Origin: Mycobacterium dioxanotrophicus | GTDB taxonomy: Bacteria; Actinomycetota; Actinomycetes; Mycobacteriales; Mycobacteriaceae | Assembly: GCF_002157835.1 (NCBI RefSeq) | Contig: NZ_CP020809.1 | Location: 5,084,001-5,148,000 of the forward strand | Length of the DNA: 64,000 nucleotides | Direction: 5' to 3' | Part shown: one piece after another, positions 1-64,000 of the stretch | Position numbering within the stretch: position 1 is the first letter of the stretch | How the letters are laid out: each line of letters starts with the position of its first letter | Program-made: the position numbers and the translations under genes | Notes under the pieces: generated by a model | Told to the model about the DNA's origin: nothing | The model's input: the letters and a program-made list of their open reading frames with translations, nothing else | The model's database searches: none

Positions 1-1
1 G

Positions 2-130
2 AAGGCATTCTTCAAACGCCAGGCCGCCAATCCGAAATACCTCAAGGACGGTGACGTCGTCGAGGCCACCATCGCCACCGACGACGCAGCTATCGACCTT
101 GGGGCGCAACGTATGCGCGTGCGGTGGTGA
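2..130 (+). CDS. Fumarylacetoacetate hydrolase family protein, C-terminal end (partial)
   Basis: Only the last 42 codons lie in the window; the reading frame is open from base 2 and stops at TGA 128-130. The visible end has the DGDVVEATI and IDLG-QR pattern typical of the C-terminus of FAH-fold enzymes (2-hydroxyhepta-2,4-diene-1,7-dioate isomerase/5-oxopent-3-ene-1,2,5-tricarboxylate decarboxylase type, or acylpyruvate hydrolases). Such enzymes act late in aromatic ring-cleavage pathways. The stop overlaps the start of the flavin hydroxylase gene (GTGA), so the two are probably one operon, which fits an aromatic or ring-hydroxylation route. The family call is from a short tail and the exact reaction cannot be given. 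Confidence 0.65.
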   Translation, partial: KAFFKRQAANPKYLKDGDVVEATIATDDAAIDLGAQRMRVRW

Positions 131-1617
131 ACCACCATCCGGTCGTCATCATCGGCGCCGGCCCGACCGGGGTCACCGCAGCCACCCTGCTGGCCCAGTA
201 CGGCGTCGACGCGCTGGTGCTGGACCGGTGGCCCGATGTCTACCCGCAGCCCCGTGCGGTGCATCTCGACGACGAGATCTACCGCGTCATCGACCGGCTC
301 GGCATCGCCGAGGAGTTCTCGGCGATCTCGCGACCTGCGTTGGGGCTGCGGTTGCTCGACGACGACCTGCGGGTCTTGAACGAGTTCCGCCGCGATCCCG
401 CGCACAGTCCCAACGGCTTCCCGCAGGCCACCATGTTCGACCAGCCGGAGTTCGAAAAGCTGTTACGCGACAACCTTTCCCGGTACCCGCACATCCGATT
501 GTGGGGTGGCGCCGAGGTGGTCGACATCGAACCCGGCACGCCCGCGCGCATCACCGTCGCCGCGGGGACGACCATGCACACCCTCACCGCCGACTACGTG
601 CTCGGGTGTGACGGCGCGAACAGTGTGGTGCGCACCCGAATCGGCTCAACGATGCGTGATCTTCGCTTCGAGCAGCGCTGGTTGGTCGTCGACGTCGCCA
701 CCACCGCTGACCTGCACCAGTGGGAGGGTGTGCATCAGGTGTGCAGCACCCGCCGAGCCGGCACCTACATGCGGATCGGCGCTACCCGCTACCGTTGGGA
801 GTTCCGGCTGCTGCCAGGAGAATCCGCCGCCGACTTCTCGACGCTGTCCGCGCTACGCCCGCTGATCGCGCCGTGGACGGCCGAAGTCACCGAGGACCGA
901 CTGGAACTCGTGCGCGTCACCGAATACACCTTCCGCGCGCAAGTGGCCGACCGCTGGCGCCGAGGGAACATCTTCCTACTGGGCGACGCGGCCCATCTCA
1001 CCCCGCCGTTCATCGGCCAGGGCATGGGCGCCGGCCTGCGCGACGCTGTGAACCTGACCTGGAAGCTGGCGGGTGTCCTGCACGGCAGTCTCGACCCTGC
1101 GGAGCTGGACACCTACGAGTCCGAACGAATACCCCATGCCCGCAGCATGATCGGGTTGGCGCTCAACGTCGGACGGGCGATGACCGCAGGCGGCCGATTC
1201 GGCCGTCTGGCGCGCCGCGTCGTGGTGCCCCGACTACATCTCGTCCCGGTCCTGCGCCGCAGGGTGCTCGATTCGCGCACCCCGTCGCTGCGGCCGGCCG
1301 GGCCCGGAAAGCTGGCCGGCCGGTTGTGCCCGAACCCGGTCCTGGACGACGGAACACGACTAGACACCCGGCTCGGCCCTGGTTTCGCGGTGCTGAGTGT
1401 CCGGGCGTTGACCGATGCCGAATCCGCCCGCGTCGCCGCGTGCGGTGCCACGACGTATATTGATTCCATTGGTGCCGTTGGTGATTGGCTGCGGCGCGGT
1501 CATGCCGTCGCGGCCGTCGTGCGTCCGGACCGCACTGTGGCCTGCGCCGGACGCGACGTGCGCGCCCTGCTCGACGCCTTGCCCACCTTCCACACCCCGG
1601 CCAGGAGGATGCCATGA
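127..1617 (+). CDS. FAD-dependent aromatic hydroxylase (MhpA-like, group A flavin monooxygenase)
   Basis: About 496 residues. The N-terminus carries the Rossmann FAD motif VIIGAGPTGVTAA. A second FAD/ribityl-binding motif, GDAAHLTPPFIGQGMGAGLRD, follows near residue 290, then NLTWKLAGVL. This is the signature of NAD(P)H-dependent aromatic ring hydroxylases such as 3-(3-hydroxyphenyl)propionate 2-hydroxylase. The C-terminal thioredoxin-like part is present but the substrate is not readable. Two tandem GTG codons (124 and 127) are possible starts; 127 overlaps the TGA of the preceding FAH-family gene and is preferred because of coupling. Its own stop overlaps the P450 start (ATGA), so FAH, hydroxylase and P450 form one transcription unit. 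Confidence 0.85.
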   Translation: MNHHPVVIIGAGPTGVTAATLLAQYGVDALVLDRWPDVYPQPRAVHLDDEIYRVIDRLGIAEEFSAISRPALGLRLLDDDLRVLNEFRRDPAHSPNGFPQATMFDQPEFEKLLRDNLSRYPHIRLWGGAEVVDIEPGTPARITVAAGTTMHTLTADYVLGCDGANSVVRTRIGSTMRDLRFEQRWLVVDVATTADLHQWEGVHQVCSTRRAGTYMRIGATRYRWEFRLLPGESAADFSTLSALRPLIAPWTAEVTEDRLELVRVTEYTFRAQVADRWRRGNIFLLGDAAHLTPPFIGQGMGAGLRDAVNLTWKLAGVLHGSLDPAELDTYESERIPHARSMIGLALNVGRAMTAGGRFGRLARRVVVPRLHLVPVLRRRVLDSRTPSLRPAGPGKLAGRLCPNPVLDDGTRLDTRLGPGFAVLSVRALTDAESARVAACGATTYIDSIGAVGDWLRRGHAVAAVVRPDRTVACAGRDVRALLDALPTFHTPARRMP

Positions 1618-2789
1618 CCACCGTTGCGGAGTACCCGGCGAACATCTACACAACCGACGCCATCCTCAACCCCTACCCCCACTATCAGCGGATGCGCCGG
1701 CTCGGCCCGGCGGTATGGCTCAACCGGCACAAGTGTTTCGCACTGCCGCGTTATCCCGAGTGCAAGGCCACGCTGCGCGACGACCAACAGTTCCTGTCCG
1801 ATCACAGCGTTGCACTGAACGCCTTGTGCAACAGGCTGTCCCGCGGAACCACACTGGCCAGTGATGGTGACGAGCACGCGCGGCGGCGCAAACTGGTCGC
1901 GCACCGGCTGCTGCCGCGGGCTCTGCGGGGCGTCAGCGACGCCGTCGACGATCAGGCACGCAGTGTCGTGGAGGCCGCCGTCGCCCGCGGCACCGTCGAC
2001 GGTGTGGACCTCGCGACCGCGCTGCCGCTGGCCGTGGTGCCCGACCTGGTCGGCTGGCCCCGCGACCAACGCGAACATCTGCTGGCTTGGGGTGCCGCCA
2101 GCTTCGACATCCTGGGCCCGCTCAATTGGCAAGCAATCAAAGCGCTTCCACGCGCCGTTCAGATGGTTCGATTCGTCCGGCGGGTGGTCGCCGAACGTCG
2201 CGTCGTTCCCGGCAGCATCGTCGACGAACTGCTGCACGCCGCCGACGACGGTGTCCTGGCCCACGACGACTGCCCGGCCTTGATGATCGATTACATCGCC
2301 CCGTCGCTGGACACCACCATCAGCGCCATCCCCAACGCGCTGTATCTGCTGGGCACGCATCCCGAACAGTGGCAGCGGCTCAAGGAGGATCCCGCGCTGA
2401 TCCCCGGCGCCGTCAACGAGATCGTGCGCTACGAATCACCGCTGCGCGCGTTCGCCCGCAGAGTCAGCTGCGACACCGAGATCGCCGGTGTCGCAATCCC
2501 GTCGGGTGCACAGGTCCTGGTGATGTACGCGTCGGCCAACCGTGACGAGGACGAATGGGACCGGGCCGAGGTTTTCGACATCGGTCGCGATGCCGGCCGT
2601 CACATGGGATTCGGCAATGGTGCTCACGCCTGCGCAGGACAGGGGCTGGCGCGGCTGGAAACCACCGCGATGTTGCAGGCCCTGCTGCGCCGCGTCGACC
2701 GCATCGAAGTGGTCGGCGAGCCCGAGTGGGCGGTCAACAACATCATCCGCAGGCACCGCCGGCTGCCGCTGCGCCTGATCGCCGCCTGA
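1614..2789 (+). CDS. Cytochrome P450
   Basis: 391 residues, normal for a soluble bacterial P450. The heme-ligand loop F333-G-N-G-A-H-A-C340 gives the axial cysteine at 340. The ExxR motif of helix K is seen as EIVRYESPLR, and the I-helix contains a SLDTT stretch in place of the usual AGxDT. It is a monooxygenase needing ferredoxin and reductase partners; none is adjacent. The ATG at 1614 overlaps the stop of the flavin hydroxylase and follows AGGAGG about 7 nt upstream, so this start is firm even though the frame is open further upstream. Substrate unknown; the neighbours suggest a cyclic or aromatic compound. Confidence 0.92.
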   Translation: MTTVAEYPANIYTTDAILNPYPHYQRMRRLGPAVWLNRHKCFALPRYPECKATLRDDQQFLSDHSVALNALCNRLSRGTTLASDGDEHARRRKLVAHRLLPRALRGVSDAVDDQARSVVEAAVARGTVDGVDLATALPLAVVPDLVGWPRDQREHLLAWGAASFDILGPLNWQAIKALPRAVQMVRFVRRVVAERRVVPGSIVDELLHAADDGVLAHDDCPALMIDYIAPSLDTTISAIPNALYLLGTHPEQWQRLKEDPALIPGAVNEIVRYESPLRAFARRVSCDTEIAGVAIPSGAQVLVMYASANRDEDEWDRAEVFDIGRDAGRHMGFGNGAHACAGQGLARLETTAMLQALLRRVDRIEVVGEPEWAVNNIIRRHRRLPLRLIAA

Positions 2790-2802
2790 ACTCCCCGACG
2801 CT

Positions 2803-3339
2803 CTACCGAGCGAGCGCGCGTTCCAGATACGCCAGCGCATCGTTCGCATCGTCGGTGATGTGCACCAACTCGTCCAGTGGAATCGGCAGAAACCCGTCCT
2901 GCTCCATTCGACGCAGTTGCACCAGCAGACCGTCGTAGAAGCCGGAGGTATTGAGCAGCACGACGGGCTTGTCGTGCCGGCCATGCTTGCGCAGTTCCAG
3001 GATCTCGGTCAGCTCGTCCATTGTGCCCAGGCCGCCGACCAGCACCACGATGGCGTCGCTTCGGGCCAGTAACGTGGCCTTGCGCTCGGCCAGGTCACGC
3101 GTGAAGACCATCTCGTCGGCGTCCGCTTTTGCCTGGTGGCGCAAGAAATCCACCGAGATACCCACCAGCCGGCCCCCGCCGGCCCGCACTCCGTCGGCGA
3201 CGACCTTCATCAACCCGGTGTCGGATCCGCCCCACACCAAGGTGTTCCCGCGGGCACCGACGAGTTCGGCGAAGTCCAGCGCCGGCCCGGTGTAGCGCTC
3301 GTCGAGGTCCGCAGCGGACAGGAAGACACAGATGTTCAC
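2803..3339 (-). CDS. LOG family protein (TIGR00730, Rossmann fold; putative nucleoside-monophosphate phosphoribohydrolase)
   Basis: 178 residues. The protein has the LOG/lysine-decarboxylase-like signature: GGSDTGLM near residue 37 (usual GGGxxGLMG) and VGGLGTMDELTE near residue 102, matching PGGxGTxxE with the first proline replaced by valine. Characterised members cleave cytokinin riboside 5'-monophosphates or AMP/CMP to a free base and ribose 5-phosphate. The proline-to-valine change and the altered first motif make substrate prediction unsafe. The gene converges on the P450 with a 13-bp gap and is followed upstream, 9 bp away, by the DUF2993-type gene on the same strand, so these two may be co-transcribed. 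Confidence 0.8.
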   Translation of the reverse strand: MNICVFLSAADLDERYTGPALDFAELVGARGNTLVWGGSDTGLMKVVADGVRAGGGRLVGISVDFLRHQAKADADEMVFTRDLAERKATLLARSDAIVVLVGGLGTMDELTEILELRKHGRHDKPVVLLNTSGFYDGLLVQLRRMEQDGFLPIPLDELVHITDDANDALAYLERALAR

Positions 3340-3348
3340 GTGCGGGTC

Positions 3349-4326
3349 TCAGATGCTCGCAAAGCAGGAGTTGGCTTCCCCGTTGGGAATTGACGCGTTC
3401 TGACTGGAGAACTTGCCGACCACACCGGTGCTCGTCACCTCGACACTGTCGGCGTGGATACCCAACGGGTAGTTGTCATTCAGCTTCTTGGTGAGCCCGT
3501 CGAGCGCCGACTGCACGGCGTCCTTGGAGAACGGGCCGGTGGCGTCGAGCACCTGCAGGTTCAGGTCACCGTTGGTGACGACGGGCTTGGCGGTGATGCT
3601 GGTACCGCCCGCAGCTTCGAGGATGAGGGTGCCCGCGGCGGTGTCGGTGTGCACGTCGGTGAGCAGGTCTCCGACGAACGGCAGGTTCTCGGCCACCGTG
3701 TTCTTGATCCCGGCCGAGGTCCAGGACAGGGTCGCGGTGAGCGATCCGATGGTGCCCTTCGAATTGGCATCGCCCTGCAAGCGGATGTCGGACAGGCTCA
3801 CGTCGGCCGTCATCCCCTTGGCCGCTTGGACCTGGTTACCGGCGGTATCGACGGAGATATTGGTGTAGTGGCCGGTGATGTGCTGCCACAGGAACGGCGG
3901 ACTCACCCCGAACGAGATGGTGGCGCCGTCCTGCACGACGCACTGCGTGACGTCGGCCAGCAGCGTCCCCGCCCGGTGCCGGGCATACAGTTCGGCACCG
4001 GCCAGTCCGCCGACGATCAGCGCGACGACGATGACCACGACCAGGACGACGACCTGCCAACGCCGCGGCTTCTTCGGTGCACGCTCACCCGACGGCGGAC
4101 GCTGGCGGGTGAGCTTCTCGGTGGCCGGGCTGTCGGCCGGTGGCCGGTGGGCGCGCAACTGCTCGGTCGGTGGTTCGGGTTGGCCCGGCCGCGGTCGCGG
4201 CGGAGGGGGTCTCAGCCGTTCGGTCGGCGGCTCGGGTGGCCGCAGCCGCTGGGTCGCGGGGTCGGGCGGTGGCGCTCCCCGACCGCGCCAACCAGGTTGT
4301 CCGGGGCGTTGCGGCGGTGTCGACAC
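3349..4326 (-). CDS. Proline-rich membrane-anchored DUF2993 domain protein
   Basis: 325 residues. Residues 1-85 are rich in Pro, Arg and Thr with repeated PPTE(R/Q/K)LR-type units and are probably cytoplasmic and disordered. One transmembrane helix spans about residues 89-112 (VVVLVVVIVVALIVGGLAGAEL). The rest resembles DUF2993 domains: 'ADVTQCVVQDGATISFG', a strand-rich region and 'PLGIHADSVEVTSTGVVGKF'. The mycobacterial family member LmeA acts in cell-envelope lipomannan assembly, so an envelope role is plausible but inferred. It lies just downstream of the orphan MmpL on the same strand with 97 bp between them. Confidence 0.75.
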   Translation of the reverse strand: MSTPPQRPGQPGWRGRGAPPPDPATQRLRPPEPPTERLRPPPPRPRPGQPEPPTEQLRAHRPPADSPATEKLTRQRPPSGERAPKKPRRWQVVVLVVVIVVALIVGGLAGAELYARHRAGTLLADVTQCVVQDGATISFGVSPPFLWQHITGHYTNISVDTAGNQVQAAKGMTADVSLSDIRLQGDANSKGTIGSLTATLSWTSAGIKNTVAENLPFVGDLLTDVHTDTAAGTLILEAAGGTSITAKPVVTNGDLNLQVLDATGPFSKDAVQSALDGLTKKLNDNYPLGIHADSVEVTSTGVVGKFSSQNASIPNGEANSCFASI

Positions 4327-4423
4327 CTCGGCAATTCTGCCCCATCGACATGGGCACGAGCTGAGAAAGACGGTTCCCGCCGGCAGCCGGTGGCGTCAAT
4401 ACCGGCCCGACCTGGCCGTTCGC

Positions 4424-7294
4424 CTACGCCAGTGCCTGCTGTCGGTCCGTCAGCGCCGCCAGGCGACGCTTCGATGCGTCGGACTGCACCACCGTCGGCC
4501 ACCAGAACCACCGTCCCAGCAGGGCCGCGATGGCCGGCGTCATGAACGACCGCACAATGAGCGTGTCGAACAGCAAGCCGAGCGCGATGGTGGTGCCGAC
4601 CTGCGCCATGACCTTGAGGTCACTGAACGCGAACGAGGCCATCGTGAACGCGAACACCAGACCCGCCGATGTCACCACCGACCCGGTACCCGCCATCGCG
4701 CGGATGATCCCGGTCTTCAGCCCACCGTGCAACTCCTCCTTGAACCGGGACACCAGCAGCAGGTTGTAATCGGAGCCGACTGCCAGCAGCAGGATCACCG
4801 ACATGGCGAGCACCATCCAGTGCAGCTCGAGCCCGAGCAGGTGCTGCCAGACGAGCACCGACAGCCCGAACGAGGCACCGAGGGACAACAGCACCGTCCC
4901 GACGATGACGGCCGCGGCGACCGCACTGCGGGTGATGAGCAGCATGATGATGAAAATGAGTGATACCGCCGAGATTCCGGCGATCAGCAGGTCGTAGTGC
5001 GACCCGTCGCGCATGTCCTTGTAGGTTGCCGCCGTGCCCGCCAGATAGATCTTCGAGCCCTCCAGCGGAGTGCCCTTGATCGCCTCCCTGGCCGCCTGCT
5101 TGATGGGGTCGACATGCTCGACGCCTTCCGGCGTCGCGGGATCACCCTCATGGCTGATGATGAACCGCACCGACTTGCCGTCGGGTGAGATGAAGTTCTT
5201 CATGCCACGCTTGAAGTTGTTGTTGTCGAAGGCTTCCGGCGGAAGATAGAAAGTGTCGTCGTTGCGGGCGTCGTCGAAGGCCTGGCCCATGGCCGTCGAA
5301 TCCTCCTGCATCGCAGCCATCTGATCCTGCAGGCCGTTCTGGGTGGCGTACATCGTCAGCATCGTCGTCTTCATCGTCTTCATGGTCTCGATCTGCTGCG
5401 GCAGCAACGTAACGAGCTGCGGCATCAGGGAATCGAGACGCTCCAGGTCCGGCAGAAGCTTCTGGACGTCGTCGGTCATGGTGTCCATGCCGTCGAGAGT
5501 GTCGAAGATCGACCGGATGGACCAGCAGGCCGGGACGTCGAAGCAGTGCGGCTCCCAGTACAGATAGTTGCGCAGCGGCCGGAAGAAATCGTCGAAATCG
5601 GCTATGTGGTCGCGCAGTTCGGCGATGTCAATGGTCATCGTCCTGGTTTTGGTGACCATCTGATGCGTGGTGTCGGCCATCTCCTGGGTGAGGCCCGCCA
5701 TCCGCTCCATGATGTCGACGGTCTGCTGCATCTCATCGGCCTGCACCAGCATGTCGGACATCCGGTCCTGCATGTACTTGCGGTTCATCGTGTTCGTGGT
5801 GCCCTGCCGGCTGAGCAGGAACGGGATCGACGTGTGTTCGATCGGCCGGCCGTTCGGCCGGGTGATCGCCTGCACGCGCGAGATGCCCGGAACCCGGACG
5901 ATCGACTTGGCGATCCTGTCGATCACCAGAAAGTCGGCGGAATTCCGCAGATCGTGGTCGCTTTCGACCATGAGCAGCTCAGGGTTCATCCGGGCGGCGC
6001 TGAAATGCCGTTCAGCTGCGGCATATCCGACGCTGGCCGGCAGATCGGCCGGAAGGTACTTGCGCGCGTCGTAATTGGTCTTGTAGCCCGGTAACGTCAG
6101 CAATCCGACGAGCGCCAGCGCCAACGTCAGGACGAGGACGGGCCCTGGCCAGCGCACCACCACAACGCCGACGCGACGCCAACCCCGCGACCGGATACTG
6201 CGTCTGGGTTCGAAACGTCCGAACCGGCTGCCGAGCACGATCACCGCCGGGCCCATGGTCAGCGCCGCGATGACGGCGACGAACGTGCCGACCGCGCACG
6301 GCACACCCATGGTCTGGAAGTACGGCAGGCGGGTGAAACTCAGGCACAGCATGGCACCGGCGATCGTCATCCCGGATCCGAGGACAACATGCGCTGTACC
6401 GCGGAACATGGTGTAGTAAGCGACATCTCGGCCCTCGCCCGCGCCGCGCGCCTCCTGATACCGGCCGATCGCGAAGATCGCATAGTCGGTACCCGCGGCG
6501 ATGACCATCAACGTCAACAGGTTCACCGCGAACGTCGACAACCCGATGATGCCGAAATGAGCCAGGAAAGCGACGATGCCGCGGGCGGCCCCCAGCTCGA
6601 GGAAGACCATCAGCAACACCAGGATCATGGTCACGACCGACCGAAAGACGAGCACGAGCATCACCGCGATGACCACGAGCGTGATGGACGTGACCTTCGC
6701 GATGCTCTTGTCCCCCGCATGATGCTGATCGTTGATCAGCGGAGCGCCCCCGGTGACGTACACGTCGATACCCGGCGGAGGCGAAGATTTGGCGACGATC
6801 TCCCGCACCGCGGCGACGGAGTCGTTGGCCAGCGTTTCACCCTGGTTGCCGCGCAGGTAGACCTGCACGTAGGCCGACTTGCCGTCGTTGCTCTGGGCGC
6901 CCGAGGCGGTAAGCGGATCGCCCCAGAAGTCGGCGACGTGCTGCACGTGTGCGGTGTCGGCCTTCAGCGCGGCGACGACGCCGTCGTAATAGTGGTGCGC
7001 CTCGTCGCCGAGCGGCTGCCGGCCTTCCAGGACCACCATGGCGTTGCTGTCGGAGTCGAACTCCCGGAATTCGCTGCCGATCTTGCGCATGGCGATCATC
7101 GCGGGCGCATCCTGGGCGCTCAGCCCGACGGTGTGCTCCTCACCGACCTTCTCCAGTGGTGGTATGAGCACGTTCGTCAGGACGGTGAGCAGCACCCATC
7201 CCAGCAGGATGGGCACCGACAGTGCCCTGATGGCCTTCGCGAGACCGGCACCCTGTGCCGGTTCCACCGTCGACGCTGCTGAGTCGCTCCGCAC
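4424..7294 (-). CDS. MmpL family RND-type lipid transporter (no adjacent MmpS)
   Basis: 956 residues with the usual MmpL plan: one N-terminal helix, a large periplasmic loop, five helices, a second larger loop with several Met-rich heptads (coiled-coil-like, about residues 490-680), then the final helices. The proton-relay motifs are present: [16 protein letters not shown] in the first half and [15 protein letters not shown] in the second. MmpL proteins export trehalose esters, siderophores and other envelope lipids. Start is GTG at 7294, preceded by an AGAGGCAGG-type ribosome binding site. Unlike the second MmpL at 22287-25130, it has no MmpS next to it; its downstream neighbour is the DUF2993-type protein. 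Substrate not predictable. Confidence 0.92.
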
Positions 7295-7396
7295 AACCTG
7301 CCTCTTCGATCAGGCCACTGTCGCCCCGTGGACAGGTCGCAAGCGATACACATCCGCTCTCGCGTGTAATACAACTAGCTCGTCAAAATGTTGCTG

Positions 7397-8146
7397 TCAA
7401 TCACTGGTTTCTTGCAGCGGCCGCGGCTGCTCGGCGTGTCGCCGGGCGCGCTCCCACGGCCAGGTCATCAGCGCCCACACGACCAGAACGATTGCGACCT
7501 CGGCCAAGAGGTACACCGGCCACGGGCCCAGCACGTCCAGCAGGGATGCCGTGGGGGGCTTTCTGTTGAGGTAGCCGTAGTTGGTTCCGGTGGCCGCGTT
7601 GAAGGCGAGCGTGACAGCTGCCCACCCGAGGGTGGCGATGACAGCGAAGCGGTAGTCGCGCCATCGCGGTCGATACCGACGTCCCCACGTGAGATAGATC
7701 GCCGCCCACACCACCAGTACGTGAAGCGTGAAGAACGTGATGAACAGGTGGTGGGGAAAGTCCGGAGCACCCTCCCTGGGCGTGCCGATGTCCGGGGTGA
7801 TCAACGCCTGCGAGCTCAGCACGAGGCCCCAGTAGTAGGTGAGAACGAACGCCCAATGTCGTTGGGACCACAGTGCGTAAGCCGCCGCGAGCTCCGCGAC
7901 GTCGCACAATTGCAGCGGCACCGAGGTGTCCATGGTGGGGTCGACCAGCTTGTAGCCCAGCGCCACCGCGAACGCCGCGATGAGCAGGACGGCCAGCACC
8001 CGGCTGAACGTCCGTGCCTGCGCCTCGGTCTGGCGACGGCCCACCACGACCAGAAGCACTGCACCCACCACGAACACCGCCAAGACCGCGCAGTGCGAGG
8101 GGCCGTAGGCCGCGAACTCACGTTGTGCAGAGAACACTTCGATCAT
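7397..8146 (-). CDS. YwaF-like (TIGR02206 family) integral membrane protein
   Basis: 249 residues with about six to seven hydrophobic helices. It begins near the N-terminus with FAAYGPSHCAVLAVFV and contains the family's conserved QLCDVAEL and HHLFITFFTLH stretches, the latter with histidines inside the membrane region. These point to the TIGR02206/YwaF family, whose biochemical role is not known to me. ATG at 8146 is the only reasonable start. It sits between the cutinase and the orphan MmpL on the same strand, 94 bp downstream of the cutinase stop. Confidence 0.7.
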   Translation of the reverse strand: MIEVFSAQREFAAYGPSHCAVLAVFVVGAVLLVVVGRRQTEAQARTFSRVLAVLLIAAFAVALGYKLVDPTMDTSVPLQLCDVAELAAAYALWSQRHWAFVLTYYWGLVLSSQALITPDIGTPREGAPDFPHHLFITFFTLHVLVVWAAIYLTWGRRYRPRWRDYRFAVIATLGWAAVTLAFNAATGTNYGYLNRKPPTASLLDVLGPWPVYLLAEVAIVLVVWALMTWPWERARRHAEQPRPLQETSD

Positions 8147-8240
8147 CTCCCCGTTTTGATGGCACGCAGGGAACGATTACCCATGATTCCAGGCGGAGTT
8201 CGATCTCGTCGGACGATGCCCGCAGGCTCTCCGAAGCGCG

Positions 8241-9131
8241 TCAGCGAACCGCCGAGACCCACCCCAGGTCAGGGGGCAGCGAAGCGGGGTCGGATGTCGA
8301 TGGGCCGGACACGGACGGCTGCGGGCCGCCGTACCCCGGCGTTCCGGAGCCGTATCCCGGTTGCGGGCCGTGCACCGAGGTCGCCGGGTCGTAGCCCGAC
8401 GACGGCCCATATCCGGGCACCGTCGGAGCAGACCCGGCCATCAGCTTGTCCGCAGCGAACGCCGCCGCCTGGGTGGTGTACACCCCGACGTAGCCCTCGG
8501 TGTGGCCGCTCCACGCGTTGCCCGGACCAGGGTGACAGATCGGGTCGGCGGGATTGCACAAGTCGATCGCCTTCGCACCGAGCAGTGCGCTATGGGTCGG
8601 CAGTGCCTGGTCGGTTCGGGTCGCCACGTCACCGAAGGTCGCGACCGCCGCGACGTTCTTCGCGTACTCGGCGGGCAGCGGATCACCCCAGCTGATCCCG
8701 CCCACAGGGACGCCGGCCACGATGTCCATCACGCTGGCGCCCTGTGAATAGCCGCCCAAGACGATCTGGGTGTTGGGACAGGACGACACCGTCGACTTGA
8801 GGTGGGAGATCGCGTCCTTTGCGCCGTCACCACCGTGCAACTGCAGCTTGCTGGCCTTGTAGTTCACCGCGTAGCTGGCGATGTTCATGCCGGTCTGCTT
8901 GCGCAGCGAATCGACGAAGGCGTCGCCGACACGGCCCAGACCGGCCGGCTCATCGGTACCGCGCGCGAAGATCACCTCGGCGTCGGCGCAGTCGGTGGCA
9001 GATGCCACCGGCAGGTTTGGGGCGACCAGCGCGACGCCGGCCGTGAACAGTGCAGTAGCGCCAAGCCCGACCCAGCGACCACCTGACCGCGCACTGCCCG
9101 TCCGGGGGCTACGTATGCGGCGAGAAAACAC
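8241..9131 (-). CDS. Secreted cutinase family serine esterase
   Basis: 296 residues. An Arg-rich N-terminus and a hydrophobic stretch (about 20-45) ending ASA form a signal peptide. The mature part starts [17 protein letters not shown], the standard start of mycobacterial cutinase-like proteins. The nucleophile is S129 in GGYSQG, and the C-terminal part has [10 protein letters not shown] and SGHTEGY supplying Asp and His. Cysteines match the usual two disulfides. The last 60 residues are rich in Gly, Pro, Ser and Tyr ([23 protein letters not shown]), a low-complexity tail not needed for catalysis and perhaps for wall contact. Mycobacterial cutinase-like enzymes act on lipid esters or phospholipids outside the cell. 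Confidence 0.9.
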
Positions 9132-9207
9132 GCCTCAATCTAGCGCGTGCCGGCAAAGGATCAAGGTCGCGTCACCACCGGTCACGGTGGACATACGCCG
9201 GCCGTTG

Positions 9208-9281
9208 GTGAGCGAAATGCGCAAAAAGGGAAATTCGCGCACTGCGCAGGTTGCGCGCACAAGCGAGCCAAGCCGGTCGAC
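9208..9281 (+). promoter_or_regulatory. Copy A of a ~74-bp upstream element shared with 12025-12098
   Basis: This stretch ends 63 bp before the MFS gene start. It matches 12025-12098 along most of its length: GAGCG(A/G)AA at the left, a central CGCGC block, GCGCACAAGCG(A/G)GCC and GTCGAC at the right. It contains TTGCGCGCACAA, an imperfect form of the exact 12-bp palindrome in copy B. A shared operator or RNA element for the same small gene cluster is inferred. Confidence 0.5.
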
Positions 9282-9344
9282 ACCGGCCTAGCTTGGCGGC
9301 ATTCGCCCTCGTCAACGCCCTGGAACGGCACCGGAAGGCTCGAA

Positions 9345-10568
9345 ATGACATCCGTCTCTGTCAGCCGCAAACAAACTTGGGCCGGCCACCGGCGCGGATC
9401 CGCCGAATACCGCCGCCTGCTGGCGGCGTTGTTCTGCGCGGGAATAGCAACCTTTGCTCAGCTCTACTCCCCGCAGGGCGTTCTACCCCGGATTTCGGCC
9501 GACCTGGGCGTGGGAGCGGCAGGCGCCGCGCTGATGGTGTCGGCTTGCACCATCGGCCTGGCCGTCGGCGTGATCCCCTGGTCGATGATCGCCGACCGGA
9601 TCGGCCGGGTGAAGGCGATGTCGGTTTCGGTCCTGTCGTCCAGCGTGCTCGGGCTGCTCACCCCGTTCGCACCGACCTTTCATCTGTTACTCGCCGGACG
9701 GCTGCTGCAGGGCCTGGTGATCGCTGGGGTGCCTGCCATCGCGATCGCCTACCTCACTGAAGAGATAGCCGCCGAGCACGCCGCCCGTGCGGCCGGGACC
9801 TTCGTCTCGGGCACCAGCATCGGTGGACTTCTCGGCCGGGTGGTCGCCGGCCCCGTCACCGACGTCGCGACGTGGCGGGTCGGCATGCTCACCGTGGCTG
9901 TCCTGTGCACCGCCGCTGCGGCGGGCTTCGTCAAACTCGCGCCGCACTCACGCGGTTTCACCCCATCGAACGGCTTCGGCACCCGTCTCGAAGGCACTCT
10001 GGCCCACCGCCTTTTGTCCAACCTGCGGTCACCGCGCCAGCTCACGCTGTTCGCCCAAGGTTTTCTGCTGATGGGCGGGTTCGTGGCGATCTACAACTTC
10101 CTGGCCTTCCGGCTCACCGCCGCGCCCTATCACCTGCCGGGAACCGTGGTCAGCCTGATCTTTTTCGCCTACCTGGCGGGCACCGGAGCATCGACCCTCG
10201 CGGGTGCGCTTGCCGCTCGGTTCGGCCGCAAGGCGGTTCTCCTCGCCTCGATCACCATCATGCTCACCGGAGTGGTGATCACGTTGTGCGCCAACCTCTT
10301 TCTCGTGTTGATCGGCCTGGTGGTGGCCACCGTCGGCTTCTTCGGCGCGCATGCCATCGCCACCGGGTGGGCAGGTCGCGGAGCCACCGTCGGCAAGGCG
10401 CAGGCCTCGTCGCTCTACAACCTCTTCTACTACGCCGGATCGAGCATCATCGGCTGGTTCGGCGGCATCGCGTTGGACTTCGCAGGGTGGACGGCCGTCG
10501 CCTCGACCGTCCTCATCCTCGCCGGCGCTGCGGCGGCCGCCGCAGCATTCTTCTTGCCCCGCAACTGA
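9345..10568 (+). CDS. MFS transporter (12 TM, DHA1/arabinose-efflux-like)
   Basis: 407 residues from ATG 9345, chosen because GGAAGG lies about 8 nt upstream and the upstream part of the open frame lacks coding character and contains the shared upstream element. Twelve hydrophobic helices are visible. The loop 2-3 signature appears as DRIGRVKAMS, and the equivalent second-half loop as ARFGRKAVLLAS. The family exports drugs, sugars or small metabolites in exchange for protons. The gene is 17 bp upstream of the MmgE/PrpD gene on the same strand, so the two are probably co-transcribed, suggesting transport of the substrate or product of that enzyme. Confidence 0.88.
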   Translation: MTSVSVSRKQTWAGHRRGSAEYRRLLAALFCAGIATFAQLYSPQGVLPRISADLGVGAAGAALMVSACTIGLAVGVIPWSMIADRIGRVKAMSVSVLSSSVLGLLTPFAPTFHLLLAGRLLQGLVIAGVPAIAIAYLTEEIAAEHAARAAGTFVSGTSIGGLLGRVVAGPVTDVATWRVGMLTVAVLCTAAAAGFVKLAPHSRGFTPSNGFGTRLEGTLAHRLLSNLRSPRQLTLFAQGFLLMGGFVAIYNFLAFRLTAAPYHLPGTVVSLIFFAYLAGTGASTLAGALAARFGRKAVLLASITIMLTGVVITLCANLFLVLIGLVVATVGFFGAHAIATGWAGRGATVGKAQASSLYNLFYYAGSSIIGWFGGIALDFAGWTAVASTVLILAGAAAAAAAFFLPRN

Positions 10569-10585
10569 TCTGAGAGGCCACCACG

Positions 10586-12028
10586 ATGAACACCACAACG
10601 ACAGCAGGCCTGCCGATCGCGCCGGCCACGGAACAGTACGCGCCCGCCGACGGGTTCAGCCGCACAGTCATGGCCGCCTATGAGAACTGGAGTTACTCGG
10701 CTCTCCCCGCTTCGGTGGTGCAGCGGATCAAGCTCTTCGTGCTCGACACCCTGGGCGTGATCGCCGCCGCGGCCGACGCCCCCGGCATCCCCGAGGTGAA
10801 CCATCTCCTTCTCGACTGGGAGAGCGCCGGCCCGTCGACCGTGCTCATCGGCAAAGGGCGCGTAGCGCCACCGACGGCCGCACTCGCCAACGGCGCAGCG
10901 GCGCACGCACTGGACTTCGACGACAACCACGACCCCGGCCGCGTACACGCCTACGCCGTGATCCTGCCCGCGGCGATGGCGGCGGCGGAAGCGCGCGGCG
11001 GCGTCAGCGGACGCGATCTCATCGCAGCCCTGGCCACCGGCGTGGAGCTACAGGCCCGGCTCGGACTCGCCGCGCCCCACAGCATGTCCCGCGGCTGGCA
11101 TCCGACCACCGTCATGGGTGCGCTCGGCGCTGCAGCCGCGGCCGCACGAGTGCTGGACCTGCGCGACACGCAGTTCTGCGACGCCGTCGGACTGGCCTTC
11201 CATCAAGCCTCGGGCACGCGGCAGGCGCTCAACGACGGCGTGCTGGCCAAGCGACTCGGAGCGGGCTTCGCCGCCCGCAACGGCACGGCCGCGGCCTATC
11301 TCGCCGCAGCCGGATTGACCGGCCCGACCCGCTTCCTGGAGGGAGAAGCCGGACTGTTCCAGCTGTATGAGCGTGGCGAGGTTCTCCCCGACGCGCTCCT
11401 ACAGGACCTGGGTCGGACGTGGGAGGTCATGACGCACAGCATGAAGCCCTATCCCTGCTGCCGCTGCACCCATAATGCGATCGCCATCGGTCAGGCACTG
11501 CACCGAGAAGGCTTGAGCCCAGCGGAGATCGACAGCGTCGTCATCGGCATGAGCGAGGTGAACACCAAGATCGTCGGCGAACCCTACGACGTCGCCAGGG
11601 ATTCGACGATTCACGCCCAGTTCAACGCCTGCTACTGCTTTGCGTCGGCGCTCATCCACGGTCGCGTCGACGTGGCGACGTTCCAACGGCCGCAGATCTC
11701 GGATCCCGTTGTCAGCGCTCTCGCGGCGCGTACCCGGGTGGTGATGGACGACGCGATCGCACCCGGCGCCATGTCGCCGACCCGGGTGCGCATCCTCTGC
11801 CGGGACGGACGACGAATCGAACGCGTCCTGGAGTTCATGGAGGGCAGCCCGGAGCAGCCGATGACGGAGGACCAGGCGATCGCCAAGTTCTCCGACTGCC
11901 TCGAAATGCGGCTCGGTGCAACATCTTTCGAAATCGACCGGCTCGCAGCCAAGATCCTCGACCTGGAGACCTGCTCGGACGTCGGCGACATCATCGCTGC
12001 GTTCCCGGGCACGCCGCAACCGCGATGA
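10586..12028 (+). CDS. MmgE/PrpD family protein (2-methylcitrate dehydratase-like)
   Basis: 480 residues. The N-terminal all-helical domain has VVQRIKLFVLDTLGVIAAAADAPG and then ALDFDDNHDPGRVHAYAVILPAA, which matches the family's DD-x-HPG region. A later SMKPYPCCRCTHNAI corresponds to the conserved KPYPCCR-TH motif around the active site. Characterised members include 2-methylcitrate dehydratase, cis-aconitate decarboxylase and iminodisuccinate epimerase, so the chemistry is elimination, decarboxylation or epimerisation of a small polycarboxylate. The ribosome binding site GAGAGG precedes ATG 10586. No prpC or prpB is nearby, so propionate metabolism is not supported. Confidence 0.88.
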   Translation: MNTTTTAGLPIAPATEQYAPADGFSRTVMAAYENWSYSALPASVVQRIKLFVLDTLGVIAAAADAPGIPEVNHLLLDWESAGPSTVLIGKGRVAPPTAALANGAAAHALDFDDNHDPGRVHAYAVILPAAMAAAEARGGVSGRDLIAALATGVELQARLGLAAPHSMSRGWHPTTVMGALGAAAAAARVLDLRDTQFCDAVGLAFHQASGTRQALNDGVLAKRLGAGFAARNGTAAAYLAAAGLTGPTRFLEGEAGLFQLYERGEVLPDALLQDLGRTWEVMTHSMKPYPCCRCTHNAIAIGQALHREGLSPAEIDSVVIGMSEVNTKIVGEPYDVARDSTIHAQFNACYCFASALIHGRVDVATFQRPQISDPVVSALAARTRVVMDDAIAPGAMSPTRVRILCRDGRRIERVLEFMEGSPEQPMTEDQAIAKFSDCLEMRLGATSFEIDRLAAKILDLETCSDVGDIIAAFPGTPQPR

Positions 12029-12098
12029 GCGGAACGCACAAAAGCCGAAGATCGCGCGCTTGTAGGTGTTGTGCGCACAAGCGGGCCAGGGCGTCGAC
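12025..12098 (+). promoter_or_regulatory. Copy B of the ~74-bp shared upstream element, with a perfect TTGTGCGCACAA palindrome
   Basis: It begins at the stop codon of the MmgE/PrpD gene and ends 80 bp before the ATP-grasp gene. It contains the exact 12-bp palindrome TTGTGCGCACAA at about 12069-12080 (copy A differs at one half-site position) and an inverted repeat CGCTTGT...ACAAGCG around it. The position upstream of the ATP-grasp gene, mirrored by copy A upstream of the MFS gene, suggests joint regulation. Confidence 0.5.
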
Positions 12099-12178
12099 AG
12101 ATCCGTAACTTCGGTTGGGCAAGGTCACACCAAACCCAATGACAAATACCAAATACGCACTGAAACAGGAGAACTCGA

Positions 12179-13426
12179 ATGAACACAGCAGACATGCGAA
12201 GCACCGGCGACATCACCGTGTCGAACGCGCCAGCGTTGTACGGCAAACCGGTCGCCGTTCTGCACCAGGCGGTGACACCGCCGTCGCTGGGCGGGGCGGT
12301 CAAGCCTTCGAACCCCTTCGGCTACCGGGATTCATCTGCCGACATCGCCTTCGCGCTGGCACAGGCCGGCTGTGACGTGCTCACCCCGGTGGGCAATCCG
12401 CGGCCCGATGTCGATGTGGACTGGACGTACCCGGACACGCTCGAGGGAATTTCCCGAGCCGTCGCCGACGGAGCCGAGATCTTGTGGGCCAACACCAGCT
12501 TGTTCGACGAGCATCCGATGGCCCACTTCGGTTCCCGCGTCGGGCTGTACGTCGTCGGTCAGCCACTGGATGTCGTCGAGAAGTTCGAGGACAAGAACGT
12601 GTGCCAGGCCGCCATCAGCGCGATCGGCGTCCCGGTACCCATGCAAGCCCTGGTCAATGTCGAGACTGGACCTGCGAAAGGTCAAGTGCAGGATGCCGTT
12701 TCGACCAAGGGGCTGACCTTCCCGATCATCGTGAAGCCGGCGCGAGGACGCGGCAGCGCCGGCGTCAAGGTCGTCGACTCCGTTGCCGAAGCGGCGGAGC
12801 ACATCGAGTCACTGGTCGGACCGAAGTTCGGCAACAAATTTCTGCTCGAGGAGTACCTGTCGGGCCGCGAGCTGGCCGTGACCGTGATGCCGCCGGGGAC
12901 CTACGAGACGGCGGACGGGGTGCGCCGCGAAGCCACCCACTGGCCTCTTCCGGCGATCGAGCGGACCGGTCATCACGGCGGCGTGATGCCGTTCAGCGGC
13001 GTGGTGCCGATCCAGTCGAACAGCAAGCCCGCGGGCGACGACGACCGACTCCGCGAATTCAGCCGTCACGCTGTCCGAGTCGCGCAGTTCCTCAACGCCA
13101 CGGCACCGATCCGGATCGATTGCCGCGAAGACGCCAATGGGGTCATCAAGGCCATCGACATCAACATGAAGCCCAGCATGACGGGCCCTGGTCGGCCCGG
13201 CCGAGATCAGATGATCAACCTGTCGGCCCTGTCCGGAACGGAAATCGGCTGGAGCTACACCGAATTGCTTGCGGCGATAGCGGTCAACGCGGCCCCCGTC
13301 CAGCGCATCGCACGACCCGCGGCCCGCAGGCGTCCTCGCTCCCTGGGGCACGCCGCGGTCCCGGCAAGCACTGCCAGGCCGCGTCGGGCATGCCATCGAC
13401 CGGGACGCTCGACTCGTTTGCGGTGA
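12179..13426 (+). CDS. ATP-grasp ligase (D-Ala-D-Ala ligase-like)
   Basis: 415 residues. ATP-grasp features appear in order: FPIIVKPARGRGSAGVKVV (lysine and glycine-rich loop, about residues 180-198), FLLEEYLSGRELAVTVMPPG (central strand with the adenine-side EE) and AIDINMKPSMTGPGRPG (D-x-N-x-x-P metal site, about 323). The family joins a carboxylate, through an acyl phosphate, to an amine or thiol. ATG 12179 has AGGAG 8 nt upstream. The last 45 residues, after ELLAAIAVNAAP, are very Arg/Pro/Ala-rich and unlike the end of known homologues; see the finding on this tail. Together with the transporter and PrpD-like enzyme it may make or use an amino-carboxylate conjugate; this is inference. Confidence 0.82.
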   Translation: MNTADMRSTGDITVSNAPALYGKPVAVLHQAVTPPSLGGAVKPSNPFGYRDSSADIAFALAQAGCDVLTPVGNPRPDVDVDWTYPDTLEGISRAVADGAEILWANTSLFDEHPMAHFGSRVGLYVVGQPLDVVEKFEDKNVCQAAISAIGVPVPMQALVNVETGPAKGQVQDAVSTKGLTFPIIVKPARGRGSAGVKVVDSVAEAAEHIESLVGPKFGNKFLLEEYLSGRELAVTVMPPGTYETADGVRREATHWPLPAIERTGHHGGVMPFSGVVPIQSNSKPAGDDDRLREFSRHAVRVAQFLNATAPIRIDCREDANGVIKAIDINMKPSMTGPGRPGRDQMINLSALSGTEIGWSYTELLAAIAVNAAPVQRIARPAARRRPRSLGHAAVPASTARPRRACHRPGRSTRLR

Positions 13427-13494
13427 CGGGCAAACCCTGCCGGGGTCCGCGAGTGGGAGGTGCTGCCCGCCTGCGGGCCCCGGCGGCATCGCCG

Positions 13495-14112
13495 TCAGAC
13501 CTTCGGCGGCGGGGTGGCAGCCGGGCCCAGCAGATCGGCACTGGTGTTCGACGACGTGCGTCGCCACCGGCCGTACAGCGGCAACTCACGCATCGACTCG
13601 CCGAGCACCGGCCATCGTCGGGCAACGAACCGCATGACGGTCCGGACGTACCGGGTCGTCTCGGAGTACCACCGCCATTCGTACAGGCGGCCCGTCGGCA
13701 ACCACTGCGCGAGCGCCTCCGATTCGACACCCTGCAGATACGGCCGGACCCACGTCACCATCACCCACGCCTGTTCTGCCGCCTCGGCGGGGAGGCAGAA
13801 GGTCCACTCGATCGGACTGTCACCGGCGGCCATGGTGTGCCGGACGGCGGGGCGTTGCACGCCACCCGTGTCGGACACCCCGAACAGTTGCACCGTCACG
13901 TTGTGAAACACCCCTGGCCCGCCCACTTCGAACCGCACGCGATAGGCGTCGGCGTCGTCGCGGTGCGCAGAGAACGCGACCAACCCGCCAACGGCGACGT
14001 AGCGCGAGAACACCAACTGGCTTCCCACCATGACGAACCGGCGAACCGCCAACAGCACCGTCAACGTCGCGACGGTCAGCGCCACGACACCCCAGACCAG
14101 GTCCACCCGCAC
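13495..14112 (-). CDS. Hypothetical membrane-anchored protein
   Basis: 205 residues starting GTG 14112. One N-terminal transmembrane helix (about 4-22) is followed by a second weakly hydrophobic stretch (about 35-48). Next comes a domain with strand-like segments (YRVRFEVGGPGVFHNVTVQLFG), then a Trp/Tyr/Arg-rich segment (LYEWRWYSETTRYVRTVMRF) and a Pro-rich tail. No family is recognised. Its position next to ssrA and smpB matches that of a hypothetical gene in M. tuberculosis, which supports it being real. The product is probably attached to the inner membrane with the domain on one side. The start is uncertain; GTG at 14106 is an alternative. Confidence 0.6.
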   Translation of the reverse strand: MRVDLVWGVVALTVATLTVLLAVRRFVMVGSQLVFSRYVAVGGLVAFSAHRDDADAYRVRFEVGGPGVFHNVTVQLFGVSDTGGVQRPAVRHTMAAGDSPIEWTFCLPAEAAEQAWVMVTWVRPYLQGVESEALAQWLPTGRLYEWRWYSETTRYVRTVMRFVARRWPVLGESMRELPLYGRWRRTSSNTSADLLGPAATPPPKV

Positions 14113-14160
14113 AGCGTGGCAGAGCGCGACCGAAAAACCGGCGACAACACCCGGATACAG

Positions 14161-14185
14161 GAAAGGCCCCCACTTCTGGGGGCCT
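14161..14185 (-). terminator. Intrinsic terminator of ssrA
   Basis: Read on the minus strand, this is a perfect 8-bp GC-rich stem (AGGCCCCC / GGGGGCCT, 14164-14171 with 14178-14185) with a 6-nt loop, followed by TTTC. It lies 17 bp beyond the 3' end of the tmRNA. Confidence 0.75.
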
Positions 14186-14202
14186 ACCTGCGTCTTCTGT
14201 TG

Positions 14203-14568
14203 TGGAGCTGCCGGGAATTGAACCCGGGTCCTACGGCATGTCTTCGAGGCTTCTCCGTGCGCAGTTCGCTGTGTCTCTACTCGGATCTCTCAGTCACGCG
14301 AACAAGCCGAGATGACGATCCCAGTCGCTGTTTGATGTCCCCACGGGTCCCGCGACCGAACCCGTGGGTGGGTCCCTCTAGCTGATGCCAGGGTCCGGGC
14401 CGAGGGCGCTCCCGGTCTGACAGACACACCGTCGCTTAGGCAGCGAGGGCGTAGTCGCGCTGATTGGAATCGGCGCTTAATTGGTTGCAACGACGCTTAC
14501 GGTGGTCTCTTGCCTGCACCGGCACGCTTCCCTTGATTCGATGCGCGAAGTCGAAACCGATCAGCCCC
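14203..14568 (-). ncRNA. ssrA: tmRNA (trans-translation RNA)
   Basis: The 5' end GGGGCTGA-TCGGTTTCGACTT and the 3' end with T-arm GGTTCAATTCCCGGCAGCTCC pair to form the tRNA-like acceptor (GGGGCUG with CAGCUCC, one G-U). The length is about 366 nt and CCA is not fully encoded. The tag reading frame at 14474-14436 encodes ADSNQRDYALAA and ends TAA; a resume GCC (Ala) is used. tmRNA rescues stalled ribosomes with SmpB, whose gene is 1.4 kb away on the same strand. M. tuberculosis has a histidine where this tag has asparagine at position 4. Confidence 0.97.
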
Positions 14569-14575
14569 TCGCATC

Positions 14576-14594
14576 CCTGCCGACTTTCGGCAGG
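14576..14594 (-). other. 5' leader hairpin of the tmRNA precursor
   Basis: A perfect 8-bp stem (CCTGCCGA / TCGGCAGG) with a 3-nt loop lies 7 bp upstream of the mature 5' end, within the transcribed leader if transcription starts from the nearby -10. It could guide RNase P cutting. Confidence 0.45.
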
Positions 14595-14601
14595 ACACAT
14601 C

Positions 14602-14632
14602 ATCCTACGCCAGCATTAACAGCTGATGCCAA
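14602..14632 (-). promoter_or_regulatory. Candidate ssrA promoter
   Basis: On the minus strand TAGGAT (14607-14602) is a good -10 (TANNNT). TTGGCA lies about 19 nt upstream as a possible -35. It is the only good -10 upstream of the tmRNA 5' end at 14568. Spacing is slightly long, so the -35 call is weaker than the -10. Confidence 0.45.
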
Positions 14633-14676
14633 GCAGTCATTCCCGTGATCGGGACGAATCTGGACAGCAATCCATC

Positions 14677-14696
14677 GATGAGACTATCGTCTCATC
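14677..14696 (+). promoter_or_regulatory. TetR-type operator (GATGAGAC-N4-GTCTCATC)
   Basis: A perfect 8-bp inverted repeat with a 4-bp centre, 42 bp upstream of the SnoaL-like gene and in front of the two-gene operon that ends with a TetR gene. Size and symmetry are typical of TetR-family operators, so autoregulation by the product of 15162-15779 is inferred. Confidence 0.6.
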
Positions 14697-14737
14697 AAGC
14701 GATCGCCGTATCACTGCTGCCCGATAAGGAGTCGAAC

Positions 14738-15160
14738 GTGAGCATGTCCCGTGCACAAATGGACTCGAAGGTCGATGAGCATTTCGCCTTCGAGGCCCAC
14801 GACGACGTGGAGGGCGTGCTGGCCACGCTCGCGCCCGAGGTAGAGCACGACATCGTGGGCTGGCCCGCCGGCCCGTCCCACGGCCGCGAGGGCGCCCGCG
14901 ATTTCTACGAATCACTGTTCGCCGACCTGTCCGACAGCAAGGTCGAATGCCTGCGTCGGCTGTACGGCGATCGATTCATCGTCGACGAATCGATGTGGCG
15001 CGGAACCGCGCCGGGCACGCCCTTTGGTCTCGAAGGCAGAGGCCGCCCACTTGAATTCCGGCTTCTGCACATCATCGAATTCGCCGCCAGCGGAGACATC
15101 GCCCGCGAGAACGTGTGGATCGATCTGGCGGCGATCATCCGACAGCTGCCGCAGGATTGA
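14738..15160 (+). CDS. SnoaL-like / NTF2-fold polyketide-cyclase-type protein
   Basis: 140 residues. The sequence follows the SnoaL/NTF2-like pattern: an N-terminal helix (DSKVDEHFAFEAHDDVEGVLATLAPEVEHDIVG), a middle GREGARDFYESLF and a C-terminal strand pair ending IARENVWIDLAAIIRQL. The fold includes ester cyclases, hydratases and ketosteroid isomerases; the reaction here is unknown. GTG 14738 is chosen because AAGGAG lies 6 nt upstream; ATG 14744 is possible. It is one base upstream of the TetR gene and has a TetR-type operator in front, so it is probably the target of that repressor. Confidence 0.75.
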   Translation: MSMSRAQMDSKVDEHFAFEAHDDVEGVLATLAPEVEHDIVGWPAGPSHGREGARDFYESLFADLSDSKVECLRRLYGDRFIVDESMWRGTAPGTPFGLEGRGRPLEFRLLHIIEFAASGDIARENVWIDLAAIIRQLPQD

Positions 15161-15161
15161 C

Positions 15162-15779
15162 GTGCCTGGCACCGAATCCGTGGGACGCCCGAATCAGCGG
15201 AGCCGAACCCGAAAGGATCTGCTGCGGGCTACGTCCCACCTTTTGAAGCAAGGACGCCAGCCCAGCCTGGAAGACGTCGCCGAGGAGGCGCGCGTGTCAC
15301 GCGCGACGGCTTACCGTTATTTCTCTAGCGTCGAAGCACTGCTCGTCGAAGCGGCGGTGGATGTCGGTGTCCCGGAACCGGACGAACTGTTCGGCGACGA
15401 CGAGCCGACCGACCCCGTGGCGCGGGTGCAGCGCGTCGACACCGCGCTGCACGACGTGATCCGCGACAATGACACGTCGCTTCGAATGATGTTGGTGCAC
15501 AGCCTGCAACGCAATATGAAGGGCGAGGACGACGACCTTCCGCGGCGCCAGAATCGCCGCATACCGTTGATCGAGGCCGCGCTCGCTCCCGTCCGGGATC
15601 AGTTGCCGCCCGCCACGGTCGACACGTTGTGCAAAGCGCTCGCCCTCATCATCGGCACCGAGGCCATCGTTGTTCTCGACGACGTCCTACAGGTGGACGA
15701 CGCGGACGCGCGGAAAGTCAAGCAATGGGCGATCCAGGCGCTCGTGGACGCGGCGTGGGCCTCTGCCGATCCCCATTGA
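15162..15779 (+). CDS. TetR/AcrR family transcriptional regulator
   Basis: 205 residues. The N-terminal helix-turn-helix is clear: RKDLLRATSHLLKQG, then SLEDVAEEARVSRATAYRYFSSVEALLVEAA, with AYRYF in the recognition helix. The C-terminal ligand domain is variable. Start GTG 15162 lies one base after the stop of the SnoaL-like gene, so the two are coupled. The perfect inverted repeat at 14677-14696 is a likely operator. It probably represses its own operon until a ligand related to the SnoaL-like enzyme's substrate binds. Confidence 0.88.
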   Translation: MPGTESVGRPNQRSRTRKDLLRATSHLLKQGRQPSLEDVAEEARVSRATAYRYFSSVEALLVEAAVDVGVPEPDELFGDDEPTDPVARVQRVDTALHDVIRDNDTSLRMMLVHSLQRNMKGEDDDLPRRQNRRIPLIEAALAPVRDQLPPATVDTLCKALALIIGTEAIVVLDDVLQVDDADARKVKQWAIQALVDAAWASADPH

Positions 15780-15790
15780 TCGCTGAACGT

Positions 15791-15813
15791 CACGCTCGCT
15801 GTCGACGAGCGTG
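15791..15813. terminator. Stem-loop after the TetR gene
   Basis: CACGCTCG (15791-15798) pairs with CGAGCGTG (15806-15813) across a 7-nt loop, 12 bp after the TetR stop and between convergent genes (smpB ends at 15924). There is no T-run, so termination efficiency is uncertain. Confidence 0.4.
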
Positions 15814-15923
15814 CGCACAACGCCGACGAAATGCGGCGTGTCGGCCGACAGACACGCACGGTCGCGGTGCGGGGTGCACTGCCTGCCGTAGGTGCCGGAG
15901 AAGCTGCAGATGCCGTACGGGCC

Positions 15924-16412
15924 TTACATGCCTTTGGCGCGGCGGCCGAGTTCGCGGGTGATCTCGCGGTCGGCGTCCCGCTTGGCGATGTCCTGGCGCT
16001 TGTCGTGCGCTTGTTTGCCTCGGGCCAGCGCCAACTCCACCTTGACTTTGCCGTCGGAGAAGTACATCGACAGCGGCACCAGCGTCAGATTGCCGTCGCG
16101 GATCTTGCCGATGAGATTGTCGATCTCCCTGCGGTGCAGCAGCAGCTTGCGGTTGCGGCGCGGCGCGTGGTTGGTCCAGGTGCCGTGGTGATATTCGGCG
16201 ATGTGCACGTTGCGCAGCCAGATCTCGCCGTCATCGACGGTGGCGAACGCATCGGCAAGGGAAGCCTGTCCCTCACGCAGGCTTTTCACCTCGGTACCCA
16301 TCAGCGCGACCCCGGCCTCGTAGGTGTCGAGGATCGTGTAGTTGTGCCGCGCCTTGCGATTGCTCGCAACGATCTGCTTGTTGCCAGCGGGGCTGGCCTT
16401 CTTGGTCACCAC
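15924..16412 (-). CDS. smpB: SsrA-binding protein SmpB
   Basis: 162 residues, the usual length. Family motifs are all present: [29 protein letters not shown] at the N-terminus, then [25 protein letters not shown] and [16 protein letters not shown] basic C-terminal tail ([20 protein letters not shown]) enters the ribosomal mRNA channel. SmpB binds tmRNA and brings it to stalled ribosomes. GTG 16412 is the start, 6 bp after the ftsX stop, with AGGTAGG upstream. It is the last gene of the prfB-MscS-Pro-rich-ftsE-ftsX-smpB run and lies near ssrA. Confidence 0.98.
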
Positions 16413-16418
16413 GACGAC

Positions 16419-17315
16419 CTACCTACGGACGTACAGCCGCAGAGTGACGTACGCGGTCAGGCCTGCCATCGCCACGCCGACGAACAGCAGGATCGGCGAG
16501 ATGTACAGGATGTCGGCGTAGTCCACCCTGGCGATCAGGTTGGCTTGATAGAACTGGTTGAGCGCGCGTTCCAGGAACGCCGCCCGCACGATGATGAGCC
16601 CGACGACCGCGATGATGACGCCGATGAGGGCCGCGAGCATCGCCTCGACCAGGAACGGCAGCTGGGTGTACCAGCGTGTGGCACCGACCAACCGCATGAT
16701 GCCGATCTCGGTCCGCCGGGTGTAGGCGGCCACCTGCACCATGTTCGCGATCAGCAGCACGGCACCGATGGCCTGCACCAGCGCGACGGCGAACGCCGCG
16801 TTGCTCAGGCCGTCGAGCACCGAGAACAACCGGTCGATCAACTCTTTCTGGTTGAGCACACTGCGTACGCCCGGCTGCCCGATCATCGACTTGTCGAATT
16901 CGGCGTGCTGCTCGGGATTGTTGAGCTTGACGATGAACGACGCAGGGAACGCATCCTTGCTGGCGACGTCCTTGAACTGGGGGATTTTGCGGATGGCGTC
17001 CTGATAGGCCTGGTCGCGGTCGAGGAACCGCACCGACTTGACCTGGTCGGTGTTCTCTTCGAGCTTGCTGCGCAGCGCCTTGCACGGGTCGGCATCACAG
17101 TTCGGATCGTTGGCCGAGACGTCGTCGGTCAGGAACACCTGCGTCTCGACCCGGTCGAGATAGATGTCGCGGGACTGGTCGGCAAGCCGCACCACCAGCA
17201 GCCCACCACCGAACAGCCCGATGGAGATGGCTGTGGTGAGGATCATCGCAACGGTCATGGTGACGTTGCGACGAAGCCCGGTCAGAACTTCATTGACAAG
17301 AAAGCCGAAGCGCAC
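16419..17315 (-). CDS. ftsX: Cell-division ABC transporter permease FtsX
   Basis: 298 residues: one N-terminal helix (about 19-42), an extracytoplasmic loop with two cysteines ([14 protein letters not shown]) as in mycobacterial FtsX, then three C-terminal helices with the cytoplasmic loop [19 protein letters not shown]. FtsX, driven by FtsE, controls peptidoglycan hydrolases (the RipC system in mycobacteria) during division. The GTG start at 17315 directly abuts the ftsE TAA stop (TAAGTG), so the two are coupled. Confidence 0.97.
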
Positions 17316-18008
17316 TTAGCGATCCATTCCGTAGACGCCGCGCTGCTCGTCACGAATCAGCCGGCCGAGTTCGAGTTCGACGACCCGCTGACGCATCGAG
17401 TCGACGATGTGATGGTCGTGGGTGGCCATCAGCACCGTCGTTCCAGTGCGGTTGATCCGCTCCAGCAGATCCATGATGTCCTTACTGGTCTCCGGATCGA
17501 GGTTTCCGGTCGGCTCGTCGGCGATCAGCACCAACGGGCGGTTGACGAAGGCGCGGGCGATCGCGACGCGCTGCTGCTCACCACCGGAGAGTTCGCTCGG
17601 CAGCCGGTTGGCCTTGCCGGACAGCCCCACCATCTCCAGCACGTCGGGCACCACCCTGTTGATCACCTCGGCTCGCTTGCCGATGACCTCGAGGGCGAAC
17701 GCCACGTTCTCGAACACCGTCTTCTGCTGCAGCAGCCGAAAGTCCTGGAACACGCAGCCGATCACCTGCCGAAGGCTCGGGATGTGCCGGCCCGGCAGCT
17801 TGTTCACATGAAACTTGGAGACCTGGATATCGCCGGCGGAGGGTGTCTCGGCTGCGAGCAACAGGCGCATGAACGTGGACTTGCCTGACCCGGACGGGCC
17901 GATGAGGAACACGAACTCACCCTTGTCGATCTTCAACGAGACGTCGTCCAGCGCGGGGCGCGCCGACGACTTGTACTGCTTCGTCACGTGGTCGAGGGTG
18001 ATCATCAC
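17316..18008 (-). CDS. ftsE: Cell-division ATP-binding protein FtsE
   Basis: 230 residues with Walker [10 protein letters not shown] (about 37-45), Q-loop FQDFRLL, signature LSGGEQQR and Walker [13 protein letters not shown]. It powers FtsX. The start is GTG 18008 or the next codon ATG 18005. On the minus strand TACACT (18022-18017) is a -10 whose predicted start point falls about 18010-18008, so the mRNA would be leaderless or nearly so, giving ftsEX-smpB its own promoter within the larger run of minus-strand genes. Confidence 0.97.
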
Positions 18009-18050
18009 GGCACGCCAGTGTAGCGGTGAGTACGCAAAGGCCGGGTCACG

Positions 18051-18587
18051 CTACGGCTGCGGTGTCGGAGCAGGAGGTTGCTCGCCGACCTGCGATGGTT
18101 GCTCGGCAACCGGTGTAGGCGGCTGCGCCGGCGTCGGGGTCGGCGCCGGTGGAGCCATGCCGGGCAGGATCGGCAGCGTGATCGGCGGCAACGGTCCGGG
18201 ACCGTCCGGATCGATCACCGTCGTGCGCGGGCCCGGCGACGGGGACGTCGTGGTCGGACTCGATGAACCGGTGGTCGGAGTCTCGGAGGTGGTCTCCGGT
18301 GTCGTCGTCTCGGTCGTCGTCGACGTGGTGGTGGTCGTGCGATGCGTCGTCGTCGGCGGCGCCACATTGGTGCGCGGCACCCAGGTGTAGTCGGGGTCGG
18401 GCACGAATCCGGGTGGCGCCGTCGGTGTCGGCGCCGGCGGCCGATAGGCCTGCTGCACCCAGAACAACGCCACGAACGCCACCACCAGCACCACCGTCGA
18501 GGTGCGTAGCCGGCCAAGGCGCTTGGGCCAGTATTTGACCGCGATGTCCTTGACCGTCGCGAACTGCGCGGACAAGTCGATTTTCAT
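18051..18587 (-). CDS. Pro/Thr-rich single-pass membrane protein
   Basis: 178 residues. A cytoplasmic N-terminus ([26 protein letters not shown]) precedes one transmembrane helix at about 30-48. The remaining two thirds are low-complexity: a Thr/Ser block (TTTHRTTTTTSTTTETTT), then Pro/Ala/Gln repeats. Such a segment probably spans the periplasm or wall and may be glycosylated on Thr. The same arrangement (Pro-rich protein between ftsE and the MscS gene) occurs in M. tuberculosis. It overlaps the stop of the MscS gene by 4 bp (ATGA), so it is co-translated. Function unknown. Confidence 0.8.
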   Translation of the reverse strand: MKIDLSAQFATVKDIAVKYWPKRLGRLRTSTVVLVVAFVALFWVQQAYRPPAPTPTAPPGFVPDPDYTWVPRTNVAPPTTTHRTTTTTSTTTETTTPETTSETPTTGSSSPTTTSPSPGPRTTVIDPDGPGPLPPITLPILPGMAPPAPTPTPAQPPTPVAEQPSQVGEQPPAPTPQP

Positions 18588-19579
18588 GACGTCGTCTCCC
18601 GGGTGGGCCGTCCGGAGGGCGTCTGCTCGGCCCCGGGCACCGTCGCCGGATGCGGGATGGACTCGACCGTGGGCGTCGCGCCATCGGTGGGCGTGACCAC
18701 GCCGGCGCGCCGCAGGGCACGCACGACCCGGACCCGCAGCCGCCGGCCGACCTCGAACTGCTTGCCGGGCAGGGTCCGGGCGACCATGCGCAGGTTGACG
18801 GTGTCCAGTCCGATGCTTTCCACTCCCATGAGCTGCGGCTTGTCGAGCAGAAGCTTGGACAGTTCCTCGTCGTCGGCAGCCTTGTCCGCCACCTCGTGCA
18901 GGACGTCGTTGACCGCGTTGAGGTCGGCGCTGGCCGGGACCGGGATGTCGACCACAGAGCGGGCCCAGTCCTTGGAAAGGTTCAGCGACTTGACGATCTG
19001 CCCGTTGGGGACGGTGTACATCTCCCCCTCGGAAGACCGCAGCTTGGTGACGCGCAGGGTGACGTCCTCCACGGTGCCCTCGGCCTCGTTGGCGGCCGCG
19101 ATCGTCAGCCGGACCAGGTCACCGAAGCCGTACTGCTTTTCGGTGATGATGAAGAAGCCGGCGAGCAGGTCCTGGACGATGCGCTGCGCGCCGAAACCCA
19201 GCGCAGCGCCGATCACCGTCGCCGGAGCGGCCAGCGACACGATGGGCACCGCCAACACATCGCTGACCTCGACGAGCACGACGACGAACAGCATCGCAAC
19301 CGACACCCAGGAGATCACCGATGCGACGGCCTGCCGGTGCTTGGCGCTCTCCGAGCGCACCAGCTGGTCGCTTTCCTCATATTCGGCGTCGATGCGCCGT
19401 ACGAATTTCTGCGCAGCCCAGTTGATGAAGCGGGCCAGCAGCAGCCCGCCGATCAGCAGCAGCGCGATGCGCAGACCCTTGGTCAGGATCCATACGCCGA
19501 ACTCGCCGTGCCAGAAGTCATGCCAGCGCTGAGCCATCGGGTAAGCCAGCACTGTGGCGGCCAAGTTACTCGTCGTCAT
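18584..19579 (-). CDS. MscS-type small-conductance mechanosensitive channel
   Basis: 331 residues from ATG 19579. Three N-terminal helices come first, at about 22-40, then 85-105 and the pore helix. They are followed by the beta domain: [44 protein letters not shown] is the pore helix and Lsm-like start, then [27 protein letters not shown] and a C-terminal alpha-beta part. The channel opens on membrane tension to release solutes. The C-terminus after about 290 is Pro/Thr-rich and probably disordered. The start overlaps the prfB stop by 14 bp; an upstream start is open but would overlap prfB by 68 bp. Confidence 0.92.
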
Positions 19580-20675
19580 CTTTTCTGTTGCGCCACCTGA
19601 TTCCCGCTTCCAGGAATCCGTCGATGTCTCCATCGAGCACCGCGGTCGGGTTACCGACCTCGTACTCGGTGCGCAAATCCTTCACCATTTGATAGGGCTG
19701 CAGAACATAGGACCGCATCTGGGTCCCCCAGGAACTTCCGCCGTCGCCCTTCAGCGCGTCCATCTCGGCGCGTTCCTCTAACCGCTTACGCTCCAGCAAC
19801 TTTGCCTGGAGAACCCGCATCGCCGAAACCTTGTTCTGCAGCTGCGATTTCTCGTTCTGACAGGTGACCACGATACCGGTCGGGATGTGGGTGAGGCGCA
19901 CCGCCGAGTCGGTGGTGTTCACCGACTGCCCACCCGGACCGCTCGAGCGGTACACGTCGACGCGGAGATCGCCCTCGGGAATCTCGATGTGGTCGGTGGT
20001 CTCGACCACCGGCAGCACCTCGACATCGGCGAACGAGGTCTGGCGCCGGCTCTGGTTGTCGAACGGGCTGATCCGCACCAGCCGGTGGGTGCCCTGTTCG
20101 ACCGAGAGGGTGCCGTAGGCGAACGGCGCGTGCACCGCGAACGTCGCGCTCTTGATGCCCGCTTCCTCGGCGTAGGAGGTGTCGAAGACCTCGACCGGAT
20201 ACTTGTGCTGCTCGGCCCACCGGATGTACATCCGCATCAACATCTCGGCCCAGTCGGCCGCGTCGACGCCGCCCGCGCCGGACCGGATGGTGACGACGGC
20301 CTCCCGCTCGTCGTACTCGCCGGACAGCAGCGTGCGGACCTCCATCTGCTCGATGTCCTCGCGCAGCTTGTTGAGCTCGGCGTCGGCCTCGGCGATCTCG
20401 GACTCGCCGCCTTCCTCGGCAGCCAACTCGTACAGCACCGGCAGATCGTCGAGACGGCCGCGCAGCTCCTCCACCCGGCGCAGCTCACCCTGGGCGTGCG
20501 ACAGCTCGCTGGTGACCTTCTGCGCACGCGTCTGGTCGTCCCACAGCTTCGGGTCCGACGCTTCCTGCTCGAGTTTGGCCACCCGGTCACGCAGGCCGTC
20601 CAAGTCAAGCACCCGCTCCACCGTCGTCAGGGTGGTGTCGAGTGCGGCGATATCGGCTTGACGGTCTAGATCCAC
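19566..20675 (-). CDS. prfB: Peptide chain release factor 2 (RF2)
   Basis: 369 residues. The SPF tripeptide for UGA/UAA recognition is in [11 protein letters not shown], and the GGQ catalytic loop is in [17 protein letters not shown]. The N-terminus [21 protein letters not shown] matches mycobacterial RF2, which fixes the start at GTG 20675. The frame is continuous, so the programmed +1 frameshift that autoregulates prfB in many other bacteria is absent. On the minus strand TAACCT (20689-20684) is a -10 with the predicted start point 1-2 nt from the GTG, so transcription may be leaderless. Confidence 0.97.
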
Positions 20676-20834
20676 GAAAGTTGAGGTTACCTGTAGCCCG
20701 TTCGAGGAAGTTATCGCTGACCGGCGGCAGCTCCCCGGATCCGCGTTTACAGTCGGGGTGTACCCAGCCCAGCTGTGTCGCGACAGCCCCTTGCGCACGG
20801 CCGGGAGAGCGATTGGCTATCAGAAGGCTGATGC

Positions 20835-22208
20835 ATGCGCCCATACCATGTGGCAGTCGTCGGCTCGGGACCCTCCGGGTTCTTTGCCGCGGCAGCGTTG
20901 TTGAAGTTTGCCGATTCCACCGACAGTGCTGAGCACCGCGATGTCCGCGTCGACATGCTGGAGATGCTGCCCACACCCTGGGGGCTGGTGCGCTCCGGCG
21001 TCGCACCCGACCACCCGAAGATCAAGACGATCAGCGCCCAGTTCGAGAAGATCGCGCATGATCCTCGATTCCGGTTCTTCGGCAACATCGTGGTCGGTGA
21101 GCACGTGCAGGCCGGTGAACTGGCAGAGCGCTACGACGCCGTCGTGTACGCCATCGGGACGCAGTCGGACCGACCGCTCGGTATCCCCGGCGAAGATCTG
21201 CCCGGCAGCGTGGCGGCCGTCGACTTCGTCGGCTGGTACAACGCGCACCCGCATTTCGAGCTGATGGCGCCTGACGTCACGAACGCCCGCGCCGTGGTGG
21301 TGGGAAACGGAAACGTGGCACTCGACGTGGCCCGCATCCTCGTCAGTGACCCAGAAGTGTTGGCGCGCACCGATATTGCCGACCATGCCCTGTCCGCGCT
21401 GCACGCCGGCGGGGTCGAGGAGGTGTTGGTGATCGGCCGGCGCGGACCGCTGCAGGCGCCGTTCACCACGCTGGAATTACGGGAGCTGGGTGATCTCGAG
21501 GCGATGGCCGACGTCGATGTCATCGTCGACCCCGCCGATTTCGCCGACATCACCGACGAGGCACTGGAGTCCGCAGGCAAGACGGTCAAGCAGAACATCA
21601 AGGTGCTGCGCGGCTACGCCGCCAAGGAGCCCACGGGGGCGGCACGGCGCATCGTGTTCCGGTTCTGCACCTCCCCCATCGAGATCAAGGGTGACGGCAA
21701 GGTCGAGTCGATCGTGTTGGGCCGCAACGAACTGGTCACCGTGTCCGACCGGGTGGTCGCCAAGGACACCGGGGTGCGTGAGGAGCTGCCGGCACAGCTG
21801 GTGGTGCGCGCCGTCGGGTACCGCGGCGTGCCCACTGCCGGCCTTCCGTTCGATGAGCGCTCCGGCACCATCCCGCACACCGACGGCCGGGTGGACGGCA
21901 GTCGCAACGAGTACGTCGTCGGCTGGATCAAGCGCGGGCCGTCGGGCGTCATCGGCAGCAACAAGAAGGATTCCGCCGACACCGTCGAGACCCTGCTGAC
22001 CGACTTGTCCTCGGCCGCGCTGAGCGACTTCGGCCCCGATCACGCCGACGAGCTCGCGCAATGGCTGCTGTCCCGCCAGCCCCTGCTGATCACCGACGAC
22101 CACTGGCAGCGCATCGATGCCCACGAGCGTGCCGCAGGTGAGGCGTTGGGACGGCCCCGTGTGAAGCTGACGAATGTGGCGGACATGCTCAAGATCAGCC
22201 ACGGCTAG
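20835..22208 (+). CDS. fprA: NADPH-ferredoxin (adrenodoxin-type) reductase FprA
   Basis: 457 residues. The FAD-binding motif AVVGSGPSGFFAAAAL is at the N-terminus, then TPWGLVRSGVAPDHPKIK, the NADP Rossmann motif VVVGNGNVALDVARIL (about 155) and the C-terminal GWIKRGPSGVIGSNKKDSADTV typical of adrenodoxin reductases. It passes electrons from NADPH to ferredoxins that feed P450s, so it is a possible partner for the P450 at 1614-2789. AGAAGG lies 7 nt upstream of ATG 20835. It is divergent from prfB as in M. tuberculosis. Confidence 0.97.
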   Translation: MRPYHVAVVGSGPSGFFAAAALLKFADSTDSAEHRDVRVDMLEMLPTPWGLVRSGVAPDHPKIKTISAQFEKIAHDPRFRFFGNIVVGEHVQAGELAERYDAVVYAIGTQSDRPLGIPGEDLPGSVAAVDFVGWYNAHPHFELMAPDVTNARAVVVGNGNVALDVARILVSDPEVLARTDIADHALSALHAGGVEEVLVIGRRGPLQAPFTTLELRELGDLEAMADVDVIVDPADFADITDEALESAGKTVKQNIKVLRGYAAKEPTGAARRIVFRFCTSPIEIKGDGKVESIVLGRNELVTVSDRVVAKDTGVREELPAQLVVRAVGYRGVPTAGLPFDERSGTIPHTDGRVDGSRNEYVVGWIKRGPSGVIGSNKKDSADTVETLLTDLSSAALSDFGPDHADELAQWLLSRQPLLITDDHWQRIDAHERAAGEALGRPRVKLTNVADMLKISHG

Positions 22209-22213
22209 CGTGC

Positions 22214-22270
22214 CGAATGGCCAGTTGTTGCACGATTTTTCGATCACCGCGTGCAACAACTGGCCATTCG
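22214..22270. repeat. 21-bp perfect inverted repeat between fprA and mmpL (terminator-like)
   Basis: Left arm 22214-22234 (begins CGAATGGCCAGTTG) and right arm 22250-22270 are exact complements, with a 15-nt loop containing a T5 run. It starts 6 bp after the fprA stop and ends 17 bp before the mmpL stop. A bidirectional terminator is likely. The arms are longer than needed for termination, which suggests a mobile or dispersed palindrome. Confidence 0.75.
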
Positions 22271-22286
22271 TCAGGTGTGGGCGGCG

Positions 22287-25130
22287 TCAGGCCGGCTGAT
22301 TCACCGATTCCGGCACGGCGACCACGCGCCGCGGCCTGCTGCGCACCTTCAACGGCCACCAGAACCAGCGCCCGAGGATGGCCGCGATGGACGGTGTCAT
22401 CAAGGACCGCACCACGAGCGTGTCGAACAGCAGGCCGAGGCCGATGGTGGTGCCGCCCTGCCCGATCGCACGCAGGTCGGAGGTCACCATGGACGCCATC
22501 GTGACGGCGAAGACCAAGCCGGCCGCGGTCACGACGCCGCCGGTGGCGCCCATCGCCCGGATGATGCCGGTCTTGATGCCCGCGCCGATCTCCTCTTTGA
22601 ACCGGGACACCACCAACAGGTTGTAGTCCGAACCGACCGCCAGCAGGATGATCACCGAGAAGGCCAGCGTCATCCAGTGCAGCTCTATCCCGAGCAGGCA
22701 TTGCCACACCAGCACCGATAACCCGAATGATGCTGCCAGCGAGAGGATCACGGTCCCGACGATCACGAACGACGCGATGAGTGCCCGGGTGATGATCAGC
22801 ATGACCATGAAGATCAGCGTGATCGCGCCCAACGCGGCGATCAGCAGATCCCATTTGGCGCCGATCTGAATGTCCTTGTAGGTGGCCGCAGTACCGCCGA
22901 GCCAGAACTTGGCATCGGCCAGCGGGGTGCCCTTGACGGCCTCCTTGGCCGCCTGCAGCTCGGCGTCGACGTGCGAAATGCCTTCCGGGGTGGCCGGATC
23001 GGTGTCGTGGGTGATGATGTACCGTGCCGACTTGCCGTCGGGCGAGATCAGCAGCCGCAGACCTCGCTGGAAGTCCGGGCTGTCGAACGCCTCGGGCGGA
23101 AGGTAGAAGTAATCGTCGCTCTTGGCCGAGTCGAACGCCTGACCCATCGCGCTGGCGGTGTCGGTCATCCGGTCGATCTGGGTGATCAGGCCGTTGAACG
23201 TGCTGTACATCGTCTTGAGGGTGCCCTGCATGTCCTTGGACACCGCGATCATCGGCGGCAGCTGATCGAGCAGTTGCGGCATGAGCGCATCCATGTCGTT
23301 CATATTGCGCAGCAGCTTGGTGAGGCTGTCGCTGAGCCGATCGACGCCGTCGAGCCCGTCGAACAGTGATCGCGTGGACCAACACATGGGGATGTCGAAG
23401 CAGTGCGGCTCCCAGTACAGGTAGTTGCGCAGCGGCCGGTAGAAATCGTCGAAATCGGCCATGTGGTCGCGCATCTCGTCGGTGACGGTCTTCATCTCCG
23501 TCGCCGTGCCCACCATTTCGTGGGTGGTGCCGGTCAGCTTGCGCATCAGGTCCAGCATCTTCTCCATCGAGCCGATCATGATGCCGAGCTGGTCACTCAT
23601 CTGCTGCATGTCACCGACGCGGCCCTTGAGGAACTGCATGTTCTCGGTCATCGTCACCGACTGCAGGCTGACCTGAAAAGGTATGGAGCTGTGGGCAATC
23701 GGGTCGCCCAGCGGTCGGGTGATGTTCTGCACGCGGGCGATGCCGGGCACCCGGAAGATGTTCTTGGCGATCTTGTCCAGCACGATCATGTTCGATGCCG
23801 TACGCAGATCCTGGCCGGCCTCCACCAGCAGCATGTCGGGGTTCATCCGGGCGGCGCTGAAATGCCGTTCCGCAGCGGCGTATCCGACGTTGGACGGCAG
23901 CGATTGCGGAATGTAGTGCCGATCGTTATAGCTGGTCCGATAGCCCGGAAGGGCGAGCAGTCCGACCAGGGCGACGGAGATGGCCGCCGCCAGGATCGGC
24001 ACGGGCCAGCGCACCACCGCGGTGCCGACGCGCCGCCAGCCGCGGGTCTTGATCGCCCGCTTGGCGTCGAATGCGCCGAACCGGCTGCCGACGGTGAGCA
24101 CCGCTGGCGCCAGTGTCAGCGAAGCCACCACGACGATGGACAAGCCGATGGCGCTCGGGATGCCCATGGAGCTGAAGTAGTTCAGGCGGGTGAAATGCAG
24201 ACACAGCATGGCGCCGGCCACGGTGAGCCCGGAGCCCAGGATGACGTGCCCGACACCGTGAAATGCGGTGTAATAAGCGTCTTCTCGGTCCTCCCCGGCC
24301 TGACGGGCCTCCTGGTAGCGGCCGACCAGGAAGATGACGTAGTCGGTGCCCGCAGCGATCGCCAGTGAGGTGAGCAGGCTCGTCGAGAAGGTTGACAACC
24401 CGAGCAGGTGCTGATTGCCGATCACCGCGACCACGCCCCGGGCCGAATTCATCTCGATGAGCACGACGAACAACGCCAGCACCGTGGTGACGATGGAGCG
24501 GTAGACGAGCAGCAGCATCACGGTGATGACGATCAGGGTGATCACGGTGATCTTGACCATCGACTTGTCGCCGGCCTCGGTCATGTCGGTGGTCAGCGGC
24601 GCCTGACCCGTCACATACGCGTGCACCCCTGCGGGCGGGTGCGATCGGTCCACGATCTCGCGAATGGCTTCGACCGATTCCAGACCAAGGGTTTCTCCCT
24701 GGTTGCCCGCAAGGTTGACCTGTACGTAGGCCGCCTTGCCGTCGGAGCTCTGCGAACCGGCGGCGGTGATCAGGTCGCCCCAGTAGTTCTGCACGTGCTG
24801 AACGTGTTTGGTGTCGGCTTCGAGTTCCTTGACCAGGCCGTCGTAGTAACGGTGCGCCTCGTCGCCGAGTGTCTCGTCACCCTCCAGCACGATCATCGCG
24901 ATGCTGTCGGAGTCGAACTCCTGGAACTGCGCGCCCATGCGGTTCATCGCAATCATCGCAGGCGCGTCCTTGGGCGACAGCGACACCGAGTTCTCTTTGC
25001 CGACCTGTTCCAGTTGTGGCGCAGTGGCGTTGGTGACCACGGTGATCGCCAGCCAGATCAGGATGATCGGGATGGACAGCACCCGGATCGTCCTGGCGAT
25101 TCTGGGCCGGCTCGCGTGTGCGCCGGTCAT
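22287..25130 (-). CDS. MmpL family RND-type lipid/siderophore transporter
   Basis: 947 residues, with the same architecture as the MmpL at 4424-7294. There is an N-terminal helix ([18 protein letters not shown]), a first loop, [17 protein letters not shown] in TM4, a second Met-rich helical loop and [15 protein letters not shown] in TM10. Its ATG overlaps the stop of the adjacent mmpS by ATGA, the standard MmpS-MmpL coupling seen with MmpL4/5-type systems that export carboxymycobactin or drugs. A TetR gene is divergent from mmpS. Expression probably depends on that regulator. The substrate cannot be deduced from sequence alone. Confidence 0.93.
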
Positions 25131-25567
25131 GCGGCTTTCACCAGGCAGAAGGCCTGCGCGTCGTGGCTGGTGGACGACTGATCCTCGCGCACTTCACCAT
25201 TGACGGTGATCCGGCACCTGATCATATTGCTGTCGCCTTGCGCGACGAGGTTGGCGAACATCGACGGCAGAGTCGTGGTGACCTGGACCGACCAGGGCAG
25301 CGACGTGAAGTCGGCACGGTGCGGCTGGGCGTTCTCGTCGAGATAGCTGATGCTGCCGACGGTCGACTCGGGCCCGAATACCTCGTAGAGAACCCGTTTT
25401 GGGTTGAACGGCACGATCTTGTCGACTCCCCCGCCGCCGGCACCTGCCGACTGCTGCGAGCCGAAGATGCCGTGCATGCGATACATGGCAAATCCGCTGA
25501 CCGCGAGCACCGCCACCAAAATCAGTGGTATCCAGCCCCGTCGCAGGGCACCAAGGAAACCGAGCAT
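25127..25567 (-). CDS. MmpS family accessory membrane protein
   Basis: 146 residues from ATG 25567, chosen because GGAAGGTGGGTGG lies upstream; an upstream start is open but adds a Cys/Trp-rich stretch unlike the family. One helix at about 11-29 ([19 protein letters not shown]) is followed by a periplasmic domain. Family motifs include [44 protein letters not shown] and C-terminal [15 protein letters not shown]. MmpS supports export by the partner MmpL, here coupled through ATGA. Confidence 0.93.
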
Positions 25568-25644
25568 CGCCACCCACCTTCCCGACCAATGGAGGGTGCA
25601 TCCCGTGAGTAGGTCCTCCAAAACCTTGAGAGAACTTACTAGTT

Positions 25645-25668
25645 CATTAATGGAACGTCAACGCTCCA
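25645..25668. promoter_or_regulatory. Candidate operator between mmpS and the divergent TetR gene
   Basis: Two overlapping palindromes lie here: the perfect 8-bp CATTAATG (25645-25652) and TGGAACGTCAACGCTCCA (25651-25668), in which 14 of 18 positions match the reverse complement. Their position between divergent transporter and regulator genes suits a TetR operator. Confidence 0.4.
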
Positions 25669-25682
25669 CTTTGGGGCGGAGT

Positions 25683-25694
25683 TACGATGGCACG
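25683..25694 (+). promoter_or_regulatory. -10 element for leaderless transcription of the TetR gene
   Basis: TACGAT (25683-25688) has its last T exactly 7 nt before the A of ATG 25695, the spacing expected if transcription starts at the start codon. Confidence 0.45.
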
Positions 25695-26261
25695 ATGGGC
25701 GCCGTCACAGAGCAGCTGTCTGGTTCGCAGGTCCGGACCCGTAACGCAATCCTCGCCGCGACCGCCTCGGTGATCGCTCGCAACCGCGCCGCCACCTTGC
25801 CCGACATCGCCCAGGCCGCAGGCGTCGGCCGCACCACGGTGCACCGCTACTTCCCGGATCGGGAATGCCTGATGACCCGGACCAGGGCCGACTCGATCCG
25901 CATGCTCGACAAGGCGATTCGCGAGGCCGCCACCGACCAGGGCCCCGCACGCGACGCCATGCGCAGGGCCATCGCGGCGATGGCCTCGGCCGGTGACCGC
26001 ATCCTGTTCCTGTTCGACGACCCCGCCGTGATGCGCGACGTTCCCCCAGCCGAACAGCCCAACGAAGACCTGGTCCTGGATCTCATCCGGCGAGGACAGG
26101 AGGAAGGCGTGTTCACCTCCGACCTCAGCGTCGAGTGGATCGAGCACACGCTGTTCGCCTTGGTGCACTGGGCGTGCCGCGACGCCAATGCGGGCACACT
26201 GCCCCGTCACGCCGTGGTGCCGACCATCATCCGGACCTTCGAAGGCGGGTGCGGAACCTAA
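25695..26261 (+). CDS. TetR family regulator, divergent from mmpS-mmpL
   Basis: 188 residues. The helix-turn-helix reads TRNAILAATASVIARNRAATLPDIAQAAGVGRTTVHRYFPDRECLMTRTR; the rest is the ligand/dimer domain. ATG 25695 is chosen because it begins the family-like sequence and has a leaderless-type -10 in front. It probably represses the divergent mmpS-mmpL operon through the palindromes at 25645-25668, a layout known for several mycobacterial MmpS/MmpL pumps. Its stop overlaps by 4 bp the stop of the convergent small membrane protein gene. Confidence 0.88.
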   Translation: MGAVTEQLSGSQVRTRNAILAATASVIARNRAATLPDIAQAAGVGRTTVHRYFPDRECLMTRTRADSIRMLDKAIREAATDQGPARDAMRRAIAAMASAGDRILFLFDDPAVMRDVPPAEQPNEDLVLDLIRRGQEEGVFTSDLSVEWIEHTLFALVHWACRDANAGTLPRHAVVPTIIRTFEGGCGT

Positions 26262-26596
26262 ACCGGTGGCACCTCGGAGGATGGCGGAGCGAACCCCCAC
26301 TTGTCCGGGTTCCTCGGTGAATACACCACGGGAATCAGCTGACCCATGGTCGGCCAGGCGGACACGTCGACCGCCATGCGCTGATACACCACGTGCTCGT
26401 TGACCGTCGGCCCGTTGATGACCCCGGTGATCGTGACGAACTGCTCCCCCTCGGCGTCCGGACGCGGACTGACGCCCGTGACCAGCAGCGTCCCGGACAC
26501 GGCATCGGGCCCCATCCCGCGACGTCGCATGATCCGCGGCGCCAGCAGCAACACCAGCACGCCCACGAGCAACAGGAGTATCCCGAATTCCCACAC
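26258..26596 (-). CDS. Small membrane protein of unknown function
   Basis: 112 residues from GTG 26596. One strongly hydrophobic helix (about 4-21, [19 protein letters not shown]) is followed by a basic stop-transfer RIMRRRG and an ~85-residue domain with strand character ([26 protein letters not shown] and [16 protein letters not shown]). This resembles small soluble OB-like domains tethered to the membrane, but no family is claimed. It is divergent from hisN with 23 bp between starts. The start is uncertain since no strong ribosome site is seen. Confidence 0.6.
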
Positions 26597-26619
26597 AAGG
26601 CCATGGTAGGACTGCTGCC

Positions 26620-27402
26620 ATGAGCACCCCCGCAGATGACTTGACCCTGGCACTCGCATTGGCCGATCAGGCCGACGCCCTGACCATGGCCCGCTTCGGC
26701 GCCCTGGACCTGCGCGTCGAAACCAAACCCGACCTGACCCCCGTCACCGACGCCGACCGCGGCGCCGAGGAGTCACTGCGCGCGACGCTGGCCGAAGCAC
26801 GACCGGATGATTCCGTGTTCGGTGAAGAGTTCGGTGGCACAACCACTTTGACCGGGCGGCAGTGGGTTCTGGACCCGATCGACGGCACCAAGAACTTCGT
26901 CCGCGGGGTGCCGGTGTGGTGCACACTGATCGCCCTCCTGGAGGACGGCGCGCCCACCGTCGGCGTTGTCAGCGCACCGGCCTTGGCGCGCCGCTGGTGG
27001 GCGGGTGCGGGCCAGGGCGCGTTCGGTTCGTTCGCCGGGCAGACCCGCAAGCTGGCCGTCTCCGGCATCAGTGACCTGGCCTCGGCAAGCCTGTCGTATT
27101 CCGACCTGACCACCGGCTGGGAGGACCGCCGCGACCGCTTTGTCGACCTGACTGACGCAGTGTGGCGGGTGCGCGCCTACGGCGACTTCTGGTCGTACTG
27201 CATGGTCGCCGAGGGCGCCGTCGACATCGCTTGCGAGCCCGAGGTGAAGCTGTGGGACATCGCACCGCTCGACATCCTCATCCGCGAAGCCGGAGGGGTG
27301 TTCACCAGCATCGATGGCGCCGACGGACCGCACGGCGGCAGCGCGCTGGCGACCAATGGACAGCTGCACGGGGAGGTGCTCAAGCGGCTGTCGGCAAGCT
27401 GA
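26620..27402 (+). CDS. hisN: Inositol-monophosphatase-fold phosphatase, probable histidinol-phosphatase HisN
   Basis: 260 residues. Metal and catalytic motifs of the inositol monophosphatase superfamily are present: D-ADRGAEE with a following [23 protein letters not shown] (about 86-102) and the C-terminal [17 protein letters not shown]. In M. tuberculosis the syntenic protein, upstream of fadE24 (with pflA between), is the histidinol-phosphate phosphatase of histidine synthesis, so this role is likely; the fold also hydrolyses other sugar phosphates. AGGA about 8 nt upstream supports ATG 26620. Confidence 0.85.
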
Positions 27403-27445
27403 ACCAAGCCGCGTGACGGGTGTGAAGTTGGTTACAACGGCGGCG

Positions 27446-27467
27446 TACCTTACTCCGGAGTAAGATA
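27446..27467 (+). promoter_or_regulatory. Operator-like palindrome and -10 upstream of fadE24
   Basis: The core CTTACTCCGGAGTAAG (27449-27464) is a perfect 16-bp palindrome and extends to 22 bp with one mismatched pair. It contains TAAGAT (27461-27466), a -10 hexamer, so a bound repressor would cover the promoter. The regulator is not identified; no regulator gene is adjacent. Confidence 0.65.
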
Positions 27468-27472
27468 CGGTC

Positions 27473-27505
27473 ATGGCGTCGCCACTCCCAACTAGAGGCA
27501 GCTGA
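27473..27505 (+). CDS. Possible leaderless mini-ORF (MASPLPTRGS) upstream of fadE24
   Basis: ATG 27473 lies exactly 7 nt after the last T of the TAAGAT -10, so transcription should begin at its first base. The ten-codon frame ends at TGA 27503-27505, one base before the fadE24 ATG. A ribosome ending here would be placed to restart on fadE24. There is no strong ribosome binding site for fadE24, which fits coupling. Translation is inferred only from spacing. Confidence 0.35.
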   Translation: MASPLPTRGS

Positions 27506-27506
27506 C

Positions 27507-28904
27507 ATGACCAACACCCTGCCGTCCAAGAACGGCTCTGCACCCCGTCCCCAGCGGTCCGCCCGGCCGAGCGCCGTGGGCCTGCACAAGCACAAGCGGA
27601 CAGCGACCGACATCGGGTTGGCGTTGATCACCCCGATCGTCGGCCAGGAGTTCCTGGATCGCTACGGATTGCGCGATCCGCTCAATCGCGGCCTGAAATA
27701 CGGTGTGAAGCAAGTATTTTCCACCGCGGGCGCGGCCACCCGGCAGTTCAAGCGGGTCCAGGGCGTGGGTAAGGCCCCCACCAGGCTCAAGCCGAGCGGG
27801 GCCGACTACTTCGACCTGACGCCCGACGACGACCAGAAGATGATCGTCGAGACCGTCAACGAGTTCGCCGAAGAGATCCTGCGGCCCGCGGCCCACGACG
27901 CCGACGAAGCCGCCACCTATCCGGCCGACCTGATCGCCAGGGCAGCTGAGCTGGGCATCACCGCCGTCAACGTTCCCGAGGACTTCGACGGCATCGCCGA
28001 GCACCGCAGCACCGTCACCAATGCGCTGGTCGCCGAGGCACTGGCCTACGGCGACATGGGCCTGGCCCTGCCGATCCTGGCGCCCGGCGGCGTCGCGGCC
28101 GCACTGACCCATTGGGGCAGCGCGGACCAGCAGGCCACCTACCTCAAGGAATTCGCGAGCGAGAATGTGCCGCAAGGGTGTGTGGCGATCGCCGAACCGC
28201 ATGCGCTGTTCGACCCCACCGCGCTCAAGACCACCGCGGTCCGCACTCCCAGCGGCTACCGCCTGTCCGGAGTGAAATCTCTGGTGCCGGCGGCCGCCGA
28301 CGCCGAATTGTTCATCGTCGCAGCACAACTGGGCGGCAAGCCGGCGCTCTTCATCGTCGAGGCGGCATCGGCAGGGCTGACCGTCAAGGCCGATCCCAGC
28401 ATGGGCATCCGCGCGGCCGCGCTCGGTCAGGTCGAACTCGACAATGTGACGGTGCCGCTGAGCGCCCGACTCGGCGAGGACGACGCCACCGACGAGGATT
28501 ACTCGGAGGCGATCGCACTGTCGCGGCTCGGCTGGGCCGCACTCGCGGTCGGCACGTCGCACGCCGTGCTGGATTACGTGATCCCCTACATCAAGGAACG
28601 CCACGCCTTCGGCGAGCCCATCGCCCACCGCCAGTCGGTGGCGTTCATGACCGCCAACATCGCGATCGAACTCGACGGTCTGCGGCTGATCACCTGGCGC
28701 GGTGCGGCTCGTGCCGAACAGGGCCTGCCGTTTGCCCGCGAGGCCGCACTGGCCAAGAAGCTGGGCACCGACAAGGGCATGCAGATCGGTCTGGACGGCG
28801 TCCAGCTGCTCGGCGGCCACGGCTACACCAAGGAACACCCGGTCGAGCGCTGGTACCGCGATCTGCGGGCCATCGGCGTCGCCGAGGGTGTCGTAGTCCT
28901 CTAA
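27507..28904 (+). CDS. fadE24: Acyl-CoA dehydrogenase FadE24
   Basis: 465 residues, longer than a typical FadE because of an N-terminal ~95-residue extension (HKHKRTATDIGLALITPIVGQEFLDRYGLRD) before the dehydrogenase fold. Substrate-binding and FAD regions follow: GCVAIAEPHALFDPTALK, then YIKERHAFGEPIAHRQSVAFM and DGVQLLGGHGYTKEHPVERWYRD. The likely catalytic base is E460 in GVAEG, almost at the C-terminus. In mycobacteria, adjacent FadE pairs often form alpha2-beta2 heterotetramers; FadE24 and FadE23, 26 bp apart, are probable partners. In M. tuberculosis this pair is known to respond to isoniazid. Confidence 0.93.
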   Translation: MTNTLPSKNGSAPRPQRSARPSAVGLHKHKRTATDIGLALITPIVGQEFLDRYGLRDPLNRGLKYGVKQVFSTAGAATRQFKRVQGVGKAPTRLKPSGADYFDLTPDDDQKMIVETVNEFAEEILRPAAHDADEAATYPADLIARAAELGITAVNVPEDFDGIAEHRSTVTNALVAEALAYGDMGLALPILAPGGVAAALTHWGSADQQATYLKEFASENVPQGCVAIAEPHALFDPTALKTTAVRTPSGYRLSGVKSLVPAAADAELFIVAAQLGGKPALFIVEAASAGLTVKADPSMGIRAAALGQVELDNVTVPLSARLGEDDATDEDYSEAIALSRLGWAALAVGTSHAVLDYVIPYIKERHAFGEPIAHRQSVAFMTANIAIELDGLRLITWRGAARAEQGLPFAREAALAKKLGTDKGMQIGLDGVQLLGGHGYTKEHPVERWYRDLRAIGVAEGVVVL

Positions 28905-28930
28905 GCGGTCCTTCAAGCGAAAGACACATC

Positions 28931-30151
28931 ATGGCAATCAATTTGGAAATGCCCCGCAAGCTGCAGGCGGTCATCGAGAAGGGCCATCAAGGCGCCGCGG
29001 AGATGCTCCGCCCCATCTCGCGCAAGTACGACCTGGCCGAGCACGCCTATCCCGTCGAGCTCGACACCCTGGCCAACCTGTTCGAGGGGATCTCGAGCGC
29101 CAAGACCATCTCGTTCGCGGGTGCCGAGGCGTTCCGCGACGACGCCAACGGCGACGGCCAGAAGACCACGGTCAACGGTGCCAACATGTCGGCTCTGCTC
29201 AATGCCCTCGAAATCAGCTGGGGCGACGTGGCATTGCTGTTGTCGGTGCCGCGCCAGGGCCTGGGCAACGCCGCCATCTCGTCGGTCGCCACCCCTGAGC
29301 AGTTGGAGCGGCTGGGCAAGGACGTGTGGGCCGCGATGGCGATCACCGAACCGGGCTTCGGTTCCGACTCGGCCGCGGTGACCACCACGGCCGTGCTCGA
29401 CGGCGACGAGTACGTCATCAACGGCGAGAAGATCTTCGTCACCGCGGGTTCCCGCGCCACCCACATCGTGGTGTGGGCGACGCTGGACAAGTCCCTGGGC
29501 CGGGCGGCCATCAAGTCGTTCATCGTGCCGCGCGAACACCCCGGAGTCACCGTGGAGCGCCTCGAGCACAAGCTCGGCATCAAGGCCTCCGACACCGCGG
29601 TGATCCGCTTCGAGAACGCCCGCATCCCCAAGGACAACCTGCTGGGCAATCCGGAGATCCACGTGGAGAAGGGTTTTGCGGGGGTCATGGAGACCTTCGA
29701 CAACACCCGGCCCATCGTGGCGGCCATGGCCGTGGGTATCGCCCGCGCCGCCCTGGAGGACCTGCGGGCCATCCTCACCGATGCCGGCGTGGAGATCTCC
29801 TACGACAAGCCCGCACACGCGCAAAGCGCCCCCGCGGCGGAGTTCCTCCGGATGGAGGCCGACTGGGAGGCCGGCTATCTGTTGACCGTGCGCTCCGCGT
29901 GGCAGGCCGACAACAGCATCCCGAATTCCAAAGAGGCCTCGATGGGTAAGGCCAAGGCGGCGCGGGTGGCCAGCGACATCACCCTCAAGGCCGTCGAAAT
30001 GGCCGGAACCGTAGGCTATTCCGAGCAGACCCTGCTGGAGAAGTGGGCCCGCGATTCCAAGATCCTCGACATCTTCGAGGGCACGCAGCAGATTCAGCAG
30101 CTCGTGGTCGCTCGCCGGTTGCTGGGCCTGTCCTCGGCCGAGTTGAAGTAG
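28931..30151 (+). CDS. fadE23: Acyl-CoA dehydrogenase FadE23
   Basis: 406 residues, normal FadE length. Motifs: AMAITEPGFGSDSAAVTTTAV (FAD and substrate contact), GEKIFVTAGSRATHIVVWAT, and the catalytic base E383 in LDIFEGTQQIQQLVVARRLLG. It removes hydrogens at C2-C3 of an acyl-CoA, passing electrons to ETF. It probably acts as a complex with FadE24. ATG 28931 is preceded by an A/C-rich leader with weak GCGAAAGA. The 3' side is followed within 8 bp by a 20-bp-arm hairpin, which likely ends the operon before fadB4. Confidence 0.95.
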   Translation: MAINLEMPRKLQAVIEKGHQGAAEMLRPISRKYDLAEHAYPVELDTLANLFEGISSAKTISFAGAEAFRDDANGDGQKTTVNGANMSALLNALEISWGDVALLLSVPRQGLGNAAISSVATPEQLERLGKDVWAAMAITEPGFGSDSAAVTTTAVLDGDEYVINGEKIFVTAGSRATHIVVWATLDKSLGRAAIKSFIVPREHPGVTVERLEHKLGIKASDTAVIRFENARIPKDNLLGNPEIHVEKGFAGVMETFDNTRPIVAAMAVGIARAALEDLRAILTDAGVEISYDKPAHAQSAPAAEFLRMEADWEAGYLLTVRSAWQADNSIPNSKEASMGKAKAARVASDITLKAVEMAGTVGYSEQTLLEKWARDSKILDIFEGTQQIQQLVVARRLLGLSSAELK

Positions 30152-30157
30152 GTCCTC

Positions 30158-30216
30158 GCGAGCAGACGCAGAATCGCACTTCGCGCAGCCGAATCGTGCG
30201 ATTCTGCGTCTGCTCG
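30158..30216. repeat. Inverted-repeat element with GCGAGCAGAC end (20-bp perfect arms)
   Basis: Left arm 30160-30179 (GAGCAGACGCAGAATCGCAC) and right arm 30196-30215 are exact complements with a 16-nt loop. The outer GCGAGCAGACGC...GCGTCTGCTCG ends match the ends of the elements at 51324-51409 and 61706-61766. It lies between fadE23 and fadB4 and may act as a terminator. Confidence 0.75.
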
Positions 30217-30221
30217 GCCAA

Positions 30222-30233
30222 TAGGGTGAGGCC
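30222..30233 (+). promoter_or_regulatory. -10 element for leaderless transcription of fadB4
   Basis: TAGGGT (30222-30227) has its last T exactly 7 nt before the A of ATG 30234. With a strong hairpin just upstream, fadB4 would be a separate leaderless transcript. Confidence 0.5.
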
Positions 30234-31232
30234 ATGGCATCGTTTCAGGCACTCATCGCACGACAGGACGGCGACCGCATCGAGGCGGCAGTCGAGACTC
30301 TCGATGAGTCCGCGCTTCCGCCGGGCGAGGTCACCATCCGGGTGCACTACTCCAGCGTCAACTTCAAGGACGCCCTCGCGTTGACACCCAAAGGTGGTGT
30401 GGTGCGCGAGTATCCAATCGTCCCCGGTATCGATTTGACCGGTGAGGTGGTCGCGTCGCAGTCACCGGAGTTCGCGGTCGGCGACCTCGTGCTGGCGCAC
30501 GGCTACCAGATCGGCACCGGCCACCATGGCGGATACGCCGAATATGCGCGGCTGCCCGCCGATCAGGTCGTCGCACTCGGCTCCCTGACCCCGCGCGAGG
30601 GTGCGGCCATCGGTACCGCAGGGTTCACCGCCGCGATGAGCGTGCAGGCCCTGTCCGATCGCGGTATCACCCCGGATGCCGGACCGATCGTGGTGACCGG
30701 CGCGACCGGAGGCGTCGGCTCCGTGAGCGTCGACCTGCTCGCCGCCGCCGGATTCGAGGTGATCGCCTCGACCGGCAAGGCCGATCAGGCCGAGCGGCTG
30801 CGCGAACTGGGCGCCGCCGAGGTGATCGGGCGGCTGCCCGCCGATCCCGACGCCAAGCCGCGCGCGCTCGGCAAGACCCGCTGGGCCGGCGCGGTCGATT
30901 GCGTCGGCGGTGCGACGCTGGCCGACGTGCTCAGCACCCTGCAGTACGGCGGGGCGGTGGCGGCCAGCGGGCTCACCGGCGGGGCCGCTCTGAACACCAC
31001 CGTGATGCCGTTCATCCTGCGCGGTGTGGCCCTGATCGGCATCGATTCGGTGCAACTGCCCATCGCCGCCCGCCGAGCGCTGTGGGAGAAACTCGGCGGC
31101 CCGCTCAAGCCGCGCCACCTCGACGACATCAGCCGCGACGTCGACGTCAGGGACGTCCTCGGCGTGATCGACGACGTGCGCGCCGGGCGCTTCAGCGGAC
31201 GGGCGGTGGTCCGGGTCGCCGGCGGCTTCTGA
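30234..31232 (+). CDS. fadB4: Zinc-free medium-chain NADPH quinone/enoyl-CoA reductase (YhdH/AcuI-like; FadB4)
   Basis: 332 residues. The MDR fold shows VHYSSVNFKDALALTPKGGVVREYPIVPGIDLTGEV at the N-terminus. The NADPH motif GATGGVGSVSVDLLAAAGFEVIASTGK follows at about 154. The C-terminal part has GVALIGIDSVQLPI, typical of the YhdH/YhfP group, to which the acryloyl-CoA reductase AcuI belongs. No zinc ligands are seen. In M. tuberculosis the syntenic gene is named fadB4 although it is not a hydroxyacyl dehydrogenase. A role in reducing an enoyl-CoA formed by the FadE pair or in quinone reduction is plausible. Confidence 0.92.
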   Translation: MASFQALIARQDGDRIEAAVETLDESALPPGEVTIRVHYSSVNFKDALALTPKGGVVREYPIVPGIDLTGEVVASQSPEFAVGDLVLAHGYQIGTGHHGGYAEYARLPADQVVALGSLTPREGAAIGTAGFTAAMSVQALSDRGITPDAGPIVVTGATGGVGSVSVDLLAAAGFEVIASTGKADQAERLRELGAAEVIGRLPADPDAKPRALGKTRWAGAVDCVGGATLADVLSTLQYGGAVAASGLTGGAALNTTVMPFILRGVALIGIDSVQLPIAARRALWEKLGGPLKPRHLDDISRDVDVRDVLGVIDDVRAGRFSGRAVVRVAGGF

Positions 31233-31244
31233 CCGCGAAACACG

Positions 31245-31284
31245 AAATCGCCCAGAACACCGAAGTGTTCTGGGCGATTTTCGT
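31245..31284. terminator. Bidirectional intrinsic terminator between fadB4 and the antigen 85 gene
   Basis: A 16-bp perfect stem (AAATCGCCCAGAACAC with GTGTTCTGGGCGATTT, 31245-31260 and 31265-31280) is closed by a stable CGAA tetraloop and bordered by A and T tracts. It lies 12 bp after the fadB4 stop and 12 bp from the end of the convergent fbp gene. Confidence 0.9.
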
Positions 31285-31296
31285 TATCGCTTGGGC

Positions 31297-32680
<1,384 letters not shown>

Positions 32681-32700
32681 ACCATACTAAAAAGTATGGT
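32681..32700 (+). promoter_or_regulatory. Operator ACCATACT-AAAA-AGTATGGT
   Basis: A perfect 8-bp inverted repeat around AAAA, 12 bp before ATG 32713. TATGGT in the right arm could be the -10, giving a start point around 32707 and a ~6-nt leader. This form resembles TetR-family operators. No regulator gene is adjacent, so the controlling protein lies elsewhere. Confidence 0.65.
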
Positions 32701-32712
32701 AACTTTTCGGCC

Positions 32713-33879
32713 ATGCCGACACTGCCGAGAGTGGAATCCGTCATCGCCGACGAATTCGTCGCGCGATTGGCTGAGCGCGTCGCCGAGGCAGAGCAGTTGC
32801 GGCGGCTGCCGGATGCCACGGTGGCCGAGCTGACCGAGACGGGTTTCACCGAACTACTGGTGCCGGCCTGCTACGGCGGTCGGGAGGCCGACTTCGCGGC
32901 GATCCTGGACCCGGTCCGCCGGATGGCCCACGGCTGCACGTCGAGCGCGTGGACCATCGGCTTCTACACGCTGCACAACTGGATGCTGGCCCTGTTCGGC
33001 GAGCAGGCCCAGGACGAGGCCTACGCAACCCGACCGTTCCTGGCTCCGGCTCCGTTGGCACCCACGGGCCGCGGACTGCCCACGCCGGGTGGCGTGCGGC
33101 TGTCGGGTCGGTGGTCGTGGGCGACCGGCGTGATGCACGGCAACTGGATCATCGTGGCAGCGCTGTGCGGACCGGACGACGGCCTCTACCCCGCCCTGGC
33201 TCTGCTGCCGATCGGCGACGTCGCCGTCGAGGACGTCTGGCACACCGACGGCATGCGGGCCACCGGATCCAACGATGTGGTGGTCACCGACGCGTTCGTG
33301 CCCGAGCACCGGCTGGTCAAGGTGACCGACATCTATGCCGGCACTGCGCCGGGCGCAGGGCTGCACGGCAGTCCGACCTACCGCTGGCCGATGGTGCCTG
33401 CACTGGCACTGCTGGCGGCGATGCCCGCGCTCGGCAGCGCCGAACGTGTCACCGAGATGTACGCGCAACGGCTCGCCGAGCGGGTGCTGCCATATGAGGG
33501 CGTCGTGCAGAAGGACAAGCCGATCGCCCAGACCCATCTGTCCGGCGCGCAGGTCCGGTTACGCGCCTTGCGCGGGCTGCTCGCAGACACCGTCGGCCAG
33601 ATCGAGGCCATCGTGGCCACGGGAGACCCGGTCGACAAGCCCGTGCGGGCCCAGGCTCGGTTGGCCGCGGCGCACATCGTCGCCGAGTCGCGCGCGGTCA
33701 TCGCCGAGCTGCTCGGCGCCGGTGGCGCCAGCATCCACTTCCTGTCCAGCCCCATGCAACGGTTCAAGCGTGACGTCGACGTGCTGGCCGGGCACGTGGT
33801 GTTCGACTACGACACCAGCCGAGAACTGGCCGGCGCGCTCGCACTGGGTATGAAGGTCCCTCGCACGGCGATGATCTGA
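32713..33879 (+). CDS. Acyl-CoA dehydrogenase-fold flavin-dependent oxygenase (HsaA/HpaC-partner type)
   Basis: 388 residues. The fold is that of acyl-CoA dehydrogenases, but the sequence follows group D two-component flavin monooxygenases such as HsaA. It starts with an N-terminal helix bundle (LRRLPDATVAELTETGFTELLVPACYGG). Then come GCTSSAWTIGFYTLHNWML, LSGRWSWATGVMHGNWIIVAAL and the C-terminal ASIHFLSSPMQRFKRDVDVLAGH, with the His-x-Phe and Arg-Asp pattern seen in that group. No catalytic glutamate of the FadE type is visible. It would hydroxylate a phenol or similar ring using reduced flavin from a separate reductase. ATG 32713 follows a clear operator. Confidence 0.85.
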   Translation: MPTLPRVESVIADEFVARLAERVAEAEQLRRLPDATVAELTETGFTELLVPACYGGREADFAAILDPVRRMAHGCTSSAWTIGFYTLHNWMLALFGEQAQDEAYATRPFLAPAPLAPTGRGLPTPGGVRLSGRWSWATGVMHGNWIIVAALCGPDDGLYPALALLPIGDVAVEDVWHTDGMRATGSNDVVVTDAFVPEHRLVKVTDIYAGTAPGAGLHGSPTYRWPMVPALALLAAMPALGSAERVTEMYAQRLAERVLPYEGVVQKDKPIAQTHLSGAQVRLRALRGLLADTVGQIEAIVATGDPVDKPVRAQARLAAAHIVAESRAVIAELLGAGGASIHFLSSPMQRFKRDVDVLAGHVVFDYDTSRELAGALALGMKVPRTAMI

Positions 33880-33883
33880 TCGC

Positions 33884-36648
<2,765 letters not shown>

Positions 36649-36842
36649 GCGAGTCCTTTCGTCCTGCACGGCGTCAAGTAACGAGATCGCCTGTGCGCCG
36701 CGCTGATACGGGTTACAGCGTGAAGGAAGTCGCGGGATCAACTTCGGCGAAAGGCGTCCGCGACTTCCTCCGTGGGAGCTGGCTACCCCGCGACGGGGAC
36801 GCTGAAACGCCGCTCCGTGAACCCTTGCGAACCCCTGAAACA

Positions 36843-36860
36843 AAAAGTAAAGTCACTTTT
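36843..36860 (+). promoter_or_regulatory. Candidate operator upstream of the catabolic operon
   Basis: AAAAGT and ACTTTT form a 6-bp inverted repeat with a 6-bp spacer; an inner 11-bp AAAGT-C-ACTTT is also symmetric. It lies 31 bp upstream of ATG 36892, in an AT-rich patch that may hold the promoter. It may be the binding site for the TetR protein encoded in the same operon (41301-41915). Confidence 0.4.
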
Positions 36861-36891
36861 AGTTTTCGTCGTACCTCCCCAGGAGCCCGGT

Positions 36892-37983
36892 ATGGAATCG
36901 TTCGTCCACCTGCGCAAAGGCAAAACCCCCAAGCGCGTACACGCCGACCTCGACGGCCTCAAGGACGACGAACTGGGGCGCGGTGGATTCGTCGGGCGCA
37001 CCGCGAACATGTACCGGCGCAACGACCCCACGGCCTACCGCACCGTGGGTCCGCTGCGCCCCACCGACGTGCTGTCCTCGGAGCTCAAGCCCGCCGATGC
37101 CGGCGATGCCCAGGGCGGTCCGCTGCTGATGTTCTCCAACGCCGACTGTCAGGTGTTGTTGAGTCGGCGCGGCGAGGCGATGCCCTTCTTCGTCCGTTAC
37201 GTCGACGGCGACCTGCTGCTGTTCGTCCACAACGGATCCGGGCTGTTGCAGACGGAGTTCGGCCCGCTGCGCTACCGCGAGGGCGACTGGGTGTACATCC
37301 CGAAAGCGTGCACGTTCCGTCAGGTGCCGGACACCGAAACCACGTGGCTGATGATCCAGGCGACCGACGACTTCCGGGTGCCGCCGGCCGGCACACTGGG
37401 CCGGCACTTCCCGTTCGACCCGGCGCAGGTGACGATCCCGGAACCGGCCCCCATCGACGACGACGGTAGAGATGAATACGAGGTACGTCTCTACCACGAA
37501 GGCGGCCCGACTTCGCTGTTCTACCACCATAATCCCATCGACGTGGAGGGCTGGCGCGGCGACAACTTCCCGTTCACCTTCAACATCGAGGACTACACCG
37601 TCATCACGTCCGAGAGCGTGCACCTGCCGCCGACGGTGCACCTGTTCATGCAGGCCACCGGCGTATACGTGATGAACTTCCTGCCCAAACCCGCCGAGAG
37701 CGTGCCGGGCACCGAGCGCACGCCCTGGTATCACCGCAATGTGGACTACGACGAGATCGCGTTCTTCCACGCCGGCTCGCTCTACGGCATTCCGATGCCA
37801 CCCGGCCTGATTTCCCATGCGCCGCAAGGAGTTCACCACGGCGCACCGGAGAAGGCGCGGGAGCGGGCCCGGCGCAAGTTCGACGAATATGACCGGGTGG
37901 ACTGGTCGGTGATCGCCATCGACACCCGACGCAGGCTCACACCGTCGGCCGAGATCCTCGCCAACGACCTGGGGCAGCACTGA
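36892..37983 (+). CDS. Homogentisate 1,2-dioxygenase-like cupin ring-cleavage enzyme
   Basis: 363 residues, somewhat shorter than canonical homogentisate dioxygenase (~430). Two cupin halves are seen: LLLFVHNGSGLLQTEFGPLRYREGDWVYIPKACTFRQVPD (first) and EIAFFHAGSLYGIPMPPGLISHAPQGVHHGAP (second, His-rich, comparable with the metal region of the family). SLFYHHNPIDVEGWRGD between them is also typical. It would open a hydroquinone-type ring with Fe(II) and O2. ATG 36892 has AGGAG upstream. Gentisate or other hydroquinones are possible alternative substrates, because no tyrosine-pathway genes (hpd, fahA, maiA) are near. Confidence 0.75.
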   Translation: MESFVHLRKGKTPKRVHADLDGLKDDELGRGGFVGRTANMYRRNDPTAYRTVGPLRPTDVLSSELKPADAGDAQGGPLLMFSNADCQVLLSRRGEAMPFFVRYVDGDLLLFVHNGSGLLQTEFGPLRYREGDWVYIPKACTFRQVPDTETTWLMIQATDDFRVPPAGTLGRHFPFDPAQVTIPEPAPIDDDGRDEYEVRLYHEGGPTSLFYHHNPIDVEGWRGDNFPFTFNIEDYTVITSESVHLPPTVHLFMQATGVYVMNFLPKPAESVPGTERTPWYHRNVDYDEIAFFHAGSLYGIPMPPGLISHAPQGVHHGAPEKARERARRKFDEYDRVDWSVIAIDTRRRLTPSAEILANDLGQH

Positions 37984-39173
37984 TGAGCACGGTTGAAGCA
38001 CCCGTGAAGCACGAATACCAGCGCATCCCGTATCTGGTTGCCTACCAGAACAACTCGGCCGTACGTGATGTGTACGGCGGGGTGGCCGAGCTGGTGGTGT
38101 TGGAGAGTTATCTGCTCAAGCCCACGAACAAGCCGTCAGACACCGCACTGGTGTTCATGCACCCGATCGGCGGCGGCGCCTATCTGCCGATGATCAACGC
38201 GCTGGCACGCGCCGGACATCACGTCATCTACTGCAACAGCCGCTTCCGGGGCACCGACTCCGCACTGCTCATGGAGAAGGTCGTCGAAGACCTCGGCGAA
38301 TGCATCAAGGACGCCAAGAACCGGCTGGAGTACTCGAAAGTGGTCCTCGCCGGCTGGAGCGGCGGCGGGTCACTGTCGGTGTTCTACCAGCAGCAGGCCC
38401 AGCACCCGACGGTGACGGCCAGCCCGTCGGGGGACGGCCCCGACCTGACCACGCTCGGCCTGATCCCCGCCGACGGCATCATGCTGCTGGCCGCGCACAT
38501 CAGCAGGCACGGGACCATGACCGAGTGGATGGATGCCTCCATCCTCGACGAGAACGACCCGTCGAAGCGGGACCCCGAGTTGGATCTGTACAACCCGGAC
38601 AACCCGAACCAGCCGCCGTACACCGCCGAGTTCCTCGAGCGCTATCACCAGGCACAGATCGACCGGAATCGACGAATCACCAGGTGGGTCAAAGAAAAGC
38701 TGGCCGAGCTCAAGGCGGCGGGCCGCCCGGATGACGAATTCGCTTTCGTCGTGCACGGCACCATGGCCGATCCGCGCTGGCTCGACCCGACGGTCGATCC
38801 CAACGAACGCACCCCGGGACAGTGCTATCTGGGCGATCCTCAGGTGGTGAACATGAGCCCGGTCGGCCTCGCCCGATTCTGCACGCTGCGCAGCTGGCTG
38901 TCGCAATGGAGCTATGACGATGCCAACGGTGACGCCGTCAAGGCGGGCCCGGACATCGCCGTGCCTACGCTGGTGATCGGCAACCTCGCCGATGACGCCT
39001 GCACGCCCAGCCACACCCGTCGCCTGTACGAGGCGATCGGGCATCCGGACAAGGAGATGCACGAGATTCCCGGCGCCAACCACTACTACTCGGGGCCCGA
39101 TCAGCGCAACAAGCTGCGCCACGCCGTCGGCGTGTGCACCGACTGGCTGCACCGGCACGGGTTCTCGCTATGA
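37983..39173 (+). CDS. Alpha/beta hydrolase
   Basis: 396 residues. The nucleophile is S126 in GWSGGGS; HPIGGGAYLPMI (about 60) supplies the oxyanion region; the acid is probably in GNLADDACTPSHTRR and the histidine is in GANHYYSG. The core is broken by a long insertion (about 190-290) that forms a lid. The start ATG overlaps the dioxygenase stop (TGATG), so the two are translated together. It probably hydrolyses a C-C or ester bond in a downstream product of ring opening, replacing the FAH-type enzyme of the standard route. The product is inferred, not seen. Confidence 0.82.
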   Translation: MSTVEAPVKHEYQRIPYLVAYQNNSAVRDVYGGVAELVVLESYLLKPTNKPSDTALVFMHPIGGGAYLPMINALARAGHHVIYCNSRFRGTDSALLMEKVVEDLGECIKDAKNRLEYSKVVLAGWSGGGSLSVFYQQQAQHPTVTASPSGDGPDLTTLGLIPADGIMLLAAHISRHGTMTEWMDASILDENDPSKRDPELDLYNPDNPNQPPYTAEFLERYHQAQIDRNRRITRWVKEKLAELKAAGRPDDEFAFVVHGTMADPRWLDPTVDPNERTPGQCYLGDPQVVNMSPVGLARFCTLRSWLSQWSYDDANGDAVKAGPDIAVPTLVIGNLADDACTPSHTRRLYEAIGHPDKEMHEIPGANHYYSGPDQRNKLRHAVGVCTDWLHRHGFSL

Positions 39174-40393
39174 ACGCACTTCAGCGAGCAGCCGCGACGG
39201 GGGCGCTGGACGGTATCAGGGTGCTCGAACTCGGGACCTTGATCTCAGGGCCGTTCGCCGGCCGGCTGCTGGGTGACATGGGCGCCGAGGTCGTCAAGGT
39301 CGAGCTGCCCGGCAGCCCGGATCCGCTGCGCACCTGGGGCCAGGCCGAACTCGACGGGCACCACTTCTTCTGGACGGTGCACGCACGTAACAAGAAGGCC
39401 GTCACCCTGGACCTGCGCACCGACCGTGGCCGGGAGCTGTTCCTCGATCTGGTCGACCACTCCGACATCATCGTGGAGAATTTCCGGCCCGGCACGCTGG
39501 AGAAGTGGAACCTGGGCTACGACGTTCTGCGCGAACGCAACAAGGGCATCATCCTGGTGCGGGTGTCCGGGTACGGGCAGACCGGGCCGGACGCCGGTAA
39601 GGCCGGCTACGCCTCGGTCGCCGAGGCGGCCAGCGGACTGCGGCACATGAACGGTTTTCCCGGCGGTCCTCCCCCGCGCCTGGCGCTGTCGCTGGGCGAC
39701 AGCCTCGCCGGGATGTTCGCAGCCCAGGGGGCGCTGGCGGCGCTCTACCGCCGCAGTGTCACCGGCGAAGGTCAGGTGGTGGACACCGCGCTGACCGAAT
39801 CATGTTTGGCCATCCAAGAATCCACCATCCCGGACTACGACACCGGCGGTGTGGTGCGCGGGCCGTCGGGTACGCGGCTCGAAGGCATCGCGCCGTCGAA
39901 CATCTATCAGAGCGCCAACGGCAGCTGGGTGGTGATCGCGGCCAACCAGGACACCGTGTTCCGGAGACTGTGCACAGCGATCGGCCGTCCGGAACTCGCC
40001 ACCGACGACCGGTTCGTCGATCACCTTGCGCGCGGGCGCAATCAAGATGAACTGGACAAGATCATCGCAGAATGGGCAGCCCGGCGTCACCCATCGGAAA
40101 TCATCGCGACCCTGTCGCAAGCCGGCGTGATCTCCGGCCCCATCAACACCGTCGCCGAGGTGGTCGAGGACCCGCAGCTGCAGGCCCGCGGCATGATCGC
40201 CGATCACTGGGACGAGCGGATCGGCCGCAACGTCAAAGGCCCCGGCATCGTGCCGGTGCTGTCCGAATCGCCTGGCCGCATCCGCAACGCCGGGCCGGCG
40301 CAGCCGGGTCAGCACAATGACGAGGTGTACCGCGGCCTGCTGGGCCTCGGCGCCGACGACTTGGAGAAACTGCGCACCGAGGGGGTGCTGTGA
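39170..40393 (+). CDS. CaiB/BaiF family class III CoA transferase
   Basis: 407 residues. Family features: N-terminal LDGIRVLELGTLISGPFAGRLLGDMGAEVVKVELPGSPDPLR, then NKKAVTLDLRTDRGRELFLDLVDHSDIIVENFRPGTLEKW. That segment carries the catalytic aspartate region (DIIVENF-PG). It moves CoA from a donor such as succinyl-CoA to a carboxylic acid. ATG 39170 overlaps the hydrolase stop (ATGA) and its own stop overlaps the next gene (GTGA). It would activate the acid released by the upstream hydrolase so that the lyase and dehydrogenase can act on it. Confidence 0.92.
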   Translation: MNALQRAAATGALDGIRVLELGTLISGPFAGRLLGDMGAEVVKVELPGSPDPLRTWGQAELDGHHFFWTVHARNKKAVTLDLRTDRGRELFLDLVDHSDIIVENFRPGTLEKWNLGYDVLRERNKGIILVRVSGYGQTGPDAGKAGYASVAEAASGLRHMNGFPGGPPPRLALSLGDSLAGMFAAQGALAALYRRSVTGEGQVVDTALTESCLAIQESTIPDYDTGGVVRGPSGTRLEGIAPSNIYQSANGSWVVIAANQDTVFRRLCTAIGRPELATDDRFVDHLARGRNQDELDKIIAEWAARRHPSEIIATLSQAGVISGPINTVAEVVEDPQLQARGMIADHWDERIGRNVKGPGIVPVLSESPGRIRNAGPAQPGQHNDEVYRGLLGLGADDLEKLRTEGVL

Positions 40394-41292
40394 CCATGCC
40401 CACCCATGTCGATATCCGCGAAGTCTGTCTGCGCGACGGTTTGCAGCTCGAGGATCCGATTCCGTTGTCGGCCAAGGTCGCACTGCTGGAAGCCATCGTC
40501 GCCACCGGTGTCAGGGAGATCGAGGCGACGGCGTTCGTGTCGCCGTCCAAGGTGCCGGCCCTGGCCGACGCCCCCGAGTTCGCCGAAGCGTTGGCGGCGT
40601 TTCCGGACGTGGAGTTCTCCGCTCTGGTCGCCAGCCCCAACGGTGCCAAACGCGCCATCGCATCCGGGTTGCGTTCCATCGAGTACGTGGTGTCGGCCTC
40701 CGATGCCCACAGCCAGGCCAACGTCGGCCGCAGCACCGCAGAGGCCACCGCAGCCATCGCCGACGTCACCCGGGTCGCGCACGACAGCGACGCCGCGGTC
40801 GAGGTCATCATCGCCACGGCGTGGGACTGCCCGTTCGACGGGCCGACCGCACCGCAGCGGGTGCTCGACATCGTCACTGCAGCAATCGAACTCGGCGTCG
40901 ATCGGATCGCTGTCGCCGACACCATCGGGACCACCACCCCGCGCCGGGTCACCTCGCTCATCGAGCAGCTCCGCCCGATCGTCGGTGCCCTGCCGCTGGG
41001 GGCGCACTTCCACAACACCCGCGGGGCCGGGCTGGCCAGCGCCTACGCCGCGGTGCAGGCCGGCGTGACCCGCCTCGACGCGTCGGTCGGTGGCCTCGGC
41101 GGCTGCCCGTTCGCTCCCGGCGCCACCGGCAACATCGCCACCGAAGACCTGGTGTATCTGTTGCGGGACAGCGATATCGACGTCGACGTCGACCTGACCG
41201 CCGCGATCGAGGCCGCCAAGGTGGCCCAGCAGCTGGTCGGGCACGACCTCCCCAGTGCGCTGTTGCGCGCGGGTGACCGGATCCTGAACTGA
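40390..41292 (+). CDS. HMG-CoA lyase family protein
   Basis: 300 residues. HMGL-like TIM barrel with the opening IREVCLRDGLQLE, the metal-binding AHFHNTRGAGLASAYAAV (His-x-His), and the signature SVGGLGGCPFAPGATGN with its active-site Cys. These residues match hydroxymethylglutaryl-CoA lyase rather than isopropylmalate synthase. Retro-aldol cleavage of a 3-hydroxy-3-substituted acyl-CoA to acetyl-CoA plus a keto acid is expected. GTG 40390 overlaps the CoA transferase stop; ATG 40396 is an alternative. Leucine breakdown is less likely as no mcc or liu genes are present. Confidence 0.9.
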   Translation: MTMPTHVDIREVCLRDGLQLEDPIPLSAKVALLEAIVATGVREIEATAFVSPSKVPALADAPEFAEALAAFPDVEFSALVASPNGAKRAIASGLRSIEYVVSASDAHSQANVGRSTAEATAAIADVTRVAHDSDAAVEVIIATAWDCPFDGPTAPQRVLDIVTAAIELGVDRIAVADTIGTTTPRRVTSLIEQLRPIVGALPLGAHFHNTRGAGLASAYAAVQAGVTRLDASVGGLGGCPFAPGATGNIATEDLVYLLRDSDIDVDVDLTAAIEAAKVAQQLVGHDLPSALLRAGDRILN

Positions 41293-41300
41293 CAGCACAC

Positions 41301-41915
41301 ATGACGCCGGCCGAATCTCTCACCGCCAAGGGCCGCCAGACTCGGGGAGCCATCGAGCTGGCCGCCCGGAAATTGTTCGCCGAGCGCGGTTTTCACGGCA
41401 CCACGCTGGCCGACATCACCTCGGCGGCGGGCAAATCCTCGGCGGTGTTCTACCGGTACTTCGACGACAAGGAAGACCTGCTGGCGTCGCTGGCCGAATC
41501 GTTCCTGCGCGACATCGTCACCCCGTCGGGCATGAGTGTGCCGTTGCCGGACTCGCCTCAGGACACCGACTACTTCACCACCGTGGTCACCGGGTATTGG
41601 AATCTGTTCAAGCAGAACATCGGCATCATGATCGCGATCGCGCAACTCGCCGCCACGCAGCCAAGATTCGCCGAGGTACAGCATCAGTTCCGGCGTTTCG
41701 GCATGGACATGGTCGCCGAATCGGTGCGGCACGCCGCCTCGCAAGGCCACGCGCAGGGCCTCAATCCCGAGCACATTGCCGCCGCGATAATCCTGCTGTT
41801 CGAGAACTTCACCGCCGTGGTCGTCGGTAACCCGGGATCCGAACTGCAGATCAGCGACGAGGACGCCATCACGACGTTGTCGACGATCTGGAAGAAAACC
41901 CTGTACGGCTTCTGA
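41301..41915 (+). CDS. TetR family regulator inside the catabolic operon
   Basis: 204 residues. The helix-turn-helix is AIELAARKLFAERGFHGTTLADITSAAGKSSAVFYRYFDDKEDLLASLAESF. The C-terminal domain (EHIAAAIILLFENFTAVVVG) resembles TetR proteins that sense acyl-CoAs or phenolic compounds. It sits between the lyase and the dehydrogenase genes, 8 bp after the former, and is probably co-transcribed with the pathway. The palindrome at 36843-36860 is a candidate target. A pathway-specific repressor is the best inference. Confidence 0.88.
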   Translation: MTPAESLTAKGRQTRGAIELAARKLFAERGFHGTTLADITSAAGKSSAVFYRYFDDKEDLLASLAESFLRDIVTPSGMSVPLPDSPQDTDYFTTVVTGYWNLFKQNIGIMIAIAQLAATQPRFAEVQHQFRRFGMDMVAESVRHAASQGHAQGLNPEHIAAAIILLFENFTAVVVGNPGSELQISDEDAITTLSTIWKKTLYGF

Positions 41916-41935
41916 GAGCAGAAAGAAGGACCAGA

Positions 41936-43174
41936 GTGGATTTCGCTCTACCAGAACACCTTCCAGGACTGCTGGCCGAGATGGACGCCTTCATCGAGGC
42001 CGAGATCAAACCGCTCGAACAGCAGCACATGCAGTACTTCGACCGGCGCCGCGAATTCGCCCGCACCGATCTGGAGAACGGCGGGGTGCCCGCCCGCGAG
42101 TGGGAGGACCTGCTTGACGAGATGCGCCGCCGCGCGGATGCGGCCGGCTGGCTGCGCTACGGCTTGCCCGGCGAGTTCGGTGGCCGCGACGGCACCAACC
42201 TGGACATGGCCGTCATCCGGGAACACCTGGCGCACAAGGGACTCGGCCTGCACAATGATCTGCAGGACGAGTCGTCGATCGTCGGCAATTTTCCGCAGGT
42301 CATCATGATGAGCCGGTTCGGCACCGAAACCCAGAAGAAAGAATGGGTCGAGGCGATGATCACCGGCAAGCGGTCGATGGCCTTCGGGCTCACCGAACCC
42401 GATCACGGCAGTGACGCCACCTGGCTGGAGACCACTGCGGTCAAAGACGGTGACGGCTGGGTGATCAACGGCGCCAAACGCTGGAACACCGGGGTGCACC
42501 GCGCCACCCACGACCTGATCTTCGCCAGGACGTCGGGCGAACCCGGTCAAGCGGTCGGTATCACCGCGTTTCTGGTGCCCACCGACACACCGGGTTTCAC
42601 CGTGCCGTACTACTGGTGGACCTTCAACATGCCCAGCGATCACGGCGAGGTGGTGCTCAAAGACGTCCGGGTGCCCGACGACGCGGTCCTCGGCGAGGTC
42701 GACCACGGCCTCGAAGTCGGCCAGACCTTCTTGCACGAGAACAGGATTCGCCAGGCAGCCAGCAGCCTCGGCGCCGCCCAGTACTGCATCGACCGCGCCG
42801 CGGCCTACGCCGGCGAGCGCATCGTCTTCGGCAAACCCCTGGCGGTGAACCAGGCCGTGCAGTGGCCGCTGGCCGAACTGCAGACCGAGGCGCAGATGGT
42901 GCGACTGCTGGTCTACTACGCCGCCTGGCATCTGGACCGGGATCACCACATGGAGGTGTCCGACAAAGTGTCGATGGCCAATTACCGTGCGAACCGGCTG
43001 GTGTGCGACGCGGCCGACCGGGCCATGCAGATCCACGGCGGGCTCGGCTACAGCCGACACGAACCGTTCGAACACATCTACCGGCATCACCGCCGCTATC
43101 GGATCACCGAGGGAGCCGAGGAGATCCAGATCCGCCGCGTCGCGCAGCGCATGCTGAAGTTCGGACGAAAGTGA
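41936..43174 (+). CDS. Acyl-CoA dehydrogenase (LvaC/ACAD10-11-like context)
   Basis: 412 residues. FadE features: GLTEPDHGSDATWLETTAV (flavin contact), INGAKRWNTGVHRATHDLIFART, and C-terminal MQIHGGLGYSRHEPFEHIYRHHRRYRITEGAEEIQIRRVAQRML. The likely catalytic base is E392. Start GTG 41936 with GAAGGA upstream. Its stop overlaps the APH-fold kinase gene, which overlaps the small protein. This dehydrogenase-kinase-small protein set is that of the Pseudomonas levulinate genes lvaC, lvaA and lvaB and of mammalian ACAD10/11 fusions. In those systems the dehydrogenase eliminates phosphate from a 4-phosphoacyl-CoA. Confidence 0.88.
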   Translation: MDFALPEHLPGLLAEMDAFIEAEIKPLEQQHMQYFDRRREFARTDLENGGVPAREWEDLLDEMRRRADAAGWLRYGLPGEFGGRDGTNLDMAVIREHLAHKGLGLHNDLQDESSIVGNFPQVIMMSRFGTETQKKEWVEAMITGKRSMAFGLTEPDHGSDATWLETTAVKDGDGWVINGAKRWNTGVHRATHDLIFARTSGEPGQAVGITAFLVPTDTPGFTVPYYWWTFNMPSDHGEVVLKDVRVPDDAVLGEVDHGLEVGQTFLHENRIRQAASSLGAAQYCIDRAAAYAGERIVFGKPLAVNQAVQWPLAELQTEAQMVRLLVYYAAWHLDRDHHMEVSDKVSMANYRANRLVCDAADRAMQIHGGLGYSRHEPFEHIYRHHRRYRITEGAEEIQIRRVAQRMLKFGRK

Positions 43175-44127
43175 TCGACACCGCGGCCCTTGCCGCAGTG
43201 TTGGCACCCGAACTGGGCGCCGTGACCATCGACGGCCTGCGAGAGCTGACGGGCGGCGCCAGTCGGAGCACCTGGGCGTTCGCCGCAGACAGCCGGCCGC
43301 TGATCCTGCGCATCGGACCGCCCGACGACGTGCATGCCGGTATGGAGTTGGAGGCCGCCGCGCTGCGTCGGGCGGCCGCGGCAGGCGCTCCCGTCCCACA
43401 TGTCCTGACGGCTTCCAATTCCGTTGAGCCGCTCGGAAATCCGTACCTCATCTGCGATTTCATCGACGGCGAGACCATCGCCCGCAAAATCGCCCGCGCT
43501 CTGGACGACACGTCCCGCCCGGCACTGCTGGGCCAGTGCGCACACGCGCTCGCACAGATCCACCGCGCCGACGCGCATGGGATCGGCTTGGTGGAATCCG
43601 ACCCGCTCACCGACTGGCGCCGCGAACTCGACCAAATGGGCGACACGACAGCCACATTCGAATGGGCGTTCCGTTGGCTGGAGCGCAATCGGCCGGCGCG
43701 GACACGTCCTGTCCTGGTGCACGGAGATTTCCGCATGGGCAACCTGATCGTGGACTTCAGCTCCGAAACGGCCAGGCTGGCTGCGGTATTGGACTGGGAG
43801 CTCACCCATGTCGGGGAGGCCGCCGACGACTTGGCCTGGTTCTGCATTCGGGCCTGGCGGTTCGGCGCACCGAAGGAACTCGCCGCGGGTGGGCTGGGCA
43901 GCATCGACGACTTCGTGTCGGCCTATCAGGCCGGCGGCGGTGTCCCCGTCGACCGGGACACCCTGCACTGGTGGCTGGTGCTGGCAACCCTGCGTTGGGG
44001 CGTCATCTGCCGCTACCAGTACGAGCGGCACCGGTGCGGCCAGACGCGGTCGGTGGAGTTGGCGGCGATCGGGCGCCGCGTCTGTGAAACCGAGTACGAC
44101 CTGCTGACCCTGTTGGAGCGGACATGA
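43171..44127 (+). CDS. APH-fold phosphotransferase (putative hydroxyacyl-CoA kinase, LvaA/ACAD10-11 kinase-like)
   Basis: 318 residues. The protein-kinase-like fold is intact: N-lobe LTGGASRSTWAF glycine-type loop, PLILRIG with the cofactor-side residue, catalytic H184-G-D-F-R-M-G-N191 (Asp186 and Asn191) and D208-W-E metal motif. It is thus likely active. The homologous group is annotated as phosphotransferase/aminoglycoside phosphotransferase, but aminoglycoside resistance is unlikely because it is locked by overlaps between an acyl-CoA dehydrogenase and a DUF6285-like protein. Phosphorylation of a hydroxyacyl-CoA is the better inference. GTG 43171 overlaps the dehydrogenase stop. Confidence 0.85.
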   Translation: MIDTAALAAVLAPELGAVTIDGLRELTGGASRSTWAFAADSRPLILRIGPPDDVHAGMELEAAALRRAAAAGAPVPHVLTASNSVEPLGNPYLICDFIDGETIARKIARALDDTSRPALLGQCAHALAQIHRADAHGIGLVESDPLTDWRRELDQMGDTTATFEWAFRWLERNRPARTRPVLVHGDFRMGNLIVDFSSETARLAAVLDWELTHVGEAADDLAWFCIRAWRFGAPKELAAGGLGSIDDFVSAYQAGGGVPVDRDTLHWWLVLATLRWGVICRYQYERHRCGQTRSVELAAIGRRVCETEYDLLTLLERT

Positions 44128-44468
44128 CCGGCCTGCACTACAAACCGACCGCGGCCGAACTGGTGGCTGCCGTCGCGGAGTTCCTGGAGACCGAGGTGCG
44201 CGACGGCACCGGCCCTGATGATCGGGCGGCAGCTCTGCGGTTCCACGCCCGCGTCGCCGCCAACGTCCTGCGCACGGTGGAACGGGAATTGCTCGACGAC
44301 ACCGCCGATGAGCCATTGCGGGTCATGCGGACGCTGGGCTACGACGACGAAGCGGAGCTGGCTGCCGCGATCCGCGCAGGCGACTGTGGCGACGAGGTCG
44401 TGCCCGCCCTGCATGCTCTGGTCCGGCACCGGCTACGCGTAGCGCACCCGGGATACGAACAGCAGTGA
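44124..44468 (+). CDS. Small DUF6285-like protein (putative kinase partner, LvaB-like)
   Basis: 114 residues, mostly helical: PTAAELVAAVAEFLETEVRDGT, then DDRAAALRFHARVAANVLRTVERELL and DEVVPALHALVRHRLRVAHPGYE. The combination of an N-terminal PTA-ELL-AVxEFLE pattern and FHARVAANVLxxVERE fits DUF6285. Members sit beside APH-fold kinases and acyl-CoA dehydrogenases. LvaB, required together with LvaA for 4-hydroxyvaleryl-CoA phosphorylation, occupies the same place. ATG overlaps the kinase stop (ATGA). It is the last gene of the operon. Likely a subunit stabilising or activating the kinase; this is inferred. Confidence 0.75.
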   Translation: MTGLHYKPTAAELVAAVAEFLETEVRDGTGPDDRAAALRFHARVAANVLRTVERELLDDTADEPLRVMRTLGYDDEAELAAAIRAGDCGDEVVPALHALVRHRLRVAHPGYEQQ

Positions 44469-44473
44469 GGCGT

Positions 44474-45103
44474 TCAGAGCCGGCGCACCCGCGCCAACCA
44501 AGCCGGTTCGTCGACCATTGTGCCCACCGCAACCCCGAACGCCGCCGCTTGCGCCTCCCCCACCACACCCCGGTACGTCGTGGTGTGTAGCGCCTCGAGG
44601 TCCCAGCCGGTGCCGAACGCGGTACGGATGGTGTCCTCGCCGACCTGAGGACCGAACCCTCGGCCGGCATCGGAGAGGGCCAGCACGTACACGACCCCGC
44701 CGGGCCGGCACACGGCGGCGAGGCTGCGCACGTATGCCGCGCGGTCGGCGTCGTCGAAGATGTGGAACAGTGCGCTGTCGATGACGGTCTGGTACGTCGA
44801 CGTGCCGTCGAGCCGCAGCGCGTCGCCCACCGCGAACCGCGCGTCGACGCCCCGGGCCGCGGCGTTGGCACGGGCCTGTTCGACGGCCTGGGGCGCGAAG
44901 TCCATGCCGAGGACGTCGTAACCCAGCCTGGTCAAAAGGATGGTGTGCTCGCCGGCACCGCAGCCGATGTCGAGCACCGGACTGGCAATGCCGCCGGTGC
45001 GTTCGAGTTCGACGATCGCCGGTTGCGGCTCGCCGATCACCCAGGGGGCGGTGTTCGATGCGTACGCTTGATCGAACCGGGACATGGTCGGTGTTTCGTC
45101 CAT
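44474..45103 (-). CDS. Class I SAM-dependent methyltransferase
   Basis: 209 residues. Motif I is VLDIGCGAGEHTILL (about 43-57), followed by VLGMDFAPQAVEQARANAAARG with the acidic D for the adenosine ribose. Motif IV is VIDSALFHIF, then GGVVYVLALSD. It belongs to the UbiE/TehB-like group acting on small molecules, with no substrate clue. ATG 45103 is used; ATG 45085 (MSRFDQAYA) is an alternative that starts at the more conserved part. It converges with the DUF6285-like gene across a 5-bp gap. Confidence 0.88.
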   Translation of the reverse strand: MDETPTMSRFDQAYASNTAPWVIGEPQPAIVELERTGGIASPVLDIGCGAGEHTILLTRLGYDVLGMDFAPQAVEQARANAAARGVDARFAVGDALRLDGTSTYQTVIDSALFHIFDDADRAAYVRSLAAVCRPGGVVYVLALSDAGRGFGPQVGEDTIRTAFGTGWDLEALHTTTYRGVVGEAQAAAFGVAVGTMVDEPAWLARVRRL

Positions 45104-45224
45104 GCCATCCAGTGTTCAATCTCAATGGCACTTGAGGTCAATGGCGGTCCAGGAGATTGATCCGACCACCGGCCCACATCGTGATCAAGACACGACCCGA
45201 CAGCACGATCTGCACGGAGGCGCC

Positions 45225-45743
45225 ATGACCGCCCTTTCGGACATCCTCGTCACCACCGCGGGCAGTTGGACGCTGGCCCCGAACCGGTCCTCGGTGACGT
45301 TCCGGAACAAGACCGCCTGGGGGCTGGCGACGGTGACAGGCGAGTTCTCCGAGTTCAGCGGCGACGGCGTCGTCGGGGAAACGGTCACCGGGCGGCTGGT
45401 GATCCGGGCGACGTCGCTGCACACCGGGATCACCAAGCGGGACAACCACCTGCGCTCGGCCGATTTCTTCGACGTCGACACCCACCCCGACATCGTGGTC
45501 GAGGTGACCGGATTCGAGCCCGCGGACACCCGTAGCGCTCGACTGCGTGCGACCTTGACGGTCCGAGGCACCTCACAGCCCATCGAATTGCCCGTCACCG
45601 TGCTGGTTCTCGACGACGGTGGGGTACGCGTGTCGGGTGGCTGCACGGTGAGTCGGCGCGAATTCGGCGTGTCGGGCAACATGCTCGGCATGGTCGGACC
45701 GAAGACCGACATCTCGGCGGACCTGGTGTTCACCCGGGCCTGA
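45225..45743 (+). CDS. YceI family lipid-binding protein (cytoplasmic form)
   Basis: 172 residues from ATG 45225, with CGGAGG 4-5 nt upstream. The lipocalin-like YceI pattern is clear: GSWTLAPNRSSVTFRNKTAWGLATVTGEFSEFSGDG, then IRATSLHTGITKRDNHLRSADFFDVDTHPDIVVEVTG and a C-terminal VSRREFGVSGNMLGMVGPKTDISADLVF. There is no signal peptide, so it acts in the cytoplasm. Family members bind isoprenoid or fatty acyl chains in the barrel. The role here is unknown. Confidence 0.9.
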   Translation: MTALSDILVTTAGSWTLAPNRSSVTFRNKTAWGLATVTGEFSEFSGDGVVGETVTGRLVIRATSLHTGITKRDNHLRSADFFDVDTHPDIVVEVTGFEPADTRSARLRATLTVRGTSQPIELPVTVLVLDDGGVRVSGGCTVSRREFGVSGNMLGMVGPKTDISADLVFTRA

Positions 45744-45807
45744 ACGCGCACAGTAGAATTCGCCGAGTTGATCGGTACGCGCGGACTCAGCCAGTAGCAT
45801 CGCCACC

Positions 45808-46206
45808 ATGGTCGGCCCCGCGCCGCTGCGCATCCTGGTGTACAGCGACAACCCGCGCACCCGCGAACAGGTACGACTCGCGCTCGGCAAACGCGTTCAC
45901 CCCGAACTGCCCGAACTGGACTACGTCGACGTCGCGACCGCACCGATGGTGATCGCGCAGATGGACGTGGGCGGATTCGACCTGGCCATCCTGGACGGCG
46001 AAGCCACCCCGGCAGGCGGCATGGGCATCGCCAAACAGCTCAAGGACGAGATCGACGACTGCCCGCCGATTCTGGTACTCACCGGGCGGCCTGACGACGC
46101 CTGGTTGGCCAGCTGGTCACGCGCCGAGGCAGCCGTTCCGCACCCGATCGACCCGATCCGGCTGGGTGATGCGGTGGTGTCCTTGCTGCGCACCCCGGCC
46201 AGGTAA
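45808..46206 (+). CDS. Receiver-domain protein, stand-alone and atypical (Rv3143-like)
   Basis: 132 residues, a single receiver-like domain and no output domain. D63 in FDLAILDGE is at the phosphoacceptor site and T92 (LVLTG) is kept. The N-terminal acidic pair is reduced to D14, and the invariant lysine is replaced by H112 (AAVPHPID). Phosphorylation signalling would be weakened. In M. tuberculosis the syntenic gene (Rv3143) lies upstream of nuoA. The -10-like TAGCAT (45795-45800) precedes the ATG with 7-8 nt spacing, so it may be leaderless. It is 174 bp upstream of nuoA. Confidence 0.85.
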   Translation: MVGPAPLRILVYSDNPRTREQVRLALGKRVHPELPELDYVDVATAPMVIAQMDVGGFDLAILDGEATPAGGMGIAKQLKDEIDDCPPILVLTGRPDDAWLASWSRAEAAVPHPIDPIRLGDAVVSLLRTPAR

Positions 46207-46278
46207 TCAGAACGCGAATCAACCTGTAGCCGTTAGAAATTCACAGCAGCGCGGGGTGCGCCGTGGTACGTCGGCGCG

Positions 46279-46295
46279 TTAGTAACCGATACTAA
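46279..46295 (+). promoter_or_regulatory. Operator-like TTAGTA-N5-TACTAA upstream of nuoA
   Basis: A perfect 6-bp inverted repeat with a 5-bp centre, in an AT-rich patch 33 bp upstream of the candidate nuo -10. It may bind a regulator of the operon; none can be named. Confidence 0.45.
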
Positions 46296-46327
46296 TCAAA
46301 ATGCGTGGCGTGGGCCCCAAAGCTCGC

Positions 46328-46333
46328 TAGGCT
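46328..46333 (+). promoter_or_regulatory. Candidate -10 of the nuo operon
   Basis: TAGGCT fits TANNNT and would start transcription near 46340, giving a ~40-nt leader before nuoA. No good -35 was found at the expected distance. Confidence 0.4.
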
Positions 46334-46380
46334 GTGGGTCAGCTCACATCGACAGCCCACCGAGGGAGCGTTCACCCGGC

Positions 46381-46749
46381 ATGAGTCTCTACACACCAAT
46401 TCTGGTTCTCGGCGCGATCGCGGCTGCCTTCGCGGTCGGCTCGGTGGGGATCGCACTCGTCATCGGGCCGCGGCGCTACAACCGGTCGAAACTCGAAGCC
46501 TACGAATGCGGTATCGAACCGATGCCGCCCGGCTCGGCAGGCAACACCGGCCAGCGGATGCCGATCCGGTACTACCTGACCGCCATGTTGTTCATCGTGT
46601 TCGACATCGAGATCGTGTTCCTCTACCCGTGGGCGGTCGCCTTCGACAGTCTGGGCCTGTTTGCGCTGGTGGAGATGCTGTTGTTCATGCTCACGGTGTT
46701 CGTGGCGTACGCCTACGTATGGCGGCGAGGGGGCCTGAATTGGGACTAG
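46381..46749 (+). CDS. nuoA: NADH-quinone oxidoreductase subunit A
   Basis: 122 residues and three transmembrane helices. The family sequence [50 protein letters not shown] is intact, including the Cys and the acidic residues of the second helix. It helps form the quinone-site interface of complex I. It is the first gene of the 14-gene operon; the TAG stop overlaps the nuoB start (TTGGGACTAG). Confidence 0.98.
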
Positions 46750-47294
46750 AAGAACGTCTGCCCGGCGGCATTCTGCTGTCGACAGTCGAAGTGGTGGCCG
46801 GGTACGTCCGCAAGGGATCGCTGTGGCCTGCGACGTTCGGCCTGGCGTGTTGCGCCATCGAGATGATGTCCACCGCCGGCCCGCGGTTCGACATCGCCCG
46901 GTTCGGCATGGAGCGGTTCTCGGCGACGCCCAGACAGGCCGATCTGATGATCGTCGCGGGCCGGGTCAGCCAGAAGATGGCCCCGGTGCTGCGCCAGATC
47001 TACGACCAGATGGCCGAACCGAAATGGGTGCTGGCGATGGGCGTCTGCGCCTCCTCGGGCGGCATGTTCAACAACTACGCGGTGGTCCAGGGGGTCGACC
47101 ACGTGGTGCCGGTCGACATCTACCTGCCGGGCTGCCCGCCCCGGCCGGAAATGCTGCTGCATGCAATCCTGAAGCTGCACGACAAGATTCAGCAGATGCC
47201 GCTCGGAGTCAACCGGGCCGAAGCCATCCGCGAGGCCGAGCAGGCCGCCCTGGCGGTCCAGCCGACCATCGAGCTCAAGGGGCTGCTGCGGTGA
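46740..47294 (+). CDS. nuoB: NADH-quinone oxidoreductase subunit B (cluster N2)
   Basis: 184 residues. N2 [4Fe-4S] ligands are visible at C37-C38 ([10 protein letters not shown]), C103 (GVCASSGG) and C132 (PGCPPRPE). N2 hands electrons to the quinone. Start is the rare TTG at 46740, chosen because the protein then begins [16 protein letters not shown] as in mycobacterial NuoB; it overlaps the end of nuoA by 10 bp. The stop overlaps the nuoC start. Confidence 0.97.
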
Positions 47295-47968
47295 GCGACT
47301 CCAAGGGCGAGGGACCCGAGGTGATCGGGGTGCGCCGCGGCATGTTCGGAGCACGCGGTACCGGGGACACCTCGGGCTACGGCCGCCTGGTCCGGTCGGT
47401 CGCCCTGCCCGGCAGCTCACCACGGCCCTACGGCGGCTACTTCGACGAGGTCGTCGAGCGGCTGGCCGAGGTGCTGGGCGAAGAACGCTACGCGGTGTCC
47501 ATCGAGCGCGTCGTGGTGTACCGCGACGAGCTGACACTGGAGGTCAGCCGGGTGCAGCTGCCCGCGGTCGCGGCCGTGTTGCGCGACGATCCCGCGTTGC
47601 GGTTCGAGATGTGCCTCGGCGTGAGCGGTGTGCACTATCCCGACGACACCGACCGTGAACTGCACGCGGTGTATCCGTTGTTGTCCATCACGCACAACCG
47701 CCGGATCCGGTTGGAGGTCGCCGCGCCGGATGCCGATCCGCACATCCCGTCGTTGTACGGGATCTATCCCACCACCGACTGGCATGAGCGCGAGACCTAC
47801 GACTTCTTCGGCATCGTGTTCGACGGTCATCCAGCGCTGACCCGCATCGAGATGCCCGACGACTGGGTGGGCCATCCGCAGCGCAAGGACTATCCCCTCG
47901 GCGGTGTCCCGGTGGAGTACCACGGCGCGCAGATCCCGCCGCCCGATCAGCGGAGGTCGTACAACTGA
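47291..47968 (+). CDS. nuoC: NADH-quinone oxidoreductase subunit C
   Basis: 225 residues, not fused to NuoD. The conserved core is [52 protein letters not shown], with the 30-kDa subunit signature (ERE-YD-FGI). Residues 1-50 are an actinobacterial extension ([21 protein letters not shown]). It is a peripheral-arm subunit. GTG 47291 overlaps the nuoB stop; its TGA overlaps the nuoD ATG (TGATG). Confidence 0.98.
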
Positions 47969-49266
47969 TGACTACCGACGAATCCTCCGTCGTCATGGTC
48001 GGCGGGCAGGACTGGGACGAGGTCGTCGCCGCGGCCCGCGAGCATGCCGGCGAGCGCATCGTGGTCAACATGGGCCCACAGCATCCGTCGACGCACGGCG
48101 TACTGCGCCTGATCCTCGAGATCGAGGGCGAGATCATCACCGAAGCCCGGTGCGGCATCGGGTATCTGCACACCGGCATCGAGAAGAACCTGGAGTTCCG
48201 CAACTGGACCCAGGGCGTCACCTTCGTCACCCGAATGGATTACCTGTCACCGTTTTTCAACGAGACGGCGTACTGCCTGGGCGTGGAGAAGTTGCTCGGT
48301 ATCACCGACGACATCCCCGAACGCGCCAACGTGATCCGCGTGATGCTGATGGAACTCAACCGGATCACATCGCATCTGGTGGCGCTGGCGACCGGCGGCA
48401 TGGAGCTGGGCGCGATGAGCGCGATGTTCTACGGGTTCCGCGAGCGCGAGGAAATCCTGAAAGTCTTCGAATCGATCACCGGCCTGCGCATGAACCACGC
48501 CTATATCCGGCCCGGCGGCGTGGCCGTCGACCTCCCCGGTGATGCGATCGGCCAGCTGCGGGCGTTGATGGAGCTGCTGCCGAAACGGTTGAACGACTTG
48601 GAGGATCTGCTCAACGAGAACTACATCTGGAAGGCCCGCACGGTCGGTGTCGGGTATCTCGACCTCACCGGCTGCATCGCACTGGGCATCACCGGGCCCG
48701 TGCTGCGGTCCACCGGGTTGCCGCACGACCTGCGCAAGACCCAACCGTATTGCGGCTACGAGAACTACGAATTCGACGTCATCACCGACGACCGGTGTGA
48801 TTCCTACGGCCGCTACATCATTCGCGTCAAGGAGATGCGCGAGTCACTGAAGATCGTCCAGCAGTGCATCGACCGCCTGGAGCCCGGGCCGGTGATGATC
48901 AGCGACAAGAAGCTGGCGTGGCCCGCCGACCTCAAAGTCGGACCCGACGGGCTCGGTAACTCCCCCGAGCACATCGCGAAGATCATGGGCCATTCGATGG
49001 AAGGCCTGATCCACCACTTCAAGCTCGTCACCGAGGGCATCCGGGTACCGGCCGGGCAGGTCTACGTGGCGGTGGAGTCGCCACGCGGTGAGCTCGGCGT
49101 CCACATGGTCTCCGACGGCGGCACCCGGCCCTACCGGGTGCACTACCGCGACCCGTCGTTCACCAATCTGCAAGCGGTGGCGGCGACGTGCGAAGGCGGC
49201 ATGGTCGCCGACGCGATCGCGGCAGTGGCGTCGATCGATCCGGTCATGGGAGGGGTGGACCGCTAG
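47968..49266 (+). CDS. nuoD: NADH-quinone oxidoreductase subunit D (quinone site)
   Basis: 432 residues. The 49-kDa signature [21 protein letters not shown] is at about residue 33, followed by [12 protein letters not shown], and the C-terminal end [13 protein letters not shown] is complete. It binds quinone near the N2 cluster. Its TAG stop is directly followed by the nuoE GTG. Confidence 0.98.
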
Positions 49267-49998
49267 GTGAGCGAAGTTTTCCTGGAACTCGGGCAACGGC
49301 CCGACGAAGCGGGCCCGCCGATCAACGGGCCCGCGGCATATCCCGACGACGTCACCGACCGGTTGACCGCCGACGCGGAACGCATCACCGCCCGCTACCC
49401 CGATGCGCGCTCGGCCCTGCTGCCATTGCTGCACCTGGTGCAGTCCGAGGACGGGTGCCTCACGCCCGCCGGAATCCGGTTCTGCGCAGAGCGACTCGGT
49501 CTGACCGATGCCGAGGTCACCGCGGTGGCGACGTTCTACTCGATGTACCGGCGCACCCCGACCGGCGATTACCTGGTGGGCGTGTGCACCAACACGTTGT
49601 GCGCGATCATGGGCGGTGACGCCATTCTCGATGCGCTGCAGCAGCATCTGGACATCCACGCCGGGCAGACCACGACCGACGGGCGCGTCACCCTCGAGCA
49701 CATCGAGTGCAACGCCGCGTGCGACTACGCGCCCGTCGTCATGGTCAACTGGGAATTCTTCGACAACCAAACCCCCTCGTCTGCACGCGATCTGGTCGAC
49801 GGGTTGCGCACCGGCAACCCGCCCGAACCGACCCGCGGCGCGCCGCTGTGCACCTTCCGCGAGACTGCCCGCACCCTGGCCGGACTCACCGACCCGCAGG
49901 TACCGGGCGGCGCACCCGGCGCGGCCACTCTGGCGGGGCTGCACCAGGCCCGGGAACTCGGGATGTCGCCGACGAATCCGGATGGGGCAGGCACATGA
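49267..49998 (+). CDS. nuoE: NADH-quinone oxidoreductase subunit E (cluster N1a)
   Basis: 243 residues. Four ligands for the [2Fe-2S] cluster N1a are seen in VGVCTNTLCAIMGG and IECNAACDYAPVV. The C-terminus is extended by ~70 residues (LAGLTDPQVPGGAPGAATLAGLHQ), as in other actinobacteria. GTG 49267 follows the nuoD TAG without a gap; the stop overlaps the nuoF ATG. Confidence 0.97.
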   Translation: MSEVFLELGQRPDEAGPPINGPAAYPDDVTDRLTADAERITARYPDARSALLPLLHLVQSEDGCLTPAGIRFCAERLGLTDAEVTAVATFYSMYRRTPTGDYLVGVCTNTLCAIMGGDAILDALQQHLDIHAGQTTTDGRVTLEHIECNAACDYAPVVMVNWEFFDNQTPSSARDLVDGLRTGNPPEPTRGAPLCTFRETARTLAGLTDPQVPGGAPGAATLAGLHQARELGMSPTNPDGAGT

Positions 49999-51311
49999 CT
50001 CCGCTGACACCCGTGCTGAGCAGGTTCTGGGACGAACCCGAACCGTGGACGATGGAGACCTACCGCCGCCACGACGGCTACCGGGCGCTGGAGCGGGCGC
50101 TGGCGATGCCGCCCGACGATGTCATTGCGCTGGTCAAGGATTCGGGCCTGCGTGGCCGCGGTGGTGCCGGCTTCCCGACGGGCACGAAGTGGTCGTTCAT
50201 CCCGCAGGGCACCGAGGGCGCCGGCGCCAAGCCGCACTACCTTGTGGTCAACGCCGACGAGTCCGAACCCGGCACCTGCAAAGACATCCCGCTGATGCTG
50301 ACCACACCGCATTTCCTGGTCGAGGGCGTGATCATCGCGGCGTACGCGATCCGCGCCAAGCACGCCTTCATCTACGTTCGCGGCGAAGTCGTGCCGGTGT
50401 TGCGGCGTCTGCAGGCCGCCGTCGCCGATGCGTACGACGCCGGCTATCTGGGTTCGAACATCCTGAATTCGGGATTCGACCTGGAACTGACGGTGCACGC
50501 CGGTGCGGGTGCCTACATCTGCGGTGAGGAGACCGCGCTGCTGGATTCGCTGGAGGGCCGTCGCGGCCAGCCCCGGCTGCGTCCGCCGTTCCCCGCGGTG
50601 GCGGGCCTCTACGCCTGCCCCACCGTGGTCAACAACGTCGAATCCATCGCCAGCGTGCCGCCGATTCTGCTCAACGGAGTGGACTGGTTTCGGTCCATGG
50701 GCTCGGAGAAATCCCCGGGTTTCACGCTGTATTCGCTGTCGGGACATGTGAACAGGCCAGGACAGTACGAGGCGCCGCTGGGCATCACGCTGCGGGAGCT
50801 GCTCAACTATGCCGGTGGTGTGCGCACCGGTCACACGTTGAAGTTCTGGACTCCAGGCGGGTCCTCGACACCGCTGCTGACCACCGAACACCTCGATGTC
50901 CCACTGGATTACGAAGGCATGGCCTCCGTCGGGTCGATGCTCGGGACCAAGGCACTGCAGATCTTCGACGAGACCACCTGCGTGGTCCGCGCGGTGCGCC
51001 GCTGGATCGAGTTCTACGCCCACGAATCCTGCGGCAAGTGCACGCCGTGCCGCGAAGGCACCTACTGGCTGGCGCAGATCTACGCCCGGCTGGAAACCGG
51101 TGCGGCGACCGACGCCGACATCGACAAGCTGCTCGACATCTCCGACACCATCTTCGGGAAGTCGTTCTGCGCCTTGGGCGATGGCGCCGCGTCGCCGGTG
51201 ATGTCGTCGATCAAGTATTTCCGCGACGAATATGTCGCGCACCTCGACGGCGGCTGTCCGTTCGATCCGCACACCTCGGCGTTGATGGCGACCGAAGAGG
51301 CGGGTGTGTAG
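49995..51311 (+). CDS. nuoF: NADH-quinone oxidoreductase subunit F (NADH/FMN site)
   Basis: 438 residues. FMN and NADH binding: [15 protein letters not shown] (about 53) and [12 protein letters not shown]. Cluster N3 ligands: [13 protein letters not shown] (about 340) plus a later Cys in [13 protein letters not shown]. It is the electron entry point of complex I. ATG 49995 overlaps the nuoE stop; the stop is followed by the unusual 116-bp gap with a palindromic element. Confidence 0.98.
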
Positions 51312-51323
51312 ATGTTTCTCACC

Positions 51324-51409
51324 GCGAGCAGTCCCCCGCAAGCGGGAGGGGCCCCCACGGTAGGTACCCGACACGCCGAGGTTGCGGGGACCTCAGTGTC
51401 TGTTCGCGC
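51324..51409. repeat. Inverted-repeat element inside the nuoF-nuoG gap
   Basis: The ends GCGAGCAG (51324-51331) and CTGTTCGC (51400-51407) are near-complements. An inner hairpin GACAC...GAGGT with ACCTC...GTGTC (about 51370-51400) and another, CCCCCGC-AA-GCGGGAGG, are present. The right half is similar to 61724-61765 after nuoN (CGACACGCCG...CAGTGTCTG). It separates nuoF and nuoG, elsewhere tightly packed. Confidence 0.65.
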
Positions 51410-51427
51410 AAGGAAAGGGGGCCGCTC

Positions 51428-53815
51428 GTGACATTGGCTGAGCCGACCAAGGACACGCCGCCGGTGGAAATGGTGACGCTGACCATCGATGGCGACGAAA
51501 TCAGTGTTCCGAAGGGAACATTGGTCATCCGCGCGGCCGAGCTGATGGGTATCCAGATCCCGCGGTTCTGTGACCACCCGCTGCTGGATCCGGTGGGCGC
51601 CTGCCGCCAATGCCTGGTCGAGGTCGAGGGACAGCGCAAGCCAATGGCGTCCTGCACCACGACCGTCACCCCGGACATGGTGGTGCGCACACAGTTCAGC
51701 TCCGAAGCGGCGGACAAGGCCCAGCGCGGTGTGATGGAACTGCTGTTGATCAACCATCCGCTCGACTGCCCGATCTGCGACAAGGGCGGGGAATGCCCGC
51801 TGCAGAACCAAGCCATGTCCAACGGGCGCCCGGAGACCCGGTTCACCGATGTCAAGCGCACGTTCCCCAAACCGATCAATGTCTCCGCCCAGGTGCTGCT
51901 GGACCGCGAACGCTGCGTGCTGTGCGCGCGGTGCACCCGATTCTCCGACCAGATCGCCGGTGATCCGTTCATTGCCCTGCTGGAACGCGGTGCGCTGCAA
52001 CAGGTGGGGATCGCACCCGACGAGCCGTTCCAGTCCTACTTCTCCGGCAACACTGTGCAGATCTGCCCGGTCGGGGCATTGACCGGCACCGCCTACCGGT
52101 TCCGCGCCCGGCCTTTCGACCTGGTGTCGAGCCCCAGCGTGTGTGAGCACTGTGCATCGGGGTGCGCCCAGCGCACCGACCACCGCCGCGGAAAAGTCCT
52201 GCGCCGCTTGGCCGGTGACGACCCCGAGGTCAACGAGGAATGGAACTGCGACAAGGGCCGGTGGGCGTTCACCTACCCGACCGTCGGCGACCGCATCACC
52301 ACCCCGCTGCTGCGTGACGACAACGGCGCCCTGCGGCCGGCCTCCTGGTCGGAGGCCCTCACCGTGGCGGGGGGCGGCCTGTTGGCGGCGGGCGGCAACA
52401 CCGCGGTCCTGGTGGGCGGACGCAGCACAGTGGAAGACGCCTACGCCTACTCGAAGTTCGCCCGAATGGTGCTCGGCACCAACGACATCGACTTCCGAGC
52501 CCGCGACCACTCCGCGGAGGAGGCCGACTTCCTCGCCACCGCCGTGGCGGGCAGACCGATGACGCTGCGCTACGCCGACCTGGAAACCGCGCCGACCGTC
52601 CTGCTGGCGGGCTTCGAACCCGAAGAGGAATCACCGATCGTCTTCCTGCGGCTCCGCAAGGGAGCCCGCAAGCACAGGGTGCGAGTAGTGGCGCTGGCGC
52701 CGTTCGCCACCCGTGGCCTGGAAAAGATGGCCGGAACGCTGATCGCCACCGTCCCCGGCGCCGAGGCCGCCGCGCTCGACGCGCTGACCGGCGATGCGCG
52801 GCTGCGCGAACAGGGTGCGGTCATCCTGATCGGTGAACGGCTCGCCGGCTCGCCAGGCGCACTGTCGGCGGCCGCCCGACTGTCCGCCGCCACCGGCGCC
52901 CGGCTGGCCTGGATTCCGCGGCGAGCCGGGGAACGCGGCGCCGTGGAGGCCGGTGCCCTCCCGAACCTGCTGCCCGGCGGCCGTCCGGTCACCGATCCGC
53001 AGGCCCGCGCACAGGCCGAACAGGCCTGGAGCTCCGGCGAGCTGCCGAGCACCCCGGGCCGGGACACCACTGCGATCCTGACCGCGGCGGCCGACGGCCG
53101 GCTGGGCGCCCTGCTCGTCGGCGGTGTCGAACTCGATGATCTTCCTGACCCGGCTCTTGCGGTGTCCGCGCTGCGCGCGACCCCGTTCGTCGTGAGCCTG
53201 GAACTGCGGGAAAGCGCGGTGACCCAACTGGCCGATGTGGTGTTCCCGGTCGCACCCGTGGTCGAGAAGGCCGGCGCATTCGTCGACTGGGAGGGCCGCA
53301 TCAGGCCGTTCGAACCGTCATTGCGCACGAACGCAATTCCCGATCTGCGGGTCCTGCACTACCTCGCCGACGAGATCGGCGTCGACCTGGGAATGTCGAG
53401 CGCTGCGGCCGCCGACGCCGAGTTGGCCACCCTGGGCTCGTGGTCCGGGCCACGAGCCGACGCACCGTCGGTGCCGCCCGCCGCGCAGGCCGAGCCGGGC
53501 CCCGGGCAGGCGGTCCTCGCGAGTTGGCGCATGCTGCTGGACTCCGGGCGACTGCAGGACGGTGAACCCTATCTGGCAGGCACAGCACCGACGCCGGTGG
53601 TTCGACTGTCGGCCGCGACTGCCGCTGAAATCGGTGTGGCCCATGGCGATCCGGTGACCGTCCGGACCGACCGCGGTACGGTCACCCTGCCGCTGGCGGT
53701 GACCGCGATGGCCGACCGGGTGGTCTGGCTGCCACTGCACTCCCCCGGCTCGGCGGTGTATCGACAGCTGGGCGCATCCGCCGGAGCCATCGTGTCGATC
53801 GGAGCCGGATCATGA
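51428..53815 (+). CDS. nuoG: NADH-quinone oxidoreductase subunit G
   Basis: 795 residues. Cluster ligands are: N1b [29 protein letters not shown] (about 43-71); [19 protein letters not shown]4/N5 [16 protein letters not shown]; and N7 [15 protein letters not shown] with [10 protein letters not shown]. The rest is a degenerate molybdopterin-type fold ([21 protein letters not shown]) and a C-terminal molydopterin-dinucleotide-like domain. GTG 51428 follows AAAGGGGG; it matches the family's N-terminus better than the longer open frame. The stop overlaps nuoH (ATGA). Confidence 0.97.
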
Positions 53816-55035
53816 CATATCCCGACCCCACCCTGTTCGGTCATGATCCGTGGTGGCTGATCCTCGCCAAGTCGCTGGCGATCTTCGTGTTCCTGTTGCT
53901 GACGGTGTTGACCGCCATCCTCGTCGAACGCAAAGTGCTGGGCCGCATGCAGATGCGGCCCGGCCCCAACCGCGTCGGCCCCTGGGGTCTGTTGCAGTCG
54001 CTCGCCGACGGCATCAAGCTGGCGCTCAAAGAGGGCCTCACCCCCGCCGGCGTGGACAAGCCCATCTACCTACTGGCGCCGGTGATCTCGGTGATCCCCG
54101 CGTTCATGGCGTTCGCGGTGATCCCGATGGGCGGCGCGGTGTCGGTGTTCGGACACCGCACACCGCTGCAGCTGACCGACCTCCCGGTCGCGGTGCTCTA
54201 CGTGCTGGCCGTCACCTCCATCGGGGTCTACGGAATCGTGCTGGCCGGATGGGCATCGGGCTCCACCTACCCGCTGCTGGGCGGCCTGCGGTCCAGCGCC
54301 CAGGTGATCTCGTACGAGATCGCGATGGCGCTCTCGTTCGCCGCGGTGTTCCTCTACGCCGGCACCATGTCCACCTCGGGGATCGTCGCGGCTCAGGACC
54401 GCACCTGGTACGTGTTCGTGCTGCTGCCGTCGTTCGTGGTGTACGTGACCTCGATGGTCGGCGAAACCAACCGTGCGCCTTTCGATCTGCCCGAGGCCGA
54501 GGGCGAACTCGTCGGCGGCTTCCACACCGAGTACTCGTCACTGAAATTCGCGATGTTCATGCTCGCCGAATACGTCAACATGACCACCGTCTCGGCGCTG
54601 GCCACCACCATGTTCCTCGGCGGATGGCATGCCCCCTTCCCGTTCAACATGATCGACGGCGCCAACAGCGGATGGTGGCCGCTGCTGTGGTTCACCGCCA
54701 AGGTGTGGACCTTCATGTTCATCTACATCTGGCTGCGGGCCACCCTGCCGCGGCTGCGCTACGACCAGTTCATGGCGCTCGGCTGGAAAGTTCTGATCCC
54801 GGTGTCGCTGGTCTGGATCATGGTCGTGGCCGTCACCCACAGCCTGCGCACGCACGGTTATCAAGGCTGGGCCACCGGCCTGATCAGCGCGGCCGTCATC
54901 ATCGTCCTGCTGCTCGCGGTGGTGCTGTGGAAGTCGTTGCGGCGCAGAAGTCTCCCGCCGCCACCCGAGCAGAGCGCCGGAGCGTATCCCGTCCCGCCGC
55001 TCCCGTCCGTCAGGAAGGAGACGGCCGATGCCTAA
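53812..55035 (+). CDS. nuoH: NADH-quinone oxidoreductase subunit H
   Basis: 407 residues with eight helices. Family sequences [35 protein letters not shown] and [37 protein letters not shown] (acidic loop to the quinone cavity) are intact. The C-terminal ~45 residues are polar, a common actinobacterial extension. The end overlaps nuoI by 8 bp. Confidence 0.98.
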
Positions 55036-55552
55036 GTTCCTCGACGCGCTGGCCGGTTTCGCGGTCACGTTCGGCTCGATGTTCAAAAAGCCGATCACCG
55101 AAGAGTATCCAGAGAAACCCGGGCCCGTCGCGCCCCGATATCACGGTCGCCACCAGCTCAACCGGTATCCCGACGGATTGGAAAAGTGCATCGGCTGCGA
55201 ATTGTGCGCGTGGGCCTGCCCGGCCGACGCCATCTTCGTGGAGGGCGCCGACAACCTGCCCGGCGAGCGTTTCTCCCCGGGTGAGCGCTACGGGCGGGTG
55301 TACCAGATCAACTATCTGCGCTGCATCGGCTGCGGGTTGTGCATCGAGGCGTGCCCGACTCGGGCGCTGACCATGACCAACGACTACGAAATGGCCGACG
55401 ACAACCGCGCCGACCTCATCCTGGGCAAGGACAAACTGCTGGCGCCGTTGCAGCCGGGCATGTTGGCGCCGCCGCACGACATGGCCCCGGGCAGCACCGA
55501 TGAGGACTACTACCTGGGCAAGATCACGCCTTGTACCGAGGACGCCCGATGA
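55028..55552 (+). CDS. nuoI: NADH-quinone oxidoreductase subunit I (clusters N6a/N6b)
   Basis: 174 residues. Two 4Fe-4S motifs, [14 protein letters not shown] (about 55) and [15 protein letters not shown] (about 98), carry the N6a and N6b clusters that link the peripheral arm to N2. Overlaps nuoH (8 bp) and nuoJ (ATGA). Confidence 0.98.
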
Positions 55553-56310
55553 CGCCCGAATTGCTCGCGGCGGCCACCGACGCAGCCACCAGGACCTCGA
55601 CGTCGGAGGCCGTGGTGTTCTGGATTCTCGGCGCGGTCGCGGTGCTCGGAGCGATCGGTGTGGTGGCTGCGCCCAAGGCCGTGTATTCGGCGGTGTTCCT
55701 GGCCTCGACCATGATCGCCCTGGCGGTGCTCTACGTCGCCCAGGATGCGCTGTTCCTCGGCGTGGTGCAGGTGGTCGTCTACACCGGTGCGGTGATGATG
55801 CTGTTCCTGTTCGTCCTGATGCTCATCGGTGTCGACCTGACGGAGTCGCTGGTGGAAACCCTGCGCGGGCAACGGGTCGCGGCACTGATCGCCGGGTTGG
55901 GCTTCGGCATCCTGCTGATCGGTGGTATCGGCAACGTGTCGGCGGTGGGTTTCACCGGACTCGCACAGGCCAACAGCGCCGGCAACGTGCAGGGCCTGGC
56001 GGCGCTGATCTTCACCCGGTACCTGTGGGCGTTCGAGCTCACCAGTGCCCTGCTGATCACGGCCGCGCTCGGCGCCATGGTGCTTGCGCACCGGGAACGC
56101 TTCGAACGCCGAAAAACCCAGCGGGAATTGGCGATCGAACGCTTCCAGGCCGGTGGGCGGCCGACGCCGCTGCCCAATCCCGGCGTCTACGCGCGCCACA
56201 ATGCCGTCGACATCCCGGCGCGGCTGCCCGACGGCTCGGACGCCGTGCTGTCGGTGAGTGCCATTCTGCCGCAGCGCAGCGTGGCGGCTGACGCGGAGAG
56301 GGAGCGCTAG
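55549..56310 (+). CDS. nuoJ: NADH-quinone oxidoreductase subunit J
   Basis: 253 residues, with five helices in the first ~170. The conserved helix with a pi-bulge is at [23 protein letters not shown]. The C-terminal 80 residues are cytoplasmic, with [25 protein letters not shown], as in mycobacteria. The start ATG 55549 overlaps the nuoI stop; six codons further upstream are open but would overlap nuoI more. Confidence 0.97.
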
Positions 56311-56337
56311 ATGGATCTACGGACGCGAGGAGCATAA
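56311..56337 (+). CDS. Possible 8-codon mini-ORF (MDLRTRGA) between nuoJ and nuoK
   Basis: ATG immediately follows the nuoJ TAG, with GAGAGGGAG 6 nt upstream, and the TAA stop overlaps the nuoK ATG (TAATG). It would let ribosomes pass from nuoJ to nuoK without a gap. Evidence is positional only. Confidence 0.3.
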
Positions 56338-56636
56338 TGGATCCCGCGAATTACCTTTATTTGTCTGCTCTGCTGTTCACCATCGGTGCGGCCGGAGTGT
56401 TGTTGCGGCGCAACGCTATCGTCATGTTCATGTGCGTGGAGTTGATGCTCAACGCGGCGAACCTGGCGTTCGTGACGTTCTCCCGCATGCACGGTCATCT
56501 CGATGGTCAGGTGGTGGCGTTCTTCACCATGGTCGTCGCCGCCTGCGAGGTGGTGATCGGCCTGGCCATCATCATGACCATCTTCCGCACCCGGCACTCG
56601 GCCTCGGTCGACGACGCCAGTCTGCTGAAACACTAA
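56337..56636 (+). CDS. nuoK: NADH-quinone oxidoreductase subunit K
   Basis: 99 residues and three helices. Acidic residues inside the membrane that take part in proton movement are seen in [13 protein letters not shown] and [23 protein letters not shown] precedes ATG 56337, which overlaps the TAA of the possible mini-ORF. Seven bases separate it from nuoL. Confidence 0.98.
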
Positions 56637-56643
56637 GGGCGCC

Positions 56644-58520
<1,877 letters not shown>

Positions 58521-58524
<4 letters not shown>

Positions 58525-60116
58525 ACACCTTTCCGTGGCTGACGGTGCTCTGGGCGGTCCCGACGATCGGCGCCGCGATCGTGATCCTCATCCCGGCCGG
58601 GCAGCGGGTGCTGGCCAAATGGCTCGCACTGGCCGTGTCGGTGGTGGGACTCGGGGTGGCTGTGGTGCTCGCGGTCGGCTTCGACCCTGCCGGCAAGCAG
58701 TACCAGTTCGTCGAATCCCATCCGTGGATACCGTCTTTCGGGACCGGATATATCCTCGGTGTCGACGGGATCGCCCTGGCGCTGGTGGTGCTCACTGCGG
58801 TTTTGATGCCACTTTTGATCATCGCGGGTTGGAACGATGCCACCGACCGGACAGGGCTGGCCGGCCGTTCGGTGCAGGCGTATCTCGCCCTGATGCTGGC
58901 TGTCGAGGGCATGGTGTTCATGTCTCTGGTGGCCCTGGACATCCTGCTGTTCTACGTGTTCTTCGAGGCCATGCTGATCCCGATGTACTTCCTCATCGGC
59001 GGCTTCGGGGGTGAGAACAGGTCCCGTGCAGCAGTGAAGTTCCTGCTGTACAACCTCTTCGGTGGCCTGGTCATGCTCGCCGCGGTGATCGGACTGTACG
59101 TGGTGACCGCGCAGAGCGACGTCTTCGGGTCCGGGACCTTCGATTTCCGGGCGATCGTCGAGGCAGTGGCGTCGGGTCGACTCGTGCTCAGCCCCGCCGT
59201 CGGCAGCTTCCTGTTCCTGAGTTTCATGTTCGCGTTCGCCGTCAAGGCCCCGCTGTGGCCGTTCCACCGCTGGCTGCCCGACGCCGCGGTGGAGGCCACT
59301 CCGGCCAGCGCGGTGTTGATGATGGCGATCATGGACAAGGTCGGCACGTTCGGCATGCTGCGCTACTGCCTGCCGTTGTTCCCCGACGCGGCAACCTATT
59401 TCCGGCCCGTCATCATCACGCTGGCGGTGATCGGCATCGTGTACGGCGCGGTGCTGGCGATCGGACAGGTCGACGTGATGCGGCTCATCGCCTACACGTC
59501 GATATCGCACTTCGGCTTCATCATCCTGGGCATCTTCGTGATGACCAGTCAGGGCCAGTCCGGGTCGACGCTGTACATGATCAACCACGGGATCTCCACG
59601 GCTGCGCTGTTCCTCATCGCCGGATTCCTGGTGTCGCGGCGCGGTTCCCGGTTGATCGCCTCCTACGGCGGGGTGCAGAAGGTGGCGCCTGTCCTTGCCG
59701 GCACCTTCCTGGTGGCCGGCCTCGCGACCCTGTCACTGCCCGGCCTGGCCCCGTTTATCAGCGAATTCCTGGTCCTCATCGGCACATTCACCCGCTACCC
59801 GGTGTTGGCGGTGTTCGCCGCGACCGCCCTGGTGCTCTCGGCGGTCTACATCCTGTGGACCTACCAGCGGATGATGACCGGACCGGTCCGTGAGGACGAC
59901 GGCGACGGCACCGACGCTGTGCGTAATCTGCGGGATCTGGTTCCTCGCGAGCTCGCCGTGGTGGCACCGCTGATCGCGCTGTTGCTGGTGCTCGGGATCT
60001 ATCCCAAACCCGCGCTCGACGTGATCAATCCCGCTGTCCACCACACCCTGACGATCATGGGCCAGACCGATCCCGTACCGAGCGCACCGCCGACCGTGGC
60101 GGAAGGGAGCCGCTGA
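58521..60116 (+). CDS. nuoM: NADH-quinone oxidoreductase subunit M
   Basis: 531 residues, 14 helices. Conserved [40 protein letters not shown] and [35 protein letters not shown] with the pumping Glu and Lys residues. GTG 58521 overlaps the nuoL stop; GTG 58518 is an equal alternative. One base separates its stop from nuoN. Confidence 0.98.
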
Positions 60117-60117
60117 C

Positions 60118-61683
60118 ATGGTGACACCCAGCATCGAATACGGCTTGCTCTCCCCCATGCTGATCGTCTTCGGCGTGGCGGTCGCCGGTGTTCTCGTGGA
60201 GGCTTTCGCGCCGCGGCGCAGCCGCTACCCGGTTCAGGTGACCCTCGCGCTCGGCGGGCTCATCGCCGCGATCGGCGCGGTGGGGCTGCTGGCGCGCGAC
60301 CTGCACGGCACTCCCGGCCGGGCCGCGGTGCTCGGCGCCGTCATGCTCGATCCGCCGGCGCTGTTCCTGCAGGCCACCATCGCCCTGGTCGGCATTCTCG
60401 GGATCCTGCTGATCGCCGAGCGCCAGATCGGCAGTCAAAGCGGTGACAGCGCACGGGGTCTGGACGGTTTCACCCCGCAGGCCTCGGCGGTCGCGGGCAG
60501 TGTGGCCGAGCAGTTGGCGACCCGCGCAGGGGTCATGCAGACCGAGGTGTTTCCGCTGACCATGCTGGCCATCGGCGGCATGCTGCTGTTCCCGGCCGCC
60601 AACGATCTGCTCACCATGTTCATCGCGCTGGAAGTGCTGTCGTTGCCGCTGTATCTGCTGTGCGGGCTGGCGCGGCGGCGGCGGTTGCTATCCCAGGAAG
60701 CGGCGCTGAAGTACTTTCTGCTCGGGGCGTTTTCGTCAGCGTTCTTCTTGTACGGCGCGGCGATGCTGTACGGCTACTCCGGCACGTTGACGCTGCCGGG
60801 TATCGCCGACGCGGTAGCCACCGGCAGCGGGCACACGTCGCTGGCGCTGATCGGCATCGGCCTGCTGTTGGTCGGGCTGCTGTTCAAAGTGGGTGCGGTG
60901 CCGTTCCATTCGTGGATTCCGGACGTGTATCAAGGGGCGCCGACGGCCATCACGGCGTTCATGGCGGCCGCCACGAAGATCGCGGCCTTCGGTGCCACGC
61001 TGCGCATCTTCTATGTCGCACTACCGCAATTGCGCGCCGACTGGCGCCCGGTGCTGTGGGCGATCGCGATCCTGACCATGGTGATCGGCACCATCACCGC
61101 CGTCACCCAGACGGACGTCAAACGCATGCTGGCGTACTCGGCCGTCGCGCATTCGGGCTTCATCCTCACCGGTGTGATCGCCGCGAATCCGGCCGGGGTG
61201 TCGTCGACGCTGTTCTACCTGTTCGCCTACGGTTTCAGCACGGTCGGCGCGTTCGCGGTGGTCGGCCTGGTCCGCGACGACACGGGCGAGGAGGCGACGG
61301 CCATGTCCCGGTGGGCCGGGTTGGGACGACGCTATCCGGTTGTCGGCGTGGTGTTTTCCCTGTTCCTGCTGGCGTTTGCCGGTATCCCGCTGACCAGTGG
61401 GTTCGTCAGCAAGTTCGCGGTGTTCAAGGCGGCCGGTCAGGGCGGGGCCATCCCACTGGTGATCGTCGGCGTGATCGCCAGCGCCGTCGCCGCGTACTTC
61501 TACGTGCGGGTGATCGTGTTGATGTTTTTCACCGATCCTCCTGATGATGCCCCGGACGTGGTGGTGCCGAGCGGCCCGACGATGACCGTCGTGGCCGTCA
61601 CCGCGGTAGTGACCTTCGCCCTCGGTGCGCTCCCGCAGCCGCTGCTGGATCTCGCCAACAACGCCGAGGCCTTCCTGCGCTGA
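60118..61683 (+). CDS. nuoN: NADH-quinone oxidoreductase subunit N
   Basis: 521 residues, 14 helices. MFIALEVLSLPLYLLCGLARRRRLLSQEAALKYFLLGAFSSAFFLYG and KVGAVPFHSWIPDVYQGAPTAITAFMAAATKIAAFGATLR are the family's antiporter motifs. It completes the operon; no ndh-2 or other gene follows. A GC hairpin and the palindromic element at 61701-61766 close the unit before a convergent TetR gene. Confidence 0.98.
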   Translation: MVTPSIEYGLLSPMLIVFGVAVAGVLVEAFAPRRSRYPVQVTLALGGLIAAIGAVGLLARDLHGTPGRAAVLGAVMLDPPALFLQATIALVGILGILLIAERQIGSQSGDSARGLDGFTPQASAVAGSVAEQLATRAGVMQTEVFPLTMLAIGGMLLFPAANDLLTMFIALEVLSLPLYLLCGLARRRRLLSQEAALKYFLLGAFSSAFFLYGAAMLYGYSGTLTLPGIADAVATGSGHTSLALIGIGLLLVGLLFKVGAVPFHSWIPDVYQGAPTAITAFMAAATKIAAFGATLRIFYVALPQLRADWRPVLWAIAILTMVIGTITAVTQTDVKRMLAYSAVAHSGFILTGVIAANPAGVSSTLFYLFAYGFSTVGAFAVVGLVRDDTGEEATAMSRWAGLGRRYPVVGVVFSLFLLAFAGIPLTSGFVSKFAVFKAAGQGGAIPLVIVGVIASAVAAYFYVRVIVLMFFTDPPDDAPDVVVPSGPTMTVVAVTAVVTFALGALPQPLLDLANNAEAFLR

Positions 61684-61700
61684 CTTTTCCCGCTGGCTTT

Positions 61701-61722
61701 CCCCGGCGAACAGACGCCGGGG
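61701..61722 (+). terminator. GC hairpin after nuoN
   Basis: CCCCGGC (61701-61707) pairs with GCCGGGG (61716-61722) across an 8-nt loop, 17 bp after the nuoN stop. There is no T-run. Confidence 0.5.
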
Positions 61723-61766
61723 TACGCGACACGCCGCACTTCCGGTACCGCAGTGTCTGCTCGCGC
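61706..61766. repeat. Inverted-repeat element with GCGAACAGAC end between nuoN and a convergent TetR gene
   Basis: The ends GCGAACAGAC (61706-61715) and GTCTGCTCGC (61754-61763) are complementary except for one base. The interior CGACACGCCGC...GCAGTGTCTG is similar to the right half of 51324-51409. It spans most of the gap between nuoN and the TetR gene. Confidence 0.65.
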
Positions 61767-61767
61767 G

Positions 61768-62364
61768 TTAAGGCAACAGACCCACCTGGCGGTAGGCGGC
61801 CTCCAGGTAGTGTTTCATCTGCTTGACGGTCGGCGGGTCTGGTTGCAGCACACGGTAGGTCACCCCGCCGGCGAGCATGTCGACGAGCACGTCCAGATCG
61901 GCGTCGGGTGCGATCCGGCCGTCGGCCTGGGCCCGGTGCAGCATCGCGATGGCCAACTGTCGGCGAGGCTGGATGTAGTGCGTCCAATAGGTCTGCATCA
62001 ACGATGGGTGGGTCACCGCCGAACCGTAGATCTGGGCGACCAGGGCACGAAAGCGCGGATCGGCTGCCGTCCGGGCGGCGGCGGTGATGTTGTGCTTGAC
62101 GAGCTGATGCGTTGGTGTGGCAGCGATCTCGTCATGGGTCGGCCAGGTGACGTCGGCGGTGACGAGTGTTTCGATCGCGTCGGCGACCAATGCCTCTTTC
62201 GTCGACCATCGTCGATAGAGCGTCGGTTTCCCGACGCCGGCACGCTTGGCGATCTGTTCCATGCTCATCGCGGAAATGCCTTGCTCGATGAACAGGTCCA
62301 GGGCGGCAGTGAGGATCGCGGTGTGGACAGCCGGGTCGCGGGGGCGTCCGCGGGCCGCGGTCAT
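61768..62364 (-). CDS. TetR/AcrR family regulator
   Basis: 198 residues. The helix-turn-helix reads AILTAALDLFIEQGISAMSMEQIAKRAGVGKPTLYRRWSTKEALVADAI. The C-terminal part resembles the TetR_C_16/AcrR-type ligand domain, including HPSLMQTYWTHYIQPRR. ATG 62364 overlaps the stop of the monooxygenase (ATGA), so it is the second gene of that operon. The ACGGTACCGT palindrome in front of the monooxygenase is a likely binding site, giving negative autoregulation. Confidence 0.9.
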   Translation of the reverse strand: MTAARGRPRDPAVHTAILTAALDLFIEQGISAMSMEQIAKRAGVGKPTLYRRWSTKEALVADAIETLVTADVTWPTHDEIAATPTHQLVKHNITAAARTAADPRFRALVAQIYGSAVTHPSLMQTYWTHYIQPRRQLAIAMLHRAQADGRIAPDADLDVLVDMLAGGVTYRVLQPDPPTVKQMKHYLEAAYRQVGLLP

Positions 62365-63851
62365 CGCACGCGCCCGGTGGCCAGCGCCCGGGTCAGCCAG
62401 CTGTCGAGCTGCTCGGGATCCGTTCCGCGCCAGGCCAGATGGCCGTCGGGGCGGACGAGGTACACCTCAGATCGACCGGCCTGGTGCAGGATGGTCACCC
62501 GATCGGCCAGATGAGCCCGCACGACGCCGCATGCTGCCGATTCGGTAGTGGAGATCAGCACCCAATGTCCGCGCAGCTGCGGGTAGAGCCGCACCGGGCT
62601 GCCATCAGGTGCCGCGTACGTACCGTCCGGGACGCGGTCGCCGGGTCTGGGCTTGTCCGCCAAAGGAAGTGACCTTTCGGCCAGCGGACCCTTGCGGTAG
62701 CTCACCCACAGCTGCGACGTCTGGTAGGTGATCCAGCGTTGCACGGCAGGCAGATTGAGTAGGGGCACCGCGATCCGGTCCCTGACGAACCGGCCCACCG
62801 GCCGCTGGGTGATGTTCACCTTGGTGACCGCACTGGTACTGCGCAGCACGTCGGTGGCCAGTGGGCGACGTTCGGCCTCGTAACTGTCCAGCAGCGGTTG
62901 TTCCGCCACTCCGTAGATCACCAAAGCCAACTTCCACGCGAGGTTTTCGGCATCGCCGAGCCCGGTCAGCATGCCCTGCCCGCCGAACGGCGCATGGGTG
63001 TGCGCGGCGTCGCCCGCGATGAGAACACGCCCTCGGCGGTAGGTGTCCGCCAGCCTGCGGTGCACGGTGAACATCGACAGCCACTCGGCGTCGGTCACCC
63101 GCACGGTCCGCCCGGTTCGCTCGGGCAGTAATCGTCGCAGCCGCTGCAGGATCTCATCGTCGGCCGCATCACCGGCCATATCGGGGTCGTAGGCGATGAT
63201 GCGCCAGATGCCGTCGGGCATCGGCATGGCCCCGACCATGCCGTCGGGGTGGATCCAGCCCGTGGTGCCCGACCGGTCGAGATCCCAGTCGAGTCGCACG
63301 TCGGCCAGCAGGAAGCGTTCGCTGAGTCGTACACCGGGGAAGCCGATCCCGGCGCGGCGCCGGGTGGTGCTGGCGGCACCGTCGCAGCCGACGAGCCAGG
63401 CCGCGCGGGCCGTCGTACCGTCTCCGAGGGTCGCCACGACACCGCCGGCGTCCTGCCGCAGCCCGCTCAGCGGGGTCGACCAGTCCACCGCACCGCCCAG
63501 CTCGGCGAGCCGGTCCCGCAGCGCAGCTTCAACGGTGGCCTGCGAGATGACCATCGGCGGTGCGGCTGAACGGATTCCGGGATCGCCGAACCGCACCCGC
63601 AGGACCGGTTTGTCTCCGAGGTAGGTGGTGATCCGCATGGCACGCACCGCCTGCTGGGGCAAGTCGCCGAGCGCTGCGATGCGGTCGAGTACCTCCGAGC
63701 CCCGCGCGTGCACGAAGTTGGCCCGCGATGTCGTCGCCGGCCCGTCGGCCTTGTCGACGATGCGCACCGGCACACCGTGGCTCAGCAAGCCGCAGGCCAA
63801 GGCCAGTCCGGTAGGGCCTGCGCCGGCGATGAGCACCTGCGAGTCAGCCAT
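62361..63851 (-). CDS. FAD-dependent monooxygenase (PheA/TetX/rifampicin-type group A)
   Basis: 496 residues. FAD motif VLIAGAGPTGLALACGLL at the N-terminus; DG motif LVGCDGAASTTRRRAGIGFPG at about 155; GDAAHTHAPFGGQGMLTGLGDAENLAWKLALV at about 285; and a C-terminal thioredoxin-like domain of unknown need. Such enzymes hydroxylate phenols, polyketides or antibiotics. ATG 63851 is preferred; GTG 63860 in frame is possible. It is coupled to the TetR gene, a typical substrate-induced arrangement, and divergent from an enoyl-CoA hydratase gene. It is a different subgroup from the hydroxylase at 127-1617. Confidence 0.9.
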   Translation of the reverse strand: MADSQVLIAGAGPTGLALACGLLSHGVPVRIVDKADGPATTSRANFVHARGSEVLDRIAALGDLPQQAVRAMRITTYLGDKPVLRVRFGDPGIRSAAPPMVISQATVEAALRDRLAELGGAVDWSTPLSGLRQDAGGVVATLGDGTTARAAWLVGCDGAASTTRRRAGIGFPGVRLSERFLLADVRLDWDLDRSGTTGWIHPDGMVGAMPMPDGIWRIIAYDPDMAGDAADDEILQRLRRLLPERTGRTVRVTDAEWLSMFTVHRRLADTYRRGRVLIAGDAAHTHAPFGGQGMLTGLGDAENLAWKLALVIYGVAEQPLLDSYEAERRPLATDVLRSTSAVTKVNITQRPVGRFVRDRIAVPLLNLPAVQRWITYQTSQLWVSYRKGPLAERSLPLADKPRPGDRVPDGTYAAPDGSPVRLYPQLRGHWVLISTTESAACGVVRAHLADRVTILHQAGRSEVYLVRPDGHLAWRGTDPEQLDSWLTRALATGRVR

Positions 63852-63872
63852 GATCCTCACTTCAATAACGAA

Positions 63873-63882
63873 ACGGTACCGT
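63873..63882. promoter_or_regulatory. Operator ACGGTACCGT between monooxygenase and enoyl-CoA hydratase genes
   Basis: A perfect 10-bp palindrome in an AT-rich region, 22 bp from the monooxygenase ATG and 44 bp from the enoyl-CoA hydratase ATG. TetR-type symmetry; could control both genes. Confidence 0.5.
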
Positions 63883-63913
63883 AATTAAAATACACCCCGC
63901 CGGCGACGCCCGC

Positions 63914-63925
63914 TAGATTCAGTTC
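63914..63925 (+). promoter_or_regulatory. -10 element for leaderless transcription of the enoyl-CoA hydratase gene
   Basis: TAGATT (63914-63919) has its last T exactly 7 nt before the A of ATG 63926, as for leaderless mycobacterial transcripts. Confidence 0.5.
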
Positions 63926-64000
63926 ATGGCGCCAGAGATCCTCACCTGCAGCGATCACGGTTCGGTCCGGATCCTCACAATGAATCGACCGGACGCGCGA
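63926..64000 (+). CDS. Enoyl-CoA hydratase/isomerase family protein, N-terminal fragment
   Basis: The first 25 codons run to the window end: a start with a short variable stretch, then HGSVRILTMNRPDAR, the typical first strand and turn (V-x-x-LTLNRPxxxNAL) of the crotonase fold. The frame is open at the edge. The product would hydrate or isomerise an enoyl-CoA. No ribosome site precedes it; a leaderless -10 does. Confidence 0.75.
   Translation, partial: MAPEILTCSDHGSVRILTMNRPDAR

Follow-up and report, generated by a model that had tools for sequence, protein, structure and literature searches.

The closest described systems to the locus analysed here are the lva operon of Pseudomonas putida, in which a 12 kDa protein, LvaB, binds the kinase LvaA (PMC6692424), and the mammalian proteins ACAD10 and ACAD11, which are kinase-dehydrogenase fusions acting in 4-hydroxy acid catabolism. 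In the dehydrogenases LvaC, ACAD10 and ACAD11 the catalytic base is an aspartate, and mutants of ACAD10/11 indicated that this residue and those contacting the phosphate are needed (PMC12440821). A trio of genes of the same kinds was found in the window (the whole stretch of 64,000 nucleotides from Mycobacterium dioxanotrophicus that was analysed), forming the last three genes of an eight-gene cluster conserved in mycobacteria:

36772..37983, + strand: distant homogentisate-1,2-dioxygenase-like protein, cluster gene 1, with a predicted start codon
37983..39173, + strand: alpha/beta-hydrolase
39170..40393, + strand: Family III (CaiB-type) CoA-transferase
40390..41292, + strand: HMG-CoA-lyase-like enzyme (NF004283, 283 bits against a cut-off of 246)
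41301..41915, + strand: TetR-family regulator, cluster gene 5
41936..43174, + strand: acyl-CoA dehydrogenase, here called ACADw, 412 aa, with Pfam acyl-CoA dehydrogenase domains
43171..44127, + strand: APH-fold kinase of a DUF6285-associated clade, GTG start, 318 aa, Pfam APH
44124..44468, + strand: DUF6285 protein, partner of the kinase, 114 aa, 12.5 kDa, Pfam PF19802

The exact placing of the three frames confirmed that they overlap, at a GTGA and then an ATGA junction, as had been stated in the original prediction. The small protein, previously called DUF6285-like, proved to be a true DUF6285 protein (63.1 bits for PF19802, curated cut-off 28.1), and the kinase scored 127.9 bits for the APH family PF01636 (cut-off 23.2) and carried both motifs attributed to it, HGD(x)4N as HGDFRMGN at residues 184-191 and DWE at 208-210. 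For the upstream genes, comparison of the alpha/beta-hydrolase with solved structures gave nothing useful. In the literature searched for a substrate, no paper combined five of six cluster terms, and in further searches, judged by titles and the starts of abstracts, only the two ACAD10/11 papers were relevant.

To describe the conservation of the trio, 80 named related loci were kept of the 272 found through DUF6285. The order dehydrogenase-kinase-DUF6285 on one strand appeared in all 80, and the whole ordered eight-gene cluster in 72 of them, so the arrangement is not due to chance. Two loci contained only part of the dehydrogenase, namely L105 and L103, the latter lying at the end of a contig. 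Kinase and DUF6285 were separated by at most 150 bases in 78 loci; in L057 and L077 the gap was about 1 kb. Within the genus of the window, both marker genes occurred in 181 of the 198 genomes sampled. Furthermore, DUF6285 was found in 62/63 genomes with ACADw vs. 6/235 without it in an order-level sample of 298 genomes, and in 13/13 vs. 13/283 in a phylum-level sample of 296, the P-values of this co-occurrence ignoring genome relatedness. Other gene orders were also detected, namely DUF6285-kinase-dehydrogenase in four genomes and in L225, dehydrogenase-DUF6285-kinase in L166, and a fused kinase-DUF6285 gene with the dehydrogenase adjacent or in divergent orientation. Hence the proposed coupling of the three genes held across several arrangements, and by these neighbourhoods ACADw is an accompaniment of DUF6285-clade kinases.

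Outside the core clade, the neighbourhoods considered were those of 27 ACADw loci, together with L166 and L168 (seven more ACADw genomes of the order sample outside the genus were omitted). In nine of the 27 the nearest 7 kb or so contained no kinase; two of these nine were on contigs shorter than 9 kb, and all nine genomes carried DUF6285 elsewhere. Three more had an APH kinase of a different kind. Conversely, for 11 of 17 kinase-DUF6285 regions the retrieved sequence gave no match to a dehydrogenase. DUF6285-clade kinases also occurred beside dehydrogenases with the LvaC signature, their genes overlapping in L162 and L169, adjoining in L122 and lying about 1.2 kb apart in L170; in L122 the DUF6285 gene was about 5 kb from the kinase, and in L169 its match was weak.

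The active site of ACADw was compared with that of mouse ACAD11, whose diagnostic residues R626, H634, R637 and D753 correspond to F265, Q273, S276 and E392 in ACADw, all four being replaced. The same was found in every readable ACADw row, 84/84 in a first alignment (85 rows, one blank at the counted columns; 78 of the 80 related loci passed the dehydrogenase coverage cut) and 27/27 in a second. In particular, the phosphate-contacting positions of the HCMR motif, H634 and R637, were constantly Q273 and S276, and position 272 of ACADw was Arg. At the catalytic position, Asp was present in 17/17 LvaC-type rows and Glu in every readable ACADw, a residue that 14 of the 23 other dehydrogenases also had there. 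Thus the glutamate E392 noted in the original prediction does exist, but it cannot be read as a sign of kinship with LvaC; since the base of LvaC/ACAD10/11 is Asp, its conservation argues against membership of that group. On the other hand, ACADw departs from conventional dehydrogenases as well. The FAD-proximal H236, equivalent to H597 of mouse ACAD11, was present in 6/6 ACADw and 17/17 LvaC rows vs. 0/23 conventional dehydrogenases, 15 of which had Thr, and at position 273, where ACADw has Gln, 22/23 had I, V, L or M.

In the phylogeny, ACADw and LvaC formed two separate clades, each with 100/100 support, ACADw never falling inside the LvaC clade, and the two joined with support of 91/89 in a tree of 46 rows (own-genome dehydrogenase frames longer than 420 aa, L015, L020 and L029, omitted) and of 100/98 in a tree of 62 rows (the long-branch rows L019, L025, L027 and L031 omitted and seven ACADw rows thinned out). 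Judged by residues and trees, ACADw is a separate subfamily, sister to the LvaC/ACAD10/11 dehydrogenases, and the predicted kinship of the dehydrogenase stands to the extent of this joining and the common His236. Moreover, the genome of the window contained four further dehydrogenases with the full LvaC signature (L003, L008, L009 and L011), three of them near LvaA-type APH kinases.

The kinases associated with DUF6285 formed their own clade apart from the LvaA/ACAD11 kinases with 100/100 support (22 vs. 12 rows, the LvaA side consisting of the LvaA-type kinases sampled, without P. putida LvaA itself). Both modelled CoA-binding arginines, one beside the alpha-C Glu and the other R176, were missing in the window kinase and in 20/20 DUF6285-type rows, and both were kept in 12/12 LvaA-type rows; among 19 further DUF6285 kinases, the Arg beside the Glu appeared in five and the RQ motif of R176 in none. 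In the best tree, the two ACADw groups had kinases that were not sisters, a single clade not being rejected (p 0.133).

As for DUF6285, it was found fused to the kinase in other Actinomycetota, and both domains were present in all of the best 120 of 5320 matches to a fused kinase-DUF6285 query. Among the best 120 of 2464 matches to the DUF6285 profile, most were without an organism name and those named were only Ilumatobacteraceae and Acidimicrobiales. The conserved columns were PTA-EL, N42, R49-E50 and P109-x-Y111 (L157 numbering). Against solved structures, the best matches covered residues 6-53 (E 3.3e-6 and 4.3e-6, chains F4132-2 and T32-15-1), no stretch passing alone, and lent themselves to no interpretation; no paper naming DUF6285 was found in the literature searched. 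Its adjacency and fusions identify DUF6285 as a partner protein or domain to which a distinct clade of APH-fold kinases belongs.

The trio is best read, with a probability of about 0.5, as one functional unit, a DUF6285-type kinase/dehydrogenase system that would be a sister variant of LvaA-LvaC and ACAD10-ACAD11. This reading draws on the linkage in several gene orders, the co-occurrence, the fusions, the well-supported kinase clade, the joining of ACADw with LvaC, His236, and the DUF6285-clade kinases that overlap or adjoin LvaC-signature dehydrogenases. Against it count the missing four diagnostic residues and two CoA-binding arginines, the ACADw loci with no kinase nearby (9/27) or with another APH kinase (3/27), the 11/17 pairs without a dehydrogenase, the distant or weak DUF6285 in L122 and L169, and the non-sister kinases of the two ACADw groups. 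In such a unit, DUF6285 would hold or complete the kinase, which would move a phosphate from ATP onto the hydroxyl of an acyl-CoA or similar metabolite, and ACADw, with its FAD-proximal His, Glu base, Arg272/Gln273 and Ser276, would process the product, probably removing the phosphorylated hydroxyl to yield an enoyl-CoA. Phosphorylation followed by elimination is a plausible hypothesis. The substrate may well not be a plain 4-hydroxyacyl-CoA, and in mycobacteria it might come from a catabolic route in which the products of the upstream genes (dioxygenase-like protein, hydrolase, CoA-transferase and HMG-CoA-lyase-like enzyme) also take part.

The same observations were weighed under other explanations. 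ACADw could be an ordinary oxidising dehydrogenase, the kinase-DUF6285 pair phosphorylating a different intermediate of the route, for instance upstream of the HMG-CoA-lyase-like step, so that the two would have a pathway in common and not a substrate. The usual glutamate base, the absence of R626/H634/R637, the kinase-DUF6285 regions without a nearby dehydrogenase and the several other catabolic enzymes of the mycobacterial cluster all fit this possibility; however, ACADw and the pair remain linked in places where a search of the vicinity showed none of the remaining five cluster genes, and ACADw is nearest to LvaC and differs from conventional enzymes at Gln273 and His236. We consider this explanation possible but less than probable. 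A canonical Lva/ACAD10/11 module, in which the kinase and DUF6285 (as LvaB) would make a 4-phosphoacyl-CoA and the dehydrogenase would eliminate phosphate by the LvaC mechanism, would account for the kinds of genes, for a 12.5 kDa partner beside the 12 kDa LvaB (PMC6692424), and for the LvaC-signature dehydrogenases beside DUF6285-clade kinases in other genomes. Nevertheless, it was rejected on residues and trees and is held improbable: the residues needed are replaced in every readable ACADw row, the kinase does not belong to the LvaA/ACAD11 clade, whose CoA-binding arginines it is missing, and the genome already has four LvaC-signature dehydrogenases. Consequently, the earlier proposal that the operon removes a hydroxyl in the same way as those systems was not upheld.

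Two further explanations concern the kinase. In several distant genomes the kinase-DUF6285 pair lay next to an M23 peptidase or a DUF7064/DUF7065 gene with no dehydrogenase, as would suit a pair with a regulatory or housekeeping role that has nothing to do with acyl-CoA chemistry, its genes being merely co-transcribed here, but the strong co-occurrence with ACADw and the linkage recurring in different gene orders render this very unlikely. Finally, an aminoglycoside phosphotransferase conferring drug resistance could be suspected from the APH fold and catalytic motifs, from the second-best solved relative, 9o56, labelled by its depositors 'Aminoglycoside phosphotransferase', and from a weak match to a macrolide kinase structure (E 0.0071). 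However, the three curated resistance models listed scored far below their cut-offs (APH(3') 38 bits of 205, the best score; capreomycin phosphotransferase 25.9 of 390; APH(4)-Ia 19.7 of 725), the best solved relative, 3dxp, is labelled a putative acyl-CoA dehydrogenase, ACAD11 was among the best, and the gene belongs to a conserved catabolic cluster. This identity was rejected as extremely unlikely, in agreement with what had been predicted.

More tentatively, the sister-variant reading might extend to a second kinase/flavoenzyme route of hydroxyl removal from acyl-CoAs beside Lva/ACAD10/11, present in most mycobacterial species. Its kinase would be completed by DUF6285, its dehydrogenase would have a third active-site pattern (His236/Arg272/Gln273/Glu392), and its target would be a hydroxyl at a different position or one borne by a branched or tertiary carbon; we consider this possible but rather less than probable. 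The findings suggest a sister system, with other active-site residues, to the newly recognised 4-hydroxy acid pathway, and DUF6285 gains a concrete role to test, as a kinase partner or domain. For annotation, a gene labelled 'aminoglycoside phosphotransferase' next to one for an acyl-CoA dehydrogenase does not suffice for calling an Lva module, and the R/HCMR/D residues need checking before such a call.

Compared with known systems, PF19802 accommodates the small protein well above its cut-off under the label of a domain of unknown function. The LvaC-signature enzymes of the same genome are also acyl-CoA dehydrogenases, 29-33% identical to ACADw, but they show the R / H-x-M-R / D signature in full, and the kinases associated with them are of the LvaA type. 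When plasmids were searched with DUF6285 and with LvaC-type queries, and ten plasmid regions (eight of them annotated) were inspected, the listed records included no lva operon of Pseudomonas; six of the regions (L121 and L174-L178) had an LvaA-type kinase near an LvaC-type dehydrogenase, with a DUF6285 match in 0/6. The trio resembles the lva operon of P. putida in combining a kinase, a partner of about 12 kDa (likened to LvaB by size and operon place) and an acyl-CoA dehydrogenase in one operon, and LvaC-type dehydrogenases are the nearest relatives of ACADw in these trees. It differs in lacking the LvaC residues, in a kinase from a clade other than the LvaA-type kinases sampled, and in that the eight genes of its cluster include neither a short-chain reductase nor an acyl-CoA synthetase. 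The module inferred in the original prediction is thus only partly borne out, as the dehydrogenase adjoins the LvaC clade but both it and the kinase lie outside the Lva/ACAD11 clades. With ACAD10/ACAD11 the trio has in common an APH-fold kinase paired with a divergent dehydrogenase, and H597 kept as H236, while the four diagnostic residues and the CoA-binding arginines of the kinase differ, and the fusion partner in relatives of the window kinase is DUF6285 instead of a dehydrogenase.

The acyl-CoA dehydrogenase (ACADw, also the name of its separate subfamily), APH-fold kinase and DUF6285 (Pfam PF19802) genes form a trio at the 3′ end of a series of eight co-directional genes, which are separated by −4 to +20 bases and lie in the order homogentisate-dioxygenase-like, alpha/beta-hydrolase, family III CoA-transferase, HMG-CoA-lyase-like, TetR regulator and trio:

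36772-37983: distant homogentisate-dioxygenase-like protein, a conserved member of the mycobacterial cluster, scoring 54 bits where true HgmA requires 510.75
41936-43174, + strand: acyl-CoA dehydrogenase (ACADw), Pfam acyl-CoA dehydrogenase domains
43171-44127, + strand: APH-fold kinase, GTG start, Pfam APH
44124-44468, + strand: small protein, Pfam DUF6285 (63.1 bits; cut-off 28.1)

In the window sequence, the frames of the trio overlap at GTGA and ATGA junctions, so that the coordinates and locked arrangement of the original prediction were borne out, as was, by its Pfam score, the naming of the small protein as DUF6285. Two more acyl-CoA dehydrogenase-family genes lie upstream of the cluster (27507-28901 and 32623-33876).

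The trio is a real, conserved unit. The DUF6285 query returned 272 related loci; of the 80 retained, 78 have titles naming Mycobacterium, Mycolicibacterium or Mycobacteriaceae. All 80, being loci found by DUF6285, had the same trio order on one strand, and the distance between the kinase and DUF6285 genes was no more than 150 bases in 78 of them and about 1 kb in two. The complete ordered eight-gene cluster was present in 72, and six of the remaining eight were truncated at contig ends. Median identity to the window fell from 87% (dehydrogenase) through 69% (kinase) to 59% (DUF6285). The cluster at locus L119 had neither the hydrolase nor a clear dioxygenase-like gene, and carried two other dehydrogenase genes upstream instead. 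Furthermore, the last five genes of the mycobacterial cluster were found in CALQLM010000149.1 (L116), titled Bifidobacterium breve and probably a mis-binned metagenome contig.

At the level of gene adjacency and fusion, DUF6285 is shown to be the partner of the kinase. Twenty regions around PF19802 matches were fetched across the phylum, one from the window's genus, and in 18 of them an APH kinase of the DUF6285 clade was adjacent or fused to DUF6285; the other two were L160, at a contig end, and L169, with a weak DUF6285 match only. At L163, both form one protein of 468 residues, which retrieved 5320 relatives, with both Pfam domains in all 120 matches listed. DUF6285 was also sought in six plasmid regions pairing LvaA-type kinase and LvaC-type dehydrogenase genes (types named after the Pseudomonas putida lva operon), giving no match, and no paper naming the family was found in the library searched.

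The catalytic residues of the window kinase are intact, and the claim that it is not an antibiotic-resistance enzyme stood, as resistance models scored far below cut-off; one solved relative is labelled aminoglycoside phosphotransferase. The DUF6285-associated kinases formed a clade apart from LvaA-type kinases and ACAD11, a mammalian fused kinase-dehydrogenase (branch support 100/100, in a tree without P. putida LvaA itself). Moreover, the two modelled CoA-binding arginines of ACAD11, the first being R84 by count of the printed chain and R86 in the paper, were replaced in 20/20 DUF6285-type kinases (window's included) and both kept in 12/12 LvaA-type rows. In a second set of DUF6285 kinases, Arg beside the alpha-C Glu appeared in 5/19 and the RQ motif of R176 in 0/19; of the two arginines, R176 is therefore the only one lost throughout. 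At L212, L223 and L226, ACADw lies near a third kind of APH kinase (LRQ at alpha-C, no RQ at R176), with no DUF6285 nearby.

The three genes are also coupled across Actinomycetota. Both DUF6285 and ACADw were present in 181 of the 198 genomes sampled from the window's genus. Six others had ACADw and gave no PF19802 match; four of these were examined, and in each a divergent DUF6285, a kinase and ACADw occurred together in reversed order. The PF19802 genome search missed divergent kinase-adjoining DUF6285 in genomes G378, G341, G437 and G480 (L188-L191), which the profiles built here caught. DUF6285 was present in 62/63 genomes with ACADw versus 6/235 without it in the order sample (298 genomes), and in 13/13 versus 13/283 in the phylum sample (296 genomes). 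Outside the core clade, 27 ACADw loci were covered: 15 had a DUF6285 kinase within 3 kb (fused to DUF6285 in 13), three had another APH kinase, and nine had no kinase within about 7 kb, two of these on contigs shorter than 9 kb; all nine genomes carry DUF6285 elsewhere. The linkage thus persists under varying gene order, and the other five genes of the mycobacterial cluster are dispensable for it.

On the other hand, 11 of 17 kinase-DUF6285 regions had no dehydrogenase match, which counts against the linkage. In six of those 11, all from distant Actinomycetota (L152-L155, L157 and L161), an M23 peptidase gene adjoins the pair, and DUF7064/DUF7065 genes, possibly a second partner family, lie beside it at L156, L158 and L163. 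Kinases of the DUF6285 clade were also found beside dehydrogenases with the LvaC signature, their genes overlapping at L162 and L169, adjoining at L122 (DUF6285 about 5 kb away) and divergent about 1.2 kb apart at L170. This occurrence beside the phosphate-eliminating type is the best hint that kinases of the DUF6285 clade, too, phosphorylate hydroxyacyl-CoAs.

According to PMC12440821, phosphate in mouse ACAD11 is modelled as held by R626, H634 and R637, with D753 as base (the PDB chain is numbered one lower); the dehydrogenase step suffers most from nonconservative changes at those three residues, and the catalytic-aspartate mutant serves as the form inactive in it. The LvaC phosphate site is absent from ACADw: an alignment by way of LvaC-type proteins places F265, Q273, S276 and E392 of the window protein at these columns, unchanged in 84/84 readable ACADw rows and 27/27 further proteins. 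E392, originally offered in support of the module, counts against it, since the ACAD11 base is D753. The match to one ACADw frame, G432:C12:71453-72688, is intact except for a single internal TGA.

In the trees, ACADw and LvaC rows formed two clades, each at 100/100. The two clades were neighbours, separate from the conventional dehydrogenases; support for this was 91/89 in a tree of 46 rows, which is not decisive, and 100/98 in one of 62 rows, four long-branch rows being left out. A histidine (window H236, mouse H597) was common to 6/6 ACADw and 17/17 LvaC rows and occurred in 0/23 others; H597 is described as FAD-proximal in PMC12440821. Position 273 is Gln in ACADw and I, V, L or M in 22/23 conventional enzymes, and Arg272 is invariant in ACADw. 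As read from the alignment, the ACADw active site fits neither the LvaC nor the conventional pattern and makes up a third, and a sister relationship to LvaC is supported but not settled.

The full LvaC/ACAD10/11 signature is carried by four further dehydrogenases encoded in the window's genome (G000):

L003, G000:C1:7420211
L008, G000:C1:7404507
L009, G000:C1:1083153
L011, G000:C1:2202989

L009 and L011 have Ala instead of Cys in HCMR. Three of the four are close to LvaA-type kinases (L037, L036 and L033), and therefore this genome probably has the canonical route as well, elsewhere, with these loci as its probable 4-hydroxy acid cassettes.

The most likely reading, at a probability of about one half, is that the trio works like the LvaA/B/C system, on something else. 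The kinase would phosphorylate a hydroxyl on an acyl-CoA at the expense of ATP, and ACADw would then act on the phosphorylated product. The upstream enzymes hint at catabolism of a ring or branched compound, with HMG-CoA-lyase-type cleavage as the last step; a literature search found no papers with the gene set of the mycobacterial cluster. Elimination by ACAD11 is proposed to involve FAD accepting a hydride and then giving it back (PMC12440821).

The kinase-DUF6285 pairing resembles LvaA-LvaB, in which the 12 kDa LvaB binds LvaA (PMC6692424, citing Rand et al. 2017). Compared with LvaC and ACAD11, ACADw is without all four phosphate-site and base residues (R626, H634, R637 and D753), and operation 'in the same way' as LvaA/B/C, as first proposed, fails on these residues. 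On the reading favoured here, the trio would be a variant related to the LvaA/B/C-type kinase/dehydrogenase system.
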